This document shows positions 1 to 64,000 of a stretch of DNA of 64,000 nucleotides, one piece after another. Below the pieces are notes generated by a model. The model saw only the letters and a program-made list of their open reading frames with translations, made no database searches and was not told the DNA's origin. Positions within the stretch are counted from its first letter, which is position 1, and each line of letters begins with the position of its first letter. Position numbers and translations under genes: made by a program. The DNA comes from Rubrivivax sp. (lineage in GTDB: Bacteria; Pseudomonadota; Gammaproteobacteria; Burkholderiales; Burkholderiaceae_C), in assembly GCA_016789955.1 (NCBI GenBank), contig JAEUPB010000073.1, positions 57,498-121,497 of the forward strand. The letters run 5' to 3'.

Positions 1-942
1 TCGGCGCGGCTGCCGGCGCTCGGCGCCGGGGCGGCGGTGGTCGTGGCGATGCTGCTGGCCGGCCGCGAGCGGCTGCACCACTTCGCCACCGAGCTGCTCA
101 CCGCGCAGGAGTGGCACGACGCGCTGCTGCTGGCCGCGGTGGTGATGGTGCTGCTGCCGCTGGCGCCGGCCGAGCCGCTGGCGTGGCTGGGCGGCGCGAG
201 CCCGCGGCGGCTGGCGATGCTGCTGGTGCTGATCCTCGCGCTGCAGGCCACCGGCCACGCGGCGCGGCGGGCGTTCGGGGCGCGCAGCGGCTTGGCGCTC
301 GCCGGTGCCTGCTCGGGCTTCGTGTCGAGCACGGCGACCATCGCCGCGATGGGCGCGCGTGCGCGGGCCGAACCAGCGCTGGCGCGCGCCTGCCTGGCCG
401 GCGCGCTGATGTCCACCGCCGCCACCTGGGTGCAGGCGCTGCTGATCGTGCTGGCGCTCGCACCGGCGTCGCTGGCAGGCATCGCGGCCCCGGCGGCGGC
501 GGGCCTGGCCGTGGCGGTGGCCAGCGGCGCCTGGGCCTGGCGCGGGGCGCCGGTGGCCGCCGGCGACGGCACCGGTGCAGCCCCGCCCGCGCCGCTGCGG
601 CTGCGCGAAGCCGCCCTGGTGGCGCTGCTGCTGGCTACGGTGAGTGCCGCCCTGGCCTGGGCACATCGGCTGCTCGGCGAACCCGCGGCGCTGGCCGGCG
701 CGGCGCTGGCCGCGCTGGCCGATGCGCACGCGCCGATCGCCGCGCTGGCTGCGCTGCAGGCCGGCGGCCGGATCGAGGCCTCCGTGCTGCTGGCCGGCCT
801 CCTGGTGGCCATCGGATCAAACTCGGTCACGCGCACCGTCACGGCCTTCGTGGCCGGTGGACGGGGTTTCGCGGTGCCGGTGGCGGCGTCGCTGGTGGTT
901 GCGGCGGCCGCGGCGGCCGCCGTGGGGATCCTGCTGAGCTGA
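1..942 (+). CDS. DUF4010/MgtC-like integral membrane protein, 5' truncated by window edge
   Basis: The reading frame is open to base 1, so the gene starts upstream of the window; 313 codons are visible before the TGA at 940-942. The product is a run of strongly hydrophobic Ala/Leu/Val helices separated by short loops, with a serine-rich segment (GACSGFVSSTATIAAMG) and a C-terminal IGSNSVTRTVTAF segment. These are typical of the DUF4010 part of MgtC/SapB-related inner-membrane proteins. The family is uncharacterised; a role in ion homeostasis or transport is only a guess by association with MgtC. The N-terminal MgtC-like half would lie outside the window. No partner gene is visible. Confidence 0.6.
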   Translation, partial: SARLPALGAGAAVVVAMLLAGRERLHHFATELLTAQEWHDALLLAAVVMVLLPLAPAEPLAWLGGASPRRLAMLLVLILALQATGHAARRAFGARSGLALAGACSGFVSSTATIAAMGARARAEPALARACLAGALMSTAATWVQALLIVLALAPASLAGIAAPAAAGLAVAVASGAWAWRGAPVAAGDGTGAAPPAPLRLREAALVALLLATVSAALAWAHRLLGEPAALAGAALAALADAHAPIAALAALQAGGRIEASVLLAGLLVAIGSNSVTRTVTAFVAGGRGFAVPVAASLVVAAAAAAAVGILLS

Positions 943-1012
943 TATCGCCGCTCGTACCCGTGTCTCGCGGTGATTTCTCCGCGGCTGTCACCGTCTGTTT
1001 ACAAAGACGTCA

Positions 1013-1031
1013 CGCAGCGTTGCACGCTGCG
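1013..1031. promoter_or_regulatory. Inverted repeat upstream of the Crp/Fnr gene
   Basis: CGCAGCG and CGCTGCG form perfect 7-bp arms around a 5-nt centre (TTGCA). It lies 76 bp before the ATG of the Crp/Fnr-type gene in the 164-bp gap after the DUF4010 gene. It could be an operator or a simple hairpin. It does not match the TTGAT-N4-ATCAA site expected for Fnr-type proteins. Nothing else stands out in this gap. Confidence 0.25.
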
Positions 1032-1106
1032 AATGTTGCGTCGTGAGCAGTTGGCTGGCCCCCGCCACAGTGGAGCCCAGACACAGCAACCCCGCAGCAC
1101 AGCACC

Positions 1107-1826
1107 ATGGCACCCGACACCTTCCGCACCGACTCGAACGCCGCTGACCGCATCGCCGCCGAACTGAAGCTGATCGAGCGGCTCGTGCCGGTCACGCGTC
1201 GCACGGTGCATGCGGGTGACGTGCTGTACCGCGCCGGCCAGCCGTTCGCCACGATCTACATCGTGAATACCGGCTTGTGCAAGATCGTGCAGACCGCCGC
1301 CGACGGACGCGAGCAGGTCACCGGCGTGCACTTCCGCGGCGACTGGCTGGGCTTCGACGGCCTGGCCGATGCGCGCTACACCTGCGAGGCGGTGGCGATG
1401 GACACCGGCGACCTGTGGTGCGTGCCCTACGCGGCGCTGCTCGACGCCGCCGCCGGCCATCCTGAACTCCTGCAGCTGCTGCACCGCGCGATGAGCCGCC
1501 AGCACGGCCGCGACCGCGAGGCGCTGCTGGCGCTGTGCACGCTGGGCGCCGACGCCCGCGTGGCCGACTTCCTGCGGGCCTGGGCGCAGGCGCTCTCCGA
1601 CCGCGGCCTGCGTACCGACCAGATCACGCTGCGCATGACGCGTGCCGAGATCGGCAACTGCCTCGGCCTGACGCTCGAGACCGTGAGCCGCGCCCTCTCG
1701 CGCCTGGCCCGCGGCGACCTGATCCGCTTCGACGACGGCGGCGCGCGCCGCGACATCCGCATCCCGCACGTCGGTGCGCTGGCGGAGTTCGTGCAGAAGA
1801 GCGCCGGCGCCGCGCTGGCGCACTGA
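1107..1826 (+). CDS. Crp/Fnr family transcription regulator
   Basis: A 239-residue cytoplasmic DNA-binding protein. Residues about 25-140 form a cyclic-nucleotide-binding-type beta-barrel (VHAGDVLYRAGQPF, then GDWLGFDGL), followed by the dimer helix and a C-terminal winged helix. The recognition helix reads ETVSRALSRL, which matches the Fnr/FixK/Dnr E..SR signature, so a TTGAT-N4-ATCAA type site is predicted. The N-terminus has no cysteine cluster, so it is not an oxygen-sensing [4Fe-4S] Fnr; Dnr- or FixK-like control by another signal, or by expression level, is more likely. The gene is monocistronic, and faces the LuxR gene, which ends 20 bp away on the other strand. Its targets are not visible here. 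Confidence 0.85.
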   Translation: MAPDTFRTDSNAADRIAAELKLIERLVPVTRRTVHAGDVLYRAGQPFATIYIVNTGLCKIVQTAADGREQVTGVHFRGDWLGFDGLADARYTCEAVAMDTGDLWCVPYAALLDAAAGHPELLQLLHRAMSRQHGRDREALLALCTLGADARVADFLRAWAQALSDRGLRTDQITLRMTRAEIGNCLGLTLETVSRALSRLARGDLIRFDDGGARRDIRIPHVGALAEFVQKSAGAALAH

Positions 1827-1845
1827 CGACCCCACCTCCGCCACT

Positions 1846-2994
1846 TCACCCCGACGACCGGTCCCCGCCCAACGGGGGCGGCGCGTGTCCCACCGCCGCG
1901 TCGATGCAGGCGCGCAGCTGCAACGTCGACGCCACGCCGAGCGTGCGGTAGAGCTTGCGCACGTGGTCGACCACGGTCGCGGGCGCCACGCCGAGTTCGG
2001 CCGCCACCTCCGCCTGCGTGGCTCCCCGGTACAGCGCGTGGCACACACGTCGCTGGCCCGGCGTCAGCGGCAGCGCGCGCAGCGCCCGCGCCAGCGCCAC
2101 GCGGTGGGGCTCCAGATGCTCGAGCGTGACCAGCACCAGCGGTGGCTCCCCCGCCGCACGCGGCCGCAGCAGCATGGCCGTGGCCGAATAGCGTCCGAAC
2201 GGGCTGTCGTGCACGATCGACGGCGGCGGGGCCAACCCCATGCCGCCCGCGCGTGCGACCTGCTCGCGCAGGCGCATCAGCAACACGTGCAGCAACCGCC
2301 CGGCGAGCTGCACCGGCGGATGCGACAGCGACGAGCGTGACAACCCGCCGTCGGCCAGCAGCAGCAGCCGCATCGCGCCGTCGCTGGCCTGCAGCAGCTC
2401 GCCGTCGAGCGAAAGCAGCAACGTCTGCGCCGGCTCGGGGCCGGGCACGTGGTGGTCGTCGATGCGGGCCGGCCCGCAGGCTTCGAGCGCGCCGGCCAGC
2501 ATCGGCAGCACCGCGGCCAGCCGGCGTTCGTCCTCGGCGGTGTAGCGGGCCTCGCCGGGGCCGCGGTAGAGCACCAGCGAGCCCAGCAGCTGCCCCCGGC
2601 GCCCGCGCAGCACGCCTTCGAGCCGCGTGTGCAGCCCCTGCGGACGCCAGATCGCCTGGTACAGCGCGCTGGCGCGGAACGACGGCTGGTCCACGTCGTC
2701 AGCGCCGCGCACGCCCGCCGGCCGCATGCGCAACAGGTCGAAGGCCGGCATCACCTCGGCCTCGCGCCGGTTGTGGAACTCGTCGAAGTAGAGCTGCGCG
2801 ATGGCCTCGTCGACCGGGCCCTCCACGAAGTAGCGAACCAGGCGCCCCTGCTCGTCGGTCCAGTCGAACAGGTTGCGCGCCGAGGGCACCGTGGCGTGCA
2901 ACGCCTCCAGCACCGCCGGAACCAGCACCTCGGCATGCAGCCCCAGTTCACACAGTTCACGCAGGGCTTCCAGGCCCGGAGATCGCTTTGCCAT
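1846..2994 (-). CDS. LuxR-family regulator without an autoinducer-binding domain
   Basis: A 382-residue protein starting MAKRSPG. An upstream in-frame ATG at 3084 would add 30 residues of low-complexity sequence and was not chosen. Residues about 10-165 look like a GAF-type sensor, followed by a PAS-like middle region. About residues 300-365 form a LuxR-type helix-turn-helix (LTPGQRRVCHALYRG, then TQAEVAAELGVAPATVVDHV). There is no acyl-homoserine-lactone domain, receiver or ATPase, so it is an orphan LuxR protein with an unknown ligand. It is transcribed divergently from the methyltransferase at 3145, with 150 bp between the starts. That arrangement suggests that it controls the methyltransferase or senses its product. 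Confidence 0.8.
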   Translation of the reverse strand: MAKRSPGLEALRELCELGLHAEVLVPAVLEALHATVPSARNLFDWTDEQGRLVRYFVEGPVDEAIAQLYFDEFHNRREAEVMPAFDLLRMRPAGVRGADDVDQPSFRASALYQAIWRPQGLHTRLEGVLRGRRGQLLGSLVLYRGPGEARYTAEDERRLAAVLPMLAGALEACGPARIDDHHVPGPEPAQTLLLSLDGELLQASDGAMRLLLLADGGLSRSSLSHPPVQLAGRLLHVLLMRLREQVARAGGMGLAPPPSIVHDSPFGRYSATAMLLRPRAAGEPPLVLVTLEHLEPHRVALARALRALPLTPGQRRVCHALYRGATQAEVAAELGVAPATVVDHVRKLYRTLGVASTLQLRACIDAAVGHAPPPLGGDRSSG

Positions 2995-3031
2995 CGAGGC
3001 GCGATGCTCCCGGCGCCCGCCGTGCCCGCCA

Positions 3032-3047
3032 TCCTCAGGCGTGAGGA
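3032..3047. promoter_or_regulatory. Candidate operator between luxR-type and methyltransferase genes
   Basis: TCCTCA-GGCG-TGAGGA is a perfect palindrome with 6-bp arms, 38 bp before the LuxR-type start and 98 bp before the methyltransferase start. A second, GC-only hairpin with 7-bp arms (CGCCCCC/GGGGGCG) lies at 3061-3080. The first is a plausible site for the divergent LuxR-type protein; the second may be a chance product of GC bias. No convincing -35/-10 pair was recognised. Confidence 0.35.
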
Positions 3048-3144
3048 GATGCGCGCCGGTCGCCCCCCGCACAGGGGGCGGCACGGCCGGGCCCCGACCC
3101 TACCGTCGCCGGCATCTCCAACCCACCCCGACGAGGACCTGCCG

Positions 3145-4149
3145 ATGACCACCCCCGACAGCACCTGGATCGACGACCCCCTGCCGACGGCGACCGCCAC
3201 GCGCGTCGGCCTCGACGAGGCCGTGCACGCCTTGCTCGATCGCGCGCTCGCGCTGGGCCGCAACGGCGACGCGCTCGGCGCCTTCCGGCTGCTGCAGGCG
3301 CCGCTGTCGGCCCTGTGGTCCCAGGCACGGGGCACGGCGCAGGCCGATGCGATGCGCCAGTGGTGCCGCGCGCACCCGCTGCACGCCCTCGTGCAGCAGG
3401 ACCCCTTCACGAACCGCGCCGCGACGAAGCCGCGCGGCTACGCGGGCGACGCGGTGATGTTGGACTACGTCTACGACAGCCGGCCGCCCGAAGGCACCAG
3501 CGACATCGGCCACGCGGTGTTCACCGCCACCACGCGCAGCGGCATGGGCCTGTCGGTGTGCCACCGGCGCGCGCTGCTGCGCGGGCTGATCGACGAGACG
3601 GTGGGCACCGTGGCCGGCGCGCGACTGTTGTCGGTGGCCTGCGGGCATGCGCGGGAGCTGCAGGGCAGCCTCGTCGACAGCGAGCTCTTCGACGGCGAGT
3701 TCGTGGCACTCGACCAGGACCCGCTGTCGTGCGCCGAGGTGCAGCGCTCGATGGCCGGCCGGCGCGTGCGCGTGCTGCAGCGCGGCGTGCGCGAGTTGAT
3801 GACCGCCGAGGGCGGAGCCGGCCCGACGCCGCCGCTGGCCGCCGAGCTCGGCCGCTTCGACCTCATCTACTCGGCCGGGCTGTTCGACTACCTGCCCGAC
3901 GTCGCCGCGCAGCGGCTGACCCGCCGGCTGCTGCAGATGCTGCGGCCCGGCGGCCGGCTGCTGATCGGCAACTTCGTGCCCGCCGGGTCGGGGCGCGCCT
4001 ACCAGGAGCTGTTCATGGACTGGACGCTGGTGCTGCGCAACGAGGTGCGGATGCGCGAACTGGGCCAGGCGGTGGCCGCCGCGCAGGTCGCCACCTGGCT
4101 GGACCCGCACCGCAACGTGGCCTACGCCGAGTTGCGCAACGAGCCTTGA
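3145..4149 (+). CDS. SAM-dependent class I methyltransferase
   Basis: A 334-residue protein. A longer in-frame extension to 2449 is only antisense to the LuxR gene. The Rossmann-fold methyltransferase motifs are visible: motif I LLSVACGHARE (about residue 157), the acidic end of beta-2 ALDQD, motif IV FDLIYSAGLFDYL, and the post-motif LLQMLRPGGRLLIGNF. The N-terminal third carries a TKPRGYAGDAVMLDYVY segment. I recall this from proteins annotated as 3-hydroxypalmitic acid methyl ester (PhcB-type) biosynthesis methyltransferases, but this link is from memory and weak. The substrate is therefore unknown; a fatty-acid or small-molecule O-methylation is possible. It is divergent from the orphan LuxR gene and ends 18 bp from the convergent histidine kinase. 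Confidence 0.75.
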   Translation: MTTPDSTWIDDPLPTATATRVGLDEAVHALLDRALALGRNGDALGAFRLLQAPLSALWSQARGTAQADAMRQWCRAHPLHALVQQDPFTNRAATKPRGYAGDAVMLDYVYDSRPPEGTSDIGHAVFTATTRSGMGLSVCHRRALLRGLIDETVGTVAGARLLSVACGHARELQGSLVDSELFDGEFVALDQDPLSCAEVQRSMAGRRVRVLQRGVRELMTAEGGAGPTPPLAAELGRFDLIYSAGLFDYLPDVAAQRLTRRLLQMLRPGGRLLIGNFVPAGSGRAYQELFMDWTLVLRNEVRMRELGQAVAAAQVATWLDPHRNVAYAELRNEP

Positions 4150-4167
4150 GGCGCCCCGGGCACGGCC

Positions 4168-6189
4168 TCAGCGGCGCGCCTTGATCACCGCCGCGATCGC
4201 CGCGGCCAGCGTGTCGCGGTCGAAGGGCTTGCGCAGCAGCGGCCAAGTGCTGGCGATGTCCACCTCGCCCGACGCATAGCCCGTCATCAGCAGCACCGGC
4301 AGTTGCGGGAGCTGCTGGCGCACGCTGGCAGCGAGTTCGGTGCCGCGTTCGCCGCGGCCCAGCGAGATGTCGCTGAGCATGAGGTCGACGTTCTCGGAGC
4401 CGGCGAGTCGTTCGCGGGCCTGGGCCGCGCTGGCGCAGGCGTGCACCTCGGCCCCCAGCCGCTGCAGGTAGCGCTGGACCACGCTGCGCACGGTGTCGTC
4501 GTCTTCCACCAGCAGCACTCGCAGCCCCTGCGGCAGCTCGCGGCTGGCCCCGCGCGCCGGCGCCGGCCCGGGCGATGCGGTGTCGGCCTCGGCCCACTCG
4601 GGCAGGTACAGCGTGACCACCGTGCCCTGCCCCGGCACCGAGTCCAGCGTCACCGCGCCCATCGACTGGCGCGCGAAACCGTACACGGTGGACAGGCCCA
4701 TGCCGGTGCCGCGCCCCGCGGCCTTGGTGGTGAAGAACGGTTCGAAGGCGCGTGCGCGCACGGCCTCGCTCATGCCGCTGCCGTTGTCGGCCACGCTCAC
4801 GGCGATGAACGGGCCGGGCATGTCGCGCGCGTCGGGTTCCACGTCGCCGGGCAGCCGCTCGACGCGCCGCACCGCCAGCCGCAGCAACCCGCCGTCGGGC
4901 ATCGCGTCGCGCGCGTTGATCGCGGTGTTGAGCATCGCCGACTCGAACTGCGACGGGTCGCCGCGAAGGTAGAGCGGCTGCGCCGGCAGGTCGGTCTCGA
5001 TGGCCACGCGCGGGTCGATGGTCCGCCGCAGCATGCCGGCCAGCGCCTGCACCGCCTGGGCCGCGTCCACGCGCGTGGGCGAGAGCACCTGGCGGCGCGA
5101 GAACGCGAGCAGCCGCCCCGTCAGCTCGGCGCCGCGCTGGGCCGCGCGCTGGGCCGCGTCGAGCATCTCCACGTCGCCCTGCGCGCCGGCATCGCGCGCC
5201 TGCTCCTGCAGCACCTGCAGGTTGCCGAGGATCACCGTGAGCAGGTTGTTGAAGTCGTGCGCGATGCCGCCGGTGAGCTGGCCCACCGTCTCCAGGCGCT
5301 GCGCGTGGCGCAGCTGCTCCTCGGTCTCGAAGCGCGCCAGGCACGTGGCCAGCAGGCCGGCGAGCGTCTGCACGAAGCGCAGCTCCTCCTCGCCGAACTC
5401 GGTGCTCACGTCGGCGCGCACGCTCAGCGCGCCGACGCGCCGTGTCGGGTCGGCCAAGGGCACCGCCAGCGCGCGCCGCAGCCCGGCCTGCCGATAGGCC
5501 GCAGGCACCTGGAATCGCTTCTCGGTGGCGTAGTCGGCCACCAGCACCGGGCCGCCGGTGGCCAGCACGAAGCCGGGCGCGGTCTGCGCTCGGTTGGGCA
5601 CGCGGTCGCCGACCCGTTCGCCCTGGACGAGGCCGCAGCCGCCGGCCACACGGAACATGTCCAGCCCCGGTTCGAGCAGGAACACCACGCAGTTGCGCGC
5701 ACCCAGCGCCTCGCAGGCGGCGCGGCCGGCGCGCTCGAGCAGCGAGGGCGCGTCGCGGGCCTCGGCTGTGAGCGCCGCGATGCGCGCCAGCGCGTCGCCG
5801 TAGCGGCCGCGCTTGATCGCCTGCCGCACGCGCGGATAGGTGCCGATCGCGCGCACCGCGGCCACCACCAGCGGCTGGCCATCGTCGTGCAGCGGGCTCA
5901 ACGCGATCTCCACGATCACCTCGCTGCCGTCGCGTCGCACGGCCACGAGTTCGGTCTGCGTGCCCATCGGCCGCGCGCGCGGCGCCTTGGCGTAGCCGGC
6001 GCGGTACTGGACGTGCCGGTTGCGTGCCCGCTCGGGCACCAGCAGGTCCACCGACAGGCCGACCAGCTCGTCCTCGCGGTAGCCCAGCAGCAGGCACGCA
6101 GCCGGGTTGGCGCGCACGATCTGGCCGCCCCCGTCGATGACCAGCAGCCCGTCGGGATAGGCGCCGAACAGGCTCTCGTAGACCTTCAT
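4168..6189 (-). CDS. PAS-GAF hybrid sensor histidine kinase
   Basis: A soluble 673-residue kinase with no membrane segment. Domain order: PAS (about 5-115), GAF (about 145-290), dimerisation/phosphoacceptor domain with LTGGIAHDFNNLL (His311), and HATPase (about 405-530, N box NTAINARDAM, then DNGSGM and GTGMGLS). A receiver domain follows (about 556-670, VEDDD and phosphoacceptor Asp607 in LMLSDISLG). The HDFNN phosphoacceptor motif is that of the HWE-unrelated NtrB/FixL-like hybrid group. The GAF and PAS domains imply a cytosolic small-molecule, light or redox signal, not identified. It lies 58 bp downstream of the OmpR-type response regulator on the same strand, so the two probably form one phosphorelay operon. 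Confidence 0.88.
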   Translation of the reverse strand: MKVYESLFGAYPDGLLVIDGGGQIVRANPAACLLLGYREDELVGLSVDLLVPERARNRHVQYRAGYAKAPRARPMGTQTELVAVRRDGSEVIVEIALSPLHDDGQPLVVAAVRAIGTYPRVRQAIKRGRYGDALARIAALTAEARDAPSLLERAGRAACEALGARNCVVFLLEPGLDMFRVAGGCGLVQGERVGDRVPNRAQTAPGFVLATGGPVLVADYATEKRFQVPAAYRQAGLRRALAVPLADPTRRVGALSVRADVSTEFGEEELRFVQTLAGLLATCLARFETEEQLRHAQRLETVGQLTGGIAHDFNNLLTVILGNLQVLQEQARDAGAQGDVEMLDAAQRAAQRGAELTGRLLAFSRRQVLSPTRVDAAQAVQALAGMLRRTIDPRVAIETDLPAQPLYLRGDPSQFESAMLNTAINARDAMPDGGLLRLAVRRVERLPGDVEPDARDMPGPFIAVSVADNGSGMSEAVRARAFEPFFTTKAAGRGTGMGLSTVYGFARQSMGAVTLDSVPGQGTVVTLYLPEWAEADTASPGPAPARGASRELPQGLRVLLVEDDDTVRSVVQRYLQRLGAEVHACASAAQARERLAGSENVDLMLSDISLGRGERGTELAASVRQQLPQLPVLLMTGYASGEVDIASTWPLLRKPFDRDTLAAAIAAVIKARR

Positions 6190-6247
6190 CGGAAGACCTG
6201 CGCGCCGGCGGCGCTCCGGCAGGGGACCTTCGGGCGGCCGGGCGGTC

Positions 6248-6982
6248 TCATGCTCTCTTGACCGTCGGCACGAACAGGTAGCCCGCGCCGCGCACCGACT
6301 TGATCATCCGCGGGTTCTCCGCATCCGTCTCGATCTTGCGGCGCAGCCGGCCCACCTGCACATCGATCGTGCGGTCGAAGGGGCCGGCCTCGCGGCCGCG
6401 GGTGATTTCGAGCAGGAAGTCGCGCGAGAGCACGCGGCCCGGGTTCTCGACGAAGGCCTTCAGCAGGTCGAACTCGCCGCCGGTGATCGGCACCTCGTCG
6501 CCGTCGGGATTGATCAGCCGCCGCGGCCCCGGGTCGAGCACCCAGCCTTCGAAGTGGAACGGCACCAGCGGCTGCGTGGCGGCGGTGGGCGCCGAGACCA
6601 TCGGCTCGCGCTCCTCCAGCCGGCGCAGCACCGCCTTCACGCGCGCCAGCAGCTCGCGCAGGTCGAACGGCTTGGTGATGTAGTCGTCGGCGCCGATCTC
6701 CAGGCCGACGATGCGGTCCACCGCGTCGCCGCGGCCGCTGACGATGATGAGCCCGGCGCGCGTGTGCTCGCGCAGCCGTCGCGCGAGAACCAGGCCGTCC
6801 TCGCCCGGCAGCCCCAGGTCCAGCAGCACCAGCGCGGGCGGATCGGCGGTGAGCAGCGCGTCCAGTGCGGCGCCGTCGTGCAGCTCGGAGACGCGGAAGC
6901 CCTGTGCACCCAGGTAGCGCGAGATCAGCGCGGCGACGTCCGCTTCGTCGTCGACGACGGCCAGGTGCGGCAGGGCAGGCAT
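6248..6982 (-). CDS. OmpR/PhoB-type response regulator
   Basis: A 244-residue protein. The receiver domain (1-120) has the acidic pair DDE (11-13), phosphoacceptor Asp55 in LVLLDLGLPG, and the conserved Lys of ITKPFDLREL. The winged-helix DNA-binding domain (about 140-240) has FDRTIDVQVGRLRRKIE and ends RGAGYLFVP. It is the likely output partner of the hybrid kinase 58 bp downstream. The hybrid kinase has its own receiver, so phosphotransfer to this protein may be direct or may pass through a separate phosphotransfer protein. Target genes cannot be read from the sequence. It is divergent from the PLP enzyme gene, with 70 bp between starts. Confidence 0.9.
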   Translation of the reverse strand: MPALPHLAVVDDEADVAALISRYLGAQGFRVSELHDGAALDALLTADPPALVLLDLGLPGEDGLVLARRLREHTRAGLIIVSGRGDAVDRIVGLEIGADDYITKPFDLRELLARVKAVLRRLEEREPMVSAPTAATQPLVPFHFEGWVLDPGPRRLINPDGDEVPITGGEFDLLKAFVENPGRVLSRDFLLEITRGREAGPFDRTIDVQVGRLRRKIETDAENPRMIKSVRGAGYLFVPTVKRA

Positions 6983-7052
6983 GTGCGGATGCTACCGGGC
7001 AGGGCGGGGCCGCTGCGGAACGGCGCGAACACCCGCGACAATCGCGGCCGAC

Positions 7053-8309
7053 ATGAGCGCTTCCGACACGCCCCCCACCGGCCCCTCCCTGCTGACGCGG
7101 CTGCTGCATGCCGACCGCCTCGGCCGCCCCGAGCACGGCGCCGTGCACAAGCCGCTGCACGTGGCCGCCACCTACGCCTTCCCGAGCGCCGGCGAGCTGG
7201 CCGCGGTGTTCCAGGGCCGCCAAGCCGGCCATGTGTACTCGCGCCAGGGCAACCCGACCGACACCGCGCTGGAGGCCAAGCTCGCGATGCTCGAAGGCGC
7301 GCGCGGCGCGGCCACTTTCTCCACCGGCATGGCGGCGGTGGCCGGCGTGATGCTCACGCTGCTGAAGGCCGGCGACCACCTCGTGGCCAGCCGCTACCTG
7401 TTCGGCAACACCAACAGCTTCTTCGGCACGCTGCAGGGGCTGGGCATCGGCATCACGTACGTCGACGCCACCGACGCCGCGGCCGTGACCGCCGCCGTCA
7501 CGCCGACCACGCGGATGGTTTTCGTGGAGACCATCGCCAACCCGGCCACGCAGGTGGCCGACCTCGCCGGCATCGGGCAGCTGTGCCGCGAGCGCGGACT
7601 GGTCTACGTGCTCGACAACACGATGACCACGCCGGTGCTGCTGCGCGGGCGCGACGTCGGCGCCTCGCTGGTGGTGCACTCGCTGGCCAAGGGCATCGCC
7701 GGCCATGGCGACACGATGGGCGGCGCGGTCTGCGAGACCGGCCTGTACGACTGGCGCGCGTACCCGAACATCGCCGAGGCCTACCGCACCGGCGACCCGG
7801 CCGGCTGGGGCCTGCAGCAGATCCGCAAGAAGGGCTTGCGCGACATGGGCGCCACGCTGCGCGCGGAAGACGCGCACCGCATCGCCACCGGCGCCGAGAC
7901 GATGGAGATGCGCATCGCCGCCACCAACGCGAACGCACTCGCCGTGGCGCAGTGGCTGGAACGGCAGCCGCAGGTGCGGCGCGTGCTGTACCCGGGCCTG
8001 GCGAGCCATCCGCAGCACGAGCGCGCGCGCACGCTCTTCGGCGGCCGCTACGGGGCGCTGCTGGCCTTCGAGCTGCGGCCCGAACACGACGTGATGACGG
8101 TGCTCGACCGGCTGCGCACGATCATCCTGTCGAGCCACCTGTCGGACAACCGCACGCTGGCCATCCCCGTGGCGCAGACCATCTTCTGGGAGATGGGCGC
8201 GCAGCGCCGCGCCGAGATGGGCATCGGCGACGGCATGGTACGGCTCTCGGTGGGGCTGGAGCCCGCCGAGGACCTGTGCGCCGACCTGGCGCAGGCGCTG
8301 CGAGGCTGA
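7053..8309 (+). CDS. Cystathionine gamma-synthase-family PLP enzyme (Cys/Met metabolism)
   Basis: A 418-residue fold-type I PLP enzyme of the Cys/Met metabolism family. The start is the ATG at 7053; an in-frame ATG at 6981 lies in the divergent regulator's 5' end. Visible features are YSRQGNPT near residue 62 (PLP-phosphate contact from the neighbouring subunit), FSTGMAAVAG, LDNTM (Asp188) and the Schiff-base lysine in HSLAKGIAGHGD (Lys213). The length and the family cannot separate gamma-synthase, gamma-lyase and O-acetylhomoserine sulfhydrylase activity. The unusual SLAKGIAGHGD in place of SxTKYxxGHSD suggests a subgroup distant from MetB/MetC. A role in sulfur amino-acid turnover is likely. 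No met regulatory site was seen. Confidence 0.8.
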   Translation: MSASDTPPTGPSLLTRLLHADRLGRPEHGAVHKPLHVAATYAFPSAGELAAVFQGRQAGHVYSRQGNPTDTALEAKLAMLEGARGAATFSTGMAAVAGVMLTLLKAGDHLVASRYLFGNTNSFFGTLQGLGIGITYVDATDAAAVTAAVTPTTRMVFVETIANPATQVADLAGIGQLCRERGLVYVLDNTMTTPVLLRGRDVGASLVVHSLAKGIAGHGDTMGGAVCETGLYDWRAYPNIAEAYRTGDPAGWGLQQIRKKGLRDMGATLRAEDAHRIATGAETMEMRIAATNANALAVAQWLERQPQVRRVLYPGLASHPQHERARTLFGGRYGALLAFELRPEHDVMTVLDRLRTIILSSHLSDNRTLAIPVAQTIFWEMGAQRRAEMGIGDGMVRLSVGLEPAEDLCADLAQALRG

Positions 8310-8453
8310 GGCCCCTCGGCGCTGTGCCATCATTCGCCGCGATGAGCGCACTCCCCACCTCCGCCTTCGACCTGCGCGCCCGCGCAGGCCTGCGGCTGGC
8401 GCCGTCCGCATTCCTCGCGGCCACGCGAATTCGGCAGGGTCGCTGAGCTGCGG

Positions 8454-8518
8454 CGCCGGGCGCCGGTGCCCGGCGATCCGCCCGCGATTCCACCGCACCG
8501 CCCTCCCGCGGCGGTGCG
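8454..8518 (+). promoter_or_regulatory. Tandem GC hairpins in the leader of the dehydratase gene
   Basis: Two hairpins lie in a row: CGCCGGGC/GCCCGGCG at 8454-8475 (8-bp arms, 6-nt loop) and a 9-bp stem with arms at 8494-8502 and 8510-8518. Neither is followed by a T-run. They lie between a possible 34-codon ORF (8342-8446) and the dehydratase start at 8547. They could terminate the upstream gene, act as a leader structure, or simply reflect GC content. Confidence 0.3.
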
Positions 8519-8546
8519 CGACCCCACCCACCGAAGGATTCCCGAC

Positions 8547-9596
8547 ATGACTGCGACTTTCGCGCCGGCCGCTGCCGACCCCGCGACCTCCACCGCCGCC
8601 CTCGCCGCCACCGACTTCCCCCGCCTCGACCACCTGCACGCCACCGCGCTGAAGCTGCGCGGCCGCGTGCTGCGCACGCCCGTGTGGCAGTGGCAGACGG
8701 GCCTGGCCTCGACGCTCGCGCAGGGCACCGAGGTGTGGCTCAAGCTCGAACTGCTGCAGCGCACCGGCACCTTCAAGATGCGCGGCGCGCTGGCCGTGAT
8801 CGACGCGCTCGATGCCGCCGCCCGCACGCGCGGCGTGGTGGCCGCCAGCGCCGGCAACCACGCGATGGCGGTGGCCCACGCCGCCCGCGAGGCCGGCACC
8901 TCGGCGCTGCTGTGCATGCCGCGCCACGCCAGCCCCGCGCGCATGCAGGCCTGCCGCGACGCCGGTGCCGAGCTGTCCCTGCACGACACCATCCACGAGG
9001 CCTTCGCCGAAGCCCAGCGCCGCGTCGAGACCGAAGGCCGCACGATGATCCATCCGTTCGAAGGCCCGCTCACGGCGCTGGGCACCGGCACGGTGGGCCT
9101 GGAGTTCATGGAGCAGGTGCGCGGGCTCGACGCGGTGATCGTGCCGGTGGGCGGCGGCGGCCTCATCGCCGGCATCGCCGCGGCCGTGAAGCAGATCGAC
9201 CGCCGCTGCGCCGTCTACGGCGTGGAGCCTTGCGGCGCCGACGCGATGTGGCGCAGCTTCGAGGCCGGGCAGACCTGCCGGCTCGAGCGCGTCGACACCG
9301 TCGCCGACAGCCTGGGCGCGCCTTACACGCTGCCGTACAGCTACGGCGTGTGCCGTCGCTTCGTCGACGAGATCGTGCGCGTCGACGACGACGCGCTGTG
9401 CCGCGCGATGCACGTGCTGTTCCGCGACCTGAAGCTGGCCGTGGAACCGGCGGCGGCCGCCGCCACGGCGGCGCTGTTCGGGCCGCTGCGCGAGCGGCTC
9501 GCCGGCCGCCGCGTCGGGCTCGTGGTGTGCGGCACGAACATCGACACCGAGGGCCACGCGCGGCTCATCGCGCGCGGCGCGGCTCAGGCGGCCTGA
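8547..9596 (+). CDS. Threonine/serine dehydratase-like PLP enzyme
   Basis: A 349-residue fold-type II PLP enzyme. The start at 8547 is preceded by GAAGGA; an in-frame ATG at 8466 has no ribosome site. The PLP lysine is in RTGTFKMRGA (Lys77), the substrate loop is SAGNHAMAV, and the phosphate-binding glycine loop is PVGGGGLIAG. There is no C-terminal ACT-type regulatory domain, so it resembles catabolic threonine ammonia-lyase or serine/threonine dehydratase rather than biosynthetic IlvA. The reaction would give 2-oxobutyrate and ammonia from threonine (or pyruvate from serine). Its 3' end overlaps the convergent flavin monooxygenase gene by 13 bp, with both stop codons inside the overlap. Confidence 0.8.
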   Translation: MTATFAPAAADPATSTAALAATDFPRLDHLHATALKLRGRVLRTPVWQWQTGLASTLAQGTEVWLKLELLQRTGTFKMRGALAVIDALDAAARTRGVVAASAGNHAMAVAHAAREAGTSALLCMPRHASPARMQACRDAGAELSLHDTIHEAFAEAQRRVETEGRTMIHPFEGPLTALGTGTVGLEFMEQVRGLDAVIVPVGGGGLIAGIAAAVKQIDRRCAVYGVEPCGADAMWRSFEAGQTCRLERVDTVADSLGAPYTLPYSYGVCRRFVDEIVRVDDDALCRAMHVLFRDLKLAVEPAAAAATAALFGPLRERLAGRRVGLVVCGTNIDTEGHARLIARGAAQAA

Positions 9597-11089
9597 GCGA
9601 GCTCCGCCTTCGGCGCAGCCGCCGGCGCCGCGCCGAAGACGAGCACGTCGTCGTCCACCGGCTCTTCCAGCAGGCGCCTGCGGTCGTCGGCGTAGCGGTC
9701 GAAGAGCTTCCACGGCCCTTCGGCGCCTTGCCGGGGAAGCAGGTGCATCGCGCGCTGGAAGTAGCCCGACGAGAAGTCGGTGAATGGCTTCAATGCCACG
9801 CCATCCGGCGGCAGGCCCGGCGTGGCGATGCGCGTGCCGGTGTCGCGCAGGTGGTTCAACACGCGGCACACGTACTGGCTGGTGAGATCGGCCTTGAGCG
9901 TCCAGGACGCGGCCACGTAGCCGAAGGTCGCCGCCAGGTTGGGCACGCCGCCGTACATCACGCCCTTGTACGACACGAGTCGGCCGGGCTCGACCGGCAC
10001 GCCGTCCACGCTGAGCTGCATCCCGCCCAACATCTGCAGCTCCAGCCCCGTGGCCGAGACGATCACGTCAGCCTGCAGTTCACGCCCGCTCGCCAGGCGC
10101 AATCCCTCGGCCGTGAAGCGCTCGATGCGATCGGTGACCACCTCGGCCTGGCCCTTCGAGAGGGCCTGGAACAGGTCGGCGTCGGGCACCAGGCACAGGC
10201 GCTGCTCCCAGGGGCCGTACGGCGGCGTGAAGTTCGGCTCCAGGTCGTAGCCGGGTGGCAGGGCCTTGGCGACCTGCTTCAGCAGGAAGCTGCGCACCTT
10301 CTCCGGGCGGCTGCGGCTGCGGCGGAAGAGGAACGCGGCCAGCGCGACGTTCTTGCGACGCGTCAGCGCATACGCCCAGCGTGCAGGCAACAGTCGGCGC
10401 AGCAGCAGCGCGATGCGGTCCAGCCCCGGCACGATGAAGTAGTAGCTGGGCGTGCGCTGCAGCAGCACCACCTGCGCCCCCTGCCCGGCCAGCGCCGGGA
10501 CCAGCGTGGCGGCGGTGGCGCCGCTGCCGATGACCACCACGCGTTGGCCGCGACAGTCCAGCCCTTCGGGCCATTGCTGCGCATGCACGTGCAGGCCCCG
10601 GAACGACGCCATGTCCTCGAAGGCCGGTTGGAACCCGCGGTCGTAGCGGTAGTAGCCGCCGCAGACGAACAGGAAGCTGCAGTGGAAGGTGACGCCCTCC
10701 TCGGCGCCCTCGGCCGTGGTGCGCACGGCCTGCACGTCCCAGTGCGCGGCGCGCGGGTTCCAGTTGGCGCTGCGCACGCGCACGCCGTATCGGATGTGCC
10801 GCTCCAGGCCGTGGCCGCGCGCGGTCTCGCGCAGATACTGCAGGATCGTCGGCCCGCGGGCGATCGCGCTGCGCTCGCGCCAGGGTTCGAAGTGGAAGCC
10901 CAGCGTGTACATGTCGGAGTCGGAGCGGAACCCCGGGTAGCGGAACAGGCTCCAGGTGCCCCCCAGCGTGGGCCGCGCCTCGAGCACGGCGAAGCGCCGG
11001 TCCGGGCAATGCGTCTGCAGGTGCCAGGCGGCGCTCAGGCCGGAGATGCCCGCGCCGATGACGAGCACGTCGAGGGTTTCAGGGGGCAT
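9584..11089 (-). CDS. Flavin-containing (Baeyer-Villiger type) monooxygenase
   Basis: A 501-residue two-dinucleotide-domain flavoprotein. The FAD-binding GAGISG motif is at residues 12-17, followed by FAVLEARPTLGGTW. A fingerprint close to FxGxxxHxxxW (FRGLHVHAQQWPEG) precedes the NADPH-binding VVVIGSGATAATL motif, and an ATG-type motif VSATGLELQML follows. This is the layout of flavin-containing monooxygenases and class B Baeyer-Villiger enzymes, which insert oxygen into ketones or oxidise S/N atoms using NADPH and O2. The substrate is unknown. It stands alone on the minus strand; the next minus-strand gene (MDR reductase) ends 61 bp upstream of its start, so a shared transcript with the SDR/MDR genes is possible. 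Confidence 0.85.
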   Translation of the reverse strand: MPPETLDVLVIGAGISGLSAAWHLQTHCPDRRFAVLEARPTLGGTWSLFRYPGFRSDSDMYTLGFHFEPWRERSAIARGPTILQYLRETARGHGLERHIRYGVRVRSANWNPRAAHWDVQAVRTTAEGAEEGVTFHCSFLFVCGGYYRYDRGFQPAFEDMASFRGLHVHAQQWPEGLDCRGQRVVVIGSGATAATLVPALAGQGAQVVLLQRTPSYYFIVPGLDRIALLLRRLLPARWAYALTRRKNVALAAFLFRRSRSRPEKVRSFLLKQVAKALPPGYDLEPNFTPPYGPWEQRLCLVPDADLFQALSKGQAEVVTDRIERFTAEGLRLASGRELQADVIVSATGLELQMLGGMQLSVDGVPVEPGRLVSYKGVMYGGVPNLAATFGYVAASWTLKADLTSQYVCRVLNHLRDTGTRIATPGLPPDGVALKPFTDFSSGYFQRAMHLLPRQGAEGPWKLFDRYADDRRRLLEEPVDDDVLVFGAAPAAAPKAELAQAA

Positions 11090-11150
11090 GGAGGCGAGCG
11101 GCTGTCGGCAACGGGATGACCGGCGCAGTGTGGCACGTCGCCGCCGAGGG

Positions 11151-12152
11151 TCAGACGATCTTCACGACCACCTTGCCGCGTGCGCGCCCCAGCGCCAGGT
11201 GGTCGAGGGCTTCGACGGCCTGCGCGAACGGGAACACCTTGTCGATCACGGGGCGGATGCGTCCCGTCTCGAGCAGGTCGCCGATGGCCTTCAACTGCTC
11301 GCCGTCCGGGCGCACGAACAGGAACGAGTAGTCGATGCCCCGCTGGCGGGCGAGCCGCAGGATGCGCCGGCTCATCAGCCCGAACACGAAGGTCAGCAGG
11401 ACGTTGAGACGCCGGGCGCGGGCGAATGCCGCGTCGAGGGGGCCGGTCAGCGAGACGATCCGGCCGCCCTGCTCGAGGATGCCGATGGCCTTCTCGATCG
11501 TGTCGCCCCGGGTCGTGGCGAGCACCGCGTCGTAGCCGCTCAGCACCTGCTCGAAGGCCTGTGTCTTGTAGTCGACGATCTCGTCCGCGCCGAGACCGCG
11601 CACGAGGTCGACATTACCGGTGCTGACGGTCGTGCCGACCTTGGCGCCGAGGTGCTTGGCCAACTGGATCGCGAACGTGCCGATGCCGCCCGATCCCGCG
11701 GGGATGAAGACCTTCTGCCCCGGGCGCAGGCCGATGCGCTCCTTCAGCGCCTGCCACGTGGTGAGCCCGACCATCGGGACCGACGCAGCCTGCACGAAGT
11801 CCAGGTTCGACGGCTTCGGGGCGGCCACGCGCTCCGGCACCACCGCGTACTCGGCCAGCGCACCCCGCCCCAGGTCGAACAGGCTGGCGTAGACGGCGTC
11901 TCCCGGCTTGTGGCGGGTGACGCGGCTGCCGACTTCGACCACCACGCCGGCGAGGTCGCTGCCGAGCGTGGCCGGCAACGGGAAGTGCAGCACCGGCTTG
12001 AAGGTGCCCTTCGGGATCATCGTGTCGATGGGGTTCAGGCCCACCGCGTGGACCTGCACCAGCAGTTCATCGGGTTTCGGCGCCGGCCGCGGGAGGTCCG
12101 TGAACCCGATGCCCGGCGACTTGCCATAGCGTTGGAAGGTCAGTGCTTTCAT
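11151..12152 (-). CDS. MDR-superfamily NADP-dependent quinone/alkenal oxidoreductase
   Basis: A 333-residue medium-chain reductase of the zinc-free quinone-reductase type. An N-terminal GroES-like domain (LLVQVHAVGLNPID, LGSDLAGVVVEVG) is followed by a Rossmann domain with IPAGSGGIGTFAIQLAKHLGA, near residue 155. The catalytic and structural zinc cysteines of alcohol dehydrogenases are absent. The likely reaction is NADPH-dependent reduction of a quinone or an enone. It lies 30 bp downstream of the SDR gene on the same strand, so SDR and MDR form an operon starting at the putative TetR-controlled promoter near 13000. Confidence 0.82.
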   Translation of the reverse strand: MKALTFQRYGKSPGIGFTDLPRPAPKPDELLVQVHAVGLNPIDTMIPKGTFKPVLHFPLPATLGSDLAGVVVEVGSRVTRHKPGDAVYASLFDLGRGALAEYAVVPERVAAPKPSNLDFVQAASVPMVGLTTWQALKERIGLRPGQKVFIPAGSGGIGTFAIQLAKHLGAKVGTTVSTGNVDLVRGLGADEIVDYKTQAFEQVLSGYDAVLATTRGDTIEKAIGILEQGGRIVSLTGPLDAAFARARRLNVLLTFVFGLMSRRILRLARQRGIDYSFLFVRPDGEQLKAIGDLLETGRIRPVIDKVFPFAQAVEALDHLALGRARGKVVVKIV

Positions 12153-12182
12153 GTCGGCTCGCGAGGGGTCGGGGGGCGGCCT

Positions 12183-12992
12183 TCAGGCCTGGGCCCGATA
12201 GCGTTCGGCCGCATGGGCTTGCCGCAGGTCGCCGAGCAGCGCCTGGCGTGCGCCCTCCATCGCATCCCAGCGGCCGGCCACGTGCAATGGCGGGATCGTC
12301 ACCGACTCGCGGCGGTCGTAGCCGACCAGGGCGGCATCGACGAGCTCTTCGACGTCCATGACCTCGGGCAGCGTGTTCACGTCGACGCCCGCGCGCTCCC
12401 AGATCTCGGTGCGCGTGGTGGCCGGCAGCACCGCCTGCACGTACACCCCCCGGGGCCCCAGCTCCAGGCTGAGGCCTTGCGACAGGAACAGCACGTAGGC
12501 CTTGGTGGCGCCGTAGATCGTCGTGCCGAACTCGGGCGCGAAGCCGACCACCGAGCCGATGTTGACGATGGCGCCGGCACCCGCCTGCGCGAGACGCGGC
12601 GCGATCGCTGCGGCCAGCCGCGTGGGCGCCAGGGTGTTCAAGGTGACCAGCCGCTCGATGGCATGCGCGTCTTGCTGGACGAATCCCCCGGCGAGGGCGA
12701 TGCCGGCGTTGTTGATCAGGGTGCCGATGCGCGCGTCGTCGCGCAGGCGGGACTCGACGGCCGCCAGGTCGCTCGGCTCGGTGAGGTCGGCCTGCAGCAC
12801 GTCGACCGTGACCCCGTGCGCCGCTCGCAGGCGGGTGGCCAGGGCGTCCAGGCGCTGCCGGTCGCGCGCGACGATCACCAGGTCGTGGCCGCGCCGAGCG
12901 AAGCGCTCGGCGTACACGGCGCCGATGCCGGAGGACGCGCCGGTCACGAGGACGGCGGACGGTTGCGATGCGGAAGGGGTGGTCTGGGCCAT
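12183..12992 (-). CDS. Classical short-chain dehydrogenase/reductase
   Basis: A 269-residue SDR, starting MAQTTPS; an upstream ATG at 13025 would place the start inside the first operator palindrome. It has TGASSGIG for the cofactor, NNAG, a catalytic serine in NIGSVVGF, and the YGATK active-site Tyr/Lys pair. ARDRQRLD after beta-2 suggests NADP preference. It is the first gene of a minus-strand pair with the MDR reductase and is divergent from tetR at 13121. This layout predicts repression by that TetR protein and induction by a lipophilic or aldehyde/ketone substrate, which remains unidentified. Confidence 0.82.
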   Translation of the reverse strand: MAQTTPSASQPSAVLVTGASSGIGAVYAERFARRGHDLVIVARDRQRLDALATRLRAAHGVTVDVLQADLTEPSDLAAVESRLRDDARIGTLINNAGIALAGGFVQQDAHAIERLVTLNTLAPTRLAAAIAPRLAQAGAGAIVNIGSVVGFAPEFGTTIYGATKAYVLFLSQGLSLELGPRGVYVQAVLPATTRTEIWERAGVDVNTLPEVMDVEELVDAALVGYDRRESVTIPPLHVAGRWDAMEGARQALLGDLRQAHAAERYRAQA

Positions 12993-13026
12993 GGCGGCTT
13001 GCCTCGAGGTGTTCGGACAACTCAAT

Positions 13027-13077
13027 GATGATGATCGTCATCTTAAAAGTCAAGCCTTTGATGACGACCGTAATCAA
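13027..13077. promoter_or_regulatory. Two palindromic operator candidates between SDR and tetR genes
   Basis: This stretch is strikingly AT-rich against its neighbours. GATGATGATCGTCATC at 13027-13042 is a palindrome with 14 of 16 positions symmetric. A 20-bp sequence at 13058-13077 (TTGATGACGA, then CCGTAATCAA) is symmetric at 16 of 20. Both share a GATGA...CGT.ATC core, so they look like two sites for one dimeric regulator, most simply the divergent TetR protein. A TTGACT hexamer on the minus strand (13049-13054) between the sites may be the -35 box of the SDR/MDR operon. Confidence 0.6.
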
Positions 13078-13120
13078 TGTAAAGTCGGCGCGAGGACACC
13101 GGCACACAGGACACGCAGCG

Positions 13121-13777
13121 ATGAAGGTCACCAAGGCACAGGCCGAGGCCAATCGGGCCCACGTCGTCGAGACGGCGTCGCAGCTGTTTCGCGAGCGCGG
13201 CTTCGATGGCGTCGGCGTGGCCGACCTGATGGCCGCGGCGGGCTTCACCCACGGCGGCTTCTACAAGCAGTTCGGCTCCAAGGCCGACCTCATGGCCGAG
13301 TCCACGGCCTGCGGCATCGCGCGGACCGCGGCGCTGACGGATGGCGTGGATGCAGCCGAGTTCATCCGGCACTACCTCTCGCGCGAACACCGCGACAACC
13401 GTGCGGCCGGCTGCACCATGGCCGCCCTCGGCGGAGACGCTGCGCGGCAGCCGGAGACGGTCCGCGTCGCATTCGCGGAGGGCGTCGAGAAGCTGGTGTT
13501 CCTGCTGGCATCCCGGCTGGCCGAGCAGGGCCGATCGCCACAGGCGGCCCGCGCGGCGCCCGTGCGAGCCCGGGTCCTCGACATGCTGGCGCACGCGGTG
13601 GGCGCCATCGTCATGTCGCGGGCATGCCCGGACGATGCACCGCTGGCCGACGAGATCCTCGCGACCTCTCGCAACGCGATCCTGGACGCACTGGCGCCGC
13701 CTCGGGCTCCGAAGGCCGCGGCGCGCGCACGCGGCGCGGCCCGCGAAGTCCCGGGGCGCAAGCCTCGACGGACGTGA
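13121..13777 (+). CDS. TetR-family repressor
   Basis: A 218-residue protein starting MKVTKAQ; the frame extends upstream to 12968, but that region is the operator and the SDR gene's 5' end. The N-terminal TetR helix-turn-helix is clear: VVETASQLFRERGFDGVGVA, then AAGFTHGGFYKQFGSKADL. The C-terminal ligand domain contains GCTMAALGGDAARQP, a signature of the AcrR/NemR-like group that regulates SDR and reductase genes. The C-terminus is rich in Ala, Arg and Lys. It lies divergent from the SDR/MDR pair and 39 bp upstream of the secreted hydrolase, so it probably controls both sides. The ligand is unknown. Confidence 0.87.
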   Translation: MKVTKAQAEANRAHVVETASQLFRERGFDGVGVADLMAAAGFTHGGFYKQFGSKADLMAESTACGIARTAALTDGVDAAEFIRHYLSREHRDNRAAGCTMAALGGDAARQPETVRVAFAEGVEKLVFLLASRLAEQGRSPQAARAAPVRARVLDMLAHAVGAIVMSRACPDDAPLADEILATSRNAILDALAPPRAPKAAARARGAAREVPGRKPRRT

Positions 13778-13816
13778 TGCCCCGCGCCATCCCATGCCAA
13801 AGACCGGAGGAGACCC

Positions 13817-15940
13817 ATGAGACAGCAGGCGTTCCGACATCGCACCGGCCAGATGCTGGCCATGGCATTCGTGCTGGCTGCGGGCTCCGTACCCGTGGAT
13901 GCACGCGTCACGCGCATCGTCATCGACGAGACCGTGCCCGTCCCTGCGGACCAGGCGGGTGGCCTGGCATCGGAACGCATCGCGGGCCGTGCCTTCGGTG
14001 AACTCGATGCCACCCACCCCGCGAACGCGCTGATCCAGGACATCCTGCTGGCGCGCTCACCCGACGGCAAGGTCCGCTACACCGCCACCTTCGTGATCAC
14101 CAGGCCCGTGGACGCCGCAAGCGCCAGCGGCTTGATGTGGCACGAGGTGCCCAATCGCGGCAATGCGCGCCCGAACGTCGTCAACGAGCGCGCCGTCGGC
14201 GACATCGACCTGACCAGTGCCTGGCAGGGCGACAACGCCGGCTGGACGGCCGTGCGCCCCACCGCCGAGGTGGCCAAGCCGCACTGGCTCAGCGTGCCGG
14301 TGGCGCGCCACGGCGATGGCTCGCCGGTGACCGGCGAGGTCTTCGGGCGCATCGTCAACCGTAGCGGGCCGGCATCGCAGCCGCTCATCGTGCAATCCAA
14401 TCCTGTACCCTACAAGCCGGTCTCGCTGGACACGCGTGCATCGCGGCTGGTGCGGCGCGTGGCCGAATCCACCCGCGGCGAGGCCATCGGCGAGACCGAG
14501 GTCCCCGCGAGCGATTGGGCCTGGGCCCGGTGCGACGCCTCGAACCCGTTCCCCGGCACGCCCGACCCGACGCAGATCTGCCTCAAGGGCGGCTTCGATG
14601 CGGCCAGGCTCTACCAGGTCGTCTACCGGTCGGCCGATGCGTACGTGCTGGGGGTCGGGTTCGCGGCCTGGCGCGACGTGGGGCTCTTCTTCAAGACCGC
14701 GAAGGCCGATGACGCGGGCACGCCCAATCCCGTGGCCGGCCTGGTGAAGCACAGCATCGGCCGCGGTGTGTCGCAGTCGGGCAACTTCCTGCGCGGCTGG
14801 CTGCACCTGGGCTTCAACCAGGCCGAGAACGGCCAGCAGGTGCATGACGGCCTGTGGCCCATCATCGCCGGCCGGCGGATCGCGCTCAACTTCCGCTGGG
14901 CGCAGCCCGACGGCGTGCTCGAGCTCTACCAGGCCGGCAGCGAAGGGCCCCAGTGGTGGCTGCCGCACCCCGATGCGCTGCGTGGGGATGCCGGCGGGCG
15001 TCCGGTCGGCCTGCTGGACCGCTGCACGGCCAGCCGCACCTGCCCCAAGATCCTCGAGCACTACGGCTCGGCGGAGGTCTGGGCGCTGAAGCTCACGCCC
15101 GCATGGGTCGGCACCGACGGCAAGGCCGACCTGCCCTTGCCGGCCAACGTGCGCCGCTACTACATCGCCAGCTCCAGCCACGGGGGCGGCGCGGGCGGCT
15201 TCGACACCAGCCTGCCCGGCGCGGGCCTGCCGACCGCAGGGCCCAGTTGCCCGGGCAACAACTACGGCACAGGCCTGCTGCCGGCGAACCCGGTGCCGCA
15301 CACGCAGACGGTCAACGCACTGCGCGAACACTTCCGCGCCTGGGTGACACGCGGCGTGGAGCCGCCCCCGAGCCGCTGGCCGCGCCTGAGCGACGGCACG
15401 CTGGTGCCGGCCACCAAGGCGGCGATGGGTTTCCCCACGCTGCCGCAACTGCGCACCACCGTGCCCGAGGTCGACTTCATCATGCCGGTGCTCGACTACG
15501 ACTGGGGCCCAGACTTCAACGCCGCCGACGGCTCAGGCGTGGCCAGCAACGCCCCGCCGCCGATCCGCCAGGTGCTGCCGGCCTACGCCCCCAAGGTGGA
15601 CGCCGACGGCAACGAACAGGGCGGCGTGCCGGTGGTGCTGCTCGACGCGCCCTTGGGCACCTACCTCGGCTGGAACATCACCGGGGGCGGCGCCCGGCCC
15701 TTCCATCCCGGCCAGATCTGCAACTACGTGGGCGGCATGGTGCCCTTCGCACGCACGGCCGCCGAGCGGCGTGGTACCGGCGACCCGCGGCTCTCGCTGG
15801 AGGAGCGCTACGGTGACCATGCCGGCTACGTGGCGGCGGTGCGCAAGGCGGTCGAGCGGGCGCGGCAGGCCGGCTTCCTGCTGCCCGCCGATGGTGACGC
15901 GCTCATCCGCCAGGCCGAGGCGAGTCGCGTGCTCCGCTAG
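13817..15940 (+). CDS. Secreted alpha/beta hydrolase domain protein (about 700 aa)
   Basis: A 707-residue protein with an N-terminal signal peptide (basic start, hydrophobic core about 13-24, cleavage likely after VDA at 29) and GGAG as ribosome site. Residues about 315-325 contain GVSQSGNFLRGW, the probable nucleophile elbow with Ser319. This segment and the HGGGAGGF, PANPVPHTQT and YLGWNITGGGARPF blocks fit the large alpha/beta hydrolase domain family (Abhydrolase_10 type), whose members are mostly uncharacterised. Ester hydrolysis in the periplasm or outside the cell is inferred. It follows tetR by 39 bp and may be co-transcribed with it. Confidence 0.75.
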   Translation: MRQQAFRHRTGQMLAMAFVLAAGSVPVDARVTRIVIDETVPVPADQAGGLASERIAGRAFGELDATHPANALIQDILLARSPDGKVRYTATFVITRPVDAASASGLMWHEVPNRGNARPNVVNERAVGDIDLTSAWQGDNAGWTAVRPTAEVAKPHWLSVPVARHGDGSPVTGEVFGRIVNRSGPASQPLIVQSNPVPYKPVSLDTRASRLVRRVAESTRGEAIGETEVPASDWAWARCDASNPFPGTPDPTQICLKGGFDAARLYQVVYRSADAYVLGVGFAAWRDVGLFFKTAKADDAGTPNPVAGLVKHSIGRGVSQSGNFLRGWLHLGFNQAENGQQVHDGLWPIIAGRRIALNFRWAQPDGVLELYQAGSEGPQWWLPHPDALRGDAGGRPVGLLDRCTASRTCPKILEHYGSAEVWALKLTPAWVGTDGKADLPLPANVRRYYIASSSHGGGAGGFDTSLPGAGLPTAGPSCPGNNYGTGLLPANPVPHTQTVNALREHFRAWVTRGVEPPPSRWPRLSDGTLVPATKAAMGFPTLPQLRTTVPEVDFIMPVLDYDWGPDFNAADGSGVASNAPPPIRQVLPAYAPKVDADGNEQGGVPVVLLDAPLGTYLGWNITGGGARPFHPGQICNYVGGMVPFARTAAERRGTGDPRLSLEERYGDHAGYVAAVRKAVERARQAGFLLPADGDALIRQAEASRVLR

Positions 15941-15993
15941 TCGATGGCTCGACGCGCGACGGCCCGCGCCTGCCGAGCCGCTACGCTACGGCC

Positions 15994-16893
15994 ATGCAGC
16001 CCGCGTTCCGCGCCCCGATCGCCCGTGCCGCGGTCTGGATGGCCGGCTGGCTCACGCTGATGGTCGTGATCGCTGTAGCCGGACGCGAGGCCGCGCGCGA
16101 GCTGTCGGTGTTCCAGATCATGTTGCTGCGCTCCACGATGGGCGTCGCGATGCTGTGGCCGCTGGTGCACGCGGCCGGCGGACTGACGGCGGTCAGGACC
16201 GGACGGCTGCCGCAGCATGCGTTGCGCAACGTGATCCACTACGCCGCGCAGTACGGCTGGTTCGTCGCCCTGACGCTGATCCCGCTCGCGCAGGTGGTGT
16301 CGATCGAGTTCACGATGCCGATCTGGTCGGCGGCGCTGGCGGTGCTCTTCCTGGGCGAACGCATGAGCGGCCTGAAGTGGTTCGCCGTGCTGCTGGGGCT
16401 GGTGGGCGTGGCGGTGATCGTGCGGCCGCGCGCAGGCGAGCTCGATGCCGGGCAGCTCATCGCGCTGGTCGCCGCGCTGGGCTTCGCGATCTCGATCGTC
16501 CTGGTGAAGTCGCTCACGCGTACCGACGCGTCAGTGGCGATCAGCTTCTGGATGCTGATCGTGCAGAGCGCGATCGGGCTGGTCCCGGCGCTCGTCACGT
16601 GGCAATGGCCTTCACCGACGGCCTGGGGCTGGGTGGTGGTGGTGGCCTTCTGCGGCACCTACTCGCACTACTGCTTCGCCCAGGCGATGCAGCATGCCGA
16701 CGCCACCGTCGTCGTGCCGATGGACTTCCTGCGCGTCCCGCTGACCGCGCTCGTCGGCTGGCTGGCGTACTCGGAACGGCTGGATCTCTACACGGCGCTG
16801 GGCGTCGGGCTGATCCTGGCGGGCAACGTGCTGAACCTGGTGCGCCTGCCGGCGGCGCCGCAAGGGCCCTCGCGCGATCCGCTCAAGCCGTGA
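15994..16893 (+). CDS. EamA/DMT-family transporter
   Basis: A 299-residue inner-membrane protein with about ten predicted helices forming two EamA repeats: the first covers about residues 10-140 (ending LGLVGVAVIVRP), the second about 150-285 (ending ALGVGLILAGNVLNLVRLP). The family exports amino acids, metabolites or drugs, and its substrate cannot be read from sequence. The ATG lies 53 bp after the hydrolase stop. The 3' end overlaps the convergent broken hydrolase gene by 11 bp. Confidence 0.85.
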   Translation: MQPAFRAPIARAAVWMAGWLTLMVVIAVAGREAARELSVFQIMLLRSTMGVAMLWPLVHAAGGLTAVRTGRLPQHALRNVIHYAAQYGWFVALTLIPLAQVVSIEFTMPIWSAALAVLFLGERMSGLKWFAVLLGLVGVAVIVRPRAGELDAGQLIALVAALGFAISIVLVKSLTRTDASVAISFWMLIVQSAIGLVPALVTWQWPSPTAWGWVVVVAFCGTYSHYCFAQAMQHADATVVVPMDFLRVPLTALVGWLAYSERLDLYTALGVGLILAGNVLNLVRLPAAPQGPSRDPLKP

Positions 16894-17822
16894 AGCGCAG
16901 GCTGCGCGTGCGCAGCGAGCTCAGGTGCAGCGCATCGACCCGCCCGCTGCTGTCGCGCTCCAGCCTGAGCAGCAGGCCGACGGCCGAGCCCGGGCCCCAC
17001 GCGCGCACGAGGTCCGGCCCCAGCGGCTGCGCAGGCCAGTGCGCGGCGCCGTACTCGCCATGGCCGTGCAGCACGAGGTGCTCCCCGTCCATCGCCAGCC
17101 GCAGCGTGCCGCCGGCGTCGGCGTTGGCGTATGGGCCAGATGCCTCGGCCGCGACGTGCGCGCCCGCAGGCACGACGCCGCCCACGCGCACGGCGCGCCG
17201 CGCAAAGCCTGCTTCGATCACCTCGAGCTCGCCACCCGCAGCCGTGGCGTCGAACCGGAAGTGCGTGCTGCGCCCGATCAGCCGGTGGACGAACGGCAGC
17301 ACGCCGTCGCCGGCCAGCCCTTCCAGCGGCGATCAGCGACAGCAGCAGGTAGCCGCCGTTGCAGTAGCTCATGCCGTGGCCAGGCTCGAAGTTGAAGGCG
17401 CTCTGCCTGGCCTGAACCTGCCGGGGCAGCCCCGCCGGCCGCACGGCCCAGCCGTTGAGCGGCATCGTCACGTCCAGGTAGCAGCGCAGGCCCGCCGTGT
17501 GGCTCATCAGCTGACGCGGCGTGACGCCTTGCTGCGGCAGCGCCAGCTCGGGCAACCAGCGGCCCACCGCCGCATCGAGATCGATCCGCCCCGCCTGCGC
17601 CAGCCGCAGCACGGCCGCGCACGTGAAGTGCTTGGTCACCGAGGCGATGGGGAAGCGCGTGCCCGGGCTGTTGGCCACGCCATGCTCGACGTTGGCCAGG
17701 CCGTACGCGGTGCGAGCGAGCGTGCGCCCGCGATGCGCCACGCCGACGATGGCGCCCGGCGCGTCGCTGCGGGCGTAGGGGGCGAAGATCTCGTCGAGCG
17801 AGGCTTGGAGGCTGGGGTTCAT
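16883..17822 (-). pseudogene. Beta-lactamase-fold serine hydrolase (S12), internal deletion and frameshift
   Basis: The N-terminal part (17822 to about 17330, about 164 residues from MNPSLQ) has the S12 signatures RFPIASVTKHFT (SxxK) and YCNGGYLLLSLI (YxN). The frame then breaks near 17325-17331. A second frame continues from LEGLAGDGVLPFVHRLIG to LRFTA (stop at 16883), a domain resembling the C-terminal beta-barrel region of D-aminopeptidase-like S12 proteins. The second half of the catalytic domain, including the HxG/KTG motif, is missing, about 200 residues short of the usual length of around 500. An active hydrolase cannot be made from this locus. It could be true decay or a collapsed assembly. 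Confidence 0.8.
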
Positions 17823-17871
17823 GCGCCGGGAGCGTAGCGCCTCGGCAGACACGCCCGCGGGCGCGGCCCGC

Positions 17872-18393
17872 TCACGCCACCGGCCGCCCCTGCTCCGCCC
17901 GCCACGCCACCACGCGCGGCCACAGCGAGGCCCAGCGCGCGAGGCTGTCTGCACGCCACACCTGCTCGCGCGTGTCGTAGAACTCCTCGAACGCCGGCGC
18001 GCCGGGCGGCAGCACGACCCACGGCTGCTTCGAGGCCGTGAAGATGTGGACGTCGGGCGGCAGACGGCCGGGCTCGTCGAGCGTGCCCACGCGCACGAAG
18101 CGCGTCAGCGGCCCGCTGCCGGCGTAGTGGCTCCACACCGCCACGCGGCAGCGCGGGCAGCGCGCGATGCGCTGGCCCAGGCCGCTGTCGCTGGGCGTGT
18201 CGACGAGGTCGGGCTCGCCGTGCAGCAGTGTCACGCGGTCGGCCTCGAACAGCGCATTGAGCGCGAACGACGCGCCGCTCTCGCGCTGGCACCAGCGGCA
18301 GTGGCAGCAGTGAACGATGAGCGGCGCCGCGTGCAGTTGATAGCGCAGGTGACGGCAGTCGCAGCCGCCCTCGACAGGATAGGTCTCGGTCAT
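17872..18393 (-). CDS. GFA/CENP-V-type zinc-binding protein
   Basis: A 173-residue protein of the GFA (glutathione-dependent formaldehyde-activating enzyme-like) fold. The zinc cysteines appear as GGCDCRHLRY, HCCHCRWCQRESGA and ARCPRCRVAVWSHY. Despite the family name, most members do not have proven formaldehyde activity, so the function stays open. The start codon follows the stop of the LysE gene by 1 nt, so the two are translationally coupled on the minus strand. Confidence 0.8.
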   Translation of the reverse strand: MTETYPVEGGCDCRHLRYQLHAAPLIVHCCHCRWCQRESGASFALNALFEADRVTLLHGEPDLVDTPSDSGLGQRIARCPRCRVAVWSHYAGSGPLTRFVRVGTLDEPGRLPPDVHIFTASKQPWVVLPPGAPAFEEFYDTREQVWRADSLARWASLWPRVVAWRAEQGRPVA

Positions 18394-18394
18394 T

Positions 18395-19006
18395 TCAACT
18401 CCGCAAGGGCAACGCCGCGCCGATCGCGACGAACACGCCCCCGCACGCCTGATTGAAGCGCTTGCCCACGCGCGCCAGCCAGGGCCGGATGCGGTGGGCC
18501 ATCGTCGCGATGATCAGCTCGGTGGCGATCTCGATCACCGCGAAGGTGCCGGCCATGATCGCGAACTGCACGACGAGGCTGCGCGCCGGGTCCACGAACT
18601 GCGGCAGGAAGGCGGCGAAGAACAGCAGTCCCTTCGGGTTGGTCACCGCCGACAGCGCGCCTTCGCGGAACATCGACCACCCGGCCCGCGGCGCGGCGCG
18701 CGCGGCCAGCTCCGCCCCCAGCGGCGGCGAGCGCCACACCTGCACGCCCAGCCACACGAGGTAGGCGCCGCCCAGCCACTTCAGCACGACCAGCCACCCC
18801 GCAGACGCCGCCAGCAGCGCGCCGATGCCGAACATCGACAGCGCGATCAGCACCGTGAAGCCGAGCGCGCCGCCGGCGATGGTGTAGAGCGTCTGCCGCG
18901 CGCCGTGCAGCACGCCGTGCGTGAGGGCGAGCAGCCCGTTGGGGCCGGGCGACAGCGACAGGCCCGTCGCCGCGAGCAGGTAGATGAGCCATGTCTCGAA
19001 CTTCAT
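18395..19006 (-). CDS. LysE-family amino-acid/metabolite exporter
   Basis: A 203-residue inner-membrane protein with about six helices. The LysE/RhtB signature SLSPGPNGLLALTHGVLHGA is at residues 17-36, and the second conserved block is ALSAVTNPKGLLFFAAFLPQF. Members export basic amino acids, homoserine/threonine or related metabolites; the substrate is not predictable here. It is the first gene of a coupled pair with the GFA gene. Its start lies 26 bp from the divergent membrane protein gene at 19033. Confidence 0.88.
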   Translation of the reverse strand: MKFETWLIYLLAATGLSLSPGPNGLLALTHGVLHGARQTLYTIAGGALGFTVLIALSMFGIGALLAASAGWLVVLKWLGGAYLVWLGVQVWRSPPLGAELAARAAPRAGWSMFREGALSAVTNPKGLLFFAAFLPQFVDPARSLVVQFAIMAGTFAVIEIATELIIATMAHRIRPWLARVGKRFNQACGGVFVAIGAALPLRS

Positions 19007-19032
19007 GGGTGCGCACCTTACAGTCCCGGACG

Positions 19033-19857
19033 ATGTTCGACCAGATCGTCACGACCGGGCTGGCCGCGCTGTTCGGCGGGATGCTGCTGTGGGTGCCGAT
19101 CGGCGCGGTGGTCGGCCGCTTCCAGGGCTTCGAGATGGGCGCCGGCACGGCGATGCTGCTGTTCGGCCTCACCGGGCTCTCGTTCGCCGCCTGGCTCGCG
19201 TGGTACCTGTACGTCGACAGCACCGAGGTGCAGGCGATGCGCGTCGGCTGCCTCACGGTGTCCGCCGAAACGCCGGGTGGCGCGGCGTCGAGCCAGGACG
19301 AGTTCACGATCGAGCGCGCGCCGGGCAAGCTGCTCGCGCTGCGCTCGAAGGCCACTGCCGAACCCTGTGCGCGGCACCGCGACGACGAGCGCCAGACGCT
19401 GCGCGTGCCGAAGGCCGCGATGGCGCATGGCCGCGATGGGCCGGTGGAGGTGGAGCGCATCACCGACCCCGTGCAGGGCGCCGGCCTGATCGGCGTGTTC
19501 GGCGCGTTCGGCGGCTTCGGCTTCCTGGGTGGAGGCGTGCTGATCGCCAGCCGGCTGGAGCGCAGCCGCAGCCCGCGCGAGCCCGCACCGGTGGCGCCGT
19601 GGCGCGAGGAACTGGCGCGCGGGTTCGTGATCGTGGGCAACCTCGTGTTCGTCGCGAGCCTGCTGGGCGCCGGGTTCATGGACTGGAGCGCCGAGCGCAG
19701 CATCGCCTTCGCGTTCCGCGGCGTGGCGGTGTCGTGCGCCTGCTGGGCGGCCTCGATGGCGGCGCGACGGCAGCTGCGCATCAGCACGGTGTTGTTCTTC
19801 GTGTTGCTCGGCGGCGGGTTCTACCTCGCCGCCGCCTCGGTGAAGCTGTTCGGCTGA
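19033..19857 (+). CDS. Membrane protein of unknown function
   Basis: I do not recognise this 274-residue protein. An in-frame upstream start (18991) would sit inside the divergent lysE-like gene, so ATG 19033 is preferred. Two N-terminal helices (about 5-25 and 36-55) are followed by a soluble stretch of about 100 residues with alternating charged strands (SAETPGGAASSQDEFTIERA). Next come a Gly/Phe-rich helix (GVFGAFGGFGFLGGGVLIAS), a short loop, and three C-terminal helices. The layout resembles DUF3592-type proteins but without clear motifs. It is 22 bp from the next plus-strand gene (SDR-like), so the two may be co-transcribed. Confidence 0.6.
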   Translation: MFDQIVTTGLAALFGGMLLWVPIGAVVGRFQGFEMGAGTAMLLFGLTGLSFAAWLAWYLYVDSTEVQAMRVGCLTVSAETPGGAASSQDEFTIERAPGKLLALRSKATAEPCARHRDDERQTLRVPKAAMAHGRDGPVEVERITDPVQGAGLIGVFGAFGGFGFLGGGVLIASRLERSRSPREPAPVAPWREELARGFVIVGNLVFVASLLGAGFMDWSAERSIAFAFRGVAVSCACWAASMAARRQLRISTVLFFVLLGGGFYLAAASVKLFG

Positions 19858-19879
19858 AAGGCCTGGAAGGAGACGGACG

Positions 19880-20668
19880 ATGGATCTCGAACTCGGTGGC
19901 AAGCATGTGCTGGTGACCGGTGGCAGCCGCGGCATCGGGCTGGCGTGCGTGCGGGCCTTCGCGGCCGAAGGCGCGCGCGTGAGCCTGGTGGCGCGCGACG
20001 CGGCGCGGCTCGACGCCGCGGTGGCGGCCCTGGCGGACGACGGGCATCGAACGCGCGGCTGGGCCTGCGACCTCACCGACGCCAGCGCCGCCGCGGCGAT
20101 GGTGGACAGCGTCTGGCGCGAGGCCGGCCCCGTGGACGTGCTCGTGAACAGCGCCGGCGCCGCGCGCCGCACGCCTTTCGACGAACTCACGCCGCAGGCC
20201 TGGCACGACGCGATGCAGGCCAAGTTCTTCGCCTACATCCACGTGATGGACCCCCTGGTCAAGCGCATGGGCGCGCGCGGCAGCGGCGCCATCGTCAACG
20301 TGGTCGGCCTCGGCGGCAAGGTGGCCACCACCACGCACCTGGCCGGCGGCTCGGCCAACGCGGCGCTGATGCTGGCCAGCGCCGGCCTCGCAAACGCCTA
20401 CGCGCCGCGCGGCGTGCGCATCAACGCCGTGAACCCCGGCCTCACGCAGACCGAACGGCTGAACGAAGGCATCGCCGCCGAGGCGCGCGCGCAGGGCGTG
20501 GCGCCCGAGGAGGTGCTGCGCCGCCACCACGAGCGGCTGCCGCTGCGGCGCATCGCGCAGCCGGAGGAGATCGCCAGCGTCGTGGTGTTCCTGGCCTCGG
20601 CGCGTGCCAGCCACGTCACTGGCGCGGTGCTGTCGCTCGATGGCGCGAGCGTGCCGATGGTGGTGTGA
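19880..20668 (+). CDS. SDR-fold protein lacking the catalytic Ser-Tyr-Lys
   Basis: A 262-residue protein that is SDR-like by fold: TGGSRGIG (13-20), CDLTDAS, NSAGAARRTPF (90-100), and a normal PGLTQTERL tail region. At the active site the expected SSxxG is VVGLGG (141-146). The expected YxxSK segment reads HLAGGSANAAL (153-163), so Tyr is replaced by Gly and Lys by Asn. It should therefore bind NAD(P) but not catalyse the standard hydride transfer. It could be a binding or regulatory protein, or use another mechanism. A GGAGA ribosome site precedes the ATG. It ends 22 bp before the CbiM-like gene. Confidence 0.8.
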   Translation: MDLELGGKHVLVTGGSRGIGLACVRAFAAEGARVSLVARDAARLDAAVAALADDGHRTRGWACDLTDASAAAAMVDSVWREAGPVDVLVNSAGAARRTPFDELTPQAWHDAMQAKFFAYIHVMDPLVKRMGARGSGAIVNVVGLGGKVATTTHLAGGSANAALMLASAGLANAYAPRGVRINAVNPGLTQTERLNEGIAAEARAQGVAPEEVLRRHHERLPLRRIAQPEEIASVVVFLASARASHVTGAVLSLDGASVPMVV

Positions 20669-20690
20669 GGTCCGGCATCACCGCGACGCG

Positions 20691-21305
20691 ATGACGCTGC
20701 CGCTGGACCTGGCATTGGCGCTGCCGGCGGCCGGCGTGGCCGTCGCGCTGCGGCCGTGGCGCGTGGTGCCGCGCTCGGGCCCGCCGTGGCCCTGGCTCAT
20801 GCTCGCGGCCGCGCTGCCGCTGCTGTGGTCGGCCGACCGGCTGGTGGCCATCCCGGTGGCGCAGCCGCTGTCGTTCGCGAGCCTGCTGATGCTGATGGCC
20901 GGCTGGCCGATGGCGGTGCTGGCGATGTGCGGCGCGGCGCTGCTGATGATGGTCGGCGGCGTCGATGCGGCCGAGGCGCTGCACCGGCTCGTGTGGCTGG
21001 GCCTGGTGCCCGCCACCGTGGCGATGGCGCTGGGCGCGGTGGTGCGACGCTGGCTGCCGCCGCACCTGATCGTCTACATCCTCGGCCGCGGCTTCTTCGC
21101 CACGGCGCTCGCCGCCACGGCGGCGGGCAGCGCGGCGGCGCTGCTGTTCGGCTCGCCGCGCGGCCTGGGCCTGGACGACCTGGTGCTCGCGCGCGGGCTG
21201 GCGGCCTTCGGCGACGCCACGCTCACGGGCATGCTGGTGGCCATCTTCGTGGCCTACCGACCGGAGTGGCTGGCGACCTACGCCGACCGGATCTACCTGC
21301 GCTGA
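20691..21305 (+). CDS. CbiM-like energy-coupling factor permease (tentative)
   Basis: A 204-residue hydrophobic protein with about six helices. The C-terminal GDATLTGMLVAIFVAYRPEW followed by LATYADRIYL resembles short CbiM-related permeases of beta- and gammaproteobacteria, as I recall them. The canonical N-terminal MHI.eG motif of CbiM is absent. If the match is right, it would be the substrate-binding S-component of a cobalt/nickel-type ECF transporter, but no ATPase or CbiQ gene is nearby. Otherwise it is an unclassified membrane protein. Its stop overlaps the convergent kinase gene by 13 bp. Confidence 0.5.
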   Translation: MTLPLDLALALPAAGVAVALRPWRVVPRSGPPWPWLMLAAALPLLWSADRLVAIPVAQPLSFASLLMLMAGWPMAVLAMCGAALLMMVGGVDAAEALHRLVWLGLVPATVAMALGAVVRRWLPPHLIVYILGRGFFATALAATAAGSAAALLFGSPRGLGLDDLVLARGLAAFGDATLTGMLVAIFVAYRPEWLATYADRIYLR

Positions 21306-23101
21306 GGCGCCGCCAGGCGCACCAGCAACGCGGCGAGCTGCTCCTCGCGGAACGGCTTGCCGAGATGCTCGTCCATGCCGGCGGCCAGGCAGCGCTCGCG
21401 GTCGCCTTCCAGCGCGTTGGCGGTCAGCGCCACGATGGGCACCGGCGCGCGTTCGTCGGCGCGGATGCGCGCGGTGGCCTCGAAGCCGTCGATGCCCGGC
21501 ATCTGGCAGTCCATCAGCACCGCATCGCAGGCGTGCTCGCGGGCCAGCGCCACGGCCTGCTCGCCATCGGAGGCGTGCAGCACGGTGGCGCCGAGGCGGC
21601 CCAGGATCGCCTGCGCGACCAGCGCATTGACTTCGTTGTCCTCGGCGAGCAGCACCCGCAGCCCGGCGATCGGCGCATCGGCGGGGGCCACCGCCGCCAC
21701 CGGTGCCGCAGCCTCCGCCGGCGCCGGGGCATCGACGGCCGGCAGCACGGCCGCGAAGCGGAACACCGCGCCGCTGCCCTGCCCGGGCAGGCAGACCAGG
21801 TCGCCGCCCATCGCCAGCGCGATCTCGCGCGAGATCGTCAGGCCCAGGCCCGTGCCGCCCTGCCGGCGGCCGTACGAGCCGTCGATCTGATGGAAGGCGT
21901 CGAAGATGCGATCGCGTTCGTGCTCGGGCACGCCGGGGCCGGTGTCAGCCACCTCCAGCACCAGCGTCACGCGGCGGTCGCCGGGCCGCGTGGTCGGCCA
22001 GGCGTGCGCGATCAGCGTGACGCTGCCGCGTTCGGTGAACTTGATCGCGTTGCCGAGCAGGTTCAGCAGCACCTGGCGCAACCGGGCGGGGTCGCCGCGC
22101 AGCCACAGCGGCGTGGCTGCCGAAGAGACGAGCCGCAGTTCCAGCCCCCGCTCGCGCGCCACCACCTCGTGCATCGCCAGCGCACCCGCCAGCAGCGCGC
22201 CGAGCTCGAAGGGCTGTTCCTCCAGCTGCAGCGGGCCGCTGCCGATGCGCGAGTAGTCGAGCACGTCGTTGATGATGCCCAGCAGGTGGTCGCCGGCGCG
22301 CACCAGCGTGTGCAGGTGCCGGTCGCGCTCGGCGGCGTCCAGCGCCGGGCTGCGGATCTCGTGCGCGAGCCCCAGGATGCCGTGCAGCGGCGTGCGCATC
22401 TCGTGGCTCATCGTCGCGAGGAACTGGCTCTTGGCGGCGTCGCTGCGCAGCGCCTGCTCGAGCGCGGCCTCGCGCTCGGCGGCCAGGCGGTCGGCGTGGT
22501 AGCGCAGCTTGAGCATCTCCTGCGTGTGCGCGGCCGACTTGCGCACCTCGGCGACGAGCAGCCCCAGGAACAGCGCCATGCCCAGGCCGAGGAAGGTCGA
22601 CACCCGCGTGCCCAGCGACAGCTGCACGATGGTCGCCGGCACCAGCGCCGGCAGCACGAACGCCATGCACGGGCGCCACGCGACCACCAGCACCACCGTG
22701 CCGACCGCGGCGATGCCCAGCAGCGCCGCCACCATCACCGTGCCCACCACCGGCGGGTCGGCCGGCACCAGCAGCCAGCCGATCATGCCGAACAGCAGCC
22801 CGTCGACCGCCAGCGCCCACTCGAAGCGCGCGCCCCACACGACGAGCCGCTCCGGCGCATCGGCCCGCGCGCGCCGGTCCATCGCGACGCGCACCACCGC
22901 CACCGCGAGCTTCATCCCCAGCCAGCCGACCAGCAGTGCGTGCGCCGTGTAGGGCCACAGCAGCCACAGCACCAGCAATGCCGCCGGCACGGCGGCCAGC
23001 GTCGAGACGCGGGTGCGCTCGAACATGAGCCGCGCCTGCTCGCGGAGCACGGCCGCATCCAGCGCTGCGGCTGAAGCGGGCCCGGCGGCGTCGCGCATCA
23101 T
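21293..23101 (-). CDS. Membrane hybrid sensor histidine kinase
   Basis: A 602-residue protein. Residues about 35-185 hold five or six membrane helices with short loops and no large periplasmic domain, so sensing is probably within or at the membrane. The HisKA domain has FLATMSHEMRTPLHGI (His233). The HATPase domain has NLLGNAIKFTERG, ADTGPGVP and GGTGLGLTISRE. A C-terminal receiver domain (about 480-600) carries AEDNEVNA and Asp531 in VLMDCQMPGIDGF. No adjacent response regulator or phosphotransfer gene is present, so this is an orphan hybrid kinase. It starts MM; either Met is possible. Confidence 0.88.
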   Translation of the reverse strand: MMRDAAGPASAAALDAAVLREQARLMFERTRVSTLAAVPAALLVLWLLWPYTAHALLVGWLGMKLAVAVVRVAMDRRARADAPERLVVWGARFEWALAVDGLLFGMIGWLLVPADPPVVGTVMVAALLGIAAVGTVVLVVAWRPCMAFVLPALVPATIVQLSLGTRVSTFLGLGMALFLGLLVAEVRKSAAHTQEMLKLRYHADRLAAEREAALEQALRSDAAKSQFLATMSHEMRTPLHGILGLAHEIRSPALDAAERDRHLHTLVRAGDHLLGIINDVLDYSRIGSGPLQLEEQPFELGALLAGALAMHEVVARERGLELRLVSSAATPLWLRGDPARLRQVLLNLLGNAIKFTERGSVTLIAHAWPTTRPGDRRVTLVLEVADTGPGVPEHERDRIFDAFHQIDGSYGRRQGGTGLGLTISREIALAMGGDLVCLPGQGSGAVFRFAAVLPAVDAPAPAEAAAPVAAVAPADAPIAGLRVLLAEDNEVNALVAQAILGRLGATVLHASDGEQAVALAREHACDAVLMDCQMPGIDGFEATARIRADERAPVPIVALTANALEGDRERCLAAGMDEHLGKPFREEQLAALLVRLAAPQRR

Positions 23102-23129
23102 CCGGGGAGCCGCTGCAAGGACGGGGCGG

Positions 23130-24722
23130 TCACGACTTGCGCAGGTTCCAGTACAGGTTGCCGTTGGTCACGAAGAAGCCGCTCACGGCCCGCGTGGCCG
23201 CCATCGGCTGGTCGTACTGCCCCAGCGGCGCGTGGGTGCCGATCTCGTAGGCGCGCAGCTGCATGCGCTCGGCCAGCTTCTTCTTCGCGCCGTCGTCGGT
23301 GGCGCGCATGAACTCGTTGCGCAACGCCACCAGCTGATCGTCGGCCGGCCAGCCGAAGAAGCCCTTCTCGCCGCGCGCGTCGGTCATCGGGTTGGCGATC
23401 GGGCTCCACAGGTCGAAGCCCCAGAACGCCGTGATGAAGAGGTTCCAGCCGCCCTTGTCGGGTGCGTCCTTCTTCGCGCGGCGCGCCACCACGCTCTGCC
23501 AGTCCATGGCCAGCACCTCGACCTTGAAGCCGGCCTGCCGCAGCAGCTGCGCGGCCACGTCGGGCAGCTTGTGGATGGACAGCAGGTCGGTGGGCTTGAG
23601 CACCACCACCGGCGTGCCGTCGTAGCCGCTCTCGGCGAGCAGCTGCTGCGCCTTCTTCAGCCCGCCCTTCATCTGCAGGTCGGATCCGGCCAGCGTGCCG
23701 TAAGGCGTGTTGCACATGAACATCGCGCCGCAGGTGCGGTACAGCTCCTTCACGCCGACCTGCGCGCGCAGGAACGGCTCCTGGTTGAAGGACGCGATGG
23801 CCGCCTGGCGCACCTTCGGGTTGTCGAAGGGCTTGTGCAGGAAGTTGAAGCGCGCCGCGTAGCCGCGCCCGATGGTGTCGAAGCGCGGCATCTGCAGCGA
23901 CGCGTCGCGCCGCACCGTCTCGTACGAGTCGAACGGCAGCGCCTCGAGGATGTCGACCTCGCCCTTCTGCAGCGCGCTGACCTGCGAGGGCCCGTCACGC
24001 AGCGCCAGGTTCCACTCGACGCGGTCGACGTGGACGCGCTTGCCGCCGGCCGAGCCCGAGGCCGGCTCGTCGCGCGGCACGTACCGGGCGTTCTTCAGGT
24101 ACACCGCCTTGTCCCCGGGCTTGAACTCGTCGCGCTTGAAGGTGTAGGGGCCGGAGCCGACGTGCTCGTCGATCTGCTTGTACGGATCGGTCTCGGCGAT
24201 GCGCCTGGGCATGATGAAGGGCACCACCGACGACGGCTTGCCCAGCGCCTCGAGCACGAAACCGCAGGCCTCGCCCAGGAAGATGCGAAAGGTGTCGGGC
24301 GCCGGAGCATCCATGCGCTGCACGAACTGGAACAGCGCCGAGCCCATCGCATCGCGCGCGCCCCAGCGCTTGAGGCTCGCGATCACGTCCTCGCCGGTGA
24401 CGGGCTTTCCGTCGTGGAACTCCAGGCCCTTGCGCAGCTTGAAGGTCCACAGCCGGTGGTCGGGGCTTTCCGTCCAGCTCTCCACCATCTGGGGCTTGAT
24501 CTTCGCGTTCTCGTCGGTGCCGAAGAGGGTGTCGTAGATCATGTAGCCGTGGTTGCGGCTCATGTACGCGGTGGTCCAGATCGGGTCGAGGATCGCCAGG
24601 TTCGAGTGCGGCACCACACGCAGCACGCTGCCGCGCGTGCCCTGTGCGTACAGCGCCGTTCCCGGCAGGCCAAGCGTGGCAGCGGCCAGCGCGGTGTTCA
24701 GCGTGCGGCGACGGATCGTCAT
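23130..24722 (-). CDS. ABC transporter substrate-binding protein, family 5 (peptide/opine type)
   Basis: A 530-residue periplasmic binding protein. The ATG at 24722 has a good ribosome site (CAGGAG, 9 nt upstream). The N-terminus TIRRRTLNTALAAATLGLPG is a signal peptide with a possible twin-arginine motif. SBP_bac_5 features are WTFKLRKGLEFHDGKPVTGE (about 92-111) and the later DGPSQVSALQKGEVDILEAL. Neither the permease nor the ATPase genes are in the window. It is the last gene of a minus-strand run with the M81 peptidase and an NAD-binding dehydrogenase. This suggests uptake and processing of a small peptide-like or modified compound. Confidence 0.88.
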   Translation of the reverse strand: MTIRRRTLNTALAAATLGLPGTALYAQGTRGSVLRVVPHSNLAILDPIWTTAYMSRNHGYMIYDTLFGTDENAKIKPQMVESWTESPDHRLWTFKLRKGLEFHDGKPVTGEDVIASLKRWGARDAMGSALFQFVQRMDAPAPDTFRIFLGEACGFVLEALGKPSSVVPFIMPRRIAETDPYKQIDEHVGSGPYTFKRDEFKPGDKAVYLKNARYVPRDEPASGSAGGKRVHVDRVEWNLALRDGPSQVSALQKGEVDILEALPFDSYETVRRDASLQMPRFDTIGRGYAARFNFLHKPFDNPKVRQAAIASFNQEPFLRAQVGVKELYRTCGAMFMCNTPYGTLAGSDLQMKGGLKKAQQLLAESGYDGTPVVVLKPTDLLSIHKLPDVAAQLLRQAGFKVEVLAMDWQSVVARRAKKDAPDKGGWNLFITAFWGFDLWSPIANPMTDARGEKGFFGWPADDQLVALRNEFMRATDDGAKKKLAERMQLRAYEIGTHAPLGQYDQPMAATRAVSGFFVTNGNLYWNLRKS

Positions 24723-24814
24723 CTCGTTCTCCTGCGGTGGGTGCGGCCCCCGCGGCTCCCCTCGGGGGTGCATCGTATGCGGCGGCGCTGCGGAGGGCCA
24801 GTCCGGTCGGCCCG

Positions 24815-26281
24815 TCAGATCGGCCAGCGTGGCCGGCGCACCTTGCGGTAGGGCAGCGCGGACAGGTCGGTACTCACCGACCCCGGCGCGTCGGCATAGA
24901 TCACGCGCGACGCGATCGGCGCGTAGGCCGCGTGGAAGTGCTGCGACGACTTCACCACCACGACGCGCTGCCGCGTCAGGTCGACACCCAGGCCGGTGAA
25001 CAGGTCGGTGCCCATCGCCTGGTTGCGCTGCGAGATCAGCACCACCTGCACGCCCTGCATCTCCACCAGCGCGCAGTCGCCCAGCGCCATCGGCGTGCCG
25101 CCGAGGCCGGTCATCACCATCTCGTGCTTCAAGGCCACCACCGTGCAGTCGGCGTCGACCGGGTCGCCCGACATCGGGCCCACCTTGCCGCCCAGCCGCA
25201 GCGGCAGCCGCGCGCCGGCGCCGGCCTCGAACGCGATGCGCACGGCCAGCGGGTCCCACAGCGGCGCCATCGCCACGCGCGTGATGCCGCGTTCGAGCAC
25301 GCGGCGCAGGATGAAGGTGGAGTCGCCCGCCGCGCCGCCGCCGGGGTTGTCGGACTTGTCGGCGATGACCACCGGCCCGCGGGCATCGCCCGCACCGGGC
25401 TCGGCCAGCGCGGCGTCGAGCGCCGCGTCGATCGCCAGGTACTCGGGCGAAAAGCGGTCGCGCAGCGCGGAGACCTCGTCGCACAGCGCCTGCGCCACCG
25501 AGCGACCGCGGGCGCCATCGGGGTCCTGCTTCCGGTCGGTGTAGACGAGCACCTTGGTGCCCATGTCTTCCACGTCGCCCCACGGGAAGCCGTGCGCCAG
25601 CGAGACCGACAGCACTCCGCCCTGCCCCTCGAGTGCCTGCATGCGCTGAACCAGTCCGCGGCCCGGCTCGCGCGTGGTGTGGATGGTCAACACCATGCCG
25701 GTGTCGACCACTGCGGGCTGCGGGCGGATCTCACCGCGCACGGTGGCGGAGCACAGGTCGACGAGCTCCAGTGCGCGCTCGGCAACGTCGGTGTGCGGGT
25801 ACTCCTTGAACGCCACCAGCAGGTCGGCATTGCGCACCATCGCGTCGGTGAGGTGGTGGTGCAGGTCCAGTTCGGCCCCCACCACGGCCTTCGGGCCGAC
25901 GATGCCGCGCGCCAGCCGCAGCAGCTCGCCCTCGCAGTCGTCGCAGCCGTCGGCCACCATCGCGCCGTGCAGGCCCAGCAGCACCATGTCGACGGGCAGC
26001 GCGGCGCGCAGGTCGGCCAGCAGCTCCTCGCGCAGCGTGTCCCAGGCCTCGCGCGTGGTGGTGCCGCTGGGCTGCGCGGCGGCCACCATGCCCTCGATCA
26101 GCGTCCAGCCGTCGCGCCGGGCCCGCTGCCGCGCCGCCCACAGCGGGCCGGCGAAGAAGCTCATCGCCTCGGGGTGCGTGCCGGCCTTGTAGTAGCCGCG
26201 CTCGCGGTACGACGCCAGGCCCGTCGGCATCGGCGCGAAGGTGTTGGTCTCGGTGGCCAGCGTGGCGGTGAAGACGCGCAT
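24815..26281 (-). CDS. M81-family metallopeptidase (MlrC-like)
   Basis: A 488-residue protein that begins MRVFTATLATETNTFAPMPT, the N-terminal signature of the MlrC (microcystinase C) family. The conserved LLGLHGAMVADGCDDCEGEL block is near residue 105-125. DLHHHLTDAM and VIADKSDNPGGGAAGD carry likely zinc/active-site residues. Family members hydrolyse linear peptides, but most genomic members are untested, and the microcystin link should not be assumed. It lies between the NAD-binding dehydrogenase and the family 5 binding protein, with gaps of 117 and 92 bp. Confidence 0.85.
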   Translation of the reverse strand: MRVFTATLATETNTFAPMPTGLASYRERGYYKAGTHPEAMSFFAGPLWAARQRARRDGWTLIEGMVAAAQPSGTTTREAWDTLREELLADLRAALPVDMVLLGLHGAMVADGCDDCEGELLRLARGIVGPKAVVGAELDLHHHLTDAMVRNADLLVAFKEYPHTDVAERALELVDLCSATVRGEIRPQPAVVDTGMVLTIHTTREPGRGLVQRMQALEGQGGVLSVSLAHGFPWGDVEDMGTKVLVYTDRKQDPDGARGRSVAQALCDEVSALRDRFSPEYLAIDAALDAALAEPGAGDARGPVVIADKSDNPGGGAAGDSTFILRRVLERGITRVAMAPLWDPLAVRIAFEAGAGARLPLRLGGKVGPMSGDPVDADCTVVALKHEMVMTGLGGTPMALGDCALVEMQGVQVVLISQRNQAMGTDLFTGLGVDLTRQRVVVVKSSQHFHAAYAPIASRVIYADAPGSVSTDLSALPYRKVRRPRWPI

Positions 26282-26398
26282 GCCGCATGCTCCGCGGGCG
26301 CCGATGCGGGCGGCGGAAGCCGCGCGGCGCAGGGCCTCGCGGCGGATCGTACGGCGGCGGAGCGTCGCCGGGGCCGGTTCGACAACGCCGCCCGTGCC

Positions 26399-27229
26399 TC
26401 AGGTGATGCGGCGGATGCTCTCCGCGATCTCGTCGCGGTCGAACACGCGCTTCCAGTCGTCGCGCATCAGCCGCGGCTTGCCGTAGGTGATGGCCTTGTT
26501 GCAGGCGTCGGAGAACTGCCCGGGGATCTGCTTGAAGATCACCGCCGAGAGGATGGTCATGTGGCCGAGCAGGAAGTCGCGCGCGGCCGCCTCGGGCACG
26601 CCGCGGGCCACCACCTCGTCCATCGCCTCGCGCATCACGTCCAGCAGCGTCGCGGCCACGGTCTCCGACAGGCCGGGCTCGAGCAGCGCCATCTGCTCGA
26701 CGCTGAGCCGGTGCGAGCGCAGGATGGGCGCATAGATCGTCTTCGCGATGGCCTCGCCGAGGTCGAAGTCCGACTCCGGCCCCTGCATCAGCGCGCTGAC
26801 GATGGACTGCCGCGCATGCAGCCCGCCGAAGTAGTCCTTGCGCGCCGCCTCGGTCTCTTCGTCGTTGAAGATCGGCGGGTGGCAGGGGTGGGCCACGAAG
26901 TAGGTGAGGTCCGGCCGGTCGGGCAGGTGGCCGGCGAACGGTGCCGCGGCGTCGAGCGTGATCACCATCGTGCCGGGGGCGATGCGCGGCGAGAGCTCCG
27001 CCGCGAGGGAGCCGATCAGCGTGTCGGGCACCGCGAGGATGACCGCGCGGGCCCCGTCGAGCGCGGTGTCGGCCGCGACGCAGTCGATGCCCAGGCCGTC
27101 CTTCAGGCGCTGCCGGCCGGCCGCGCCGGGCTCGACGTGGCGCACGGCGTAGGGCGAGCCCCGCAGGTTGGCGGAGAGGCGGTAGCCCATCTTCCCGCCC
27201 GCACCGAACAGCGCGATCGTGACCGTCAT
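26399..27229 (-). CDS. NAD(P)-binding dehydrogenase with PGDH_C-type C-terminus
   Basis: A 276-residue protein. The start at 27229 is supported by GAGGAG 7 nt upstream; a longer frame adds only low-complexity residues. The N-terminus has a Rossmann motif IALFGAGGKMGYRLSANL, and the middle has VILAVPDTLIGSL and YFVAHPCHPPIFND. The C-terminal half (from about residue 170) is helical (TIYAPILRSHRLSVEQMALL) and resembles the phosphogluconate dehydrogenase C-terminal-like domain. The substrate is unknown; a hydroxy-acid or sugar-acid oxidation is likely. It leads the minus-strand run to the M81 peptidase and the binding protein and is divergent from the metallo-hydrolase at 27363. Confidence 0.75.
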   Translation of the reverse strand: MTVTIALFGAGGKMGYRLSANLRGSPYAVRHVEPGAAGRQRLKDGLGIDCVAADTALDGARAVILAVPDTLIGSLAAELSPRIAPGTMVITLDAAAPFAGHLPDRPDLTYFVAHPCHPPIFNDEETEAARKDYFGGLHARQSIVSALMQGPESDFDLGEAIAKTIYAPILRSHRLSVEQMALLEPGLSETVAATLLDVMREAMDEVVARGVPEAAARDFLLGHMTILSAVIFKQIPGQFSDACNKAITYGKPRLMRDDWKRVFDRDEIAESIRRIT

Positions 27230-27362
27230 CGTCGTCTCCTCTCGTCGAACACGTCCGGCGGATGCCGGAGCCGCGCCTGCACGGCCTTGTAGCACGGGCC
27301 CCGGCCGCAGGCCGCGCCCTATAGTGCAGCCTCATCCCGCATCGCCGACTGGAGACACCTCC

Positions 27363-28331
27363 GTGAGCAGCACCAAGACCTTCGCCTCGCAGGCCGACCT
27401 CGCCGAGAAGCAGGTCACCTTCGCGCAGATCTCCGAGCACGCCTGGGCCTACACCGCCGAGGGCGACCCCAACACCGGCGTCGTGATCGGCGACGACGCG
27501 GTGCTGGTGGCCGACACGCAGGCCACGCCGGCGATGGCCGCCGATGTCATCCGCCGCATCCGCGAGGTGACCGACAAGCCGATCAAGTACGTGGTCCTGA
27601 CGCACTACCACGCGGTGCGCGTGCTCGGCGCCAGTGCGTACCGGGCCGAGGGTGCGCAGCAGATCCTCGCCAGCCAGGACACCTACGATCTGATCGTCGA
27701 GCGCGGCGAGCAGGACAAGGCCAGCGAGATCGGCCGCTTCCCGCGCCTGTTCCGCAACGTCGAGACGGTGCCTGCCGGCATGACCTGGCCGACGATGACC
27801 TTCACCGGGAAGATGACGCTGTGGCTGGGCAGGCTCGAGGTGCAGCTGCTGCAGCTCGGCCGCGGCCACACCAAGGGCGACACCGTGGTGTGGCTGCCGC
27901 AGGAGCGCACGCTGCTCTCGGGCGACCTGGTCGAGTTCGACGCCACGCCGTATGCCGGCGACGCCTACTTCCAGGACTGGCCGCACACGCTGGACCGCAT
28001 CGCCGAGCTGAAGCCGCTGGCGCTGGTGCCCGGCCGCGGCCCGGCCCTCGTGGGCGAGGAGCGCGCGCGCCAAGGGCTGCAGGTGACGCGCGACTTCGTC
28101 AGCGACGTCTGGGCGAACGTGCGCGCCGGTGCCGCCGCCGGCAAGGACCTGAAGACCGTCTACCGCGAGACCTACGCGGCGCTGAAGCCGCGCTACGGCT
28201 CCTGGGTGATCTTCGACCACTGCATGCCCTTCGACGTGACGCGCGCCTATGACGAAGCGACGCAGCACCGCGACCCGCGCATCTGGACCGCCGAGCGCGA
28301 CCGCCAGATGTGGGAGACGCTGGAGGGCTGA
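27363..28331 (+). CDS. MBL-fold hydrolase with a degenerate second zinc site
   Basis: A 322-residue protein. The start is the GTG at 27363 with GGAG 10 nt upstream; the frame extends to 27219, but that part overlaps the divergent gene's start. The motif-2 region reads THYHAVRVLGA (His81, His83), so the usual HxHxDH has lost Asp (Val85) and the last His (Arg86). Motif 3 His169 (RGHTKGD) and motif 4 Asp188 (LLSGDLVE) remain. The final His of PGHGP is Arg225 (PGRGP). One zinc could still bind through three His; the second site looks lost. It is followed after 2 nt by the FAD monooxygenase, so the two are coupled. Confidence 0.82.
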   Translation: MSSTKTFASQADLAEKQVTFAQISEHAWAYTAEGDPNTGVVIGDDAVLVADTQATPAMAADVIRRIREVTDKPIKYVVLTHYHAVRVLGASAYRAEGAQQILASQDTYDLIVERGEQDKASEIGRFPRLFRNVETVPAGMTWPTMTFTGKMTLWLGRLEVQLLQLGRGHTKGDTVVWLPQERTLLSGDLVEFDATPYAGDAYFQDWPHTLDRIAELKPLALVPGRGPALVGEERARQGLQVTRDFVSDVWANVRAGAAAGKDLKTVYRETYAALKPRYGSWVIFDHCMPFDVTRAYDEATQHRDPRIWTAERDRQMWETLEG

Positions 28332-28333
28332 GC

Positions 28334-30082
28334 GTGGCGGCCACCGCCGAGGCCGCGCTGTCGTACGTGTCGGACGCGCGCACGATCCAGGCGCACGCCT
28401 ACGCCTACCGGCGCTCGCCCGACCAGGATGCTGCCGAGCCCCTGCGGCATGCGGTGGTGGTGGTCGGCGCCGGGCCGGTGGGGTTGAGCCTGGCGATCGA
28501 CCTCGCGCTGCGCGGGCGCGCGCGCGGCCAGCGTGTGCTGCTGCTGGACAACGACCACCGCCTCTCGACCGGCTCGCGCGCGATCTGCTTCGCCAAGCGC
28601 ACGCTCGAGATCTGGGACCGGCTCGGCGTGGGCGACCCGATGTGCGCCAAGGGCGTGGGCTGGGGCGTCGGCCGCGTCTTCCTCGGCACCGAGCAGCTCT
28701 ATCGGTTCGACCTGCTGCCCGAGGCGGGACACGAGCGCCCGGCCTTCATCAACCTGCAGCAGTACTACGCCGAGGCCTACCTCGCGGTGCGCGCGGCCGA
28801 GCTGCCGAACCTGGAGATCCGCTGGCGGCATGCGGTCGCCGGCCTCGCGACGCACGACGATGGCGCGCGGCTGCAGGTCGACACGCCCGACGGTCCGTAC
28901 GCGATCGACGCGGGATACGTGGCCGCCTGCGACGGCTCGCGCTCGCCGCTGCGCGCGATGCTCGGCCTCGAGAGCAAGGGTCGCGTGTTCCGCGACCGCT
29001 TCCTGATCGTCGACGTGCGCATGGCCGCCGACTTCCCGGCCGAGCGCTGGTTCTGGTTCGACCCGCCGTTCCACCGGGGCCAGAGCGTGGGACACGGGAG
29101 CAGCACGCCTTCCAGCGTGCTGCTGCACCGCCAGCCCGACGGCGTGTGGCGCATCGACTTCCAGCTCGGCTGGGACGCCGACCCCGAGGCCGAGAAGCAG
29201 CCCGAGCGCATCCGTCCGCGGGTGGAGGCGATGCTGCAGCAGGCCCTGGGCCGCGACGTGCCGTTCGAGATCGAGTGGGCCAGCGTCTACACGTTCGCCT
29301 GCCAGCGCATGGCGCGCTTCCGCCACCGGCGCGTGCTGTTCGCCGGCGACTCGGCCCACGGCGTGTCGCCCTTCGGCGCACGCGGCGCGAACTCCGGCGT
29401 GCAGGACGCCGAGAACCTCGCGTGGAAGCTCGACGCCGTGCTGCGCGTCGCGGCCCCCGACCGGCTGCTCGACAGCTACGCCGACGAGCGCGAGCACGCG
29501 GCCGACGAGAACATCCTGAACTCCACGCGCGCCACCGACTTCATCACGCCGAAGAGCGCGGTGAGCCGGCTGTTCCGCGACGCGGTGCTGACGCTCTCGC
29601 GCCAGCACCCGTTCGCGCGCACGCTGGTCAACAGCGGCCGGCTCTCGGTGCCGGCCACGCTGCACGGCTCGGCGCTGAACACGCCCGACGCCGACGGCTG
29701 CGCCGGGCGCATGGTGCCGGGCGCACCGGCGGCCGATGCGCCGGTGGAGCGCGACGGGCGCCGCACGTGGCTGCTGCGTGAACTCGGCGGCGACTGCACG
29801 CTGCTGGTGGCGCACGGCGCCGGCAGTGCGGCCTTGTCGGAGGCCCTGACCCGGGAGGCGCTGCCGCTGCCGCTGCGCGTGCGGCACGTGATGCCAGCGG
29901 GCGCGGCGGGCGCCGATGCCGACGCGCTGGTGGACGTTGAAGGCCTCGTCGCGCAGCGCTACGACCTGCGCCCGGGCAGCGCGGTGCTGCTGCGCCCGGA
30001 CCAGCATGTCTGCGCGCGCTGGCGCGTGCCGCGGCCCGAGATCATCGCCGCGGCGATGCGCCGCGTGCTGGTGCTGGATTGA
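28334..30082 (+). CDS. FAD-dependent aromatic-ring monooxygenase (MhpA/PheA type), copy 1
   Basis: A 582-residue class A flavoprotein hydroxylase. The GTG at 28334 lies just after the GGAGGG at the end of the preceding gene. Motifs: VVVGAGPVGLSLAIDLALRG (GxGxxG), a DG motif in AACDGSRSPLR, and the GD motif VLFAGDSAHGVSPFGARGAN. A thioredoxin-like C-terminal domain follows. It resembles 3-(3-hydroxyphenyl)propionate and related phenol hydroxylases that use NAD(P)H and O2. It shares ordered blocks with the second copy at 30969-32612 (for example YRFDL.PEAGH, WRIDFQLGW.ADP and STR.TDFITPKSA), so the two are paralogues. It is followed by a DUF2783 gene. Confidence 0.85.
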   Translation: MAATAEAALSYVSDARTIQAHAYAYRRSPDQDAAEPLRHAVVVVGAGPVGLSLAIDLALRGRARGQRVLLLDNDHRLSTGSRAICFAKRTLEIWDRLGVGDPMCAKGVGWGVGRVFLGTEQLYRFDLLPEAGHERPAFINLQQYYAEAYLAVRAAELPNLEIRWRHAVAGLATHDDGARLQVDTPDGPYAIDAGYVAACDGSRSPLRAMLGLESKGRVFRDRFLIVDVRMAADFPAERWFWFDPPFHRGQSVGHGSSTPSSVLLHRQPDGVWRIDFQLGWDADPEAEKQPERIRPRVEAMLQQALGRDVPFEIEWASVYTFACQRMARFRHRRVLFAGDSAHGVSPFGARGANSGVQDAENLAWKLDAVLRVAAPDRLLDSYADEREHAADENILNSTRATDFITPKSAVSRLFRDAVLTLSRQHPFARTLVNSGRLSVPATLHGSALNTPDADGCAGRMVPGAPAADAPVERDGRRTWLLRELGGDCTLLVAHGAGSAALSEALTREALPLPLRVRHVMPAGAAGADADALVDVEGLVAQRYDLRPGSAVLLRPDQHVCARWRVPRPEIIAAAMRRVLVLD

Positions 30083-30105
30083 TCCGAGCGACCGAGGACG
30101 CCGCC

Positions 30106-30300
30106 ATGCCGCTGGTCACCACGCCGAACCTCTCCGCGCCCGACGACTTCTACGAAGCGCTGATCGACGCGCACCGCGACCTGATCGACGAGCAGAGCCA
30201 CGCGCTCAACGCGCGCCTCGTGCTGCTGCTGGCCAACCACATCGGCGATCTCGGCGTGCTGCGCGAGGCGCTGCAGGCGGCCCGGGAGGCGGCTGGCTGA
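30106..30300 (+). CDS. DUF2783 small protein, copy 1
   Basis: A 64-residue protein starting MPLVTTPNLSAPDDFYEALI, with GAGG 7 nt before the ATG; a TTG at 30079 overlapping the previous stop is the alternative. It is acidic and probably all-helical, with the core LNARLVLLLANHIGDLGVLREAL. It belongs to the DUF2783 family by this core and by context. A clear paralogue lies at 30680-30928. Both copies directly follow an FAD monooxygenase gene, which suggests a small accessory or stabilising subunit. No function is established. Confidence 0.75.
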   Translation: MPLVTTPNLSAPDDFYEALIDAHRDLIDEQSHALNARLVLLLANHIGDLGVLREALQAAREAAG

Positions 30301-30339
30301 AGGCCGCGCCTCTGCGCTCGCCCCGCGGGAGCAGCCTCG

Positions 30340-30636
30340 TTACTTCTTCGCGCCGGCTTCCAGCTTGGACACGCGCTGCTGCAGCTTGGTCACCTGCCCG
30401 GTCAGGTTCTTGTCGAGCGCCGACATCTCGTTCACGGTCTCTGCCAGCGTCTTGACGGTGTTGTTGTAGGAATCCTTGAACGCCTTGAGCTGGTCTTCCA
30501 GACTCTTCAGACCGGACTCCAGGGCCTTCTGTGCCGAGTCCTGGCCCGACTTGGCGCTGTCCAGTGTCTGGACCGTCTTGGTCAGCGCCGCCATCTGGGA
30601 CTCGATCTGGTCGAGCCGTCTGCTGTCGTCGAACAC
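30340..30636 (-). CDS. Small coiled-coil protein of unknown function
   Basis: A 98-residue protein. The GTG at 30636 is preceded by GGAAAGGG; the longer frame to 30882 is antisense-like Arg/Ser-rich sequence. It is charged, has no Cys or membrane segment, and shows heptad hydrophobic spacing almost throughout (IESQMAALTKTVQTL, LKSLEDQLKAFKDS, LTGQVTKLQQRVSKLEAGA), so a long coiled coil is predicted. Use of Lys, Asn and Gln is higher than in neighbouring genes. It lies downstream of the second DUF2783 gene on the same strand, between the two monooxygenase cassettes. I cannot assign a role; phasin-like or scaffold proteins look similar. Confidence 0.6.
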   Translation of the reverse strand: MFDDSRRLDQIESQMAALTKTVQTLDSAKSGQDSAQKALESGLKSLEDQLKAFKDSYNNTVKTLAETVNEMSALDKNLTGQVTKLQQRVSKLEAGAKK

Positions 30637-30679
30637 GCTTCGCCCTTTCCGGAAGCCACGCAAATCGCGTGGCGCGACC

Positions 30680-30928
30680 TTACGCAATGGCCGTTGCGGA
30701 GCCGTTGCGAGGCGGCATGCGCGGGCGGGCGTCAGGCGGGGTTGTCCACCGCGCCACCGCGATCGCCTCGCTGAGCACGGCGCGGTCTCCGACATGGTTC
30801 GCGAGCACCAGGACGAGCTTCGCGAGCATCTTCTGCGCTGCCGTGTCGTCCAGGCCGCGCTGCGCATCGACCAGTTCGGCATAGAAGCCGTCGGGGTCGT
30901 CGATGTTCGGGGTCAGGGTCAGCGGCAT
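30680..30928 (-). CDS. DUF2783 small protein, copy 2
   Basis: An 82-residue protein starting MPLTLTPNIDDPDGFYAELV, with a good ribosome site (AGGAGA, 6 nt upstream). The core KMLAKLVLVLANHVGDRAVL is closely similar to the copy at 30106 (LNARLVLLLANHIGDLGVL). The C-terminus is longer, with a Pro/Arg-rich tail. It directly follows the second FAD monooxygenase (40 bp gap) on the minus strand. The repeated pairing argues that the protein acts together with the monooxygenase. Confidence 0.75.
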   Translation of the reverse strand: MPLTLTPNIDDPDGFYAELVDAQRGLDDTAAQKMLAKLVLVLANHVGDRAVLSEAIAVARWTTPPDARPRMPPRNGSATAIA

Positions 30929-30968
30929 CGGGGTCTCCTGGCGATCGGCCGGAAGGGTCGCGACAGGT

Positions 30969-32612
30969 TCAGCGGCCGAGGCAGCGCGCCATCGCCTGCC
31001 GGACGCGCGCCTCGTCGTAGCTGCGCCAGCGTGCCGCGACATGCTGGTCGGGCCGGATCAGGTACACGGTGCCCGGGCGCGCGTCGTAGCGCTGGTGCAG
31101 CAAGCCGGCGGCATCGTGCAGATCGCGTCCGACGATGACCACGCGGGCGCTGACGCCGCCGTCCAGCCGCAACCGGTCCACCGGCAGCACGCCGAAGCTC
31201 AGCAGCACGAAGCCGCCGCGCAGGTGCTCGAGCAGCCACCCGGGGCGACCCTGCGCGTCGTGCACCGGCGCGTCGGACGCGTTGGTGCCGGGGCGCATCT
31301 CGCCGGCGAACGGCTCGTCGTCGGGCGTGTTCAGGCTCGACGCCACGTACGGCGTCGGCCGCGACAGCCGCCCGCTGTTCACCAGCGGCCGCGCGAAGGC
31401 GTGGTCATGCGCCAGCTCGAGCACCGCGTCGCGCAACAGCCGCGCGGTGGCCGACTTCGGCGTGATGAAGTCGGTGGAGCGCGTCGAATGCCGCAGGTTG
31501 TCGTCGGCGGCGTAGGCGCGCTCTTCGTGGTAGCTGTCGACCAGCGTCTCGGGCGCCTGGCCGTCGAGCACGAGGCCCAGCTTCCAGACGAGGTTGTCGA
31601 TGTCCTGCACACCGGTGTTGGCGCCGCGTGCGCCGAACGGCGACACCTGGTGCGCCGCGTCACCCGCGAAGAGCACGCGCCCGTGGCGGAAGCGGTCCAG
31701 CCGCCGGCACGCGAACTGGTACACCGAGACCCACTCCAGCTCGAACGGCACGTCGGGCCCGAGCATCGCGCGGATGCGCGGCTCCACGTTCTCGGGCTTC
31801 TTCGCCTCCACCGGGTCGGCCTCCCAGCCGAGCTGGAAGTCGATGCGCCACACGTCGTCGGCCTGCCGATGCATCAGCACGCTCGACGGCGCCTGACCAC
31901 CGCCCACCTGCCCCTCGGCGTGGTGGAACCCGGGCTCGAACCAGAACCGGCGCTCGGTCGGGATGTCGGCCTTCATCACCACGTCGGCGATCAGGAAGCG
32001 GTCCTGGAAGAACTGGCCGGTGAACTCGCCGCCGACCATGCGGCGCGTGTCGCTGTTCGCGCCGTCGCAGGCGATCACCCAGTCGGCCTGCATCTCGAAC
32101 ACGCCGTCGGGCGTCTCCACCGTCAGCAGCGCATGGTCGGCGCGCTGCTGCAGCCCGATCAGCTTGTGTCGCCAACGCAGGTCGGCAAGCCCGCTTTGGT
32201 TGCAGGCATCTACCAAATACTCTTCCAGGTGGTACTGCTGCAGGTTGATCATCGCGGGCATGCGGTGCCCGGCCTCCGGCTGCAGGTCGAAGCGGTAGAC
32301 GAGGTCATCGCCGAAGTAGACCTTGCCGACCTGCCAGCTCACGCCCTTGTCGACCATGCGCGCGCCCACGCCGAGGCGGTCCCAGATCTCCAGCGGCCGC
32401 TGTGCGTAGCACACGGCGCGCGAGCCGATGCTCACCGTGTCGCTGTCGTCCAGCACCACGCTGGGGATGCCCTGCGCCGCGCAGTCCAGCGCCGCGGTGA
32501 GGCCGATCGGCCCGGCCCCGACGATCACCACCGGATGCCGGCGCGCGGCGCCGAGCCGCTGCTCGTCGCTCTGGCGGTACGGGTAGGTCGGATAGCGGTA
32601 GGTCTTCAGCAT
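30969..32612 (-). CDS. FAD-dependent aromatic-ring monooxygenase, copy 2
   Basis: A 547-residue class A flavoprotein hydroxylase, starting MLKTYRYPTYPYRQSDEQRL. Motifs: PVVIVGAGPIGLTAALDCAA for FAD, the DG motif IACDGANSDTRR, and the GD motif VLFAGDAAHQVSPFGARGAN. A C-terminal thioredoxin-like domain ends near YLIRPDQHVAARW, the same ending block as copy 1 (LLRPDQHVCARW). The likely reaction is NAD(P)H- and O2-dependent hydroxylation of a phenolic substrate. It is preceded by the VOC gene (26 bp gap) and followed by DUF2783. Aromatic degradation is inferred; no ring-cleavage enzyme other than the VOC protein is nearby. Confidence 0.85.
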   Translation of the reverse strand: MLKTYRYPTYPYRQSDEQRLGAARRHPVVIVGAGPIGLTAALDCAAQGIPSVVLDDSDTVSIGSRAVCYAQRPLEIWDRLGVGARMVDKGVSWQVGKVYFGDDLVYRFDLQPEAGHRMPAMINLQQYHLEEYLVDACNQSGLADLRWRHKLIGLQQRADHALLTVETPDGVFEMQADWVIACDGANSDTRRMVGGEFTGQFFQDRFLIADVVMKADIPTERRFWFEPGFHHAEGQVGGGQAPSSVLMHRQADDVWRIDFQLGWEADPVEAKKPENVEPRIRAMLGPDVPFELEWVSVYQFACRRLDRFRHGRVLFAGDAAHQVSPFGARGANTGVQDIDNLVWKLGLVLDGQAPETLVDSYHEERAYAADDNLRHSTRSTDFITPKSATARLLRDAVLELAHDHAFARPLVNSGRLSRPTPYVASSLNTPDDEPFAGEMRPGTNASDAPVHDAQGRPGWLLEHLRGGFVLLSFGVLPVDRLRLDGGVSARVVIVGRDLHDAAGLLHQRYDARPGTVYLIRPDQHVAARWRSYDEARVRQAMARCLGR

Positions 32613-32638
32613 CGCCGCGGCCCGTGCCTCTCGAGTGC

Positions 32639-33187
32639 TCAGGCGCCCTGCGGCGCGGCGAACTCGCGCTGGTGCATCCACGCCGCGTGGCGCGGCGCCC
32701 TCTTGGTGCGCGACCACTCGGAGAGCATCGCCCACTTCACGTCGTCGAGCTGCTGCATCTGCTCGGGCGTGGCGGTGTCGGCCGCCAGTTCGAGGCGGTG
32801 GCCGTTGGGGTCGAAGAAGTAGATCGACTGGAAGATCGTGTGGTCGGTGGGCCCGATCACGTCGATGCCTGCGGCCTGCAGGCGGGCCTTGGCCGCGAGC
32901 AACTCGTCGACGCCGCCGACCTTCAATGCGATGTGCTGCACCCACGGCGGCGTGTTCGTGTCGCGACCCATCGGCGGCGAGTTCGGCAGCTCGAAGAACG
33001 CGAGGATGTTGCCGCCGCCCGCATCGAGGAACAGGTGCATGTACGGGTCGGGCTCGTGCGTGCTGGGCACGCGGTCCTCGGCGATCGCCAGCACGAAGCG
33101 CATGCCCAGGTGCTGCTCGTACCAGCGCACGGTCTGTTCGGCGTCGATGCAGCGGTAGGCGACGTGGTGGAAACGTTCGATCGTCAC
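32639..33187 (-). CDS. VOC-family (glyoxalase/extradiol dioxygenase fold) protein
   Basis: A 182-residue protein with two VOC modules. The start is GTG at 33187 with AGGAG 7 nt upstream. Metal-ligand candidates are His in FHHVAYR, His in VQHIALKV and Glu in NGHRLELAADT. The DPYMHLFLDAGGGNILAFFE block fits extradiol-dioxygenase-like members. It is the first gene of the minus-strand cassette, so it may act on the product of the neighbouring FAD hydroxylase, for example as a ring-cleaving dioxygenase. Isomerase or binding roles are equally possible. Its promoter region holds the 22-bp palindrome at 33213-33234. Confidence 0.78.
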   Translation of the reverse strand: MTIERFHHVAYRCIDAEQTVRWYEQHLGMRFVLAIAEDRVPSTHEPDPYMHLFLDAGGGNILAFFELPNSPPMGRDTNTPPWVQHIALKVGGVDELLAAKARLQAAGIDVIGPTDHTIFQSIYFFDPNGHRLELAADTATPEQMQQLDDVKWAMLSEWSRTKRAPRHAAWMHQREFAAPQGA

Positions 33188-33212
33188 GGCGAGCTCCTGC
33201 GGGCGAGAGCCA

Positions 33213-33234
33213 TATAGTAACTCGCGTTACTATA
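33213..33234. promoter_or_regulatory. Perfect palindromic operator at the VOC/monooxygenase promoter
   Basis: TATAGTAAC and GTTACTATA form perfect 9-bp arms around TCGC, 26 bp upstream of the VOC start. It is AT-rich in a very GC-rich background. The arms contain TATAGT/TACTAT hexamers that could double as a -10 box. This is what a TetR-type operator covering a promoter looks like. The rest of the gap to the tetR remnant at 33292 shows no other feature. Confidence 0.65.
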
Positions 33235-33291
33235 AGACCGCAACCCCGGGTCCCCGCCGTCGGCACGCGGCTCCGGCCCGCGACGGGGTGA

Positions 33292-33633
33292 TCACCTGGA
33301 GTCCCCGGCTCACGAGCCGCCGCTCAGACGCTGCCGGCCCGCATGTACAAGGCCTCGCTGGTGGCCAACCGGGAGTTCAGCTCGCTGACCGCGTCCCAGC
33401 GCAAGCAGATCGTCAAGTTCCGCGACGAGCTCGAGGCCATGGTCGGCGACTGCCTCGCGGCGGGGCGCGAGACCGGCGAGTTCCAGTTCGAGGACCTCTC
33501 GATGACGCGCATGGCCGTCGTCTCGCTGTGCCGCTCGACGCTGCTGTGGCACTCCCCGCGCGGGCGCCTCACGCCGGAGGCGATCGGCGACTACTACGTC
33601 GAACTCGTGCTGGAGATGGTGGGCCGGCAGGCT
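33292..33633 (+). pseudogene. TetR-family regulator remnant (C-terminal domain only)
   Basis: The frame opens after a stop at 33289-33291. It encodes a typical TetR C-terminal ligand/dimer domain: MYKASLVANREFSSLTASQR from 33343, then RDELEAMVGDCLAAGRETGE and TPEAIGDYYVELVLEMVG. The whole N-terminal helix-turn-helix, about 90-100 residues, is missing; the 57 bp between the palindrome and the frame opening encode nothing like it. The frame also runs on without a natural stop into the dbpA 3' end. It is divergent from the VOC/monooxygenase cassette, so it was probably its repressor. A translated product could not bind DNA. The stretch 33634-33746 holds nothing else recognisable. Confidence 0.7.
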
Positions 33634-33746
33634 GCCCCGCGGACGCAGTCCAGCCGCCGATCGGCCTTGGCGAGTGTCGCGCAGCGATCTCATGAGTCAC
33701 GCGTCCGCAGGCCGCCGTTGCGATCGCCCGCCGGTCACGGCACGCC

Positions 33747-35126
33747 TCACCCCTCCAGCAGCCGCACCTTCACCGTCCGTCCCTTCACCTTGGTCTTGCC
33801 GAGCCCGGCCAGCACGTCGCGTGCCACGCTGCGCTCCACGGCCACGTAGGTCGAGAATTCGTTGATGTTGATCTTGCCGATCTGCGCCGCGGCATGGCCC
33901 AGGTCCTTGGTCAGCGCGCCCAGCACGTCGCCGGGGCGGATCTTCTCCTTGCGCCCGCCGAGGATCTGGATCGTGCACATCGGCGGCCGCAGCGGCTGAC
34001 CGCGGACCGGGGTGAGCGAGGCCAGCGGCTGCCAGGCCGACGTGAGGCCCAGCGCGTGCTCGATCTGGCCGACGCGGCCCATCTCGTCCAGGCTCGCGAG
34101 GCTGAAGGCCCAGCCCTCGGCATCGACTCTTCCCGTGCGGCCGACGCGGTGCGTGTGGGTTGCCGGCTCGGGCGTGACATCGACGTTGATCACCGCTTCG
34201 AGCCCGGTGATGTCGAGGCCGCGCGCCGCGATGTCGGTGGCGACGAGCACGCTGCAACTGCGGTTTGCGAACTGCACCAGCACCTGGTCGCGCTCGCGCT
34301 GGTCGAGGTCGCCGTGGAGTTCGAGGGCGACGTAGCCCTGCGCCTTCAACACCTGCACCAGGTCGCGGCATTGCTGCTTGGTGTTGCAGAAGGCCAGCGT
34401 GCTGACGGGCCGGTAGTGGTCGAGCAGCAGCGACACCGCGTGCAGGCGCTCCTCCTCGCGCACCTCGAAGAAGAGCTGGCGGATCTGGGTCGGGCTGTGC
34501 GGCTCGGCCACCGTCACCGTCTGCGGATCGCGCAGGAAGGCCGCGCTCAACCGGGCGATGCCCTCCGGATACGTGGCCGAGAACAGCAGCGTCTGGCGCT
34601 GCTTCGGGCACTGCCCGATCACGGTGGCGATGTCGTCGTGGAAGCCCATGTCGAGCATGCGGTCGGCCTCGTCCAGCACCAGCGTGTTGAGCGCATCGAG
34701 CTTCAGGCTGCCGCGCTCGAGGTGATCCAGGATGCGCCCCGGCGTGCCGACGACGATGTGGGCGCCATGTTCCAGGCTCGCGAGCTGCGGCCGCATCGTG
34801 CTGCCGCCGCACAGCGTGAGCGCCTTCACGTGGTCCTCCGCGCGCGCCAGGCGCCGCACCTCCTGCGTCACCTGGTCGGCCAGTTCGCGCGTGGGGCACA
34901 GCACGAGCGCCTGGACGGCAAAGCGGCGGGGGTTCAGGTTGGCCAGCAGCGCGAGCAGGAACGCCGCCGTCTTGCCGCTGCCGGTCTTCGCTTGTGCGAT
35001 CAGGTCCTTGCCGGCCAGCGCCAGCGGCAGGCTGGCGGCCTGGATCGGCGTCATCGATGCGTAGCCCAGGCGCTGCAGGTTCGCGAGCGTGTGGGGCGGC
35101 AGCGGCAGGGTCGCAAAGTCGCTCAT
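33747..35126 (-). CDS. dbpA: ATP-dependent RNA helicase DbpA
   Basis: A 459-residue DEAD-box helicase. Motifs in order: Q motif TPIQAASLPLALAGKD, Walker A AKTGSGKT, PTRELA, TPGR, DEAD in LVLDEADRMLD, SAT in LLFSATYP, and HRVGRTGR. The C-terminal about 75 residues (TIQILGGRKEKIRPGDVLGA) form the DbpA RNA-binding domain that recognises 23S rRNA hairpin 92. The role is late assembly of the large ribosomal subunit. It is divergent from the SUV3-like helicase, with only 17 bp between the two start codons. Confidence 0.93.
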   Translation of the reverse strand: MSDFATLPLPPHTLANLQRLGYASMTPIQAASLPLALAGKDLIAQAKTGSGKTAAFLLALLANLNPRRFAVQALVLCPTRELADQVTQEVRRLARAEDHVKALTLCGGSTMRPQLASLEHGAHIVVGTPGRILDHLERGSLKLDALNTLVLDEADRMLDMGFHDDIATVIGQCPKQRQTLLFSATYPEGIARLSAAFLRDPQTVTVAEPHSPTQIRQLFFEVREEERLHAVSLLLDHYRPVSTLAFCNTKQQCRDLVQVLKAQGYVALELHGDLDQRERDQVLVQFANRSCSVLVATDIAARGLDITGLEAVINVDVTPEPATHTHRVGRTGRVDAEGWAFSLASLDEMGRVGQIEHALGLTSAWQPLASLTPVRGQPLRPPMCTIQILGGRKEKIRPGDVLGALTKDLGHAAAQIGKININEFSTYVAVERSVARDVLAGLGKTKVKGRTVKVRLLEG

Positions 35127-35143
35127 GGGCGATTATCGGGGCC

Positions 35144-37351
35144 ATGCCACAGAGCTTCCTGCCCACCGTCCGACACGCCGAACGCCTGCCGCCGCACATC
35201 GGCAAGGAGCAGCTGGCGCGCATCCGCCATGCCGTGCACCACCTCCCGCAGGTGGTCAAGCCGGCCGACTACCTGGCCGACACGCACGCCGACTTCGAGA
35301 CCCACCTCGACACGCTCGGCCTCGTGCTGCTGCAGAGGCCCGTGCCCGGCCAGCGGCCGAGCCGCTGGATCGACCCCGCCCTGATCGACGCCGCCCTCGC
35401 CCACCTCGATGCCGTGGGCAGCGGCCCGAAGGCGCGCCCGCTGATGCTGGAGCGCACTGCGGCGCTCGAGCAGATGGCGGTGTCGCGCCGCGCCGGGGTG
35501 TGGACACGCCTGATCCGCCACACGCTCACGCTGTCGGAGCCGGGGTGGGCGGTGCCGGTGCTGTTCCGCGTGCCGGTTCCGGCCGATGCGGTGTGGGCCT
35601 ACTTCCGCAACGGCGATGCGGCGCTGTTGCAGGCCGCGCTGGGGCCCGCGCCGCCGCACCCCGACGCAGCAGCGATCCGCGCGCATCTGGAGTCGCTGCT
35701 CGAGCGCAGCCGCGCGCTGTCGACGCGGCACCTGGCCTCGCTGCTGCCGCGCCTGCAGGCCGAGTGCAGCGCACCGCTGCCACTGACCGAGCTCAAGGCC
35801 GCGTGCTCGCGCGCGCAGGACCGTTGGGAGCACCAGGCCAGCAAGCTCGACGCGCTGGCCGGCCTGAATTCCGATCTCGCCTTCCAGGGCTACCCCGACA
35901 CCTTCGCCAAGGCGCGGCAGCTGCAGCGCCAGGTCATGCTCTACGTGGGCCCGCCCAACAGCGGCAAGACCCACGCTGCGTTCGAGCGCCTCGCACAGGC
36001 TGCGAACGGCGCCTACCTGGCGCCGCTGCGCCTGCTCGCGCTCGAAGGACGGGACCGGCTCGTGGCGCGCGGCGTGCCCTGCTCGCTGCTCACCGGCGAA
36101 GAGAACGTGCCCACGCCCGGTGCGCGCGTGGTCAGCAGCACGATCGAGATGGTGGGCACCAACACCGTGATCGACGTGGCCGTGATCGACGAAGCGCAGA
36201 TGATCTTCGACGGTTCGCGCGGCTGGGCCTGGACCCAGGCCATCGTGGCCGTGCCGGCCAGCGAGGTGATCGTCATCTGCTCGGCCTACGCGGTGCCGGC
36301 CATCGAGAACCTGCTGAACCTGTGCGGCGAGCGCTGCACCGTGCGCCACTTCGAGCGCAAGCAGCATGTGCAGCTGCTGCCGCAGCCGGTGCCGCTGCCA
36401 TCCCTCACGCTCGGCGACGCGGTGGTGGCGTTCAGCCGCCGCGACGTGCTGACGCTGCGCGACCGGATCGCCGCCGCCGGCCACCCCGTCTCGGTGATCT
36501 ATGGCGCACTGCCGCCCGAGGTGCGCAAGCGCGAGGCCGAGCGCTTTGCCGACGGCGCCTCGCACATCCTGGTGGCGACGGACGCCATCGGCATGGGGCT
36601 GAACCTGCCGATACGGCGCGTGCTGTTCTCGACGATGACCAAGTTCGACGGCATCGACGACCGCCCGCTCGGCGAGAGCGAGGTGCACCAGATCGCCGGC
36701 CGCGCCGGGCGCTTCGGCATCCACGAAGAAGGGTTCGTCGGCGTGCTGAAGGAGGCCGAGCCCGGCGCGCTGAAGCTGCTGACCGAGCTGCTGCCGAAAG
36801 TGCCGCGGGCACCGCGCGACTTCAAGGCGCCTGTGGCGCCGAACAACTGGCATGTGCAGACCATCGCCTCGCGCCTGCAGCTCACCCGGCTGCGCGACGT
36901 GCTCGGCGTCTTCGTCGAGCAGCTGAAGCTCGACGACGCGCACTTCGCGGTGGCCGAACTGGAACAGATGCTGACGCTGGCCGAGCAGCTCGACGACTGC
37001 GCCGCGCGCCTCTCGCTTAAGGAGCGCTTCACCTACGCGCAGGCCCCGGTGGACACGCGCACCGACACCCAGTTGCAGCACTTCCTCGGCTGGGCCGCGC
37101 AGCACGCCCTCGCCGGCGGGGTCGGCTCCCCGTGGTTCCTGGACCAGGTGGACGGCCACAGCCGGCTCGACGCGATGGAGCAGGCGCTGCGCGCCTGCAC
37201 GTTGTGGCTGTGGCTGGACCTGCGCTTTCCCGGCGTGTACGGGCATCTCGAAGAAGTGCTGGCGCTGCGGGGGCAGCTCAACGACGGGATCGAGCGGCAG
37301 TTGAAGGGGAAGAGGCCGTTGGCGCAGGTGAGGCAGGGGCGGCGCAGGTGA
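35144..37351 (+). CDS. SUV3-like superfamily 2 RNA helicase
   Basis: A 735-residue protein; the ATG at 35144 follows the divergent dbpA start by 17 bp. Residues 1-260 form a helical N-terminal region without clear motifs. The helicase core follows: Walker A YVGPPNSGKTH (about 267-277), DEAQM (349-353, as in the DEIQ/DEAQ box of Suv3), a VATDAIGMGLNLPI motif V, and motif VI HQIAGRAGRFG. These are hallmarks of the mitochondrial Suv3 group, which unwinds RNA for the degradosome. The C-terminal 170 residues are helical, with a basic end. A role in RNA turnover is inferred; no ribonuclease gene is adjacent. Confidence 0.82.
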   Translation: MPQSFLPTVRHAERLPPHIGKEQLARIRHAVHHLPQVVKPADYLADTHADFETHLDTLGLVLLQRPVPGQRPSRWIDPALIDAALAHLDAVGSGPKARPLMLERTAALEQMAVSRRAGVWTRLIRHTLTLSEPGWAVPVLFRVPVPADAVWAYFRNGDAALLQAALGPAPPHPDAAAIRAHLESLLERSRALSTRHLASLLPRLQAECSAPLPLTELKAACSRAQDRWEHQASKLDALAGLNSDLAFQGYPDTFAKARQLQRQVMLYVGPPNSGKTHAAFERLAQAANGAYLAPLRLLALEGRDRLVARGVPCSLLTGEENVPTPGARVVSSTIEMVGTNTVIDVAVIDEAQMIFDGSRGWAWTQAIVAVPASEVIVICSAYAVPAIENLLNLCGERCTVRHFERKQHVQLLPQPVPLPSLTLGDAVVAFSRRDVLTLRDRIAAAGHPVSVIYGALPPEVRKREAERFADGASHILVATDAIGMGLNLPIRRVLFSTMTKFDGIDDRPLGESEVHQIAGRAGRFGIHEEGFVGVLKEAEPGALKLLTELLPKVPRAPRDFKAPVAPNNWHVQTIASRLQLTRLRDVLGVFVEQLKLDDAHFAVAELEQMLTLAEQLDDCAARLSLKERFTYAQAPVDTRTDTQLQHFLGWAAQHALAGGVGSPWFLDQVDGHSRLDAMEQALRACTLWLWLDLRFPGVYGHLEEVLALRGQLNDGIERQLKGKRPLAQVRQGRRR

Positions 37352-37375
37352 CGAACCGCCAGCGACAATCGTCCG

Positions 37376-38224
37376 ATGAAAACTCCGGTCCGCCTGCAGT
37401 CGCTCCAGGACGAGGGCTTCATCGACAGCGTGTCGCGCCAGCTGATGAGCGGCAAGGAAGCCACGGTCTATGTGGTGCGCTGCGGCGGCGAGACGCGCTG
37501 CGCCAAGGTCTACAAGGAAGCCACCCACCGCAGCTTCCGCCAGGCGGTGGACTACACCGAGAACCGCAAGGTCAAGAACTCGCGCCAGGCGCGCGCCATG
37601 GCCAAGGGCACCCGCTTCGGCCGCCAGGCGCAGGAGGCGGCGTGGCAGAGCGCTGAAGTGGATGCGCTGTACCGGCTGGCGGCGGCGGGCGTGCGGGTGC
37701 CCAAGCCGTTCAACTTCCACGACGGCGTGCTGCTGATGGAACTCGTCACCGATGCGGAAGGTGATGCCGCACCGCGCCTGAACGACGTGGCCTACTCGCC
37801 CGACGACGCGCGCGCCCACCACGCCACGCTGCTGCGGGAGGTGGTGCGCATGCTGTGCGCCGGCGTCGTGCACGGCGACCTGTCCGAGTTCAACATCCTG
37901 CTGGCGGCCGACGGTCCCGTGATCATCGACCTGCCGCAGGCGGTGGACGCGGCCGGCAACAACCACGCCGCACGCATGCTGCTGCGCGACGTGAACAACC
38001 TGCGCGACTTCTTCGGCCGCTACGCGCCCGAGCTGCTGGCCACCGAGTACGGCCCCGAGATCTGGACGCTGTACGCGCGCGGCCTGCTACGGGTGGACAG
38101 CACGCTCACCGGCCACTGCGAGCGCGAGCATCGCCCGGTCGACTTGCAGGCCGTGATGCGCGAGATCGACGACGCGCGCGCCGAAGAGGCGGCTCGGCGC
38201 CTGCGCATGGCGCCGGTGGCCTGA
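37376..38224 (+). CDS. RIO1-family protein kinase
   Basis: A 282-residue atypical protein kinase. Seen: nucleotide loop SGKEATVYVV (25-34), ATP lysine in CAKVYKE (Lys44), catalytic loop VVHGDLSEFNIL (Asp168, Asn173), and metal-binding Asp185 in IIDLPQAVD. These are the RIO signatures (HGDLSxxN and IDxPQ). Eukaryotic and archaeal RIO kinases act in small-subunit maturation; bacterial members are little studied. It lies 24 bp after the SUV3-like helicase, probably co-transcribed, so a link to RNA or ribosome metabolism is reasonable. Confidence 0.88.
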   Translation: MKTPVRLQSLQDEGFIDSVSRQLMSGKEATVYVVRCGGETRCAKVYKEATHRSFRQAVDYTENRKVKNSRQARAMAKGTRFGRQAQEAAWQSAEVDALYRLAAAGVRVPKPFNFHDGVLLMELVTDAEGDAAPRLNDVAYSPDDARAHHATLLREVVRMLCAGVVHGDLSEFNILLAADGPVIIDLPQAVDAAGNNHAARMLLRDVNNLRDFFGRYAPELLATEYGPEIWTLYARGLLRVDSTLTGHCEREHRPVDLQAVMREIDDARAEEAARRLRMAPVA

Positions 38225-38230
38225 GACGCG

Positions 38231-38725
38231 TCAGCCCGGCTTCGCGTAGCCGCTGTCGATCCAGGCCGCCGCGCTGGCCGGGTTCAATCGGAAGTTCGCC
38301 GACACGCGCACCCGCGCCAGCTCGGCGCCGTCGGCGTCGGTGGCCTTGAGCAGCCCATGCGCATCGTCGTCGTCCGGCACGATGTCGAGGGTGACCTCGA
38401 TGCGCCCGGCCGGCACCATGAGGAACACGCTCTTGTGCAGTTGCGCGTGCAACTGCTGCTCACGCCGGCGCAGCACCTCGCTGGCGGTCTTCACCAGCGT
38501 GTTGAACGCGGCCTTGTCCAGCGGCTTCGGGTTGCGCTTGTCCCGGCCCATCGTCCACGGCCCGACCAGCGCCGGCTCGGCGTCGCCGGCCTTCACCATC
38601 TCCACGGCCCAGCCCTCGTCGTCGTTGTTCTTGACGACGCGCGCCGTCCAGCCGTTGTCGCGCCAAAGCGTGGGCTCGTGCAGGGGCTCGGGGTCGACAG
38701 CGTCGCTGGTCAAGGTCGGGGGCAT
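38231..38725 (-). CDS. Conserved-looking hypothetical protein
   Basis: A 164-residue soluble protein if started at MPPTLTSD; in-frame ATGs at 38734 and 38758 are alternatives and none has a clear ribosome site. It has no signal peptide or membrane segment. Recognisable stretches are WRDNGWTARVVKNNDDEGWA, GRDKRNPKPLDKAAF and a beta-rich C-terminal part (RIEVTLDIVPDDDDAHG). I do not recognise a family. Convergent with the RIO kinase gene (6 bp between stops) and downstream of tRNA-Val and its terminator. Confidence 0.65.
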   Translation of the reverse strand: MPPTLTSDAVDPEPLHEPTLWRDNGWTARVVKNNDDEGWAVEMVKAGDAEPALVGPWTMGRDKRNPKPLDKAAFNTLVKTASEVLRRREQQLHAQLHKSVFLMVPAGRIEVTLDIVPDDDDAHGLLKATDADGAELARVRVSANFRLNPASAAAWIDSGYAKPG

Positions 38726-38781
38726 GCACGGCATTGTCGCTGCCACCCTCGCTGGCACAGCCCCTGGGCGGCATGAAAGAA

Positions 38782-38816
38782 GGAAGGCCGCCAGATCAAG
38801 GACCTGGCGGCCTTCC
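38782..38816 (-). terminator. Rho-independent terminator after tRNA-Val
   Basis: A perfect 13-bp stem (GGAAGGCCGCCAG / CTGGCGGCCTTCC) with a 9-nt loop. On the minus strand it is followed by TTCTTTC. It starts 14 bp beyond the encoded CCA end of tRNA-Val and so ends that transcript. Confidence 0.85.
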
Positions 38817-38830
38817 GTGGAGGAAATTCT

Positions 38831-38907
38831 TGGTAGGCGCTAGAGGACTCGAACCTCCGACCCCCACCATGTCAAGGTGGTGCTCTAACCAGCTGAGCTA
38901 AGCGCCT
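38831..38907 (-). tRNA. tRNA-Val (anticodon GAC)
   Basis: Read on the minus strand, the 77-nt gene begins AGGCGCTTAGCTCAGCTGG. The anticodon stem is CCACC/GGTGG around the loop TTGACAT, giving anticodon GAC for valine. The T arm contains GGTTCGAGTCC, and the acceptor stem AGGCGCT pairs with AGCGCCT. The discriminator A and the CCA end are encoded. It is followed by the strong terminator at 38782-38816. Confidence 0.95.
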
Positions 38908-38964
38908 GTGAGCCCACGAGTATAGCAGCGGCCTCTGCCGGCACTGCCACCCGGGCCAGCAGCA

Positions 38965-41262
38965 TCAGCGCCGCCGGGCGTGCCGCACCCCCGGCACCCG
39001 CGTGATCTGCGCCAGCACCTGCGTGAGTTGCGCCGCGTCGGGCGCTTCCACGGTGAAGGTCATGCGCGCCGTGCGCCCGTCGGCGTCGCGGGTGGAGATC
39101 GTCTTCACGCCGATGACGTTCATCTTCTCCTTCGCGAAGACCTCGGACACGTCGCGCAGCAGCGCAGGCCGGTCGGCGGCCTCGATGGACACGTCGAGCG
39201 GGTACACCGACTCCTTGCCGCCCTTGGCCTCGGGCACCCCCCACTCCACGTCGATCACGCGCTCGCCATGCGTCTCGGCCATGTGGCGGAAGTTGGCGCA
39301 GTCGCGGCGGTGGATGGCCACGCCCTTGCCGCGCGTGACGAAGCCGACGATGGCGTCGGGTGGCGCCGGGCGGCAGCAGCGCGCGAGCGTGGTCATCAGC
39401 GACTCCACGCCCACCACCAGCACGCCGCCGCGGCCGTCGCTGCGCGGGCGCCGCAGCGCGATCGCGTCGTCGGGCGCGGCCGGCTCGGCCGGGCGCAGCA
39501 GCGTCTCGATCGAGCGCAGCGAGAACTCGTCCTTGCCCACCACCTCGAACAGGTCGTCGGCGCGCTTGAAGCCGAGCTGCTCGGCGATCCAGTCGAGCTT
39601 GACGGCCGTGCGGCCCTCGCGCTGCAGCAGCCGCTCCACCGCCTCGCGGCCGCGTGCAACGGTGGCCTGAAGCGCCTGCGCATTGAACCAGGCGCGCACC
39701 TTGGCGCGCGAGCGCGGGCTCTTCAGGTAACCCAGCTCGGGGTTCAGCCAGTCCATCGACGGCCCGCCCTCGCGCACCACCGTGATCTCCACCGTCTGGC
39801 CGTTGGCCAGCACCGTGTTCAGCGGCACCAGTGCGCCGTCGACGCGCGCGCCCCGGCAGCGGTGGCCGAGGTCGCTGTGCACGGCGTAGGCGAAGTCCAC
39901 CGGCGTGGCCCCGGCCGGCAGCTCGATGATCGTGGCCTGGGGCGTGAAGACGTAGATGCGGTCGTCGAAGACGGCCGGGCCGCGCGCAGCGGCGCCAGGC
40001 TCGCCCGACTGCGCCTGCTGCGAGACATCGCGCTCCCACGCGAGCAGCTCGCGCAGCACGGCCTTGCGTGCCTCCGCGATGCGCTCCTCGAAGTCGCCGC
40101 CCGCCGCGCTTCCCCCGCTGCCGCGCAGCCCCGATTGGCCGGCGTACCCCTTGGCGCCGGCTTCCTTGTACATCCAGTGCGCCGCCACGCCGTGTTCGGC
40201 ATGCTCGTGCATCGCCCGCGTGCGGATCTGGATCTCCAGCGGCCGGTCGTCGGCCAGCCGCACCACCGTGTGCAGCGACTGGTAGCCGTTGGGCTTGGGG
40301 CGCGCGATGTAGTCGTCGAACTCGCCGTCCAGCGGCGTGTAGGCGGCCTGCACGCGCGCCAGCGCCGCGTAGCAGGCGGCCGTGTCGGCCACGATCACGC
40401 GCAGCGCGCGCACATCGAACACCTGCTCGAACCGCAGGCGCTTGCCCTGCATCTTCTTCCAGATGCTGTAGAGGTGCTTCGGGCGGCCCTGCACGTCGGC
40501 GGCGATCCCGGCCTCGGCCAGCAGCCGTGCCACCGACTCGCGCGCCGCCGCCACGCCGGCCTCGCGCGCGGCGCGCGACTCGTGCAGCAGCGTGGCGATG
40601 CGCTTGTACGAATCAGGCTCGAGGAAGCGGAAGGCCAGGTCCTCGATCTCCCACTTGATCTGCCAGATGCCCAGCCGGTTGGCCAGCGGCGCGAAGACCT
40701 GCATCGACTCTTCCGCCAGCTCCCGCGGGCACGGCGTGCGGCTGGCCGCGTGCCAGCGCAGCGTCTGCAGCCGCGACGCCAGCCGCAGCAGCACCACGCG
40801 CAGGTCGCGCGAGAACGCCAGCAGCATCTTGCGCACGCGCTCGGTCTGCTCGGCGCGCGCCTCGGGGCCGACGTGCGCGCGGCGCGCGGCACGCTGGATC
40901 TGCACGAGCTTGCGTGTCAGCTCGACCAGGCTCGCATACGACGGGCCGAAGGCCTTGGCCACCACCTCCTCGGGCCGCTGCAGGTAGTCGCCGGCATAGA
41001 CGAGATAGGCCGAGGCGCACAGGGTCGGTGCCGCGCCCACCGCGCGCAGCAGCGCAGCCACGCCGTCGGCGTGCGCGAGCGCGTTCTCGCCGGTGTCCAG
41101 GAGTTGCGTGCCGATGAGCGGCTCGGCAAAGGCCCGGGCGCGGTCGGGAGCTGCCAGGTCGGCAGCGGCTCCGGCTTCTGCACCATCGGCCTTCCCCTCG
41201 CTGCCGGCAAGCTGGACGATCGCGGCCGCCGCGGCGGGGTCGGCGATCTCGGCGGTCTTCAT
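38965..41262 (-). CDS. relA: RelA-type (p)ppGpp synthetase
   Basis: A 765-residue RSH protein started at MKTAEIADP; a longer frame to 41331 overlaps the upstream gene. The N-terminal HD hydrolase domain is degenerate: the positions of the HP and HDxxED motifs read AHADG and LVYAGDYL, so hydrolase activity should be absent. The synthetase domain has EFDDYIARPKPNGYQSLHT; the EFDD acidic motif is the one typical of monofunctional RelA rather than RxKD of SpoT. Next come EIQIRTRAMHEHAEHG, a TGS domain (IYVFTPQATIIELPAG), a zinc-finger/helical region and a C-terminal ACT domain. It makes (p)ppGpp on stalled ribosomes. It follows the alpha/beta hydrolase by 4 bp. Confidence 0.93.
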   Translation of the reverse strand: MKTAEIADPAAAAAIVQLAGSEGKADGAEAGAAADLAAPDRARAFAEPLIGTQLLDTGENALAHADGVAALLRAVGAAPTLCASAYLVYAGDYLQRPEEVVAKAFGPSYASLVELTRKLVQIQRAARRAHVGPEARAEQTERVRKMLLAFSRDLRVVLLRLASRLQTLRWHAASRTPCPRELAEESMQVFAPLANRLGIWQIKWEIEDLAFRFLEPDSYKRIATLLHESRAAREAGVAAARESVARLLAEAGIAADVQGRPKHLYSIWKKMQGKRLRFEQVFDVRALRVIVADTAACYAALARVQAAYTPLDGEFDDYIARPKPNGYQSLHTVVRLADDRPLEIQIRTRAMHEHAEHGVAAHWMYKEAGAKGYAGQSGLRGSGGSAAGGDFEERIAEARKAVLRELLAWERDVSQQAQSGEPGAAARGPAVFDDRIYVFTPQATIIELPAGATPVDFAYAVHSDLGHRCRGARVDGALVPLNTVLANGQTVEITVVREGGPSMDWLNPELGYLKSPRSRAKVRAWFNAQALQATVARGREAVERLLQREGRTAVKLDWIAEQLGFKRADDLFEVVGKDEFSLRSIETLLRPAEPAAPDDAIALRRPRSDGRGGVLVVGVESLMTTLARCCRPAPPDAIVGFVTRGKGVAIHRRDCANFRHMAETHGERVIDVEWGVPEAKGGKESVYPLDVSIEAADRPALLRDVSEVFAKEKMNVIGVKTISTRDADGRTARMTFTVEAPDAAQLTQVLAQITRVPGVRHARRR

Positions 41263-41266
41263 GGCG

Positions 41267-42142
41267 TCACGGGGAGAGCAGGAAGTCGGCCACCACCTCG
41301 CGCTGGTCAGGCTGCACGAGCGTCGGCGCATGGCCCACGCCGTCGAACTCGACGAGGCGCGCCTTCGGGCCGCGCTGCGACATCGCCTGCGCCGTGTCGC
41401 GCGTCAGCAGGTCGGACTGCGCGCCGCGCAGCAGCAGCACCGGCCCGCGCAGCGCGTCGTAGGCCTGCCACATCGCGGCCTGGCCGGCCGCAGCGATCTC
41501 GGGCGTGACGGCGCGGAACGGCACCGCGATGTCCGGGTCGTAGTGCGGCTTCAGGCCGCCCTGCCCGTCGACGATGACCTGCGGCCCGGAGAGTTCGAGC
41601 CACTGCTCGCGCGTGTGCGGCCCGAAGCTCTGCGACACGGCCCACATCGCGTCGGCCGCCTCCTCGAGCGTCTTCCAGCGCACCGGAAAGCCGAGGTACT
41701 GGCCGATGCGTGCGAGCGCCGCGTACTCGATGACCGGGCCGACGTCGTTCAGCACCAGCCGGCGCACCGGTGAACCCTGCAGCGACGCCACGCCCACGCC
41801 GATCAGCCCGCCCATCGAGGTACCCACCCAGTCGAGCGTCTCGGCCTCCAGCCGCGCCAGCAGCGTGACCATGTCGGCCACGTACTGGGGGATCGAGTAG
41901 CCCATCGGATCGGCCAGCCAATCCGAACGGCCGCGGCCGGCGACGTCGGGGCACACGACGCGCCGGTGCGCGCTCAACTGCCGCGCCAGCGCATCGAAGT
42001 CACGCCCCTGGCGCGAGAGGCCGTGCACGCACACCACCACCTGCGGGTTGGAGGCGTCGCCCCACTCCCAGTAGGCCATGCGGTGCAGCCCGCGCGAGCC
42101 GAGGCAGTGCACATGCTTCAGGCGGGGCTCGGCGGCGTTCAT
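41267..42142 (-). CDS. Alpha/beta-fold hydrolase
   Basis: A 291-residue cytoplasmic hydrolase, starting MNAAEPRLKH. The oxyanion region is VVVCVHGLSRQGRDF, the nucleophile elbow is DWVGTSMGGLIG, the acid is probably the Asp in LLLRGAQSDLLTRD, and the catalytic His is in FDGVGHAPTLV. It resembles esterases and haloperoxidase-like hydrolases; the substrate is unknown. It is the first gene of a two-gene unit with relA (4 bp gap), an arrangement that would couple its expression to the stringent-response gene. It is divergent from bdhA. Confidence 0.85.
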   Translation of the reverse strand: MNAAEPRLKHVHCLGSRGLHRMAYWEWGDASNPQVVVCVHGLSRQGRDFDALARQLSAHRRVVCPDVAGRGRSDWLADPMGYSIPQYVADMVTLLARLEAETLDWVGTSMGGLIGVGVASLQGSPVRRLVLNDVGPVIEYAALARIGQYLGFPVRWKTLEEAADAMWAVSQSFGPHTREQWLELSGPQVIVDGQGGLKPHYDPDIAVPFRAVTPEIAAAGQAAMWQAYDALRGPVLLLRGAQSDLLTRDTAQAMSQRGPKARLVEFDGVGHAPTLVQPDQREVVADFLLSP

Positions 42143-42206
42143 GAAGGTCCCTGCAAGGCTGGCTCTCGATAATCGGGGCATCCTAACAACCCATTGAGGA
42201 CACGCC

Positions 42207-42977
42207 ATGTTGAAGGGCAAGACCGCCCTGGTCACCGGATCGACCAGCGGCATCGGATTGGGCATCGCCCTGGCTCTGGCCCGCGAAGGCGCGCGCATCA
42301 TGCTCAACGGCTTCGGCGACGTCGAAGGCGCGAAGGCGCAGATCCGCCCGTTCGACGCCGGCGTGCTGCACCACGGCGCCGACATGAGCAAGCCGGCCGA
42401 GATCGAGGACATGGTGAAGACCTGCGAGCGCGAGCTGGGCCGCTGCGACATCCTGGTCAACAACGCCGGCATCCAGCACGTGGCCAACGTCGAGGACTTC
42501 CCGGTCGAGCGCTGGGACGCGATCATCGCGATCAACCTCAGCTCGGCCTTCCACACGATGCACCACGCGCTGCCCGGCATGAAGCAGCGCAACTGGGGGC
42601 GCGTGATCAACATCGCCTCCGCGCACGGCCTCGTGGCGTCGGCGGGCAAGAGCGCCTACGTGGCGGCCAAGCACGGCATCGTGGGCCTCACCAAATCGGC
42701 GGCGCTGGAGTGCGCCACGACGGGCGTCACGGTCAACGCGATCTGCCCGGGCTGGGTGCTGACGCCGCTGGTTCAGAAGCAGGTCGACGCCCGCGCGGCG
42801 CGCGACGGCGTCGACGACGCGGAAGCGAAGCGGCGGCTGCTGGCGGAGAAGCAGCCGTCGCTGCAGTTCGTCACGCCCGAGCAGCTCGGCGCGCTGGCAG
42901 TGTTCCTCTCCGGCCCCGCCGCCGACAACGTGCGCGGCGTGGCCTGGAACGTCGACGGCGGCTGGGTGGCGCAGTAG
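42207..42977 (+). CDS. bdhA: 3-hydroxybutyrate dehydrogenase
   Basis: A 256-residue classical SDR with TGSTSGIGLGIALAL for NAD, NNAGIQHV, the catalytic Ser in NIASAHGLV, and Tyr/Lys in KSAYVAAKHG. The IQHV after NNAG, the HGLVAS block and the C-terminal GVAWNVDGGWVAQ are characteristic of D-3-hydroxybutyrate dehydrogenases. It oxidises 3-hydroxybutyrate to acetoacetate with NAD in polyhydroxybutyrate turnover. A GAGGA ribosome site precedes the ATG. The gene is monocistronic and divergent from the hydrolase/relA unit. Confidence 0.9.
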   Translation: MLKGKTALVTGSTSGIGLGIALALAREGARIMLNGFGDVEGAKAQIRPFDAGVLHHGADMSKPAEIEDMVKTCERELGRCDILVNNAGIQHVANVEDFPVERWDAIIAINLSSAFHTMHHALPGMKQRNWGRVINIASAHGLVASAGKSAYVAAKHGIVGLTKSAALECATTGVTVNAICPGWVLTPLVQKQVDARAARDGVDDAEAKRRLLAEKQPSLQFVTPEQLGALAVFLSGPAADNVRGVAWNVDGGWVAQ

Positions 42978-42996
42978 CTCCAGGCGCCCGGCAGCG

Positions 42997-43743
42997 TCAG
43001 CGGATCGACATCTGCACGCTGCCGGAAACGGTGGCCGTGACGTTCGCTCGCCCGGCCTCCACCGGCAGCGGCGCTTCCACCGTGGCTTGCATCGCCTGGG
43101 CGCGGTACATCGGCACCGGCTGCGTCGGCCCGTCGCCGCCGGTGTTCACGTTCACCTCGCGCACCGTGTAGCCGGCAAATCCGAACTGCTTCGCGTAGGC
43201 GTCGGCCTGCGCGCGGAAGCGAGCGATGGCCGTGGCGCTCACCTCGCCCTCGACCTTCTCGCGCGCCTCGCGCGACAGCGTGAAGCCGGTGCGCGCCACC
43301 GTCATCGTGTTGAGCTTGCCGGCGAGCTGCGAGAGCGTGGCCGTGTCGCGGCCTTCGATCACCAGCTCGGCGCTGCCCTGCCAGCCGCTGATGGCGCCGG
43401 TGCGGCTGTTCGGGGCGTAGCGCGGGTAGATCGAGAAGCCGCCGGTGCGCACCTCCACCTGTCCGGGCTTGGCGGCCTTGCGGGCTTCGATCAGCGCGGC
43501 ATCGAGCGCCACCTTGAGCTGTGTCTGCACGGTGGTGGCGTCGGGCGCCTCGCGGGTGGTGGACAGCGTCACCGCCAGCCAGTCCCTGGGCACTTCGAGC
43601 GTGGCGTTGGCCGACAGCGTCAGCACGTTCTGCGGCGGCGGCATCAGCACCGCGGCGGTCTGCCCGCCGGACTGAGCCACGACGCAAGTGGCCGCCAACA
43701 CCGCGGCGGCGGCGACGAGGGATGTGAACAGGGGCGTCGGCAT
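42997..43743 (-). CDS. SIMPL-domain (DUF541) periplasmic protein
   Basis: A 248-residue secreted protein with a signal peptide (TPLFTSLVAAAAVLAATCVV, cleavage likely after VAQ or nearby). The mature part is one SIMPL domain: LTLSANATLEVPRDWLAVTL, then GFSIYPRYAPN and GWQGSAELVIEGRD, ending ANVTATVSGSVQMSIR. The family includes oxidative-stress-related periplasmic and outer-membrane proteins without catalytic function known to me. It is divergent from ompR, with 148 bp between the starts, and may be a target of that regulator. Confidence 0.85.
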   Translation of the reverse strand: MPTPLFTSLVAAAAVLAATCVVAQSGGQTAAVLMPPPQNVLTLSANATLEVPRDWLAVTLSTTREAPDATTVQTQLKVALDAALIEARKAAKPGQVEVRTGGFSIYPRYAPNSRTGAISGWQGSAELVIEGRDTATLSQLAGKLNTMTVARTGFTLSREAREKVEGEVSATAIARFRAQADAYAKQFGFAGYTVREVNVNTGGDGPTQPVPMYRAQAMQATVEAPLPVEAGRANVTATVSGSVQMSIR

Positions 43744-43813
43744 GGTTCGGGACTCCTGGGACAGCGGGGTTTGCGTGGCAGCGGAGCCAGTGTAGGGAGA
43801 ACCCGGAAAGATA

Positions 43814-43877
43814 TGTAACAAGCGGTCGGAACGCGCAGGAAACCGCGGAAACCGGGGCCCACAATGCCGTTGTTACA
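43814..43877. promoter_or_regulatory. Inverted TGTAACAA/TTGTTACA elements between SIMPL and ompR genes
   Basis: TGTAACAA at 43814-43821 and TTGTTACA at 43870-43877 are exact reverse complements, 48 bp apart. The GTTAC/GTAAC core resembles half-sites bound by OmpR-subfamily regulators. One lies 71 bp before the SIMPL start and the other 15 bp before the ompR start. Both sit in otherwise GC-rich DNA. They may serve autoregulation of ompR and control of the SIMPL gene. Confidence 0.4.
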
Positions 43878-43891
43878 AGTTTGGAGCCCCG

Positions 43892-44626
43892 ATGAACGCA
43901 CCCGCCAACGCCCGCCCCGACCGCATCGTCGTGGTCGACGACGACGCCCGGATCCGCGACCTGCTGCGCCGCTATCTCTCGCAGGAAGGCTTCGAGGTGC
44001 TGCTGGCCGAGGACGCCAAGGCGCTCAACCGGGTGCTGACGCGCGACACCGTCGACCTGATCGTGCTGGACCTGATGCTGCCCGGGGAAGACGGCCTGTC
44101 GATCTGCCGCCGGCTGCGCGCCGGAAACGACCTGACGCCGATCATCATGCTCACCGCCAAGGTCGAGGACGTCGACCGCATCGTGGGCCTGGAGGTGGGC
44201 GCCGACGACTACCTGCCCAAGCCCTTCAACCCGCGCGAGCTGCTGGCGCGCATCCACGCGGTGCTGCGCCGCCGGCCGACGCCCGAGGCGCCCGGCGCCC
44301 CGTCGAAGGAGCCGCAGACCGTGAGCTTCGGGCCGTTCGAGTTCGACCTGTCGCTGCGCCGCCTGTCGAAGAACGGCGAGCAGATCGCGCTGACCACCGG
44401 CGAGTTCTCGATGCTGAAAGCCCTGGTGCGCCATCCGCGCCAGCCGCTCTCGCGCGACAAGCTGGCCCAGCTCGCCCGCGGCCGCGAGTTCGAGCCCTTC
44501 GACCGCAGCCTGGACGTGCAGATCTCGCGCCTGCGCAAGATGCTCGAGCCAGATCCGAGCCAGCCGCGCTACATCCAGACGGTGTGGGGCGTGGGCTACG
44601 TCTTCGTCCCTGACGGCGCAAGCTGA
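43892..44626 (+). CDS. ompR: OmpR-type response regulator
   Basis: A 244-residue regulator. The receiver has VVDDDARIRDLLRRYLSQEG, phosphoacceptor Asp in LIVLDLMLPGEDGLSICRRL, and the Lys of YLPKPFNPREL. The C-terminal winged helix has EFEPFDRSLDVQISRLRKML and ends VWGVGYVFVPDG. The ARGREFEPFDRSLDVQISRLR block is characteristic of OmpR itself. It is followed by the EnvZ-like kinase after 55 bp. The system senses envelope or osmotic conditions and usually controls porins; no porin gene is in the window. Confidence 0.92.
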   Translation: MNAPANARPDRIVVVDDDARIRDLLRRYLSQEGFEVLLAEDAKALNRVLTRDTVDLIVLDLMLPGEDGLSICRRLRAGNDLTPIIMLTAKVEDVDRIVGLEVGADDYLPKPFNPRELLARIHAVLRRRPTPEAPGAPSKEPQTVSFGPFEFDLSLRRLSKNGEQIALTTGEFSMLKALVRHPRQPLSRDKLAQLARGREFEPFDRSLDVQISRLRKMLEPDPSQPRYIQTVWGVGYVFVPDGAS

Positions 44627-44681
44627 GGCCGCGACGGGCATCGGCGCGGAGACAATGCGCCCCGCACACCGATAGCCCCGC

Positions 44682-46019
44682 TTGGCGCGCAAGCCTCTCG
44701 CACTCAGCCTCTTCTGGCGCACGTTCTTCCTGCTGGCGATCCTGCTGGTGGGAGGTGTGCTTGCGTGGGTGCAGACCTTCTCGGCGCTGGACTTCGAACC
44801 GCGCGCCGTGCAGGCGGCGCAGCAGACCGCTGGCCTCGTGAACCTGGCGCGGGCCGCGCTGAAGCAGGCCGACGGCATCAACCGCGTGGCGCTGGTCAAG
44901 TCGCTGGGCACGCAGCAGGCGATCCGCGTGGCGCCGCGCGAGCCGCGCGACGTGTGGGAGCCCTTCGAGGTCGACCGCTTCACGCGCCGCGTCGGCCGCG
45001 AGCTGAAGGGCGTGCTCGGGCCGGACTCCATCGTCGCGCGCACCGTCAACGGCCAGCCGGGCCTGTGGGTGGGCTTCTCGATCGACCGCGACAGCTACTG
45101 GCTGCAGGCGGAGGCGGCCAACGTCTCACCGCTGTCAGGGCCGACGTGGTTCGTGTGGATCGGCATCGCGCTGCTGGCCACGCTGTTCGGCTCTGCAGGC
45201 ATCGCCGGCCTCATCAACCGGCCGCTGAAGCAGCTGTCGTTCGCCGCCAGCCGCATCCGCGGCGGCGACCTCGACTCGCGGCTGGACGAGAACACGCTGA
45301 CCAGCGAGATCCGCGAGGTCAACAAGGGCTTCAACCGCATGGCGCGCGAGCTCGCCCGTGTCGAGGAAGACCGCGCGGTGATGCTGGCCGGCATCAGCCA
45401 CGACCTGCGCACGCCGCTGGCGCGGCTGCGACTCGAGACGGAGATGAGCGTCAGCGACGAAGAGGCCAAGCGCAACATGGCCAGCGACATCGACCAGCTC
45501 GACGCCATCATCGACAAGTTCATGGACTACGCCCGCCCCGGCGAGACCAAGCTGGTGCCGGTGTCGCTGGCCAAGCTCGTCGAACGCGAGGCCGGCAACT
45601 TCCGCGACCCCACGCAGATCCGCATCACGATGCGCCTGGCCACCGACGTGGACGTGATGGCCGACGAGACCGAACTGGGCCGCGTGTTCCTCAACCTGTT
45701 CGAGAACGCGCGCCGCTACGGCCGCGGCACCTACACCGGCGTGGCCGACGTCACCGTGTCGTACGTGCGCACCGGCACCTGGGTGATCGTGACCGTGCGC
45801 GACCGCGGCCCCGGCGTGGCGCAGGAGAAGCTCTCGCAGCTGACGGTGCCGTTCTTCCGCGGCGATGCCGCGCGCACGGCGGCCACCGGTGCCGGCCTGG
45901 GCCTGGCGATCGTCGAGAAGGCGATGCAGCGCATGGGCGGCAGCCTCGAGCTGACCAATGCGCCCGATGGCGGGCTCATGGCGCACGTGCGCCTGAAGAA
46001 GGCCGACAAGTCGCCCTGA
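44682..46019 (+). CDS. EnvZ-like membrane sensor histidine kinase
   Basis: A 445-residue inner-membrane kinase. The start is TTG at 44682; no better ATG exists before the first helix. TM1 is about 12-32, a periplasmic loop of about 110 residues follows, and TM2 is near 155-180. Next are a HAMP domain (LINRPLKQLSFAASRIRGGD), HisKA with MLAGISHDLRTPLARLRLE, and HATPase with NLFENARRYG, DRGPGV and GAGLGLAIVEKA. It is the partner of the OmpR-type regulator upstream. The periplasmic loop is short and without Cys, as in EnvZ relatives of Burkholderiales. Confidence 0.9.
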   Translation: MARKPLALSLFWRTFFLLAILLVGGVLAWVQTFSALDFEPRAVQAAQQTAGLVNLARAALKQADGINRVALVKSLGTQQAIRVAPREPRDVWEPFEVDRFTRRVGRELKGVLGPDSIVARTVNGQPGLWVGFSIDRDSYWLQAEAANVSPLSGPTWFVWIGIALLATLFGSAGIAGLINRPLKQLSFAASRIRGGDLDSRLDENTLTSEIREVNKGFNRMARELARVEEDRAVMLAGISHDLRTPLARLRLETEMSVSDEEAKRNMASDIDQLDAIIDKFMDYARPGETKLVPVSLAKLVEREAGNFRDPTQIRITMRLATDVDVMADETELGRVFLNLFENARRYGRGTYTGVADVTVSYVRTGTWVIVTVRDRGPGVAQEKLSQLTVPFFRGDAARTAATGAGLGLAIVEKAMQRMGGSLELTNAPDGGLMAHVRLKKADKSP

Positions 46020-46029
46020 CGGCGCGGCG

Positions 46030-47907
46030 TCAGTCCTGCAGCGCCATCATGCGCATGTCCACCGACGCGCGTTGCTCGCTGTCGGCGCGTGGCGCAGCCG
46101 CTTCGCCCGCGGACGCCGCATCGGCCGGCACGGCGCGGTCGCGCCCCAGCGCCTTGGCGCGGTACAGCGCGGCGTCGGCGCGCTGCACCAGCAGTTCGAG
46201 CGTCGGCGCCTCGCCCGATTGCGTGAGCCCGAAACTCGCCGTGAAGGCCGGCCGGCTGTGCTGCTTCAGCGTCTGCGCCAGCCGCTGGCGCACCCGCTCG
46301 CACCAGGCCAGCGCGTGCTCGGCGGAGGTGTCCAGCAGCACGAAGGCGAACTCCTCGCCGCCCCAGCGCGCCAGCAGGTCGCCCTCGCGCGAACAGCTGC
46401 GCACCACCTCCGCGAAGAGCCGCAGTGCGTCGTCGCCCGCCGGGTGGCCATGGGTGTCGTTCAGGCGCTTGAAGTGGTCGAGGTCGCACATCACCAGCGT
46501 GAAGCCGCGCTCGGCCAGCATCAGCTGGCGCATGCGCGCCTCCAGGCTGCGGCGGTTGGAGAGCCCCGTCAGCGAATCGGTGCTGGCCTGCAGCTGCGTG
46601 CGCTCGAAGGCGCGCACGGTGCCGATGCGGGCGCCGGCCTGCGCGCCCAGCGTCGACAGGCGCTGGAACTGCAGCGGCGTCAGCGGCCGGCCGAGCGGCC
46701 CGCTGGCGTGCAGCACGCCCAGGGCCCGGCCCATGAAGGTGACGGGCACGCAGCTGGCCGAGACGGCGCCTTGCGGCCGGTCGCGCAGCCGCGGGCAGGC
46801 GTTCAGGGCGTCGCTGTCGGCGAATTGCACGGCGTGCCCACGGCGCACGGCGACGCAGCTGAAGGCGGCATCGACGCCGCAACCCGGCGAGCCGGCGCGC
46901 GGATGCTCGGCAGCCCGCTCGAGGTTGGCGTTGCTGGAGTCGGCCAGCAGCAGCTCCATCGGATGGTCTGCCGACACCTCGCCCATCGCACGTGCCACCA
47001 CCGCGTGGGCCTGCGGCTCGCTGTCGGCCATCTCCAGCGCTTCCACCAGCTCGGTGCCGAAGACGCCCTGCTCGGCGTCGCGCCGCGTGCGGTCGATCAT
47101 CTGCTGCAGGTGGTCGGCCATCTGGTTGATGGCCTCCGCCAGCGTGCCCACCTCGTCGCGGCCCGGCACGGGCGTGCGGCGGTCGAGCTGACCGTCGGCG
47201 ATGGCCACCGCCACGTCGCGCAACCGCGTCAGCGAACGGCGGATCGAGCGGGCCACCAGCGCCACGCAGCACCAGCCGACGAACACCGTGATCACCGCCG
47301 CCACGGCCAGGCGCTCGCGGGCCAGCCGGCCCGCCTCGCGGGTCACCCCGTGGGCCGCTTCGCTGGCGCGCCCCAGTTCGTCGGTCTGGCGCGCCAGCGA
47401 CGCCTTGGCGTGCTCGAAGGCGCTGTGGAAGACCTCCATCTCGGCCACCGCGGCCGGGCGGTCCGTCAGCGCCAGTTCGACCAGGCGCTCGGCCAGGGAC
47501 CCGTAGCTGAGCGTGGCCAGCCGCGCCTCGACGACCTGATGGCGCAGGTCGCCCGTCAACGGCAGCCGGTGCAGGGTCTGCAGTTCCTCGCGCATCGACA
47601 CCACGTTGTCTCTCACCGAGCGCTGCACCTGCTGCGGCGTGATGCCCGGCGCCTGGTTCACCAGCAGCGCCTGCAGCACGTCGGAGTGCAGCGCGTCGTG
47701 CAGCATGTCCACCTGCTGGTTGGCCCGTTGCGCCCGGTTCAGCAGCATCACGTCCTCGCCGGCCGTGGCCTCGGCGGGCAGCATGTGCCACGACACCGCC
47801 ACCACCGAGCCCAGGCACAGCACCAGCAGCACGTTCACCACCGTCAGCTTGGCGGTGAGCGAGCAGTTCGCGAGGCGGGACAACGGTCCGAGGAACAGGG
47901 AGGCCAC
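46030..47907 (-). CDS. Membrane diguanylate cyclase (HAMP-GAF-GGDEF)
   Basis: A 625-residue protein. TM1 is near 20-42, followed by a helical periplasmic domain of about 160 residues and TM2 near 205-225. A HAMP domain (VAVAIADGQLDRRTPVPGRD), a GAF-like domain (about 290-435) and a C-terminal GGDEF domain follow. The active site is RWGGEEF (GGEEF, 516-520), intact for cyclic-di-GMP synthesis. An RxxD inhibitory site (REGD, 507-510) lies five residues before it, so product inhibition is expected. No EAL domain is present. It lies 70 bp downstream of ispF on the same strand; the functional link is probably none. Confidence 0.9.
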   Translation of the reverse strand: MASLFLGPLSRLANCSLTAKLTVVNVLLVLCLGSVVAVSWHMLPAEATAGEDVMLLNRAQRANQQVDMLHDALHSDVLQALLVNQAPGITPQQVQRSVRDNVVSMREELQTLHRLPLTGDLRHQVVEARLATLSYGSLAERLVELALTDRPAAVAEMEVFHSAFEHAKASLARQTDELGRASEAAHGVTREAGRLARERLAVAAVITVFVGWCCVALVARSIRRSLTRLRDVAVAIADGQLDRRTPVPGRDEVGTLAEAINQMADHLQQMIDRTRRDAEQGVFGTELVEALEMADSEPQAHAVVARAMGEVSADHPMELLLADSSNANLERAAEHPRAGSPGCGVDAAFSCVAVRRGHAVQFADSDALNACPRLRDRPQGAVSASCVPVTFMGRALGVLHASGPLGRPLTPLQFQRLSTLGAQAGARIGTVRAFERTQLQASTDSLTGLSNRRSLEARMRQLMLAERGFTLVMCDLDHFKRLNDTHGHPAGDDALRLFAEVVRSCSREGDLLARWGGEEFAFVLLDTSAEHALAWCERVRQRLAQTLKQHSRPAFTASFGLTQSGEAPTLELLVQRADAALYRAKALGRDRAVPADAASAGEAAAPRADSEQRASVDMRMMALQD

Positions 47908-47977
47908 ACGTCGCTAACGACCCCGGGGCCCCGAACTTGAGACGGCTCGCGCCCGCGGACGTGCGGGATGCCGCAGA

Positions 47978-48481
47978 TCACGGGCCAGGCCCGGCGGGCA
48001 CCAGCAGGCACACCGCCCGCGCTTCCATCGCCTCGCCGGCCCCCACCGGCCCCAGCTTCTCGGCGGTCTTGGCCTTGACGTTCACCCGGTCGGGCGGGAG
48101 GCCGAGCACCGCGGCCAGCCGCTCGCGCATCGCCGGGATGTGCGGCGCCAGCTTGGGCGCCTGCGCGACGACCGTGGCGTCGATGTTGCCGATGCGCCAG
48201 CCGGCGGCCACCACGCGCTGGTGCGCGGCCTCCAGCAACCGCATCGAATCGGCGCCGGCGTAGGCCGGATCGGTGTCGGGGAAGTGGCGGCCGATGTCGC
48301 CCAGGCCGGCCGCGCCGAGCAGCGCATCGGTGATCGCGTGCGCCAGCGCGTCGGCGTCGCTGTGGCCGAGCAGGCCCTGCGTGTGCGGCACGGTCACGCC
48401 GCCCAGCACCAGCGGGCGGCCTTCGACGAGGCGGTGCACGTCCCAGCCTTCACCGATGCGGAACGGAGGGGTGTCGGGCAT
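47978..48481 (-). CDS. ispF: 2-C-methyl-D-erythritol 2,4-cyclodiphosphate synthase
   Basis: A 167-residue enzyme of the MEP isoprenoid pathway. The zinc ligands are in GWDVHRL (Asp/His) and the conserved [19 protein letters not shown] block is present, as are [12 protein letters not shown] and [12 protein letters not shown]. It converts CDP-ME 2-phosphate to the cyclodiphosphate. It follows ispD by 46 bp on the same strand, the common ispDF order. Confidence 0.95.
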
Positions 48482-48527
48482 GGTGCGGGCGCTTGCAGTG
48501 TCGGTGGAAGTCGTGCACGGCGTGCTC

Positions 48528-49241
48528 TCACGCCGCGGGCCGAGGCAGCAGCGCCGCGGCCAGTTCGAAGTCCTCGGGCCAGGTCACCTTCAGGTTGCGC
48601 AGGTCCCCCCGCACGAGCTTGGGGTGATGGCCGAGCCGCTCGATCGCGCTGGCCTCGTCGGTGATGTCGGCGTCGGCTTGCACCAGCGCGCGCTGCAGCA
48701 GCGCCAGGCGAAACATCTGCGGCGTCTGCGCGAGCCACTTGCCGTCGCGCTGCAGCGTGGCCACCGCGCGGCCGTCGCGGCTGTCCTTCATCGTGTCGGG
48801 CACCGGCAGCGCGAGCAGGCCGCCGACCTCGTCGTCCTCGCAGGCATCGATCAGCCGCTCGACCCACGCCGGCCGAAGCAGGCAGCGCGCCGCATCGTGC
48901 ACTAGCACCCAGTCGTGCGGGGCCACGCCGCGCGCTTGCAGCTCGTGCAGGCCGGCAGCCACCGTCTGGGCGCGCGTGCGGCCGCCGACCGCGGCTACCC
49001 AGCTACGCTCGCCGACGAACCCGGGCGCTTCGGCTTCGAAGCGGTCATCGTCGGGCGCGATCACCACCAGCGTGGCCGCGACGCGCGGCACCGCGGCCAG
49101 GGCCGCCAGTGTGTGGGCCACCACGCTGCGCCCGCCGATGCGGGCGTACTGCTTGGGCCCGGCGGTGCCGGCGCGCACGCCGCTGCCGGCACAGGGCACG
49201 AGCGCGTAGCAGCGGGGCGGCGTGCCCGGAGCGAGATGCAT
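48528..49241 (-). CDS. ispD: 2-C-methyl-D-erythritol 4-phosphate cytidylyltransferase
   Basis: A 237-residue nucleotidyltransferase of the MEP pathway. The CTP-binding loop is [20 protein letters not shown] (residues 16-35), and [13 protein letters not shown] and [14 protein letters not shown] are the other family blocks. It forms CDP-methylerythritol from MEP and CTP. It is the first gene of ispDF. Its start lies 3 bp from the edge of the 18-bp palindrome that it shares with divergent mfd, so the transcript may be nearly leaderless. Confidence 0.94.
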
Positions 49242-49243
49242 CG

Positions 49244-49261
49244 GCGAATTCTAGAATTCGC
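49244..49261. promoter_or_regulatory. 18-bp perfect palindrome, symmetric ispD-mfd promoter
   Basis: GCGAATTCTAGAATTCGC reads the same on both strands and fills half of the 37-bp gap between the divergent ispD and mfd starts. It contains TAGAAT on each strand (49252-49257 plus, 49248-49253 minus), one mismatch from the TATAAT -10 box. It may be a bidirectional promoter core, an operator, or both. The expected ispD transcript start would fall at or next to its start codon. Confidence 0.55.
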
Positions 49262-49278
49262 GCCCCTCTGGCCTTTTC

Positions 49279-52764
<3,486 letters not shown>

Positions 52765-52863
52765 CACGGCCCGACACGGCGCCTGTCACCAGCCCTCAGC
52801 GCTTCCCCGGCGCCTCCCACGGCGCTAGAGTCGCCTCCCCCAATTGGACACAGGGAGCCCGAC

Positions 52864-53280
52864 ATGGCGCAGTTCACCGCCTACCTCACGTTCGACGGCC
52901 AGTGCGCCGATGCGATGAACTTCTACCAGCGCACGCTCGGCGGCGAACTGCAGGCGCATCGCATGGGCGATTCGCCGATGGCCGGCGACCTGCCGAAGGC
53001 CTATCACGACCGCTTGATGCACGCCAGCCTCGCCCTCGACGGCGGCGTGCTGATGGCCTCCGACACGATGCCCGGCATGCCCTTCGACGGTATGAAGGGC
53101 TTCGCGATCTCGCTGCAGTACCGCGATGCCGAGCAAGGCCGGCGCATCTTCGACGCGCTCGCCGCAGGCGGCACGGTGACGATGCCCTATGCACCCACCT
53201 TCTGGGCTGCAGGCTTCGGCATGCTGGTCGATCGCTACGGCACGCCGTGGATGGTCAACGTCGACACGGCGCCGGCCTGA
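52864..53280 (+). CDS. VOC-family protein (PhnB-like)
   Basis: A 138-residue single-domain VOC protein. It begins MAQFTAYLTFDGQCADAMNF and has YQRTLGGELQAHRMG, LMASDTMPGMPFDG and a C-terminal YGTPWMVNVD block. This is the pattern of PhnB/3-demethylubiquinone-methyltransferase-like proteins, which mostly have no assigned reaction and often lack complete metal ligands. A GGGAG ribosome site precedes the ATG. It lies 44 bp upstream of serB and may share a transcript with it. Confidence 0.8.
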   Translation: MAQFTAYLTFDGQCADAMNFYQRTLGGELQAHRMGDSPMAGDLPKAYHDRLMHASLALDGGVLMASDTMPGMPFDGMKGFAISLQYRDAEQGRRIFDALAAGGTVTMPYAPTFWAAGFGMLVDRYGTPWMVNVDTAPA

Positions 53281-53323
53281 GCACCTCCCGGCCGCGGCAG
53301 GGGCCGCCGGGATAATCCCCGGC

Positions 53324-54046
53324 ATGAGTTCCACCGTCCCGCCCGCCGGCCTCGTGCTGCGTGGCGTTCAGCCCCCGCTGAGGCTGGCCGACTACAGACT
53401 GATCGCGTTCGACATGGACTCGACGTTGATCAACATCGAGTGCATCGACGAGATCGCCGCGGTGGTCGGCCGCCGCACCGAGGTGGCCGAGATCACCGAG
53501 GCGGCGATGCGCGGCGAGATCGCCGACTACAAGGAGAGCCTGCGCCGCCGCGTCGCGCTGCTGGCCGGCGCGCCCGAATCGGCACTGCAGCAGGTGTACG
53601 AGACCAAGCTTCGGCTGAACCCCGGCGTGCAGGCCTTCGTGCACGCCTGCCAGGACGCGGGGCTGAAGACGCTCCTGATCTCCGGCGGCTTCACGTACTT
53701 CAGCGAACGCGTGCGGCGCACGCTGGGGCTGGACTTCGCGCGCGCCAACACGCTGGGCATCGCCAACGGGCGGCTGACCGGCACGCTGCTCGAGCGGCCC
53801 TGGGGCGACATCGTCGACGGCGCCGAGAAGAAGCGCGTGCTGCTCGAGGTGTGCGAGCTGATGGGCATCGAGACCGCGCAGGCGATCGCGGTGGGCGACG
53901 GCGCGAACGACCTGCCGATGATGGCCGCTGCCGGCCTGTCGATCGCCTACCACCCCAAGCCTGCCGTGATGGCGCAGGCGATGGTGTCGATCACCGATGG
54001 CGGCATGGATCGCGCGCTGGCGCTGTTCGGCGAGGCGGGGGCCTGA
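53324..54046 (+). CDS. serB: Phosphoserine phosphatase
   Basis: A 240-residue HAD-superfamily enzyme; ATG 53324 is preferred over an in-frame ATG at 53189 inside the VOC gene. HAD motifs: I FDMDSTLINIECIDE, II LLISGGFTYFSERV, III Lys in AEKKRVLL, and IV VGDGANDLPMMAAAG. The ECIDE after the DxDST motif is typical of SerB. It hydrolyses phosphoserine in the last step of serine synthesis. There is no N-terminal ACT domain, so it is the short form. It is convergent with the TonB-domain gene. Confidence 0.93.
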   Translation: MSSTVPPAGLVLRGVQPPLRLADYRLIAFDMDSTLINIECIDEIAAVVGRRTEVAEITEAAMRGEIADYKESLRRRVALLAGAPESALQQVYETKLRLNPGVQAFVHACQDAGLKTLLISGGFTYFSERVRRTLGLDFARANTLGIANGRLTGTLLERPWGDIVDGAEKKRVLLEVCELMGIETAQAIAVGDGANDLPMMAAAGLSIAYHPKPAVMAQAMVSITDGGMDRALALFGEAGA

Positions 54047-54070
54047 TGCCCCCGGGGGCGGCCCCGCGCG

Positions 54071-54862
54071 TCAGTTCGAGAAGACCAGGTTCAGCCGCTG
54101 CACGCGAGGCTCGGACACCGGCTCGTAGCGCCACTGCGACAGTGCCTCGATGATGTAGGGCTCGGCCGCGCGCTGCGCCACGGTGGGCAGCCGGATGTCG
54201 CTCAGGCGACCGTCGCGCTCGATCGTCACCTGCACCAGCAGCTCGGTCGGGTAGCCGAGGCGCCGCATCACCGCCGACGGGATGTCGGGATCGACGCGGC
54301 TCAGCAGCCGTGGCATCGCGCCGGCCGCCACCGGGGCCTGCGCCGGTGGGATTGGCGCCGGCGGTGCGGCGATCGGGCCGCGGGCGGGCATGGCGGGCAA
54401 GGCCAGCGGCGTGGCGGCCGACACCGGCACGAGGGTGCCGTCGGTGACGATGCGCTCGCCGCGCGTGGCCGGCGCCGGCTCGCGAGGGCTGTCGAGCACG
54501 CGCGTCACCGGCTCGGGTGGCGGTGCCGGCACGGCGGAGGGGGCGGGCGCCGTGACGGTGGTCTGCGGCGGCGACGCCGGCGCCACAGGGGTCGAGACCA
54601 CCGCAGCCGGCGTGACCGCGGCGGGCACCACCTTGCGCACCGGCACCGGCTCGGGCTCGGCCGGCCCGCGCCGGATCTTCGAGGCCTCGAGGATCATGCG
54701 CAGCGGGTTGCTCGCCTCGCGCTTCACGCGCTCGCTGACGGCGGACTCGTTCACCGACGCCGCGGCCGCCGCCGGCGTGGCGGCCGCCTGGGCACGGGCG
54801 CCGGGGGCCGCGAGGACCAGCGCCTGCAGGAGCACGACGATGCGCAACATGAAGCGCGGCAT
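54071..54862 (-). CDS. TonB C-terminal domain protein
   Basis: A 263-residue protein. The start at MPRFMLRIVVLL gives an N-terminal hydrophobic segment ending GARAQAAA, either a signal peptide or a membrane anchor; MLRI (54850) is an alternative. The middle (about 90-190) is a Pro/Ala/Val-rich linker as in TonB. The C-terminal about 85 residues (DPDIPSAVMRRLGYPTELLV, then VTIERDGRLSDIRL) form a TonB-type domain. No ExbB/ExbD or receptor gene is nearby. It is either an accessory energy-transducing protein or a protein that uses the domain for another contact. Confidence 0.72.
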   Translation of the reverse strand: MPRFMLRIVVLLQALVLAAPGARAQAAATPAAAAASVNESAVSERVKREASNPLRMILEASKIRRGPAEPEPVPVRKVVPAAVTPAAVVSTPVAPASPPQTTVTAPAPSAVPAPPPEPVTRVLDSPREPAPATRGERIVTDGTLVPVSAATPLALPAMPARGPIAAPPAPIPPAQAPVAAGAMPRLLSRVDPDIPSAVMRRLGYPTELLVQVTIERDGRLSDIRLPTVAQRAAEPYIIEALSQWRYEPVSEPRVQRLNLVFSN

Positions 54863-54972
54863 TCTAGGAATGCCACGCCTCGGAACACCACGGGGTGAAC
54901 CTGCGACCGTCCCGCTACGATGCCCCGCGCCGGCGTGCATTTGTCACGCAAGACCATCGCACAGGAGCAACC

Positions 54973-56142
54973 ATGCAAGACGTCCTCGAGCGCGCCCGAG
55001 CCCAGGCCGACGAGTTCATCGCGATCCGTCGCGACATCCACAGCGAGCCCGAGCTCGGCTTCCAGGAACACCGCACCAGCGCGCTGGTGGCCGAGAAGCT
55101 CGGCTGGTACGGCTACGAGGTGCACCGCGGCCTGGGCGGCACCGGCGTCGTCGGCGTGCTGAAGCGCGGCAACGGCACGAAGCGCATCGGCATCCGCGCC
55201 GACATGGACGCGCTGCCCATCGTCGAGAGCACCGGCCTGGCCTACGCGAGCCGGCGCAGCGGCGTGATGCACGCCTGCGGCCACGACGGCCACACCGCGA
55301 TGCTGCTGGCCGCCGCGCGCCAGCTCGCCGAGCATGGCCGCTACTCCGGCACGCTGAACCTGATCTTCCAGCCGGCCGAGGAAGGCCAGGGCGGCGCGGT
55401 GAAGATGATCGAGGACGGCCTCTTCGAGAAGCACCCCTGCGACGCCGTGTTCGCGATGCACAACTCGCCCGGCAACCCGCAAGGCCAGTTCTCGTTCCGC
55501 GACGGCGCGGCGATGGCTTCGTCCGACTACGCGAAGATCACCGTCACCGGCGTCGGCGGCCACGGCGCCTTCCCGCACCTGTCGGCCGACCCGGTGGTGG
55601 CGGCCTCGGGCATCGTGATGGCGCTGCAGACCATCGTCTCGCGCAACGTCGGCCCGCTGCAGACGGCGGTGGTCACGGTGGGCACGCTGCATGCCGGCGC
55701 GGCCAACAACGTGATCCCCGGCATCGCGACGATGGAGTTGTCGATCCGCGCGCTCGACCGCGAGGTGCGCGACCTGCTCGAGAAGCGCATCCGCGAGATC
55801 GCGCAGGCGCAGGCCGCGAGCTACGGCTGTACCGCCACCGTCGACTACCAGCGGCGCTACTCGGTGCTCGTCAACACCAAGGCCGAGACCGACTTCGCGC
55901 GCCAGGTGGCGCTGGACCTGGTGGGCCCGGAGAACGTGCTGCTCGACCGCGAGCCCGTCACCGGCAGCGAGGACTTCGCCTTCATGCTGGAGAAGGTGCC
56001 GGGCTGCTACCTGTACATCGGCAACGGCGACGGCAGCGACTCGCGGATGTGCCACCACCCCGGCTACAACTTCAACGACGCCAACCTGAGCCTGGGCTCG
56101 GCGTACTGGGTGGCGCTGGCCGAGCGCTACCTGCAGGGCTGA
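54973..56142 (+). CDS. M20-family amidohydrolase (hippurate hydrolase/HipO-like)
   Basis: A 389-residue cytoplasmic enzyme with AGGAG before ATG 54973. Metal and catalytic blocks: IRRDIHSEPELGFQEHRTS, IGIRADMDALPI, HACGHDGHTAMLL (Cys/His ligands), LIFQPAEEGQGGA (Glu) and a C-terminal TGSEDFAFMLE. The dimerisation domain has GVGGHGAFPHLSADPVVAAS. This is the pattern of N-acyl-amino-acid amidohydrolases such as hippurate hydrolase or aminoacylase-like IAA-amino-acid hydrolases. The true acyl substrate is unknown. It is divergent from the TonB-domain gene. Confidence 0.88.
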   Translation: MQDVLERARAQADEFIAIRRDIHSEPELGFQEHRTSALVAEKLGWYGYEVHRGLGGTGVVGVLKRGNGTKRIGIRADMDALPIVESTGLAYASRRSGVMHACGHDGHTAMLLAAARQLAEHGRYSGTLNLIFQPAEEGQGGAVKMIEDGLFEKHPCDAVFAMHNSPGNPQGQFSFRDGAAMASSDYAKITVTGVGGHGAFPHLSADPVVAASGIVMALQTIVSRNVGPLQTAVVTVGTLHAGAANNVIPGIATMELSIRALDREVRDLLEKRIREIAQAQAASYGCTATVDYQRRYSVLVNTKAETDFARQVALDLVGPENVLLDREPVTGSEDFAFMLEKVPGCYLYIGNGDGSDSRMCHHPGYNFNDANLSLGSAYWVALAERYLQG

Positions 56143-56147
56143 CGCGG

Positions 56148-57246
56148 TCACGGCGCCAGGTGCCGCGCGAGGAACGCCTCGACGCGCCGCGCGAAGTCCA
56201 CGCGCGTCTCCTGCTTCAGCCAGCCGTGGCCCTCGCCGCGGTAGACCACCCACTCGGGGTCGCGGTCGACGGCGCGCAGCGCCTGCCGCATGCGCTCGCC
56301 GTGCGCCAGCGGCACGCGGCGGTCGCGCTCGCCGTAGGCCAGCAGCAGCGGCGCGCGGATGCGTGCGGCCTGCTCCACCGGCGATATGGCGCGCAGCATC
56401 GCGGCGTCCTTCTCCGGGTCGCCGACGCGCTCGGGCAGGAAGTGGCGGCGGCCGCTGCCGCTGATGTCGTCGTCCACCCACCACGATCCGCCGACGTACA
56501 GCAGCAGGTCGGCCACCGCCACCCACGCGACGCCGCAGCGGTACAGCGCGGCGTCGTTGGCCAGGCCCATCAGCGTGGCGTAGCCGCCGTAGCTGGCGCC
56601 GGCGATGCACCAGCGGTCGGCCCAGCCCTGCCCGGAGGCCCAGCGCACGGCGTCGGCCACGTCGTCCTGCATCGCGCGGCCCCACTGGCGGTCGCCGGCG
56701 CGCTCGTGCGCGAGGCCGTAGCCGGCGCTGCCGCGGAACTCGGGGCTGACCACCAGGTAGCCGCGCGACGCCAGGAACTGCTCCATCGGGCTCCAGCGCC
56801 AGTGGCCGCCGCGCACCCACGGCCCGCCGTGCACCAGCACGACCGCCGGCCCGCCGTCGCCGGGCTTGCGGCCCGGCGGGATCGTCAGCGGCGGCCGCCC
56901 CAGCGGCGTGGAGATCAGCGGGAACCCACGCCGCATCACGAGCTGGCGCAGTTCCTCGCCCGTCGTGGCGCACGCTCCAGAGCCCGGGCGCGAGCTGCTC
57001 GCCGCTGCCCGACTCGAGGTCGTGCACGTCGAAAACCAGCCGGTCGTCACCGACCGACGCGAACCGCCGCACGTCGACATCGGCGAAGTGGGCGGCGCGC
57101 TTCTGGTCGCGCAGGTCCCACACGTACAACCCGACGCGTTCGCCGCCGACCCGCGTCGTCAGCGCCACGTGGCGGCCCGACGGCGACAGCTTCGCGTCGA
57201 TGAACTGCGCCGGGGCGGCGCGCCGCACACCTGTCGAGCTGTCCAT
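56148..57246 (-). pseudogene. S9 prolyl-oligopeptidase-family peptidase, deletion plus frameshift
   Basis: The N-terminal piece starts at 57246 (MDSSTGVRRAAPAQFIDAKL) and gives about 95 residues of the beginning of a beta-propeller (GLYVWDLRDQKRAAHFADVD, LAPGLWSVRHDG). Near 56957-56963 one extra base shifts the frame; the sequence continues as EELRQLVMRRGFPLISTPLG and then the complete catalytic domain. This includes VVLVHGGPWVRGGHW, CIAGASYGGYATLMG (Ser), GERDRRVPLAHG and GEGHGWLKQE (His). Most of the propeller, about 300 residues, is missing. A catalytic-only fragment could be made from an internal start, but a normal enzyme cannot. Confidence 0.8.
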
Positions 57247-57304
57247 GTCGTCGTCCCCCTGCGTGGCGTTGCGCGGGACGAGCATACGGCGGCGGCAGTC
57301 CCGG

Positions 57305-59305
57305 TCAGCCTCCGAACGGCGTCGGGCGCACGTCGCCGCGCGCACCCGGCATGAAGTTCACGCGCCGCCGCTCGGCCAGGCGTTCGCCGAACATGCCACC
57401 GTCCAGCCGCCCCTCGACCAGCTCGTAGCCCATCAGGGCGAACACCCGCTCGCCGATGAACATCGGGCGCGCGTTGCCGTACCAATCCACGCACGACGCG
57501 CGGCAGCCGTCGGAGCCCGACACCGGCGCCGAGCGCAGGTCGCCGAGGGCGCGGAAGTCCAGCGCGCGCTCGCGCAGGAACAGCACCGAAGCCGAGCCCT
57601 GGTTTCCGGCCTGCATGGTGCCGCCGCGGCCGGAGGGGTCGATGACCGGCAGGCCGAGCAGGCCCTGGTCGGTGCCCGTGGGACGGTAGAAGAAGCCGTG
57701 CGTGCGTGTCTCGCCCTGGCGCGCGCCGGGCTGCACGTGGCGGCCGGCGAGCGTGGCGCCGCGGTCCAGCCGCACGGCGCTGAAGACCAGGTCGCTGCCG
57801 GTGTTGCCCACCAGCACGCCGTGCGCGCCCATCGCCTCGATGCGCTCGACGGCATGCCCCGGGTCCAGCGGCACGGCGTCGCCGCCGCCGGCCCAGCGCA
57901 CGGCCCAGGCTGCACTCTGGCGGCCGTCGCGCTGAGCACCGCCGTACAGCAGCCAGTCGCCCACGTAGCGGTTCTGCGTGGGTTGCGAGGCCGGCAACAG
58001 CCGGTAGGCCTCGCGCGGCGCGCTGCCGCGGCCGTCGCCGAACGAGGCCAGCGGCACGCGCAGCAACGCCGTGCCGCCCTGCACGCGGGCGTTGCCGAAC
58101 ATGCCTTCGCCCACGCCCGATCCGCGCAGCAGCACGTTCAGGTGGCCGCGTCCGTCCTCGAGGAACGAGAGCTGGTCGATCGGCACGCCGGCGGTCTTCA
58201 GCGCGGTGGGCGCCGTGCCGTCCAGCGGGATGCGGAACACCGCCGAGCGCGCGCCGCCGCCCGCGTCGGGGCGGCCGCCGGCGCCGCCGGTGCGCGACAC
58301 CGTCCACACGTACACCGACCCTTGCGACACGTAGAACACGCGCCCTGCCGGCCCCAGCGCGGCGGTGGACTCGCAGCGCAGGTCCTGCCCCGGGTCGCCG
58401 AGGTCGCAGCTCGTCACCGTGTGCAGCGCCAGCGTCTCGTCGGGGTCGAAGTCGTCATCGGTGCGGTGGATGCGCGTGGCCGGCAGGATGCGCTGCCAGT
58501 CCCCGGGCACGGCGCCGTCCCAGCGGCGGTACGACGGCAGCATCGTCAGCGGCGCAGGGCCGCCGGGCCGCAGCACCGTGGGGCTGTAGAAGACCAGCTT
58601 GCGGCCGATCAGCCGGCTCGCGTAGTTGCGCGACGAGTAGTAGTCGTAGCTGCGCAGGTGATGCGTGGAGCGATACGTGAGGCCGCCGCGAGCGTCGATC
58701 TCGAACAGGCCGATCTCGGTACCGCCGCGAGCGTACGAGTAGCCGATCACGACGATGGTGTTGCCGCTCACCAGCATCTCGTCGTACCAGGCGCCGCGCG
58801 GGTCGCTGCCCGGTGCGTAGGCGTCCACCGTCGAGACCGGCTGCAGGCTGTCGGCGCCGATGCGCACGGTGAACAGCCGCCCGCGGCGCAGCACCACGAG
58901 GTGGTCGCCGGCGCGCTTGACGATGCCACCTTCGTCGACGCCGGCGGTCTGCACGTTGGTGATCGACTCGGCGGCGGCGGCCGCCCCATCGGCGGACTTG
59001 GCGGCCACCGCGCCCGCAGTGGCGGGTGCCGGGGCCGGCGGTGCCGCCATCGGCTGGGCCGCAATGCCCGGCGAGCCGTTCAGCGACAACGCGAACGAGC
59101 GCCGTTCGAGCTGGCGGCGGCCGGCCTCGGCGCGCCAGCGGTCCAGCGCCCGCACCAGATCCTCGTCGCTGCGATAGGCCGGGAGGCTGGGCGCGGCCAC
59201 GGCGTCGGGTCCGGGGCCGGCGCAGGCGGCCAGCCACGCGAGCGCGACGGCGGCCAGCAGCGAGCGGGCTGAAGACCGGATGGTGGGGACAGGATGGGCG
59301 GGCAT
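57305..59305 (-). CDS. Beta-propeller domain lipoprotein
   Basis: A 666-residue protein. The N-terminus SLLAAVALAWLAACAGPG contains a lipobox (LAAC, Cys28), so it is probably a lipoprotein exported to the periplasm. The TNVQTAGVDEGGIVKRAGDH block (about 116-135) is the start of the secreted beta-propeller domain family (Beta_propel type). Repeated strand pairs such as VVLRRGRLFTVRI, NTIVVIGYSYA and RVFYVSQGSVYVW follow to the end. No catalytic residue can be named. A long Ala/Pro linker lies at about 80-110. It is convergent with nothing and starts 96 bp from the divergent transglutaminase-like gene. Confidence 0.75.
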   Translation of the reverse strand: MPAHPVPTIRSSARSLLAAVALAWLAACAGPGPDAVAAPSLPAYRSDEDLVRALDRWRAEAGRRQLERRSFALSLNGSPGIAAQPMAAPPAPAPATAGAVAAKSADGAAAAAESITNVQTAGVDEGGIVKRAGDHLVVLRRGRLFTVRIGADSLQPVSTVDAYAPGSDPRGAWYDEMLVSGNTIVVIGYSYARGGTEIGLFEIDARGGLTYRSTHHLRSYDYYSSRNYASRLIGRKLVFYSPTVLRPGGPAPLTMLPSYRRWDGAVPGDWQRILPATRIHRTDDDFDPDETLALHTVTSCDLGDPGQDLRCESTAALGPAGRVFYVSQGSVYVWTVSRTGGAGGRPDAGGGARSAVFRIPLDGTAPTALKTAGVPIDQLSFLEDGRGHLNVLLRGSGVGEGMFGNARVQGGTALLRVPLASFGDGRGSAPREAYRLLPASQPTQNRYVGDWLLYGGAQRDGRQSAAWAVRWAGGGDAVPLDPGHAVERIEAMGAHGVLVGNTGSDLVFSAVRLDRGATLAGRHVQPGARQGETRTHGFFYRPTGTDQGLLGLPVIDPSGRGGTMQAGNQGSASVLFLRERALDFRALGDLRSAPVSGSDGCRASCVDWYGNARPMFIGERVFALMGYELVEGRLDGGMFGERLAERRRVNFMPGARGDVRPTPFGG

Positions 59306-59401
59306 GGAGGCGTCTCCGGCGGTGTCGATGCGGGTTGTACGCGCGACGCGCGGAAGCGGGGTTGAGGTGGCGCCCGCACCGGGTGCGGCACACTCCCGGC
59401 G

Positions 59402-60106
59402 ATGCAGGATCCCGCCCCTTCCACCCTCGCCCCCGCGCCGCTGATCGACAGCGACCACCCGGCCGTCGTCGACTACGCCCGTCGGCATGCGATCGGCGGC
59501 ACCGACCGCGAGCGCGCCGCCGCCCTGTACCACGCGGTGCGCGACGACTTCCGCTACGACCCCTATCGCATCGACCTCACACCCGGGGGCATGCGCGGCA
59601 GCCGGGTGCTCGAACTGGGCCACGGCTGGTGCGTACCCAAGGCCACGCTGATGGCCGCGGCATGCCGCGCCGCCGGCATCCCGGCGCGGCTGGGCTTCGC
59701 CGACGTGCGCAACCACCTCAGCACCGAGAAGCTGCGCCGCTCGATGGGCAGCGATCTCTTCATCTGGCACGGCTACACCGAGGTGTGGCTCGATGGCCGC
59801 TGGCTGAAGGCGACCCCGGCGTTCAACCTGTCGCTGTGCGAGAAGTTCGGCCTGCTGCCGCTGGAATGGGACGGCACCGCCGACTCGATCTACCACCCCT
59901 ACGACCGCGCCGGCCAGCGCCACATGGAGTACGTGCGCCAGCGCGGCAGTTTCGACGAGCTGCCGCTGGCGCAGATCGTGGCCGACTTCGCCGCGTACTA
60001 CCCACCGGAGCTGAGTCGCAGCCCCGCGTCGGAAGCCAGCGACTTCGGCGACGATGCCGCCCGCGAGAGGGCCCGTGCTGGCGCCCAGGAAGGAACCCCC
60101 ACGTGA
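59402..60106 (+). CDS. Transglutaminase-like domain protein
   Basis: A 234-residue soluble protein. The papain-like core shows the Cys in GHGWCVPKATLMAAACRAAG (about 78-97) and the His in FIWHGYTEVWLDGRW. The third residue, usually an Asp shortly after the WxxxD segment, is not obvious (WLKATPAFN), so the triad may be altered. Bacterial members of this type act as peptidases or amide hydrolases, or have no known activity. The stop codon overlaps the GTG start of gloB (ACGTGA), so the two genes are translationally coupled. Confidence 0.82.
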   Translation: MQDPAPSTLAPAPLIDSDHPAVVDYARRHAIGGTDRERAAALYHAVRDDFRYDPYRIDLTPGGMRGSRVLELGHGWCVPKATLMAAACRAAGIPARLGFADVRNHLSTEKLRRSMGSDLFIWHGYTEVWLDGRWLKATPAFNLSLCEKFGLLPLEWDGTADSIYHPYDRAGQRHMEYVRQRGSFDELPLAQIVADFAAYYPPELSRSPASEASDFGDDAARERARAGAQEGTPT

Positions 60107-60894
60107 TCATCGAACGCATCTGGACCGGCAACAGCTACCGCAACTACAACTACCTCGTGGCCTGCAGCGAGACCGGCGAGGCGCTGGCGATCGACCCGCT
60201 GGACAGCGACAAGTGCCTGAACGCGGCGCGCGTCAAGGGCTGGCAGATCACGCAGATCCTCAACACGCACGAGCACCACGACCACACCGGCGGCAACGAC
60301 GCCGTGGTGGCGGCCACCGGCGCGAAGGTGATCGCCCACCACCGCGCCGGCGGCAAGATCGCCAACATGAGCCGCGGCGTGCAGGCCGGCGACGTGATCA
60401 AGGTCGGCCGCACCGTCGAGCTGGAATGCCTGGACACCCCCGGCCACACGATGTGCCACGTGTGCCTGCGCGCACACGGGCCGCGCAACGCGATCTTCTC
60501 CGGCGACACCCTCTTCAACGCCGGCGCAGGCAACTGCCACAACGGCGGCAACGTGGCCGAGCTTTACGCCACCTTCGCCAAGCAGCTCGCCACGCTGCCC
60601 GACGACACCGAGGTCTATCCCGGCCACGACTACATCGAGAACAACCTGCGCTTCACGCTGGCGCGCGAGCAGGGCAACGCCGCCGCCGCCGAGCGGCTGG
60701 CGCGCGAGGACGGCCACGACGCGGCCACCGCGAGCGTCACCACGATCGGCGGGGAGCGGACCTTCAACACCTTCCTGCGGCTGTCGAGCCCGGCGGTGAT
60801 CGCCGGGCTGCGCGAGAAGTTTCCCGAGTTGCCAGCGAATCCCGACCCGCAGACGGTGTTCACGAAGCTGCGGGAGCTGCGCAACAGCTGGTAG
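60103..60894 (+). CDS. gloB: Hydroxyacylglutathione hydrolase (glyoxalase II)
   Basis: A 263-residue MBL-fold enzyme, starting with GTG that overlaps the upstream stop; GGAAGGA lies 10-17 nt upstream. The full dizinc site is visible: THEHHDHTGGN, His in TPGHTMCHV, Asp in FSGDTLFNAGAGNCHNGGN and the later His in YPGHDYIENN. The helical C-terminal domain ends NPDPQTVFTKLRELRNSW. It hydrolyses S-lactoylglutathione in methylglyoxal detoxification. Some members act on persulfides, but length and C-terminal helices favour GloB. It ends at a terminator hairpin. Confidence 0.88.
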   Translation: MIIERIWTGNSYRNYNYLVACSETGEALAIDPLDSDKCLNAARVKGWQITQILNTHEHHDHTGGNDAVVAATGAKVIAHHRAGGKIANMSRGVQAGDVIKVGRTVELECLDTPGHTMCHVCLRAHGPRNAIFSGDTLFNAGAGNCHNGGNVAELYATFAKQLATLPDDTEVYPGHDYIENNLRFTLAREQGNAAAAERLAREDGHDAATASVTTIGGERTFNTFLRLSSPAVIAGLREKFPELPANPDPQTVFTKLRELRNSW

Positions 60895-60902
60895 GCGGCG
60901 CC

Positions 60903-60922
60903 GTGCGGCCGGAAGGCCGCAC
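60903..60922. terminator. Bidirectional terminator hairpin between gloB and the GH13 gene
   Basis: GTGCGGCC-GGAA-GGCCGCAC has perfect 8-bp arms and a 4-nt loop. It lies in the 33-bp gap between two convergent genes, 8 bp after the gloB stop. CTCTCTC follows on the plus strand; the T content is low, so termination may be partial or Rho-assisted. Confidence 0.6.
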
Positions 60923-60927
60923 CTCTC

Positions 60928-62520
60928 TCACGGCACCCGCTTGTAGCGGTCGTACCCGCCCAGCTCGCGCGGCACAGGCTTGAGCACACGCACGCCGCGC
61001 GCCGGCAGCTCGACGGTGATGAAGCCCGAGCCTATCGTCGCCGGCGCGGTGCCGGGCGGGTCGGGCACCAGCCCCAGCACGTCGACCATCGGCGTGTCGT
61101 CCATCAGCGCCCAGTTGGCGACGAGGATGCGGTCGCGCACCGGCGCATCGGTGGGGTTGGCGACGACGACGACCGTGTCGAGCGCACGATCGGTGTGGCG
61201 CTCGAAGGCCAGCAGCCGGCCGGACTCGACGAGCCGGAAATCGCCGACGCGCAGCGCGCGGTGCGCCTTGCGCAAGGCGACGAGGTGGCGCACCCACACG
61301 GTCTCCGGATGCGTGTCGCTCACCAGGTCCCATCGCATCGGGCCGCGGTTGGCCGGGTCGGCCCCGCCTTCCATGCCGACCTCCACGCCGTAGTACAGGT
61401 TCGGCGCGCCGGGCAGCGTGAACTGCAGCGCCTGTGCCAGGCGGCGCTGCGCCGGGTCGGGCAGCTGCGTCGCGATGCGCGGGATGTCGTGGTTGTCGAT
61501 GACGGTCCACGACTTCAGCATCGGCTCGATGCCGGCGTCGCGCACCATGCGCTCGGTCATGCGCGCGGCCACCGGCGGCGCCAGCTCACCCGACACCGCG
61601 CCGAGGATGATCTGGCGCAGCGTGAAGTTCATGACCGCGTCGATCGACTTCAGCCAGTCTCCGGGGTAGTTGACGATCTCGCCCACCACCAGCGAGCCTG
61701 GCTTCTGCGCATGCGCCGCGCGCGTCAGCTCGCCGAGGAAGCGCGGGCCGAGTTCGAACGCGGTGTCCAGCCGCCAGCCGTCGGCGCCATCGCGCAGGTA
61801 GCTGCGCACCACGGAGTCGGCGCCGGCGTACAGGTGGTGCCGCACCGCGGGGTTCTCGAGGTTCAGCTCGGGCAGGTTCTGGAAGCCGGTCCACACGCGC
61901 GCGCCGCCGGCGTAGCGCGGGCCGATCACGAACCAGTCGCGCCAGCGGCTCTTCGGGTCGGCCATCGCGTCGCGGAAGACCGGCGCGTTGCGGCCCATGT
62001 GGTTGAACACGCCGTCGAGCACCACCTTCAGGCCGAGACGGCGCGCCTCCGCGGCCAGCCGCCTGAAGTCGTCGCGCGTGCCGTACTCGGGCGAGATCGC
62101 CTGGAAGTCGAACGCGTCGTACTTGTGGTTCGTGTAGGCGAGGTGGATCGGGTTCAGGTACAGCACGTCGGCGCCGATCCGGCGCACGTGCTCGAGCTTC
62201 GCGGTGGCGCTGGGCAGGTCGCCGCCCCAGAAGTGCAGCTCGTGGGCGCTGAGTTTCTCGGATTCGAGGTACGGGCCCGGCGCCGGCACCTCGTGCCACT
62301 CGCGCAGCACCTTCGGCGGCGGGTAGAGCGCGCGCTTGGCGTCCAGCCGCGCCGACGGCGCAAAGCGGTCGACGATGATCTGGTAGACCACCGCGCCGTT
62401 GCGCCAGTCGCGCTCGCGGTCTTCGTAGACGCCGGCCGCTGCGGGCACGGCCGCCGCCAGCAGCGACACCCTCAGCGCGGCGGCGCACGCCGCGCCGCGG
62501 CCCGTCAGCAGCGAGCGCAC
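60928..62520 (-). CDS. Secreted GH13 alpha-amylase-family enzyme
   Basis: A 530-residue enzyme with a signal peptide (ALRVSLLAAAVPAAAG). GH13 regions: ADVLYLNPIHLAYTNHKYDA, region I DGVFNHMGR, region II DGWRLDTAFE (nucleophile Asp), region III VVGEIVN (acid/base Glu) and region IV VIDNHDIPRI (Asp). The NHKYDAFDF and WGGDLPSATAKL blocks resemble neopullulanase/cyclomaltodextrinase-type enzymes. A C-terminal beta domain is present. The substrate is an alpha-glucan or a maltodextrin. It starts 4 bp after the stop of the class III alcohol dehydrogenase gene, so the two are co-transcribed, although their roles seem unrelated. Confidence 0.85.
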   Translation of the reverse strand: MRSLLTGRGAACAAALRVSLLAAAVPAAAGVYEDRERDWRNGAVVYQIIVDRFAPSARLDAKRALYPPPKVLREWHEVPAPGPYLESEKLSAHELHFWGGDLPSATAKLEHVRRIGADVLYLNPIHLAYTNHKYDAFDFQAISPEYGTRDDFRRLAAEARRLGLKVVLDGVFNHMGRNAPVFRDAMADPKSRWRDWFVIGPRYAGGARVWTGFQNLPELNLENPAVRHHLYAGADSVVRSYLRDGADGWRLDTAFELGPRFLGELTRAAHAQKPGSLVVGEIVNYPGDWLKSIDAVMNFTLRQIILGAVSGELAPPVAARMTERMVRDAGIEPMLKSWTVIDNHDIPRIATQLPDPAQRRLAQALQFTLPGAPNLYYGVEVGMEGGADPANRGPMRWDLVSDTHPETVWVRHLVALRKAHRALRVGDFRLVESGRLLAFERHTDRALDTVVVVANPTDAPVRDRILVANWALMDDTPMVDVLGLVPDPPGTAPATIGSGFITVELPARGVRVLKPVPRELGGYDRYKRVP

Positions 62521-62524
62521 GGGA

Positions 62525-63631
62525 TCAGTACACCACCACGGAGCGGATCGACTCCCCGCGCTCCATCAGCTCGAAGCCCTCGTTGATGCGCTCCAGCGGC
62601 AGCCGGTGCGTGATCAGTTCGTCGATCTTCAGCCTGCCGTCCATGTACCAGTCGACGATCTTCGGCACGTCGGTGCGGCCGCGCGCGCCGCCGAAGGCCG
62701 AGCCTTCCCACTTGCGGCCGGTGACGAGCTGGAACGGGCGCGTCGAGATCTCGGCGCCCGCGGGCGCCACGCCGATGATGATCGAGCGGCCCCAGCCCTT
62801 GTGCGTGCACTCCAGCGCCTGCCGCATCACCTGCACGTTGCCGATGCACTCGAAGCTGTAGTCGGCGCCGCCGTCGGTGAGCTGCACGATGCTGTCGACG
62901 ATGTTGGCGTGGTCCTTCGGGTTCAGGAAGTGCGTCATGCCGAAGCGCCGCGCCATCGCCTCGCGCGCCGGGTTGATGTCCACGCCGATGATCTTGTCCG
63001 CACCCACCATTCGGGCACCCTGGATCACGTTCAGGCCGATGCCGCCCAGGCCGAAGACCACCACGTTGGCGCCCGCCTCCACCTTCGCGGTGAAGAGCAC
63101 CGCGCCCACACCGGTGGTGACGCCGCAGCCGATGTAGCAGACCACGTCGAACGGCGCGTCCTCGCGCACCTTGGCCAGCGCGATGCCGGGCACGACGATG
63201 TGGTTGGCGAAGGTCGACGTGCCCATGTAGTGCAGGATGGGCTTGCCGTCGATCGAGAAGCGCGACGAGCCGTCGGGCATCAGCCCCTTGCCCTGCGTCG
63301 AGCGGATCGACTGGCACAGGTTGGTCTTGCGCGACAGGCAGAACTTGCACTGCCGGCACTCGGGCGTGTAGAGCGGGATCACGTGGTCGCCGGGCTTCAG
63401 CCACGTGACGCCTGCGCCGACCTCGAGCACGACGCCCGCGCCCTCGTGGCCGAGGATGGCCGGGAACAGCCCTTCGGGGTCGGCGCCCGAGAGCGTGTAG
63501 TGGTCGGTGTGGCAGATGCCGGTGGCCTTGACCTCCACCAGCACCTCGCCGTCGCGCGGGCCTTGCAGGTCGACGGTCTCGATGGTGAGCGGGGAGCCGG
63601 CCTTCCAGGCGACGGCGGCGCGGGTCTTCAT
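62525..63631 (-). CDS. frmA: S-(hydroxymethyl)glutathione dehydrogenase (class III alcohol dehydrogenase)
   Basis: A 368-residue zinc MDR enzyme. Catalytic zinc ligands are in ATGICHTDHYTLSG and LGHEGAGVV, the structural zinc cysteines in PECRQCKFCLSRKTNLC, and the NAD site in VVVFGLGGIGLNVIQGA followed by IGVDINPAREAMAR. The SIRSTQGKGLMPDGSSRFS block is characteristic of glutathione-dependent formaldehyde dehydrogenases. It oxidises S-hydroxymethylglutathione and can reduce S-nitrosoglutathione. No FrmR repressor or FrmB esterase gene is adjacent. Confidence 0.94.
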   Translation of the reverse strand: MKTRAAVAWKAGSPLTIETVDLQGPRDGEVLVEVKATGICHTDHYTLSGADPEGLFPAILGHEGAGVVLEVGAGVTWLKPGDHVIPLYTPECRQCKFCLSRKTNLCQSIRSTQGKGLMPDGSSRFSIDGKPILHYMGTSTFANHIVVPGIALAKVREDAPFDVVCYIGCGVTTGVGAVLFTAKVEAGANVVVFGLGGIGLNVIQGARMVGADKIIGVDINPAREAMARRFGMTHFLNPKDHANIVDSIVQLTDGGADYSFECIGNVQVMRQALECTHKGWGRSIIIGVAPAGAEISTRPFQLVTGRKWEGSAFGGARGRTDVPKIVDWYMDGRLKIDELITHRLPLERINEGFELMERGESIRSVVVY

Positions 63632-63714
63632 CGTGGTGGGTCTCCGGGTGGCGATGGCGCATTGTGGCGGCGCGCGCGGACGGACGCTCGGCTACGCTCC
63701 CCTTGCCCCGCCAC

Positions 63715-64000
63715 TCACTTCGACACCGGCATCGCGAACTCGGCACCCTTGCCGATGGAGTCGCTCCAGCGCTGCATCACGCTCTTCTGCTTGGTGTAGA
63801 ACCGCACCCCTTCCTCGCCGTAGGCGTGCATGTCGCCGAACAGCGAGCGCTTCCAGCCTCCGAACCCGTGCCAGGCCATCGGCACCGGGATCGGCACGTT
63901 GATGCCCACCATGCCCGCCTGCACGCGGCGGCTGAACTCGCGCGCCACGCCACCGTCGCTGGTGAAGCAGGCCACGCCGTTGCCGTAGGCGTGCGTGTTC
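63715..64000 (-). CDS. mmsA: Methylmalonate-semialdehyde dehydrogenase (CoA-acylating), C-terminal part
   Basis: The frame is open through base 64000, so the gene starts beyond the window; about 94 C-terminal residues are visible. The sequence runs [20 protein letters not shown], then [20 protein letters not shown] and [20 protein letters not shown]. The [10 protein letters not shown] and [10 protein letters not shown] blocks are typical of MmsA. The catalytic Cys lies outside the window. It converts methylmalonate semialdehyde to propionyl-CoA in valine and inositol breakdown. It lies 83 bp upstream of frmA on the same strand. Confidence 0.85.

Follow-up and report, generated by a model that had tools for sequence, protein, structure and literature searches.

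The window, by which we mean the whole 64,000-nucleotide stretch of Rubrivivax sp. DNA analysed, contains two gene cassettes that face each other within 6 kb and whose reading frames are intact. As the initial annotation had described, with coordinates and order that proved correct, an MBL–FAD hydroxylase–DUF2783 order on the plus strand is mirrored by a VOC–FAD hydroxylase–DUF2783 order on the minus strand. The paralogy claimed there was also borne out, the two hydroxylases being 56% identical and the two DUF2783 proteins 49% identical. The features are listed below, the bit scores of the cassette proteins being those of queries that differed from the named genes by a few N-terminal residues:

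27363-28331, plus strand: MBL-fold protein of the hydroxylase operon family (PF00753, 48 bits).
28310-30082, plus strand: FAD-dependent aromatic hydroxylase, NF006002 (PRK08132), MBL-operon clade (NF006002, 818.5 bits against a cut-off of 416; PF01494); the exact start codon is unsure.
30106-30300, plus strand: DUF2783 protein, proposed MhaB-type coupling subunit, 64 aa, three predicted helices (PF10932, 107 bits).
30340-30666, minus strand: coiled-coil ORF between the cassettes, not assigned to the system (weak coiled-coil matches, the best to SlyX and slightly below the SlyX cut-off).
30680-30928, minus strand: DUF2783 protein, proposed MhaB-type coupling subunit, 82 aa (PF10932, 91 bits for a query missing the last residues; start and stop checked).
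30969-32612, minus strand: FAD-dependent aromatic hydroxylase, NF006002, VOC-operon clade (NF006002, 816.8 bits).
32639-33187, minus strand: VOC-fold protein, encoded first in the minus-strand operon (PF00903, 67 bits).
33215-33232, no strand: TAGTAAC-TCGC-GTTACTA, a perfect palindrome and proposed operator for a repressor of the VOC operon.
33343-33849, plus strand: TetR-family regulator fragment, C-terminal domain only (PF17932 TetR_C_24, 79 bits).

Both DUF2783 proteins score above the Pfam cut-off for PF10932, which is 25, and 379 bp separate their genes; the coiled-coil ORF lying between them had no match across 17 related loci. The two window copies were the only DUF2783 matches in their own genome, and only two NF006002 matches were found there at E<=1e-120 among the three best candidates scored, in an assembly that is 79.6% complete. 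Upstream of the VOC gene, we propose from its sequence that the palindrome is a conserved repressor operator. Palindrome-like sites with 1-3 mismatches lie upstream of VOC in five loci with a MarR-VOC-hydroxylase-DUF2783 order, and no second site was found at <=2 mismatches in the same genome. A MarR gene was located on contig 24 (L205, 6965-7423, minus strand). The TetR fragment, which like the coiled-coil ORF goes unmentioned in the initial annotation, adjoins the VOC promoter; its TetR_C_24 match begins at profile position 25, no HTH or other DNA-binding domain was found in it, and comparison with 30 other genomes gave nothing at E<=1e-15.

The initial annotation had taken DUF2783 for a functional partner of these hydroxylases and named, as the outcome against this, DUF2783 genes generally lying elsewhere. 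The opposite was observed. In the phylum sample, 51 of 53 DUF2783 matches were on the same strand as a hydroxylase and 8-426 bp downstream of it, and DUF2783 and NF006002-type hydroxylases were present in the identical 49 of 349 genomes (14%). In the family sample of 250 genomes, DUF2783 was present in 174 (70%), the hydroxylase in 174 and both in 172, with two genomes DUF2783-only and two hydroxylase-only at the cut-off used. These percentages would give the reach of a little-studied type of two-protein hydroxylase in the sampled phylum and family. DUF2783 also lay downstream in all 80 named loci, which were picked by hydroxylase similarity and are mostly from Burkholderiales. Hydroxylase and DUF2783 share one open frame, hydroxylase first, in nine loci (L032, L050, L051, L126, L132, L136, L163, L206 and L207). 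Since long open frames are an unreliable sign of fusion in GC-rich DNA, every fusion was read individually; a further candidate, L208, was dropped after its frame was read. Across 39 loci, hydroxylase and DUF2783 distances correlate at r 0.79, compared to 0.67 for hydroxylase and MBL. Adjacency, shared genome distribution and natural fusions strongly support DUF2783 as a dedicated hydroxylase partner.

Thirteen of the 64 hydroxylase rows in the phylum sample had no Pfam DUF2783 downstream. Eleven of these are followed by a small DUF2783-like ORF of 59-70 aa, seven of which were reached by profile at E<0.01; the other four (L087, L088, L089 and the second copy in L033) were chosen by position and pattern, with weak profile scores for L089 (E 0.08) and L088 (3.7). 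Of the remaining two, L086 is at a contig end and L071 had no DUF2783-like small ORF downstream of its hydroxylase. When the DUF2783 profile was aligned by hhalign with a small-ORF profile built in this analysis, the match reached 96.5% (E 8.4e-10) with 20% identity over 61 columns; the latter profile represents the partner group typified by P. xenovorans LB400. The MhaB that has been studied by experiment is that of P. putida U. The LB400 small ORF has no Pfam match, and its link to DUF2783 consists of this profile and its gene position. AF2 modelling of residues 2-64 of the plus-strand DUF2783 protein gave a pLDDT of 96.3 and three helices, which span model positions 11-22, 27-45 and 48-62. 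The natural fusion of L163, modelled with 40 other rows, gave a pLDDT of 84.8 with a linker below 50.

The pathway had been called uncharacterised in the initial annotation, which was too pessimistic: of 52 region sets, 29 have a homogentisate dioxygenase close by, and MhaAB is the nearest system to have been studied. Homogentisate dioxygenase or fumarylacetoacetase was present in 37 of the 52 region sets, and the dioxygenase in 34 of the 80 named loci. Homogentisate genes were not seen next to either of the window cassettes, and the homogentisate dioxygenase of this genome is encoded on a different contig.

We consider it fairly probable, from the sequences and by analogy with MhaAB, that both cassettes encode aromatic hydroxylases made of two proteins, in which DUF2783 is an MhaB-type coupling subunit and whose product is homogentisate-like. 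The large protein would be a PHBH-fold (group A) flavin hydroxylase. FAD binding, electron supply from NAD(P)H and a flavin hydroperoxide are established for this fold, and the same steps would be expected here. The DUF2783 protein of 64-82 aa would bind the hydroxylase as a stoichiometric three-helix partner and act in coupling, so that the oxidation of NAD(P)H leads to ring hydroxylation and not to the release of peroxide; we infer this role because homology and gene order are shared with MhaAB. The likely product, homogentisate or a near analogue of it, would derive from an acid of the hydroxyphenylacetate type and be received by the dioxygenase encoded elsewhere in the genome. The plus-strand copy appears to be of an MBL-first operon type, which in betaproteobacterial relatives often includes an IclR gene, and the minus-strand copy of a MarR-regulated VOC operon type that would have retained its conserved operator.

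With less assurance, we lean slightly towards a broader reading, in which DUF2783 and the unnamed small neighbours of MhaA-like enzymes form one obligate coupling-subunit superfamily that defines a widespread two-protein subclass of PHBH-fold hydroxylases, MBL (with an altered metal site) and VOC being recurrent homogentisate-route accessories of its canonical branch. Members of such a subclass have so far been treated as single-component enzymes. With the MhaB-type explanation, a Pfam family of unknown function would gain a concrete role that is open to testing. That explanation also suggests that proteins labelled 'FAD-dependent oxidoreductase' may need a second, easily missed gene of about 60 aa, and that such hydroxylases might prove uncoupled or inactive when expressed alone.

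The strongest competing explanation, which we judge possible but clearly less probable than the MhaB-type reading, accepts the pair and changes its chemistry: another aromatic, or a by-product arising in the homogentisate route, would be hydroxylated, and MBL and VOC would process the product. Homogentisate dioxygenase was not seen in 23 of the 52 region sets and 46 of the 80 named loci, counted in flanks of ~8-9 kb of which some ended at contig ends. The canonical MBL metal-site motif is HxHxDH. The window MBL protein carries HYHAVRVLG at this position, and all 41 MBL proteins encoded in the clustered loci have an unusual H.HAVRVLG motif in common. We are not aware of any function of MBL or VOC in the 3-hydroxyphenylacetate pathway. 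The window copies are moreover outside the MhaA clade, and a Bradyrhizobium counterpart is induced in anoxia, as far as the accessible text of its report shows. These observations fit a different substrate; however, dioxygenase and fumarylacetoacetase are repeatedly linked to the pair in many loci.

It is also conceivable, though we think it rather unlikely, that DUF2783 is a dedicated partner for folding, FAD loading or dimer assembly, and that the coupling effect of MhaB reflects this same structural role. Strict linkage, fusion and co-variation would fit any stoichiometric partner, and the three-helix DUF2783 model of the plus-strand copy found no PDB counterpart at E<=0.001 to hint at a function. 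However, the single open frame in nine loci speaks against a transient chaperone, and the studied homologue is described, in the available part of its report, as a flavoprotein with a coupling protein (PMC3053370).

The initial annotation had read MBL versus VOC as the mark of two substrates or two steps of one pathway. The cassettes do face each other at close range with every frame intact, but this proposal is improbable given the relatives. In 7 of 14 related loci, MBL and VOC lie in one run ahead of a single hydroxylase and a single DUF2783, and both are present in 10 of the 52 region sets, which rules them out as mutually exclusive alternatives. The VOC cassette also has its own conserved operator, of which ten MBL-type loci, and also L049, showed no copy at <=3 mismatches. 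In the hydroxylase tree, the plus-strand copy clusters with L155 (Delftia), with L163 and with rows related to them, and the nearest rows to the minus-strand copy are G335-L058 and G204-L049, in both of which VOC precedes the hydroxylase. Judged by this tree, the cassettes are old paralogues that derive from different hydroxylase clades. A recent local duplication selected for dosage is scarcely credible and, barring long-branch error in the tree, is ruled out by that placement: the mirror arrangement and the 379-bp gap would suit it, but the copies fall in different supported groups (5 rows, 100/97; 3 rows, 100/100), each is 68% identical to a tree row from another genome compared to 56% mutually, and one family relative is 75% identical to the minus-strand copy.

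The known system closest to the cassettes is MhaAB. In the available text of PMC3053370, MhaB is the coupling protein of 3-hydroxyphenylacetate 6-hydroxylase in P. putida U, and the gene order BxeA2727-2723 is given for P. xenovorans LB400, where BxeA2726 is named MhaB, 60 aa. On LB400 chromosome 1 we found the order hydroxylase, small ORF, HgmA, FAH and MAAI, which matches the published one; the hydroxylase scores 745.6 bits against NF006002, and the small ORF measures 66 aa from its first ATG, compared to the published 60 aa. The window cassettes resemble this system (BxeA2727/BxeA2726) in having an NF006002 PHBH-type FAD hydroxylase with a small partner directly downstream, and in the homology of the LB400-type partner profile to DUF2783. 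Homogentisate genes adjoin the LB400 pair and many DUF2783 loci. The window hydroxylases, however, share only 39% (plus) and 40% (minus) identity with the LB400 protein and fall outside the well-supported clade to which it belongs, which leaves room for a different substrate and mechanism. The window small proteins are also canonical PF10932, whereas the LB400 one has no Pfam match, and each window operon contains an MBL or a VOC gene, with homogentisate genes missing from its vicinity. In the accessible part of a proteome study of LB400 on 3- and 4-hydroxyphenylacetate, MhaB was undetected and the rise in MhaA was not significant (PMC10983741). Among the literature matches listed, in the text available, none linked DUF2783 to MhaB, and the available part of PMC8449657, consulted for a rival route, makes no mention of mhaA or mhaB.

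The minus-strand gene order recurs in Bradyrhizobium diazoefficiens, where bll2330-bll2329-bsl2328 encode VOC, FAD oxidoreductase and DUF2783. According to the available part of PMC6710368, these genes form one predicted operon, change together, and are induced 6.6-21.6 fold in anoxic denitrifying compared to oxic cells (Table 1). That operon differs in having, in the same accessible text, a putative FixK2 box, none being found in the window promoter within one mismatch; locus L058 of G335 has the VOC-hydroxylase-DUF2783 order plus an identical TTGATCCAGATCAA box. Anoxic induction, as reported in that text, is unexpected for an oxygen-using enzyme and raises the question of the actual reaction, and because of it our confidence in the coupling-subunit explanation is slightly lowered.

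Two further classes of monooxygenase were compared. Group D enzymes combine an acyl-CoA-dehydrogenase-type oxygenase with a separate flavin reductase, and flavin reductases are larger than 64-82 aa. In contrast to this HpaBC type, the large component of the cassettes belongs to PF01494, and PHBH-fold flavin hydroxylases are its top matches in the PDB, those of a relative's model included; the partner is 64-82 aa and helical in the model of one. Assignment to Group D was rejected on the PF01494 oxygenase and on a partner too small for a flavin reductase. A 2018 review, in its accessible part, tabulates 3-hydroxyphenylacetate 6-hydroxylase among Group D representatives (PMC6165268), a placement that looks doubtful for the NF006002-type family. 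MhpA, the 3-(3-hydroxyphenyl)propionate hydroxylase, has the FAD_binding_3 superfamily in common with the window hydroxylases, which scored 82-206 bits against five PRK06183 models, far under their cut-offs of 390-1135 bits. MhpA is a single-component enzyme.

The window carries two facing cassettes, one led by an MBL gene and the other by a VOC gene, and both are present as the initial annotation had proposed. The features are as follows:

27363-28331, plus strand, MBL protein
28310-30082, plus strand, FAD hydroxylase
30106-30300, plus strand, DUF2783 protein (Pfam PF10932)
30340-30666, minus strand, coiled-coil ORF
30928-30680, minus strand, DUF2783 protein
32612-30969, minus strand, FAD hydroxylase
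33187-32639, minus strand, VOC protein
33215-33232, perfect palindrome TAGTAAC-N4-GTTACTA, 28 bp before VOC
33343-33849, plus strand, TetR fragment, C-terminal domain alone, without HTH

Both hydroxylases contain PF01494 and score 818.5 (plus) and 816.8 (minus) bits with NF006002 (PRK08132), cut-off 416; with PF10932, the small proteins reach 107 (plus) and 91 (minus) bits. Identity between the two copies is 56% for the hydroxylases and 49% for the DUF2783 proteins. No third DUF2783 was found in the window genome, which is 79.6% complete. The coiled-coil ORF between the cassettes has weak SlyX-like matches and was without a match in 17 related loci compared.

Linkage counts and gene fusions indicate that DUF2783 was rightly proposed as a partner of this hydroxylase family. 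In a phylum sample of 349 genomes, with hydroxylase presence called at E<=1e-120, DUF2783 and the hydroxylase each occurred in 49 genomes, and these were the identical 49. Counting neighbours showed that 51 of 53 DUF2783 matches follow a same-strand hydroxylase at a distance of 8-426 bp; one exception is a short contig of genome G004 without a hydroxylase match, where a C-terminal hydroxylase piece is fused to DUF2783, and the other is a 22-bit match below cut-off. Among 250 genomes of the window's family, 174 had DUF2783, 174 had the hydroxylase and 172 had both (DUF2783 without hydroxylase, G413 and G550; the reverse, G400 and G539). DUF2783 lay downstream in 80/80 named-genome loci, these being the best 80 relatives of one hydroxylase, selected by hydroxylase similarity and mostly from Burkholderiales. 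Across 39 loci, hydroxylase distances correlated with those of DUF2783 (r 0.79) and of MBL (r 0.67), with a partial correlation for DUF2783 given MBL of 0.61, all three values being inflated by shared ancestry.

At nine loci (L032, L050, L051, L126, L132, L136, L163, L206 and L207) the two proteins form a single open frame, hydroxylase first and then DUF2783. From taxa and tree position we infer that fusion arose at least three times, in the Cupriavidus group L126/L132/L136, in L163, and in L050/L051 (both genus g80), and fusion in this constant order points to a durable one-to-one association. The L163 fusion was modeled as a PHBH-like hydroxylase, a disordered linker and a three-helix C-terminal domain, and its best PDB matches were flavin hydroxylases such as RslO9, PieE and HbpA. 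The DUF2783 protein of the plus-strand cassette, modeled alone, has three helices (pLDDT 96.3) and gave no PDB match at E<=0.001.

An adjacent DUF2783 was missing by Pfam for 13 of 64 hydroxylase rows. Downstream in 11 of these 13 lay an ORF of the same pattern, of 59-70 aa as counted from the start codon chosen; a profile built from 52 DUF2783 sequences recognized seven of them (E<0.01), and the other four were assigned by their location and pattern. When 12 such proteins were aligned (ten from these loci and two from Paraburkholderia xenovorans LB400), the result matched an alignment of 31 canonical DUF2783 proteins with a probability of 96.5% (E 8.4e-10, 61 columns, 20% identity). At L088, a VOC-like ORF lies downstream of the divergent small partner. 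No small partner was found downstream of the long-branch hydroxylase of L071, which is possibly a natural exception to the pairing.

Local duplication of the cassettes is argued against by a tree of 77 hydroxylases, in which the window copies fall into different supported groups. The plus-strand copy belongs to a 5-row group (100/97) that includes L163, L155 (Delftia) and kin of the latter, and the minus-strand copy to a 3-row group (100/100) with L058 of genome G335 and L049 of G204. The LB400 MhaA-type rows form their own 15-row group (100/99), apart from both. At L195 (G401), two hydroxylase-DUF2783 cassettes adjoin divergently with an IclR gene between them, so close cassette pairs are not unique to the window.

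The initial annotation's reading of MBL versus VOC as two substrates or two steps was not supported. We compared 14 usable family loci (11 near minus-copy-like hydroxylases, two belonging to the genus of the window and one carrying a divergent cassette pair). Seven (L186, L187, L188, L190, L191, L192 and L196) combine MBL and VOC with one hydroxylase and DUF2783 in a single run, and MBL and VOC are thus not alternatives; these seven include IclR in six, fumarylacetoacetase in seven and homogentisate dioxygenase in two. Four (L184, L185, L189 and L198) have MarR, VOC, hydroxylase and DUF2783 without MBL, and three (L193, L194 and L195) have MBL without VOC.

The wider context was searched by tblastn in 52 region sets (51 loci and the window), where names other than the dioxygenase, MBL and VOC were assigned by reading query sequences. 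MBL occurred in 43, MarR in 36, homogentisate dioxygenase in 29, fumarylacetoacetase in 26 (35 counting a second type), VOC in 14, MBL and VOC together in 10, maleylacetoacetate isomerase in 13 and 4-hydroxyphenylpyruvate dioxygenase in 6; prior clustering had given the same or smaller counts. Homogentisate dioxygenase or a fumarylacetoacetase was present in 37/52. The best 80 named loci included MBL in 69, IclR in 50, the dioxygenase in 34 and fumarylacetoacetase in 28. In the window genome, homogentisate dioxygenase is on a different contig. All 41 of 41 clustered MBL proteins of these operons, of the type at 27363-28331 (plus strand), carry H.HAVRVLG at the position where canonical MBL enzymes have HxHxDH, so one metal site is predicted to be altered.

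The cassette on the minus strand belongs to the MarR-VOC type. The palindrome at 33215-33232 is the sole site in the window genome at <=2 mismatches. L184, L185, L189, L198 and L058 have similar sites (1-3 mismatches) some 30-60 bp ahead of VOC, and none at <=3 mismatches was found in ten MBL-type loci or in the VOC-first L049; the palindrome is a putative operator conserved before MarR-VOC-hydroxylase-DUF2783 operons. No MarR gene adjoins VOC in the window, and the TetR fragment stands in its place; a search of 30 other genomes found no relative of this fragment at E<=1e-15, and it is probably a gene remnant. A MarR on contig 24 of the window genome (L205 6965-7423, minus strand) is 70% identical to that of L184 and is likely the regulator of the palindrome. 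The genes beside this MarR were assigned by eye to ornithine cyclodeaminase and GST.

According to PMC6710368, the Bradyrhizobium genes bll2330-bll2329-bsl2328 (VOC, FAD oxidoreductase, DUF2783) are predicted to form an operon, for which a putative FixK2 box, TTGATCCAGATCAA, is given. In its Table 1, expression of the three genes in the wild type is 21.6, 7.2 and 6.6 fold higher under anoxic denitrifying than under oxic conditions, and the nnrR mutant shows decreases of 4.2, 3.7 and 3.5 fold, a joint change that supports the operon. Anoxic induction does not fit a simple oxygenase. The same box precedes VOC in L058, a locus matching this operon, where (5714-5755) the FixK-type box and MarR-type palindrome are 10 bases apart, an arrangement which suggests that low oxygen and substrate may jointly control this VOC operon.

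The closest known system is MhaAB, the 3-hydroxyphenylacetate 6-hydroxylase, in which PMC3053370 describes MhaA as a flavoprotein and MhaB as a 60 aa coupling protein. LB400 has three NF006002 hydroxylases at E<=1e-80, one of them on chromosome 1 (L181), ordered hydroxylase, small ORF, homogentisate dioxygenase (Pfam HgmA), fumarylacetoacetase and maleylacetoacetate isomerase. The same source places BxeA2727/BxeA2726 beside hmgA1B1C1 on LB400 chromosome 1, with 47% identity to MhaA and 35% to MhaB of P. putida U (PMC3053370), and we equate L181 with this cluster because genome, chromosome and order of genes agree, not on the strength of a locus tag. The L181 small ORF is 66 aa from the first ATG and had no match in a Pfam search, which may explain why the DUF2783-MhaB connection was not made. 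In the LB400 proteome on 3- and 4-hydroxyphenylacetate, PMC10983741 reports MhaA as increased without statistical significance and MhaB as undetected. Identity to LB400 MhaA is 39% for the plus-strand and 40% for the minus-strand hydroxylase of the window, and the cassettes are best read as a probable pair of MhaAB-like two-protein hydroxylases; homology and context are what suggest both a coupling role for DUF2783 and the substrate assignment. Table 1 of PMC6165268 places 3-hydroxyphenylacetate 6-hydroxylase in Group D, whereas its LB400 homologue belongs to PF01494 (PHBH type) and has a partner far below reductase size.
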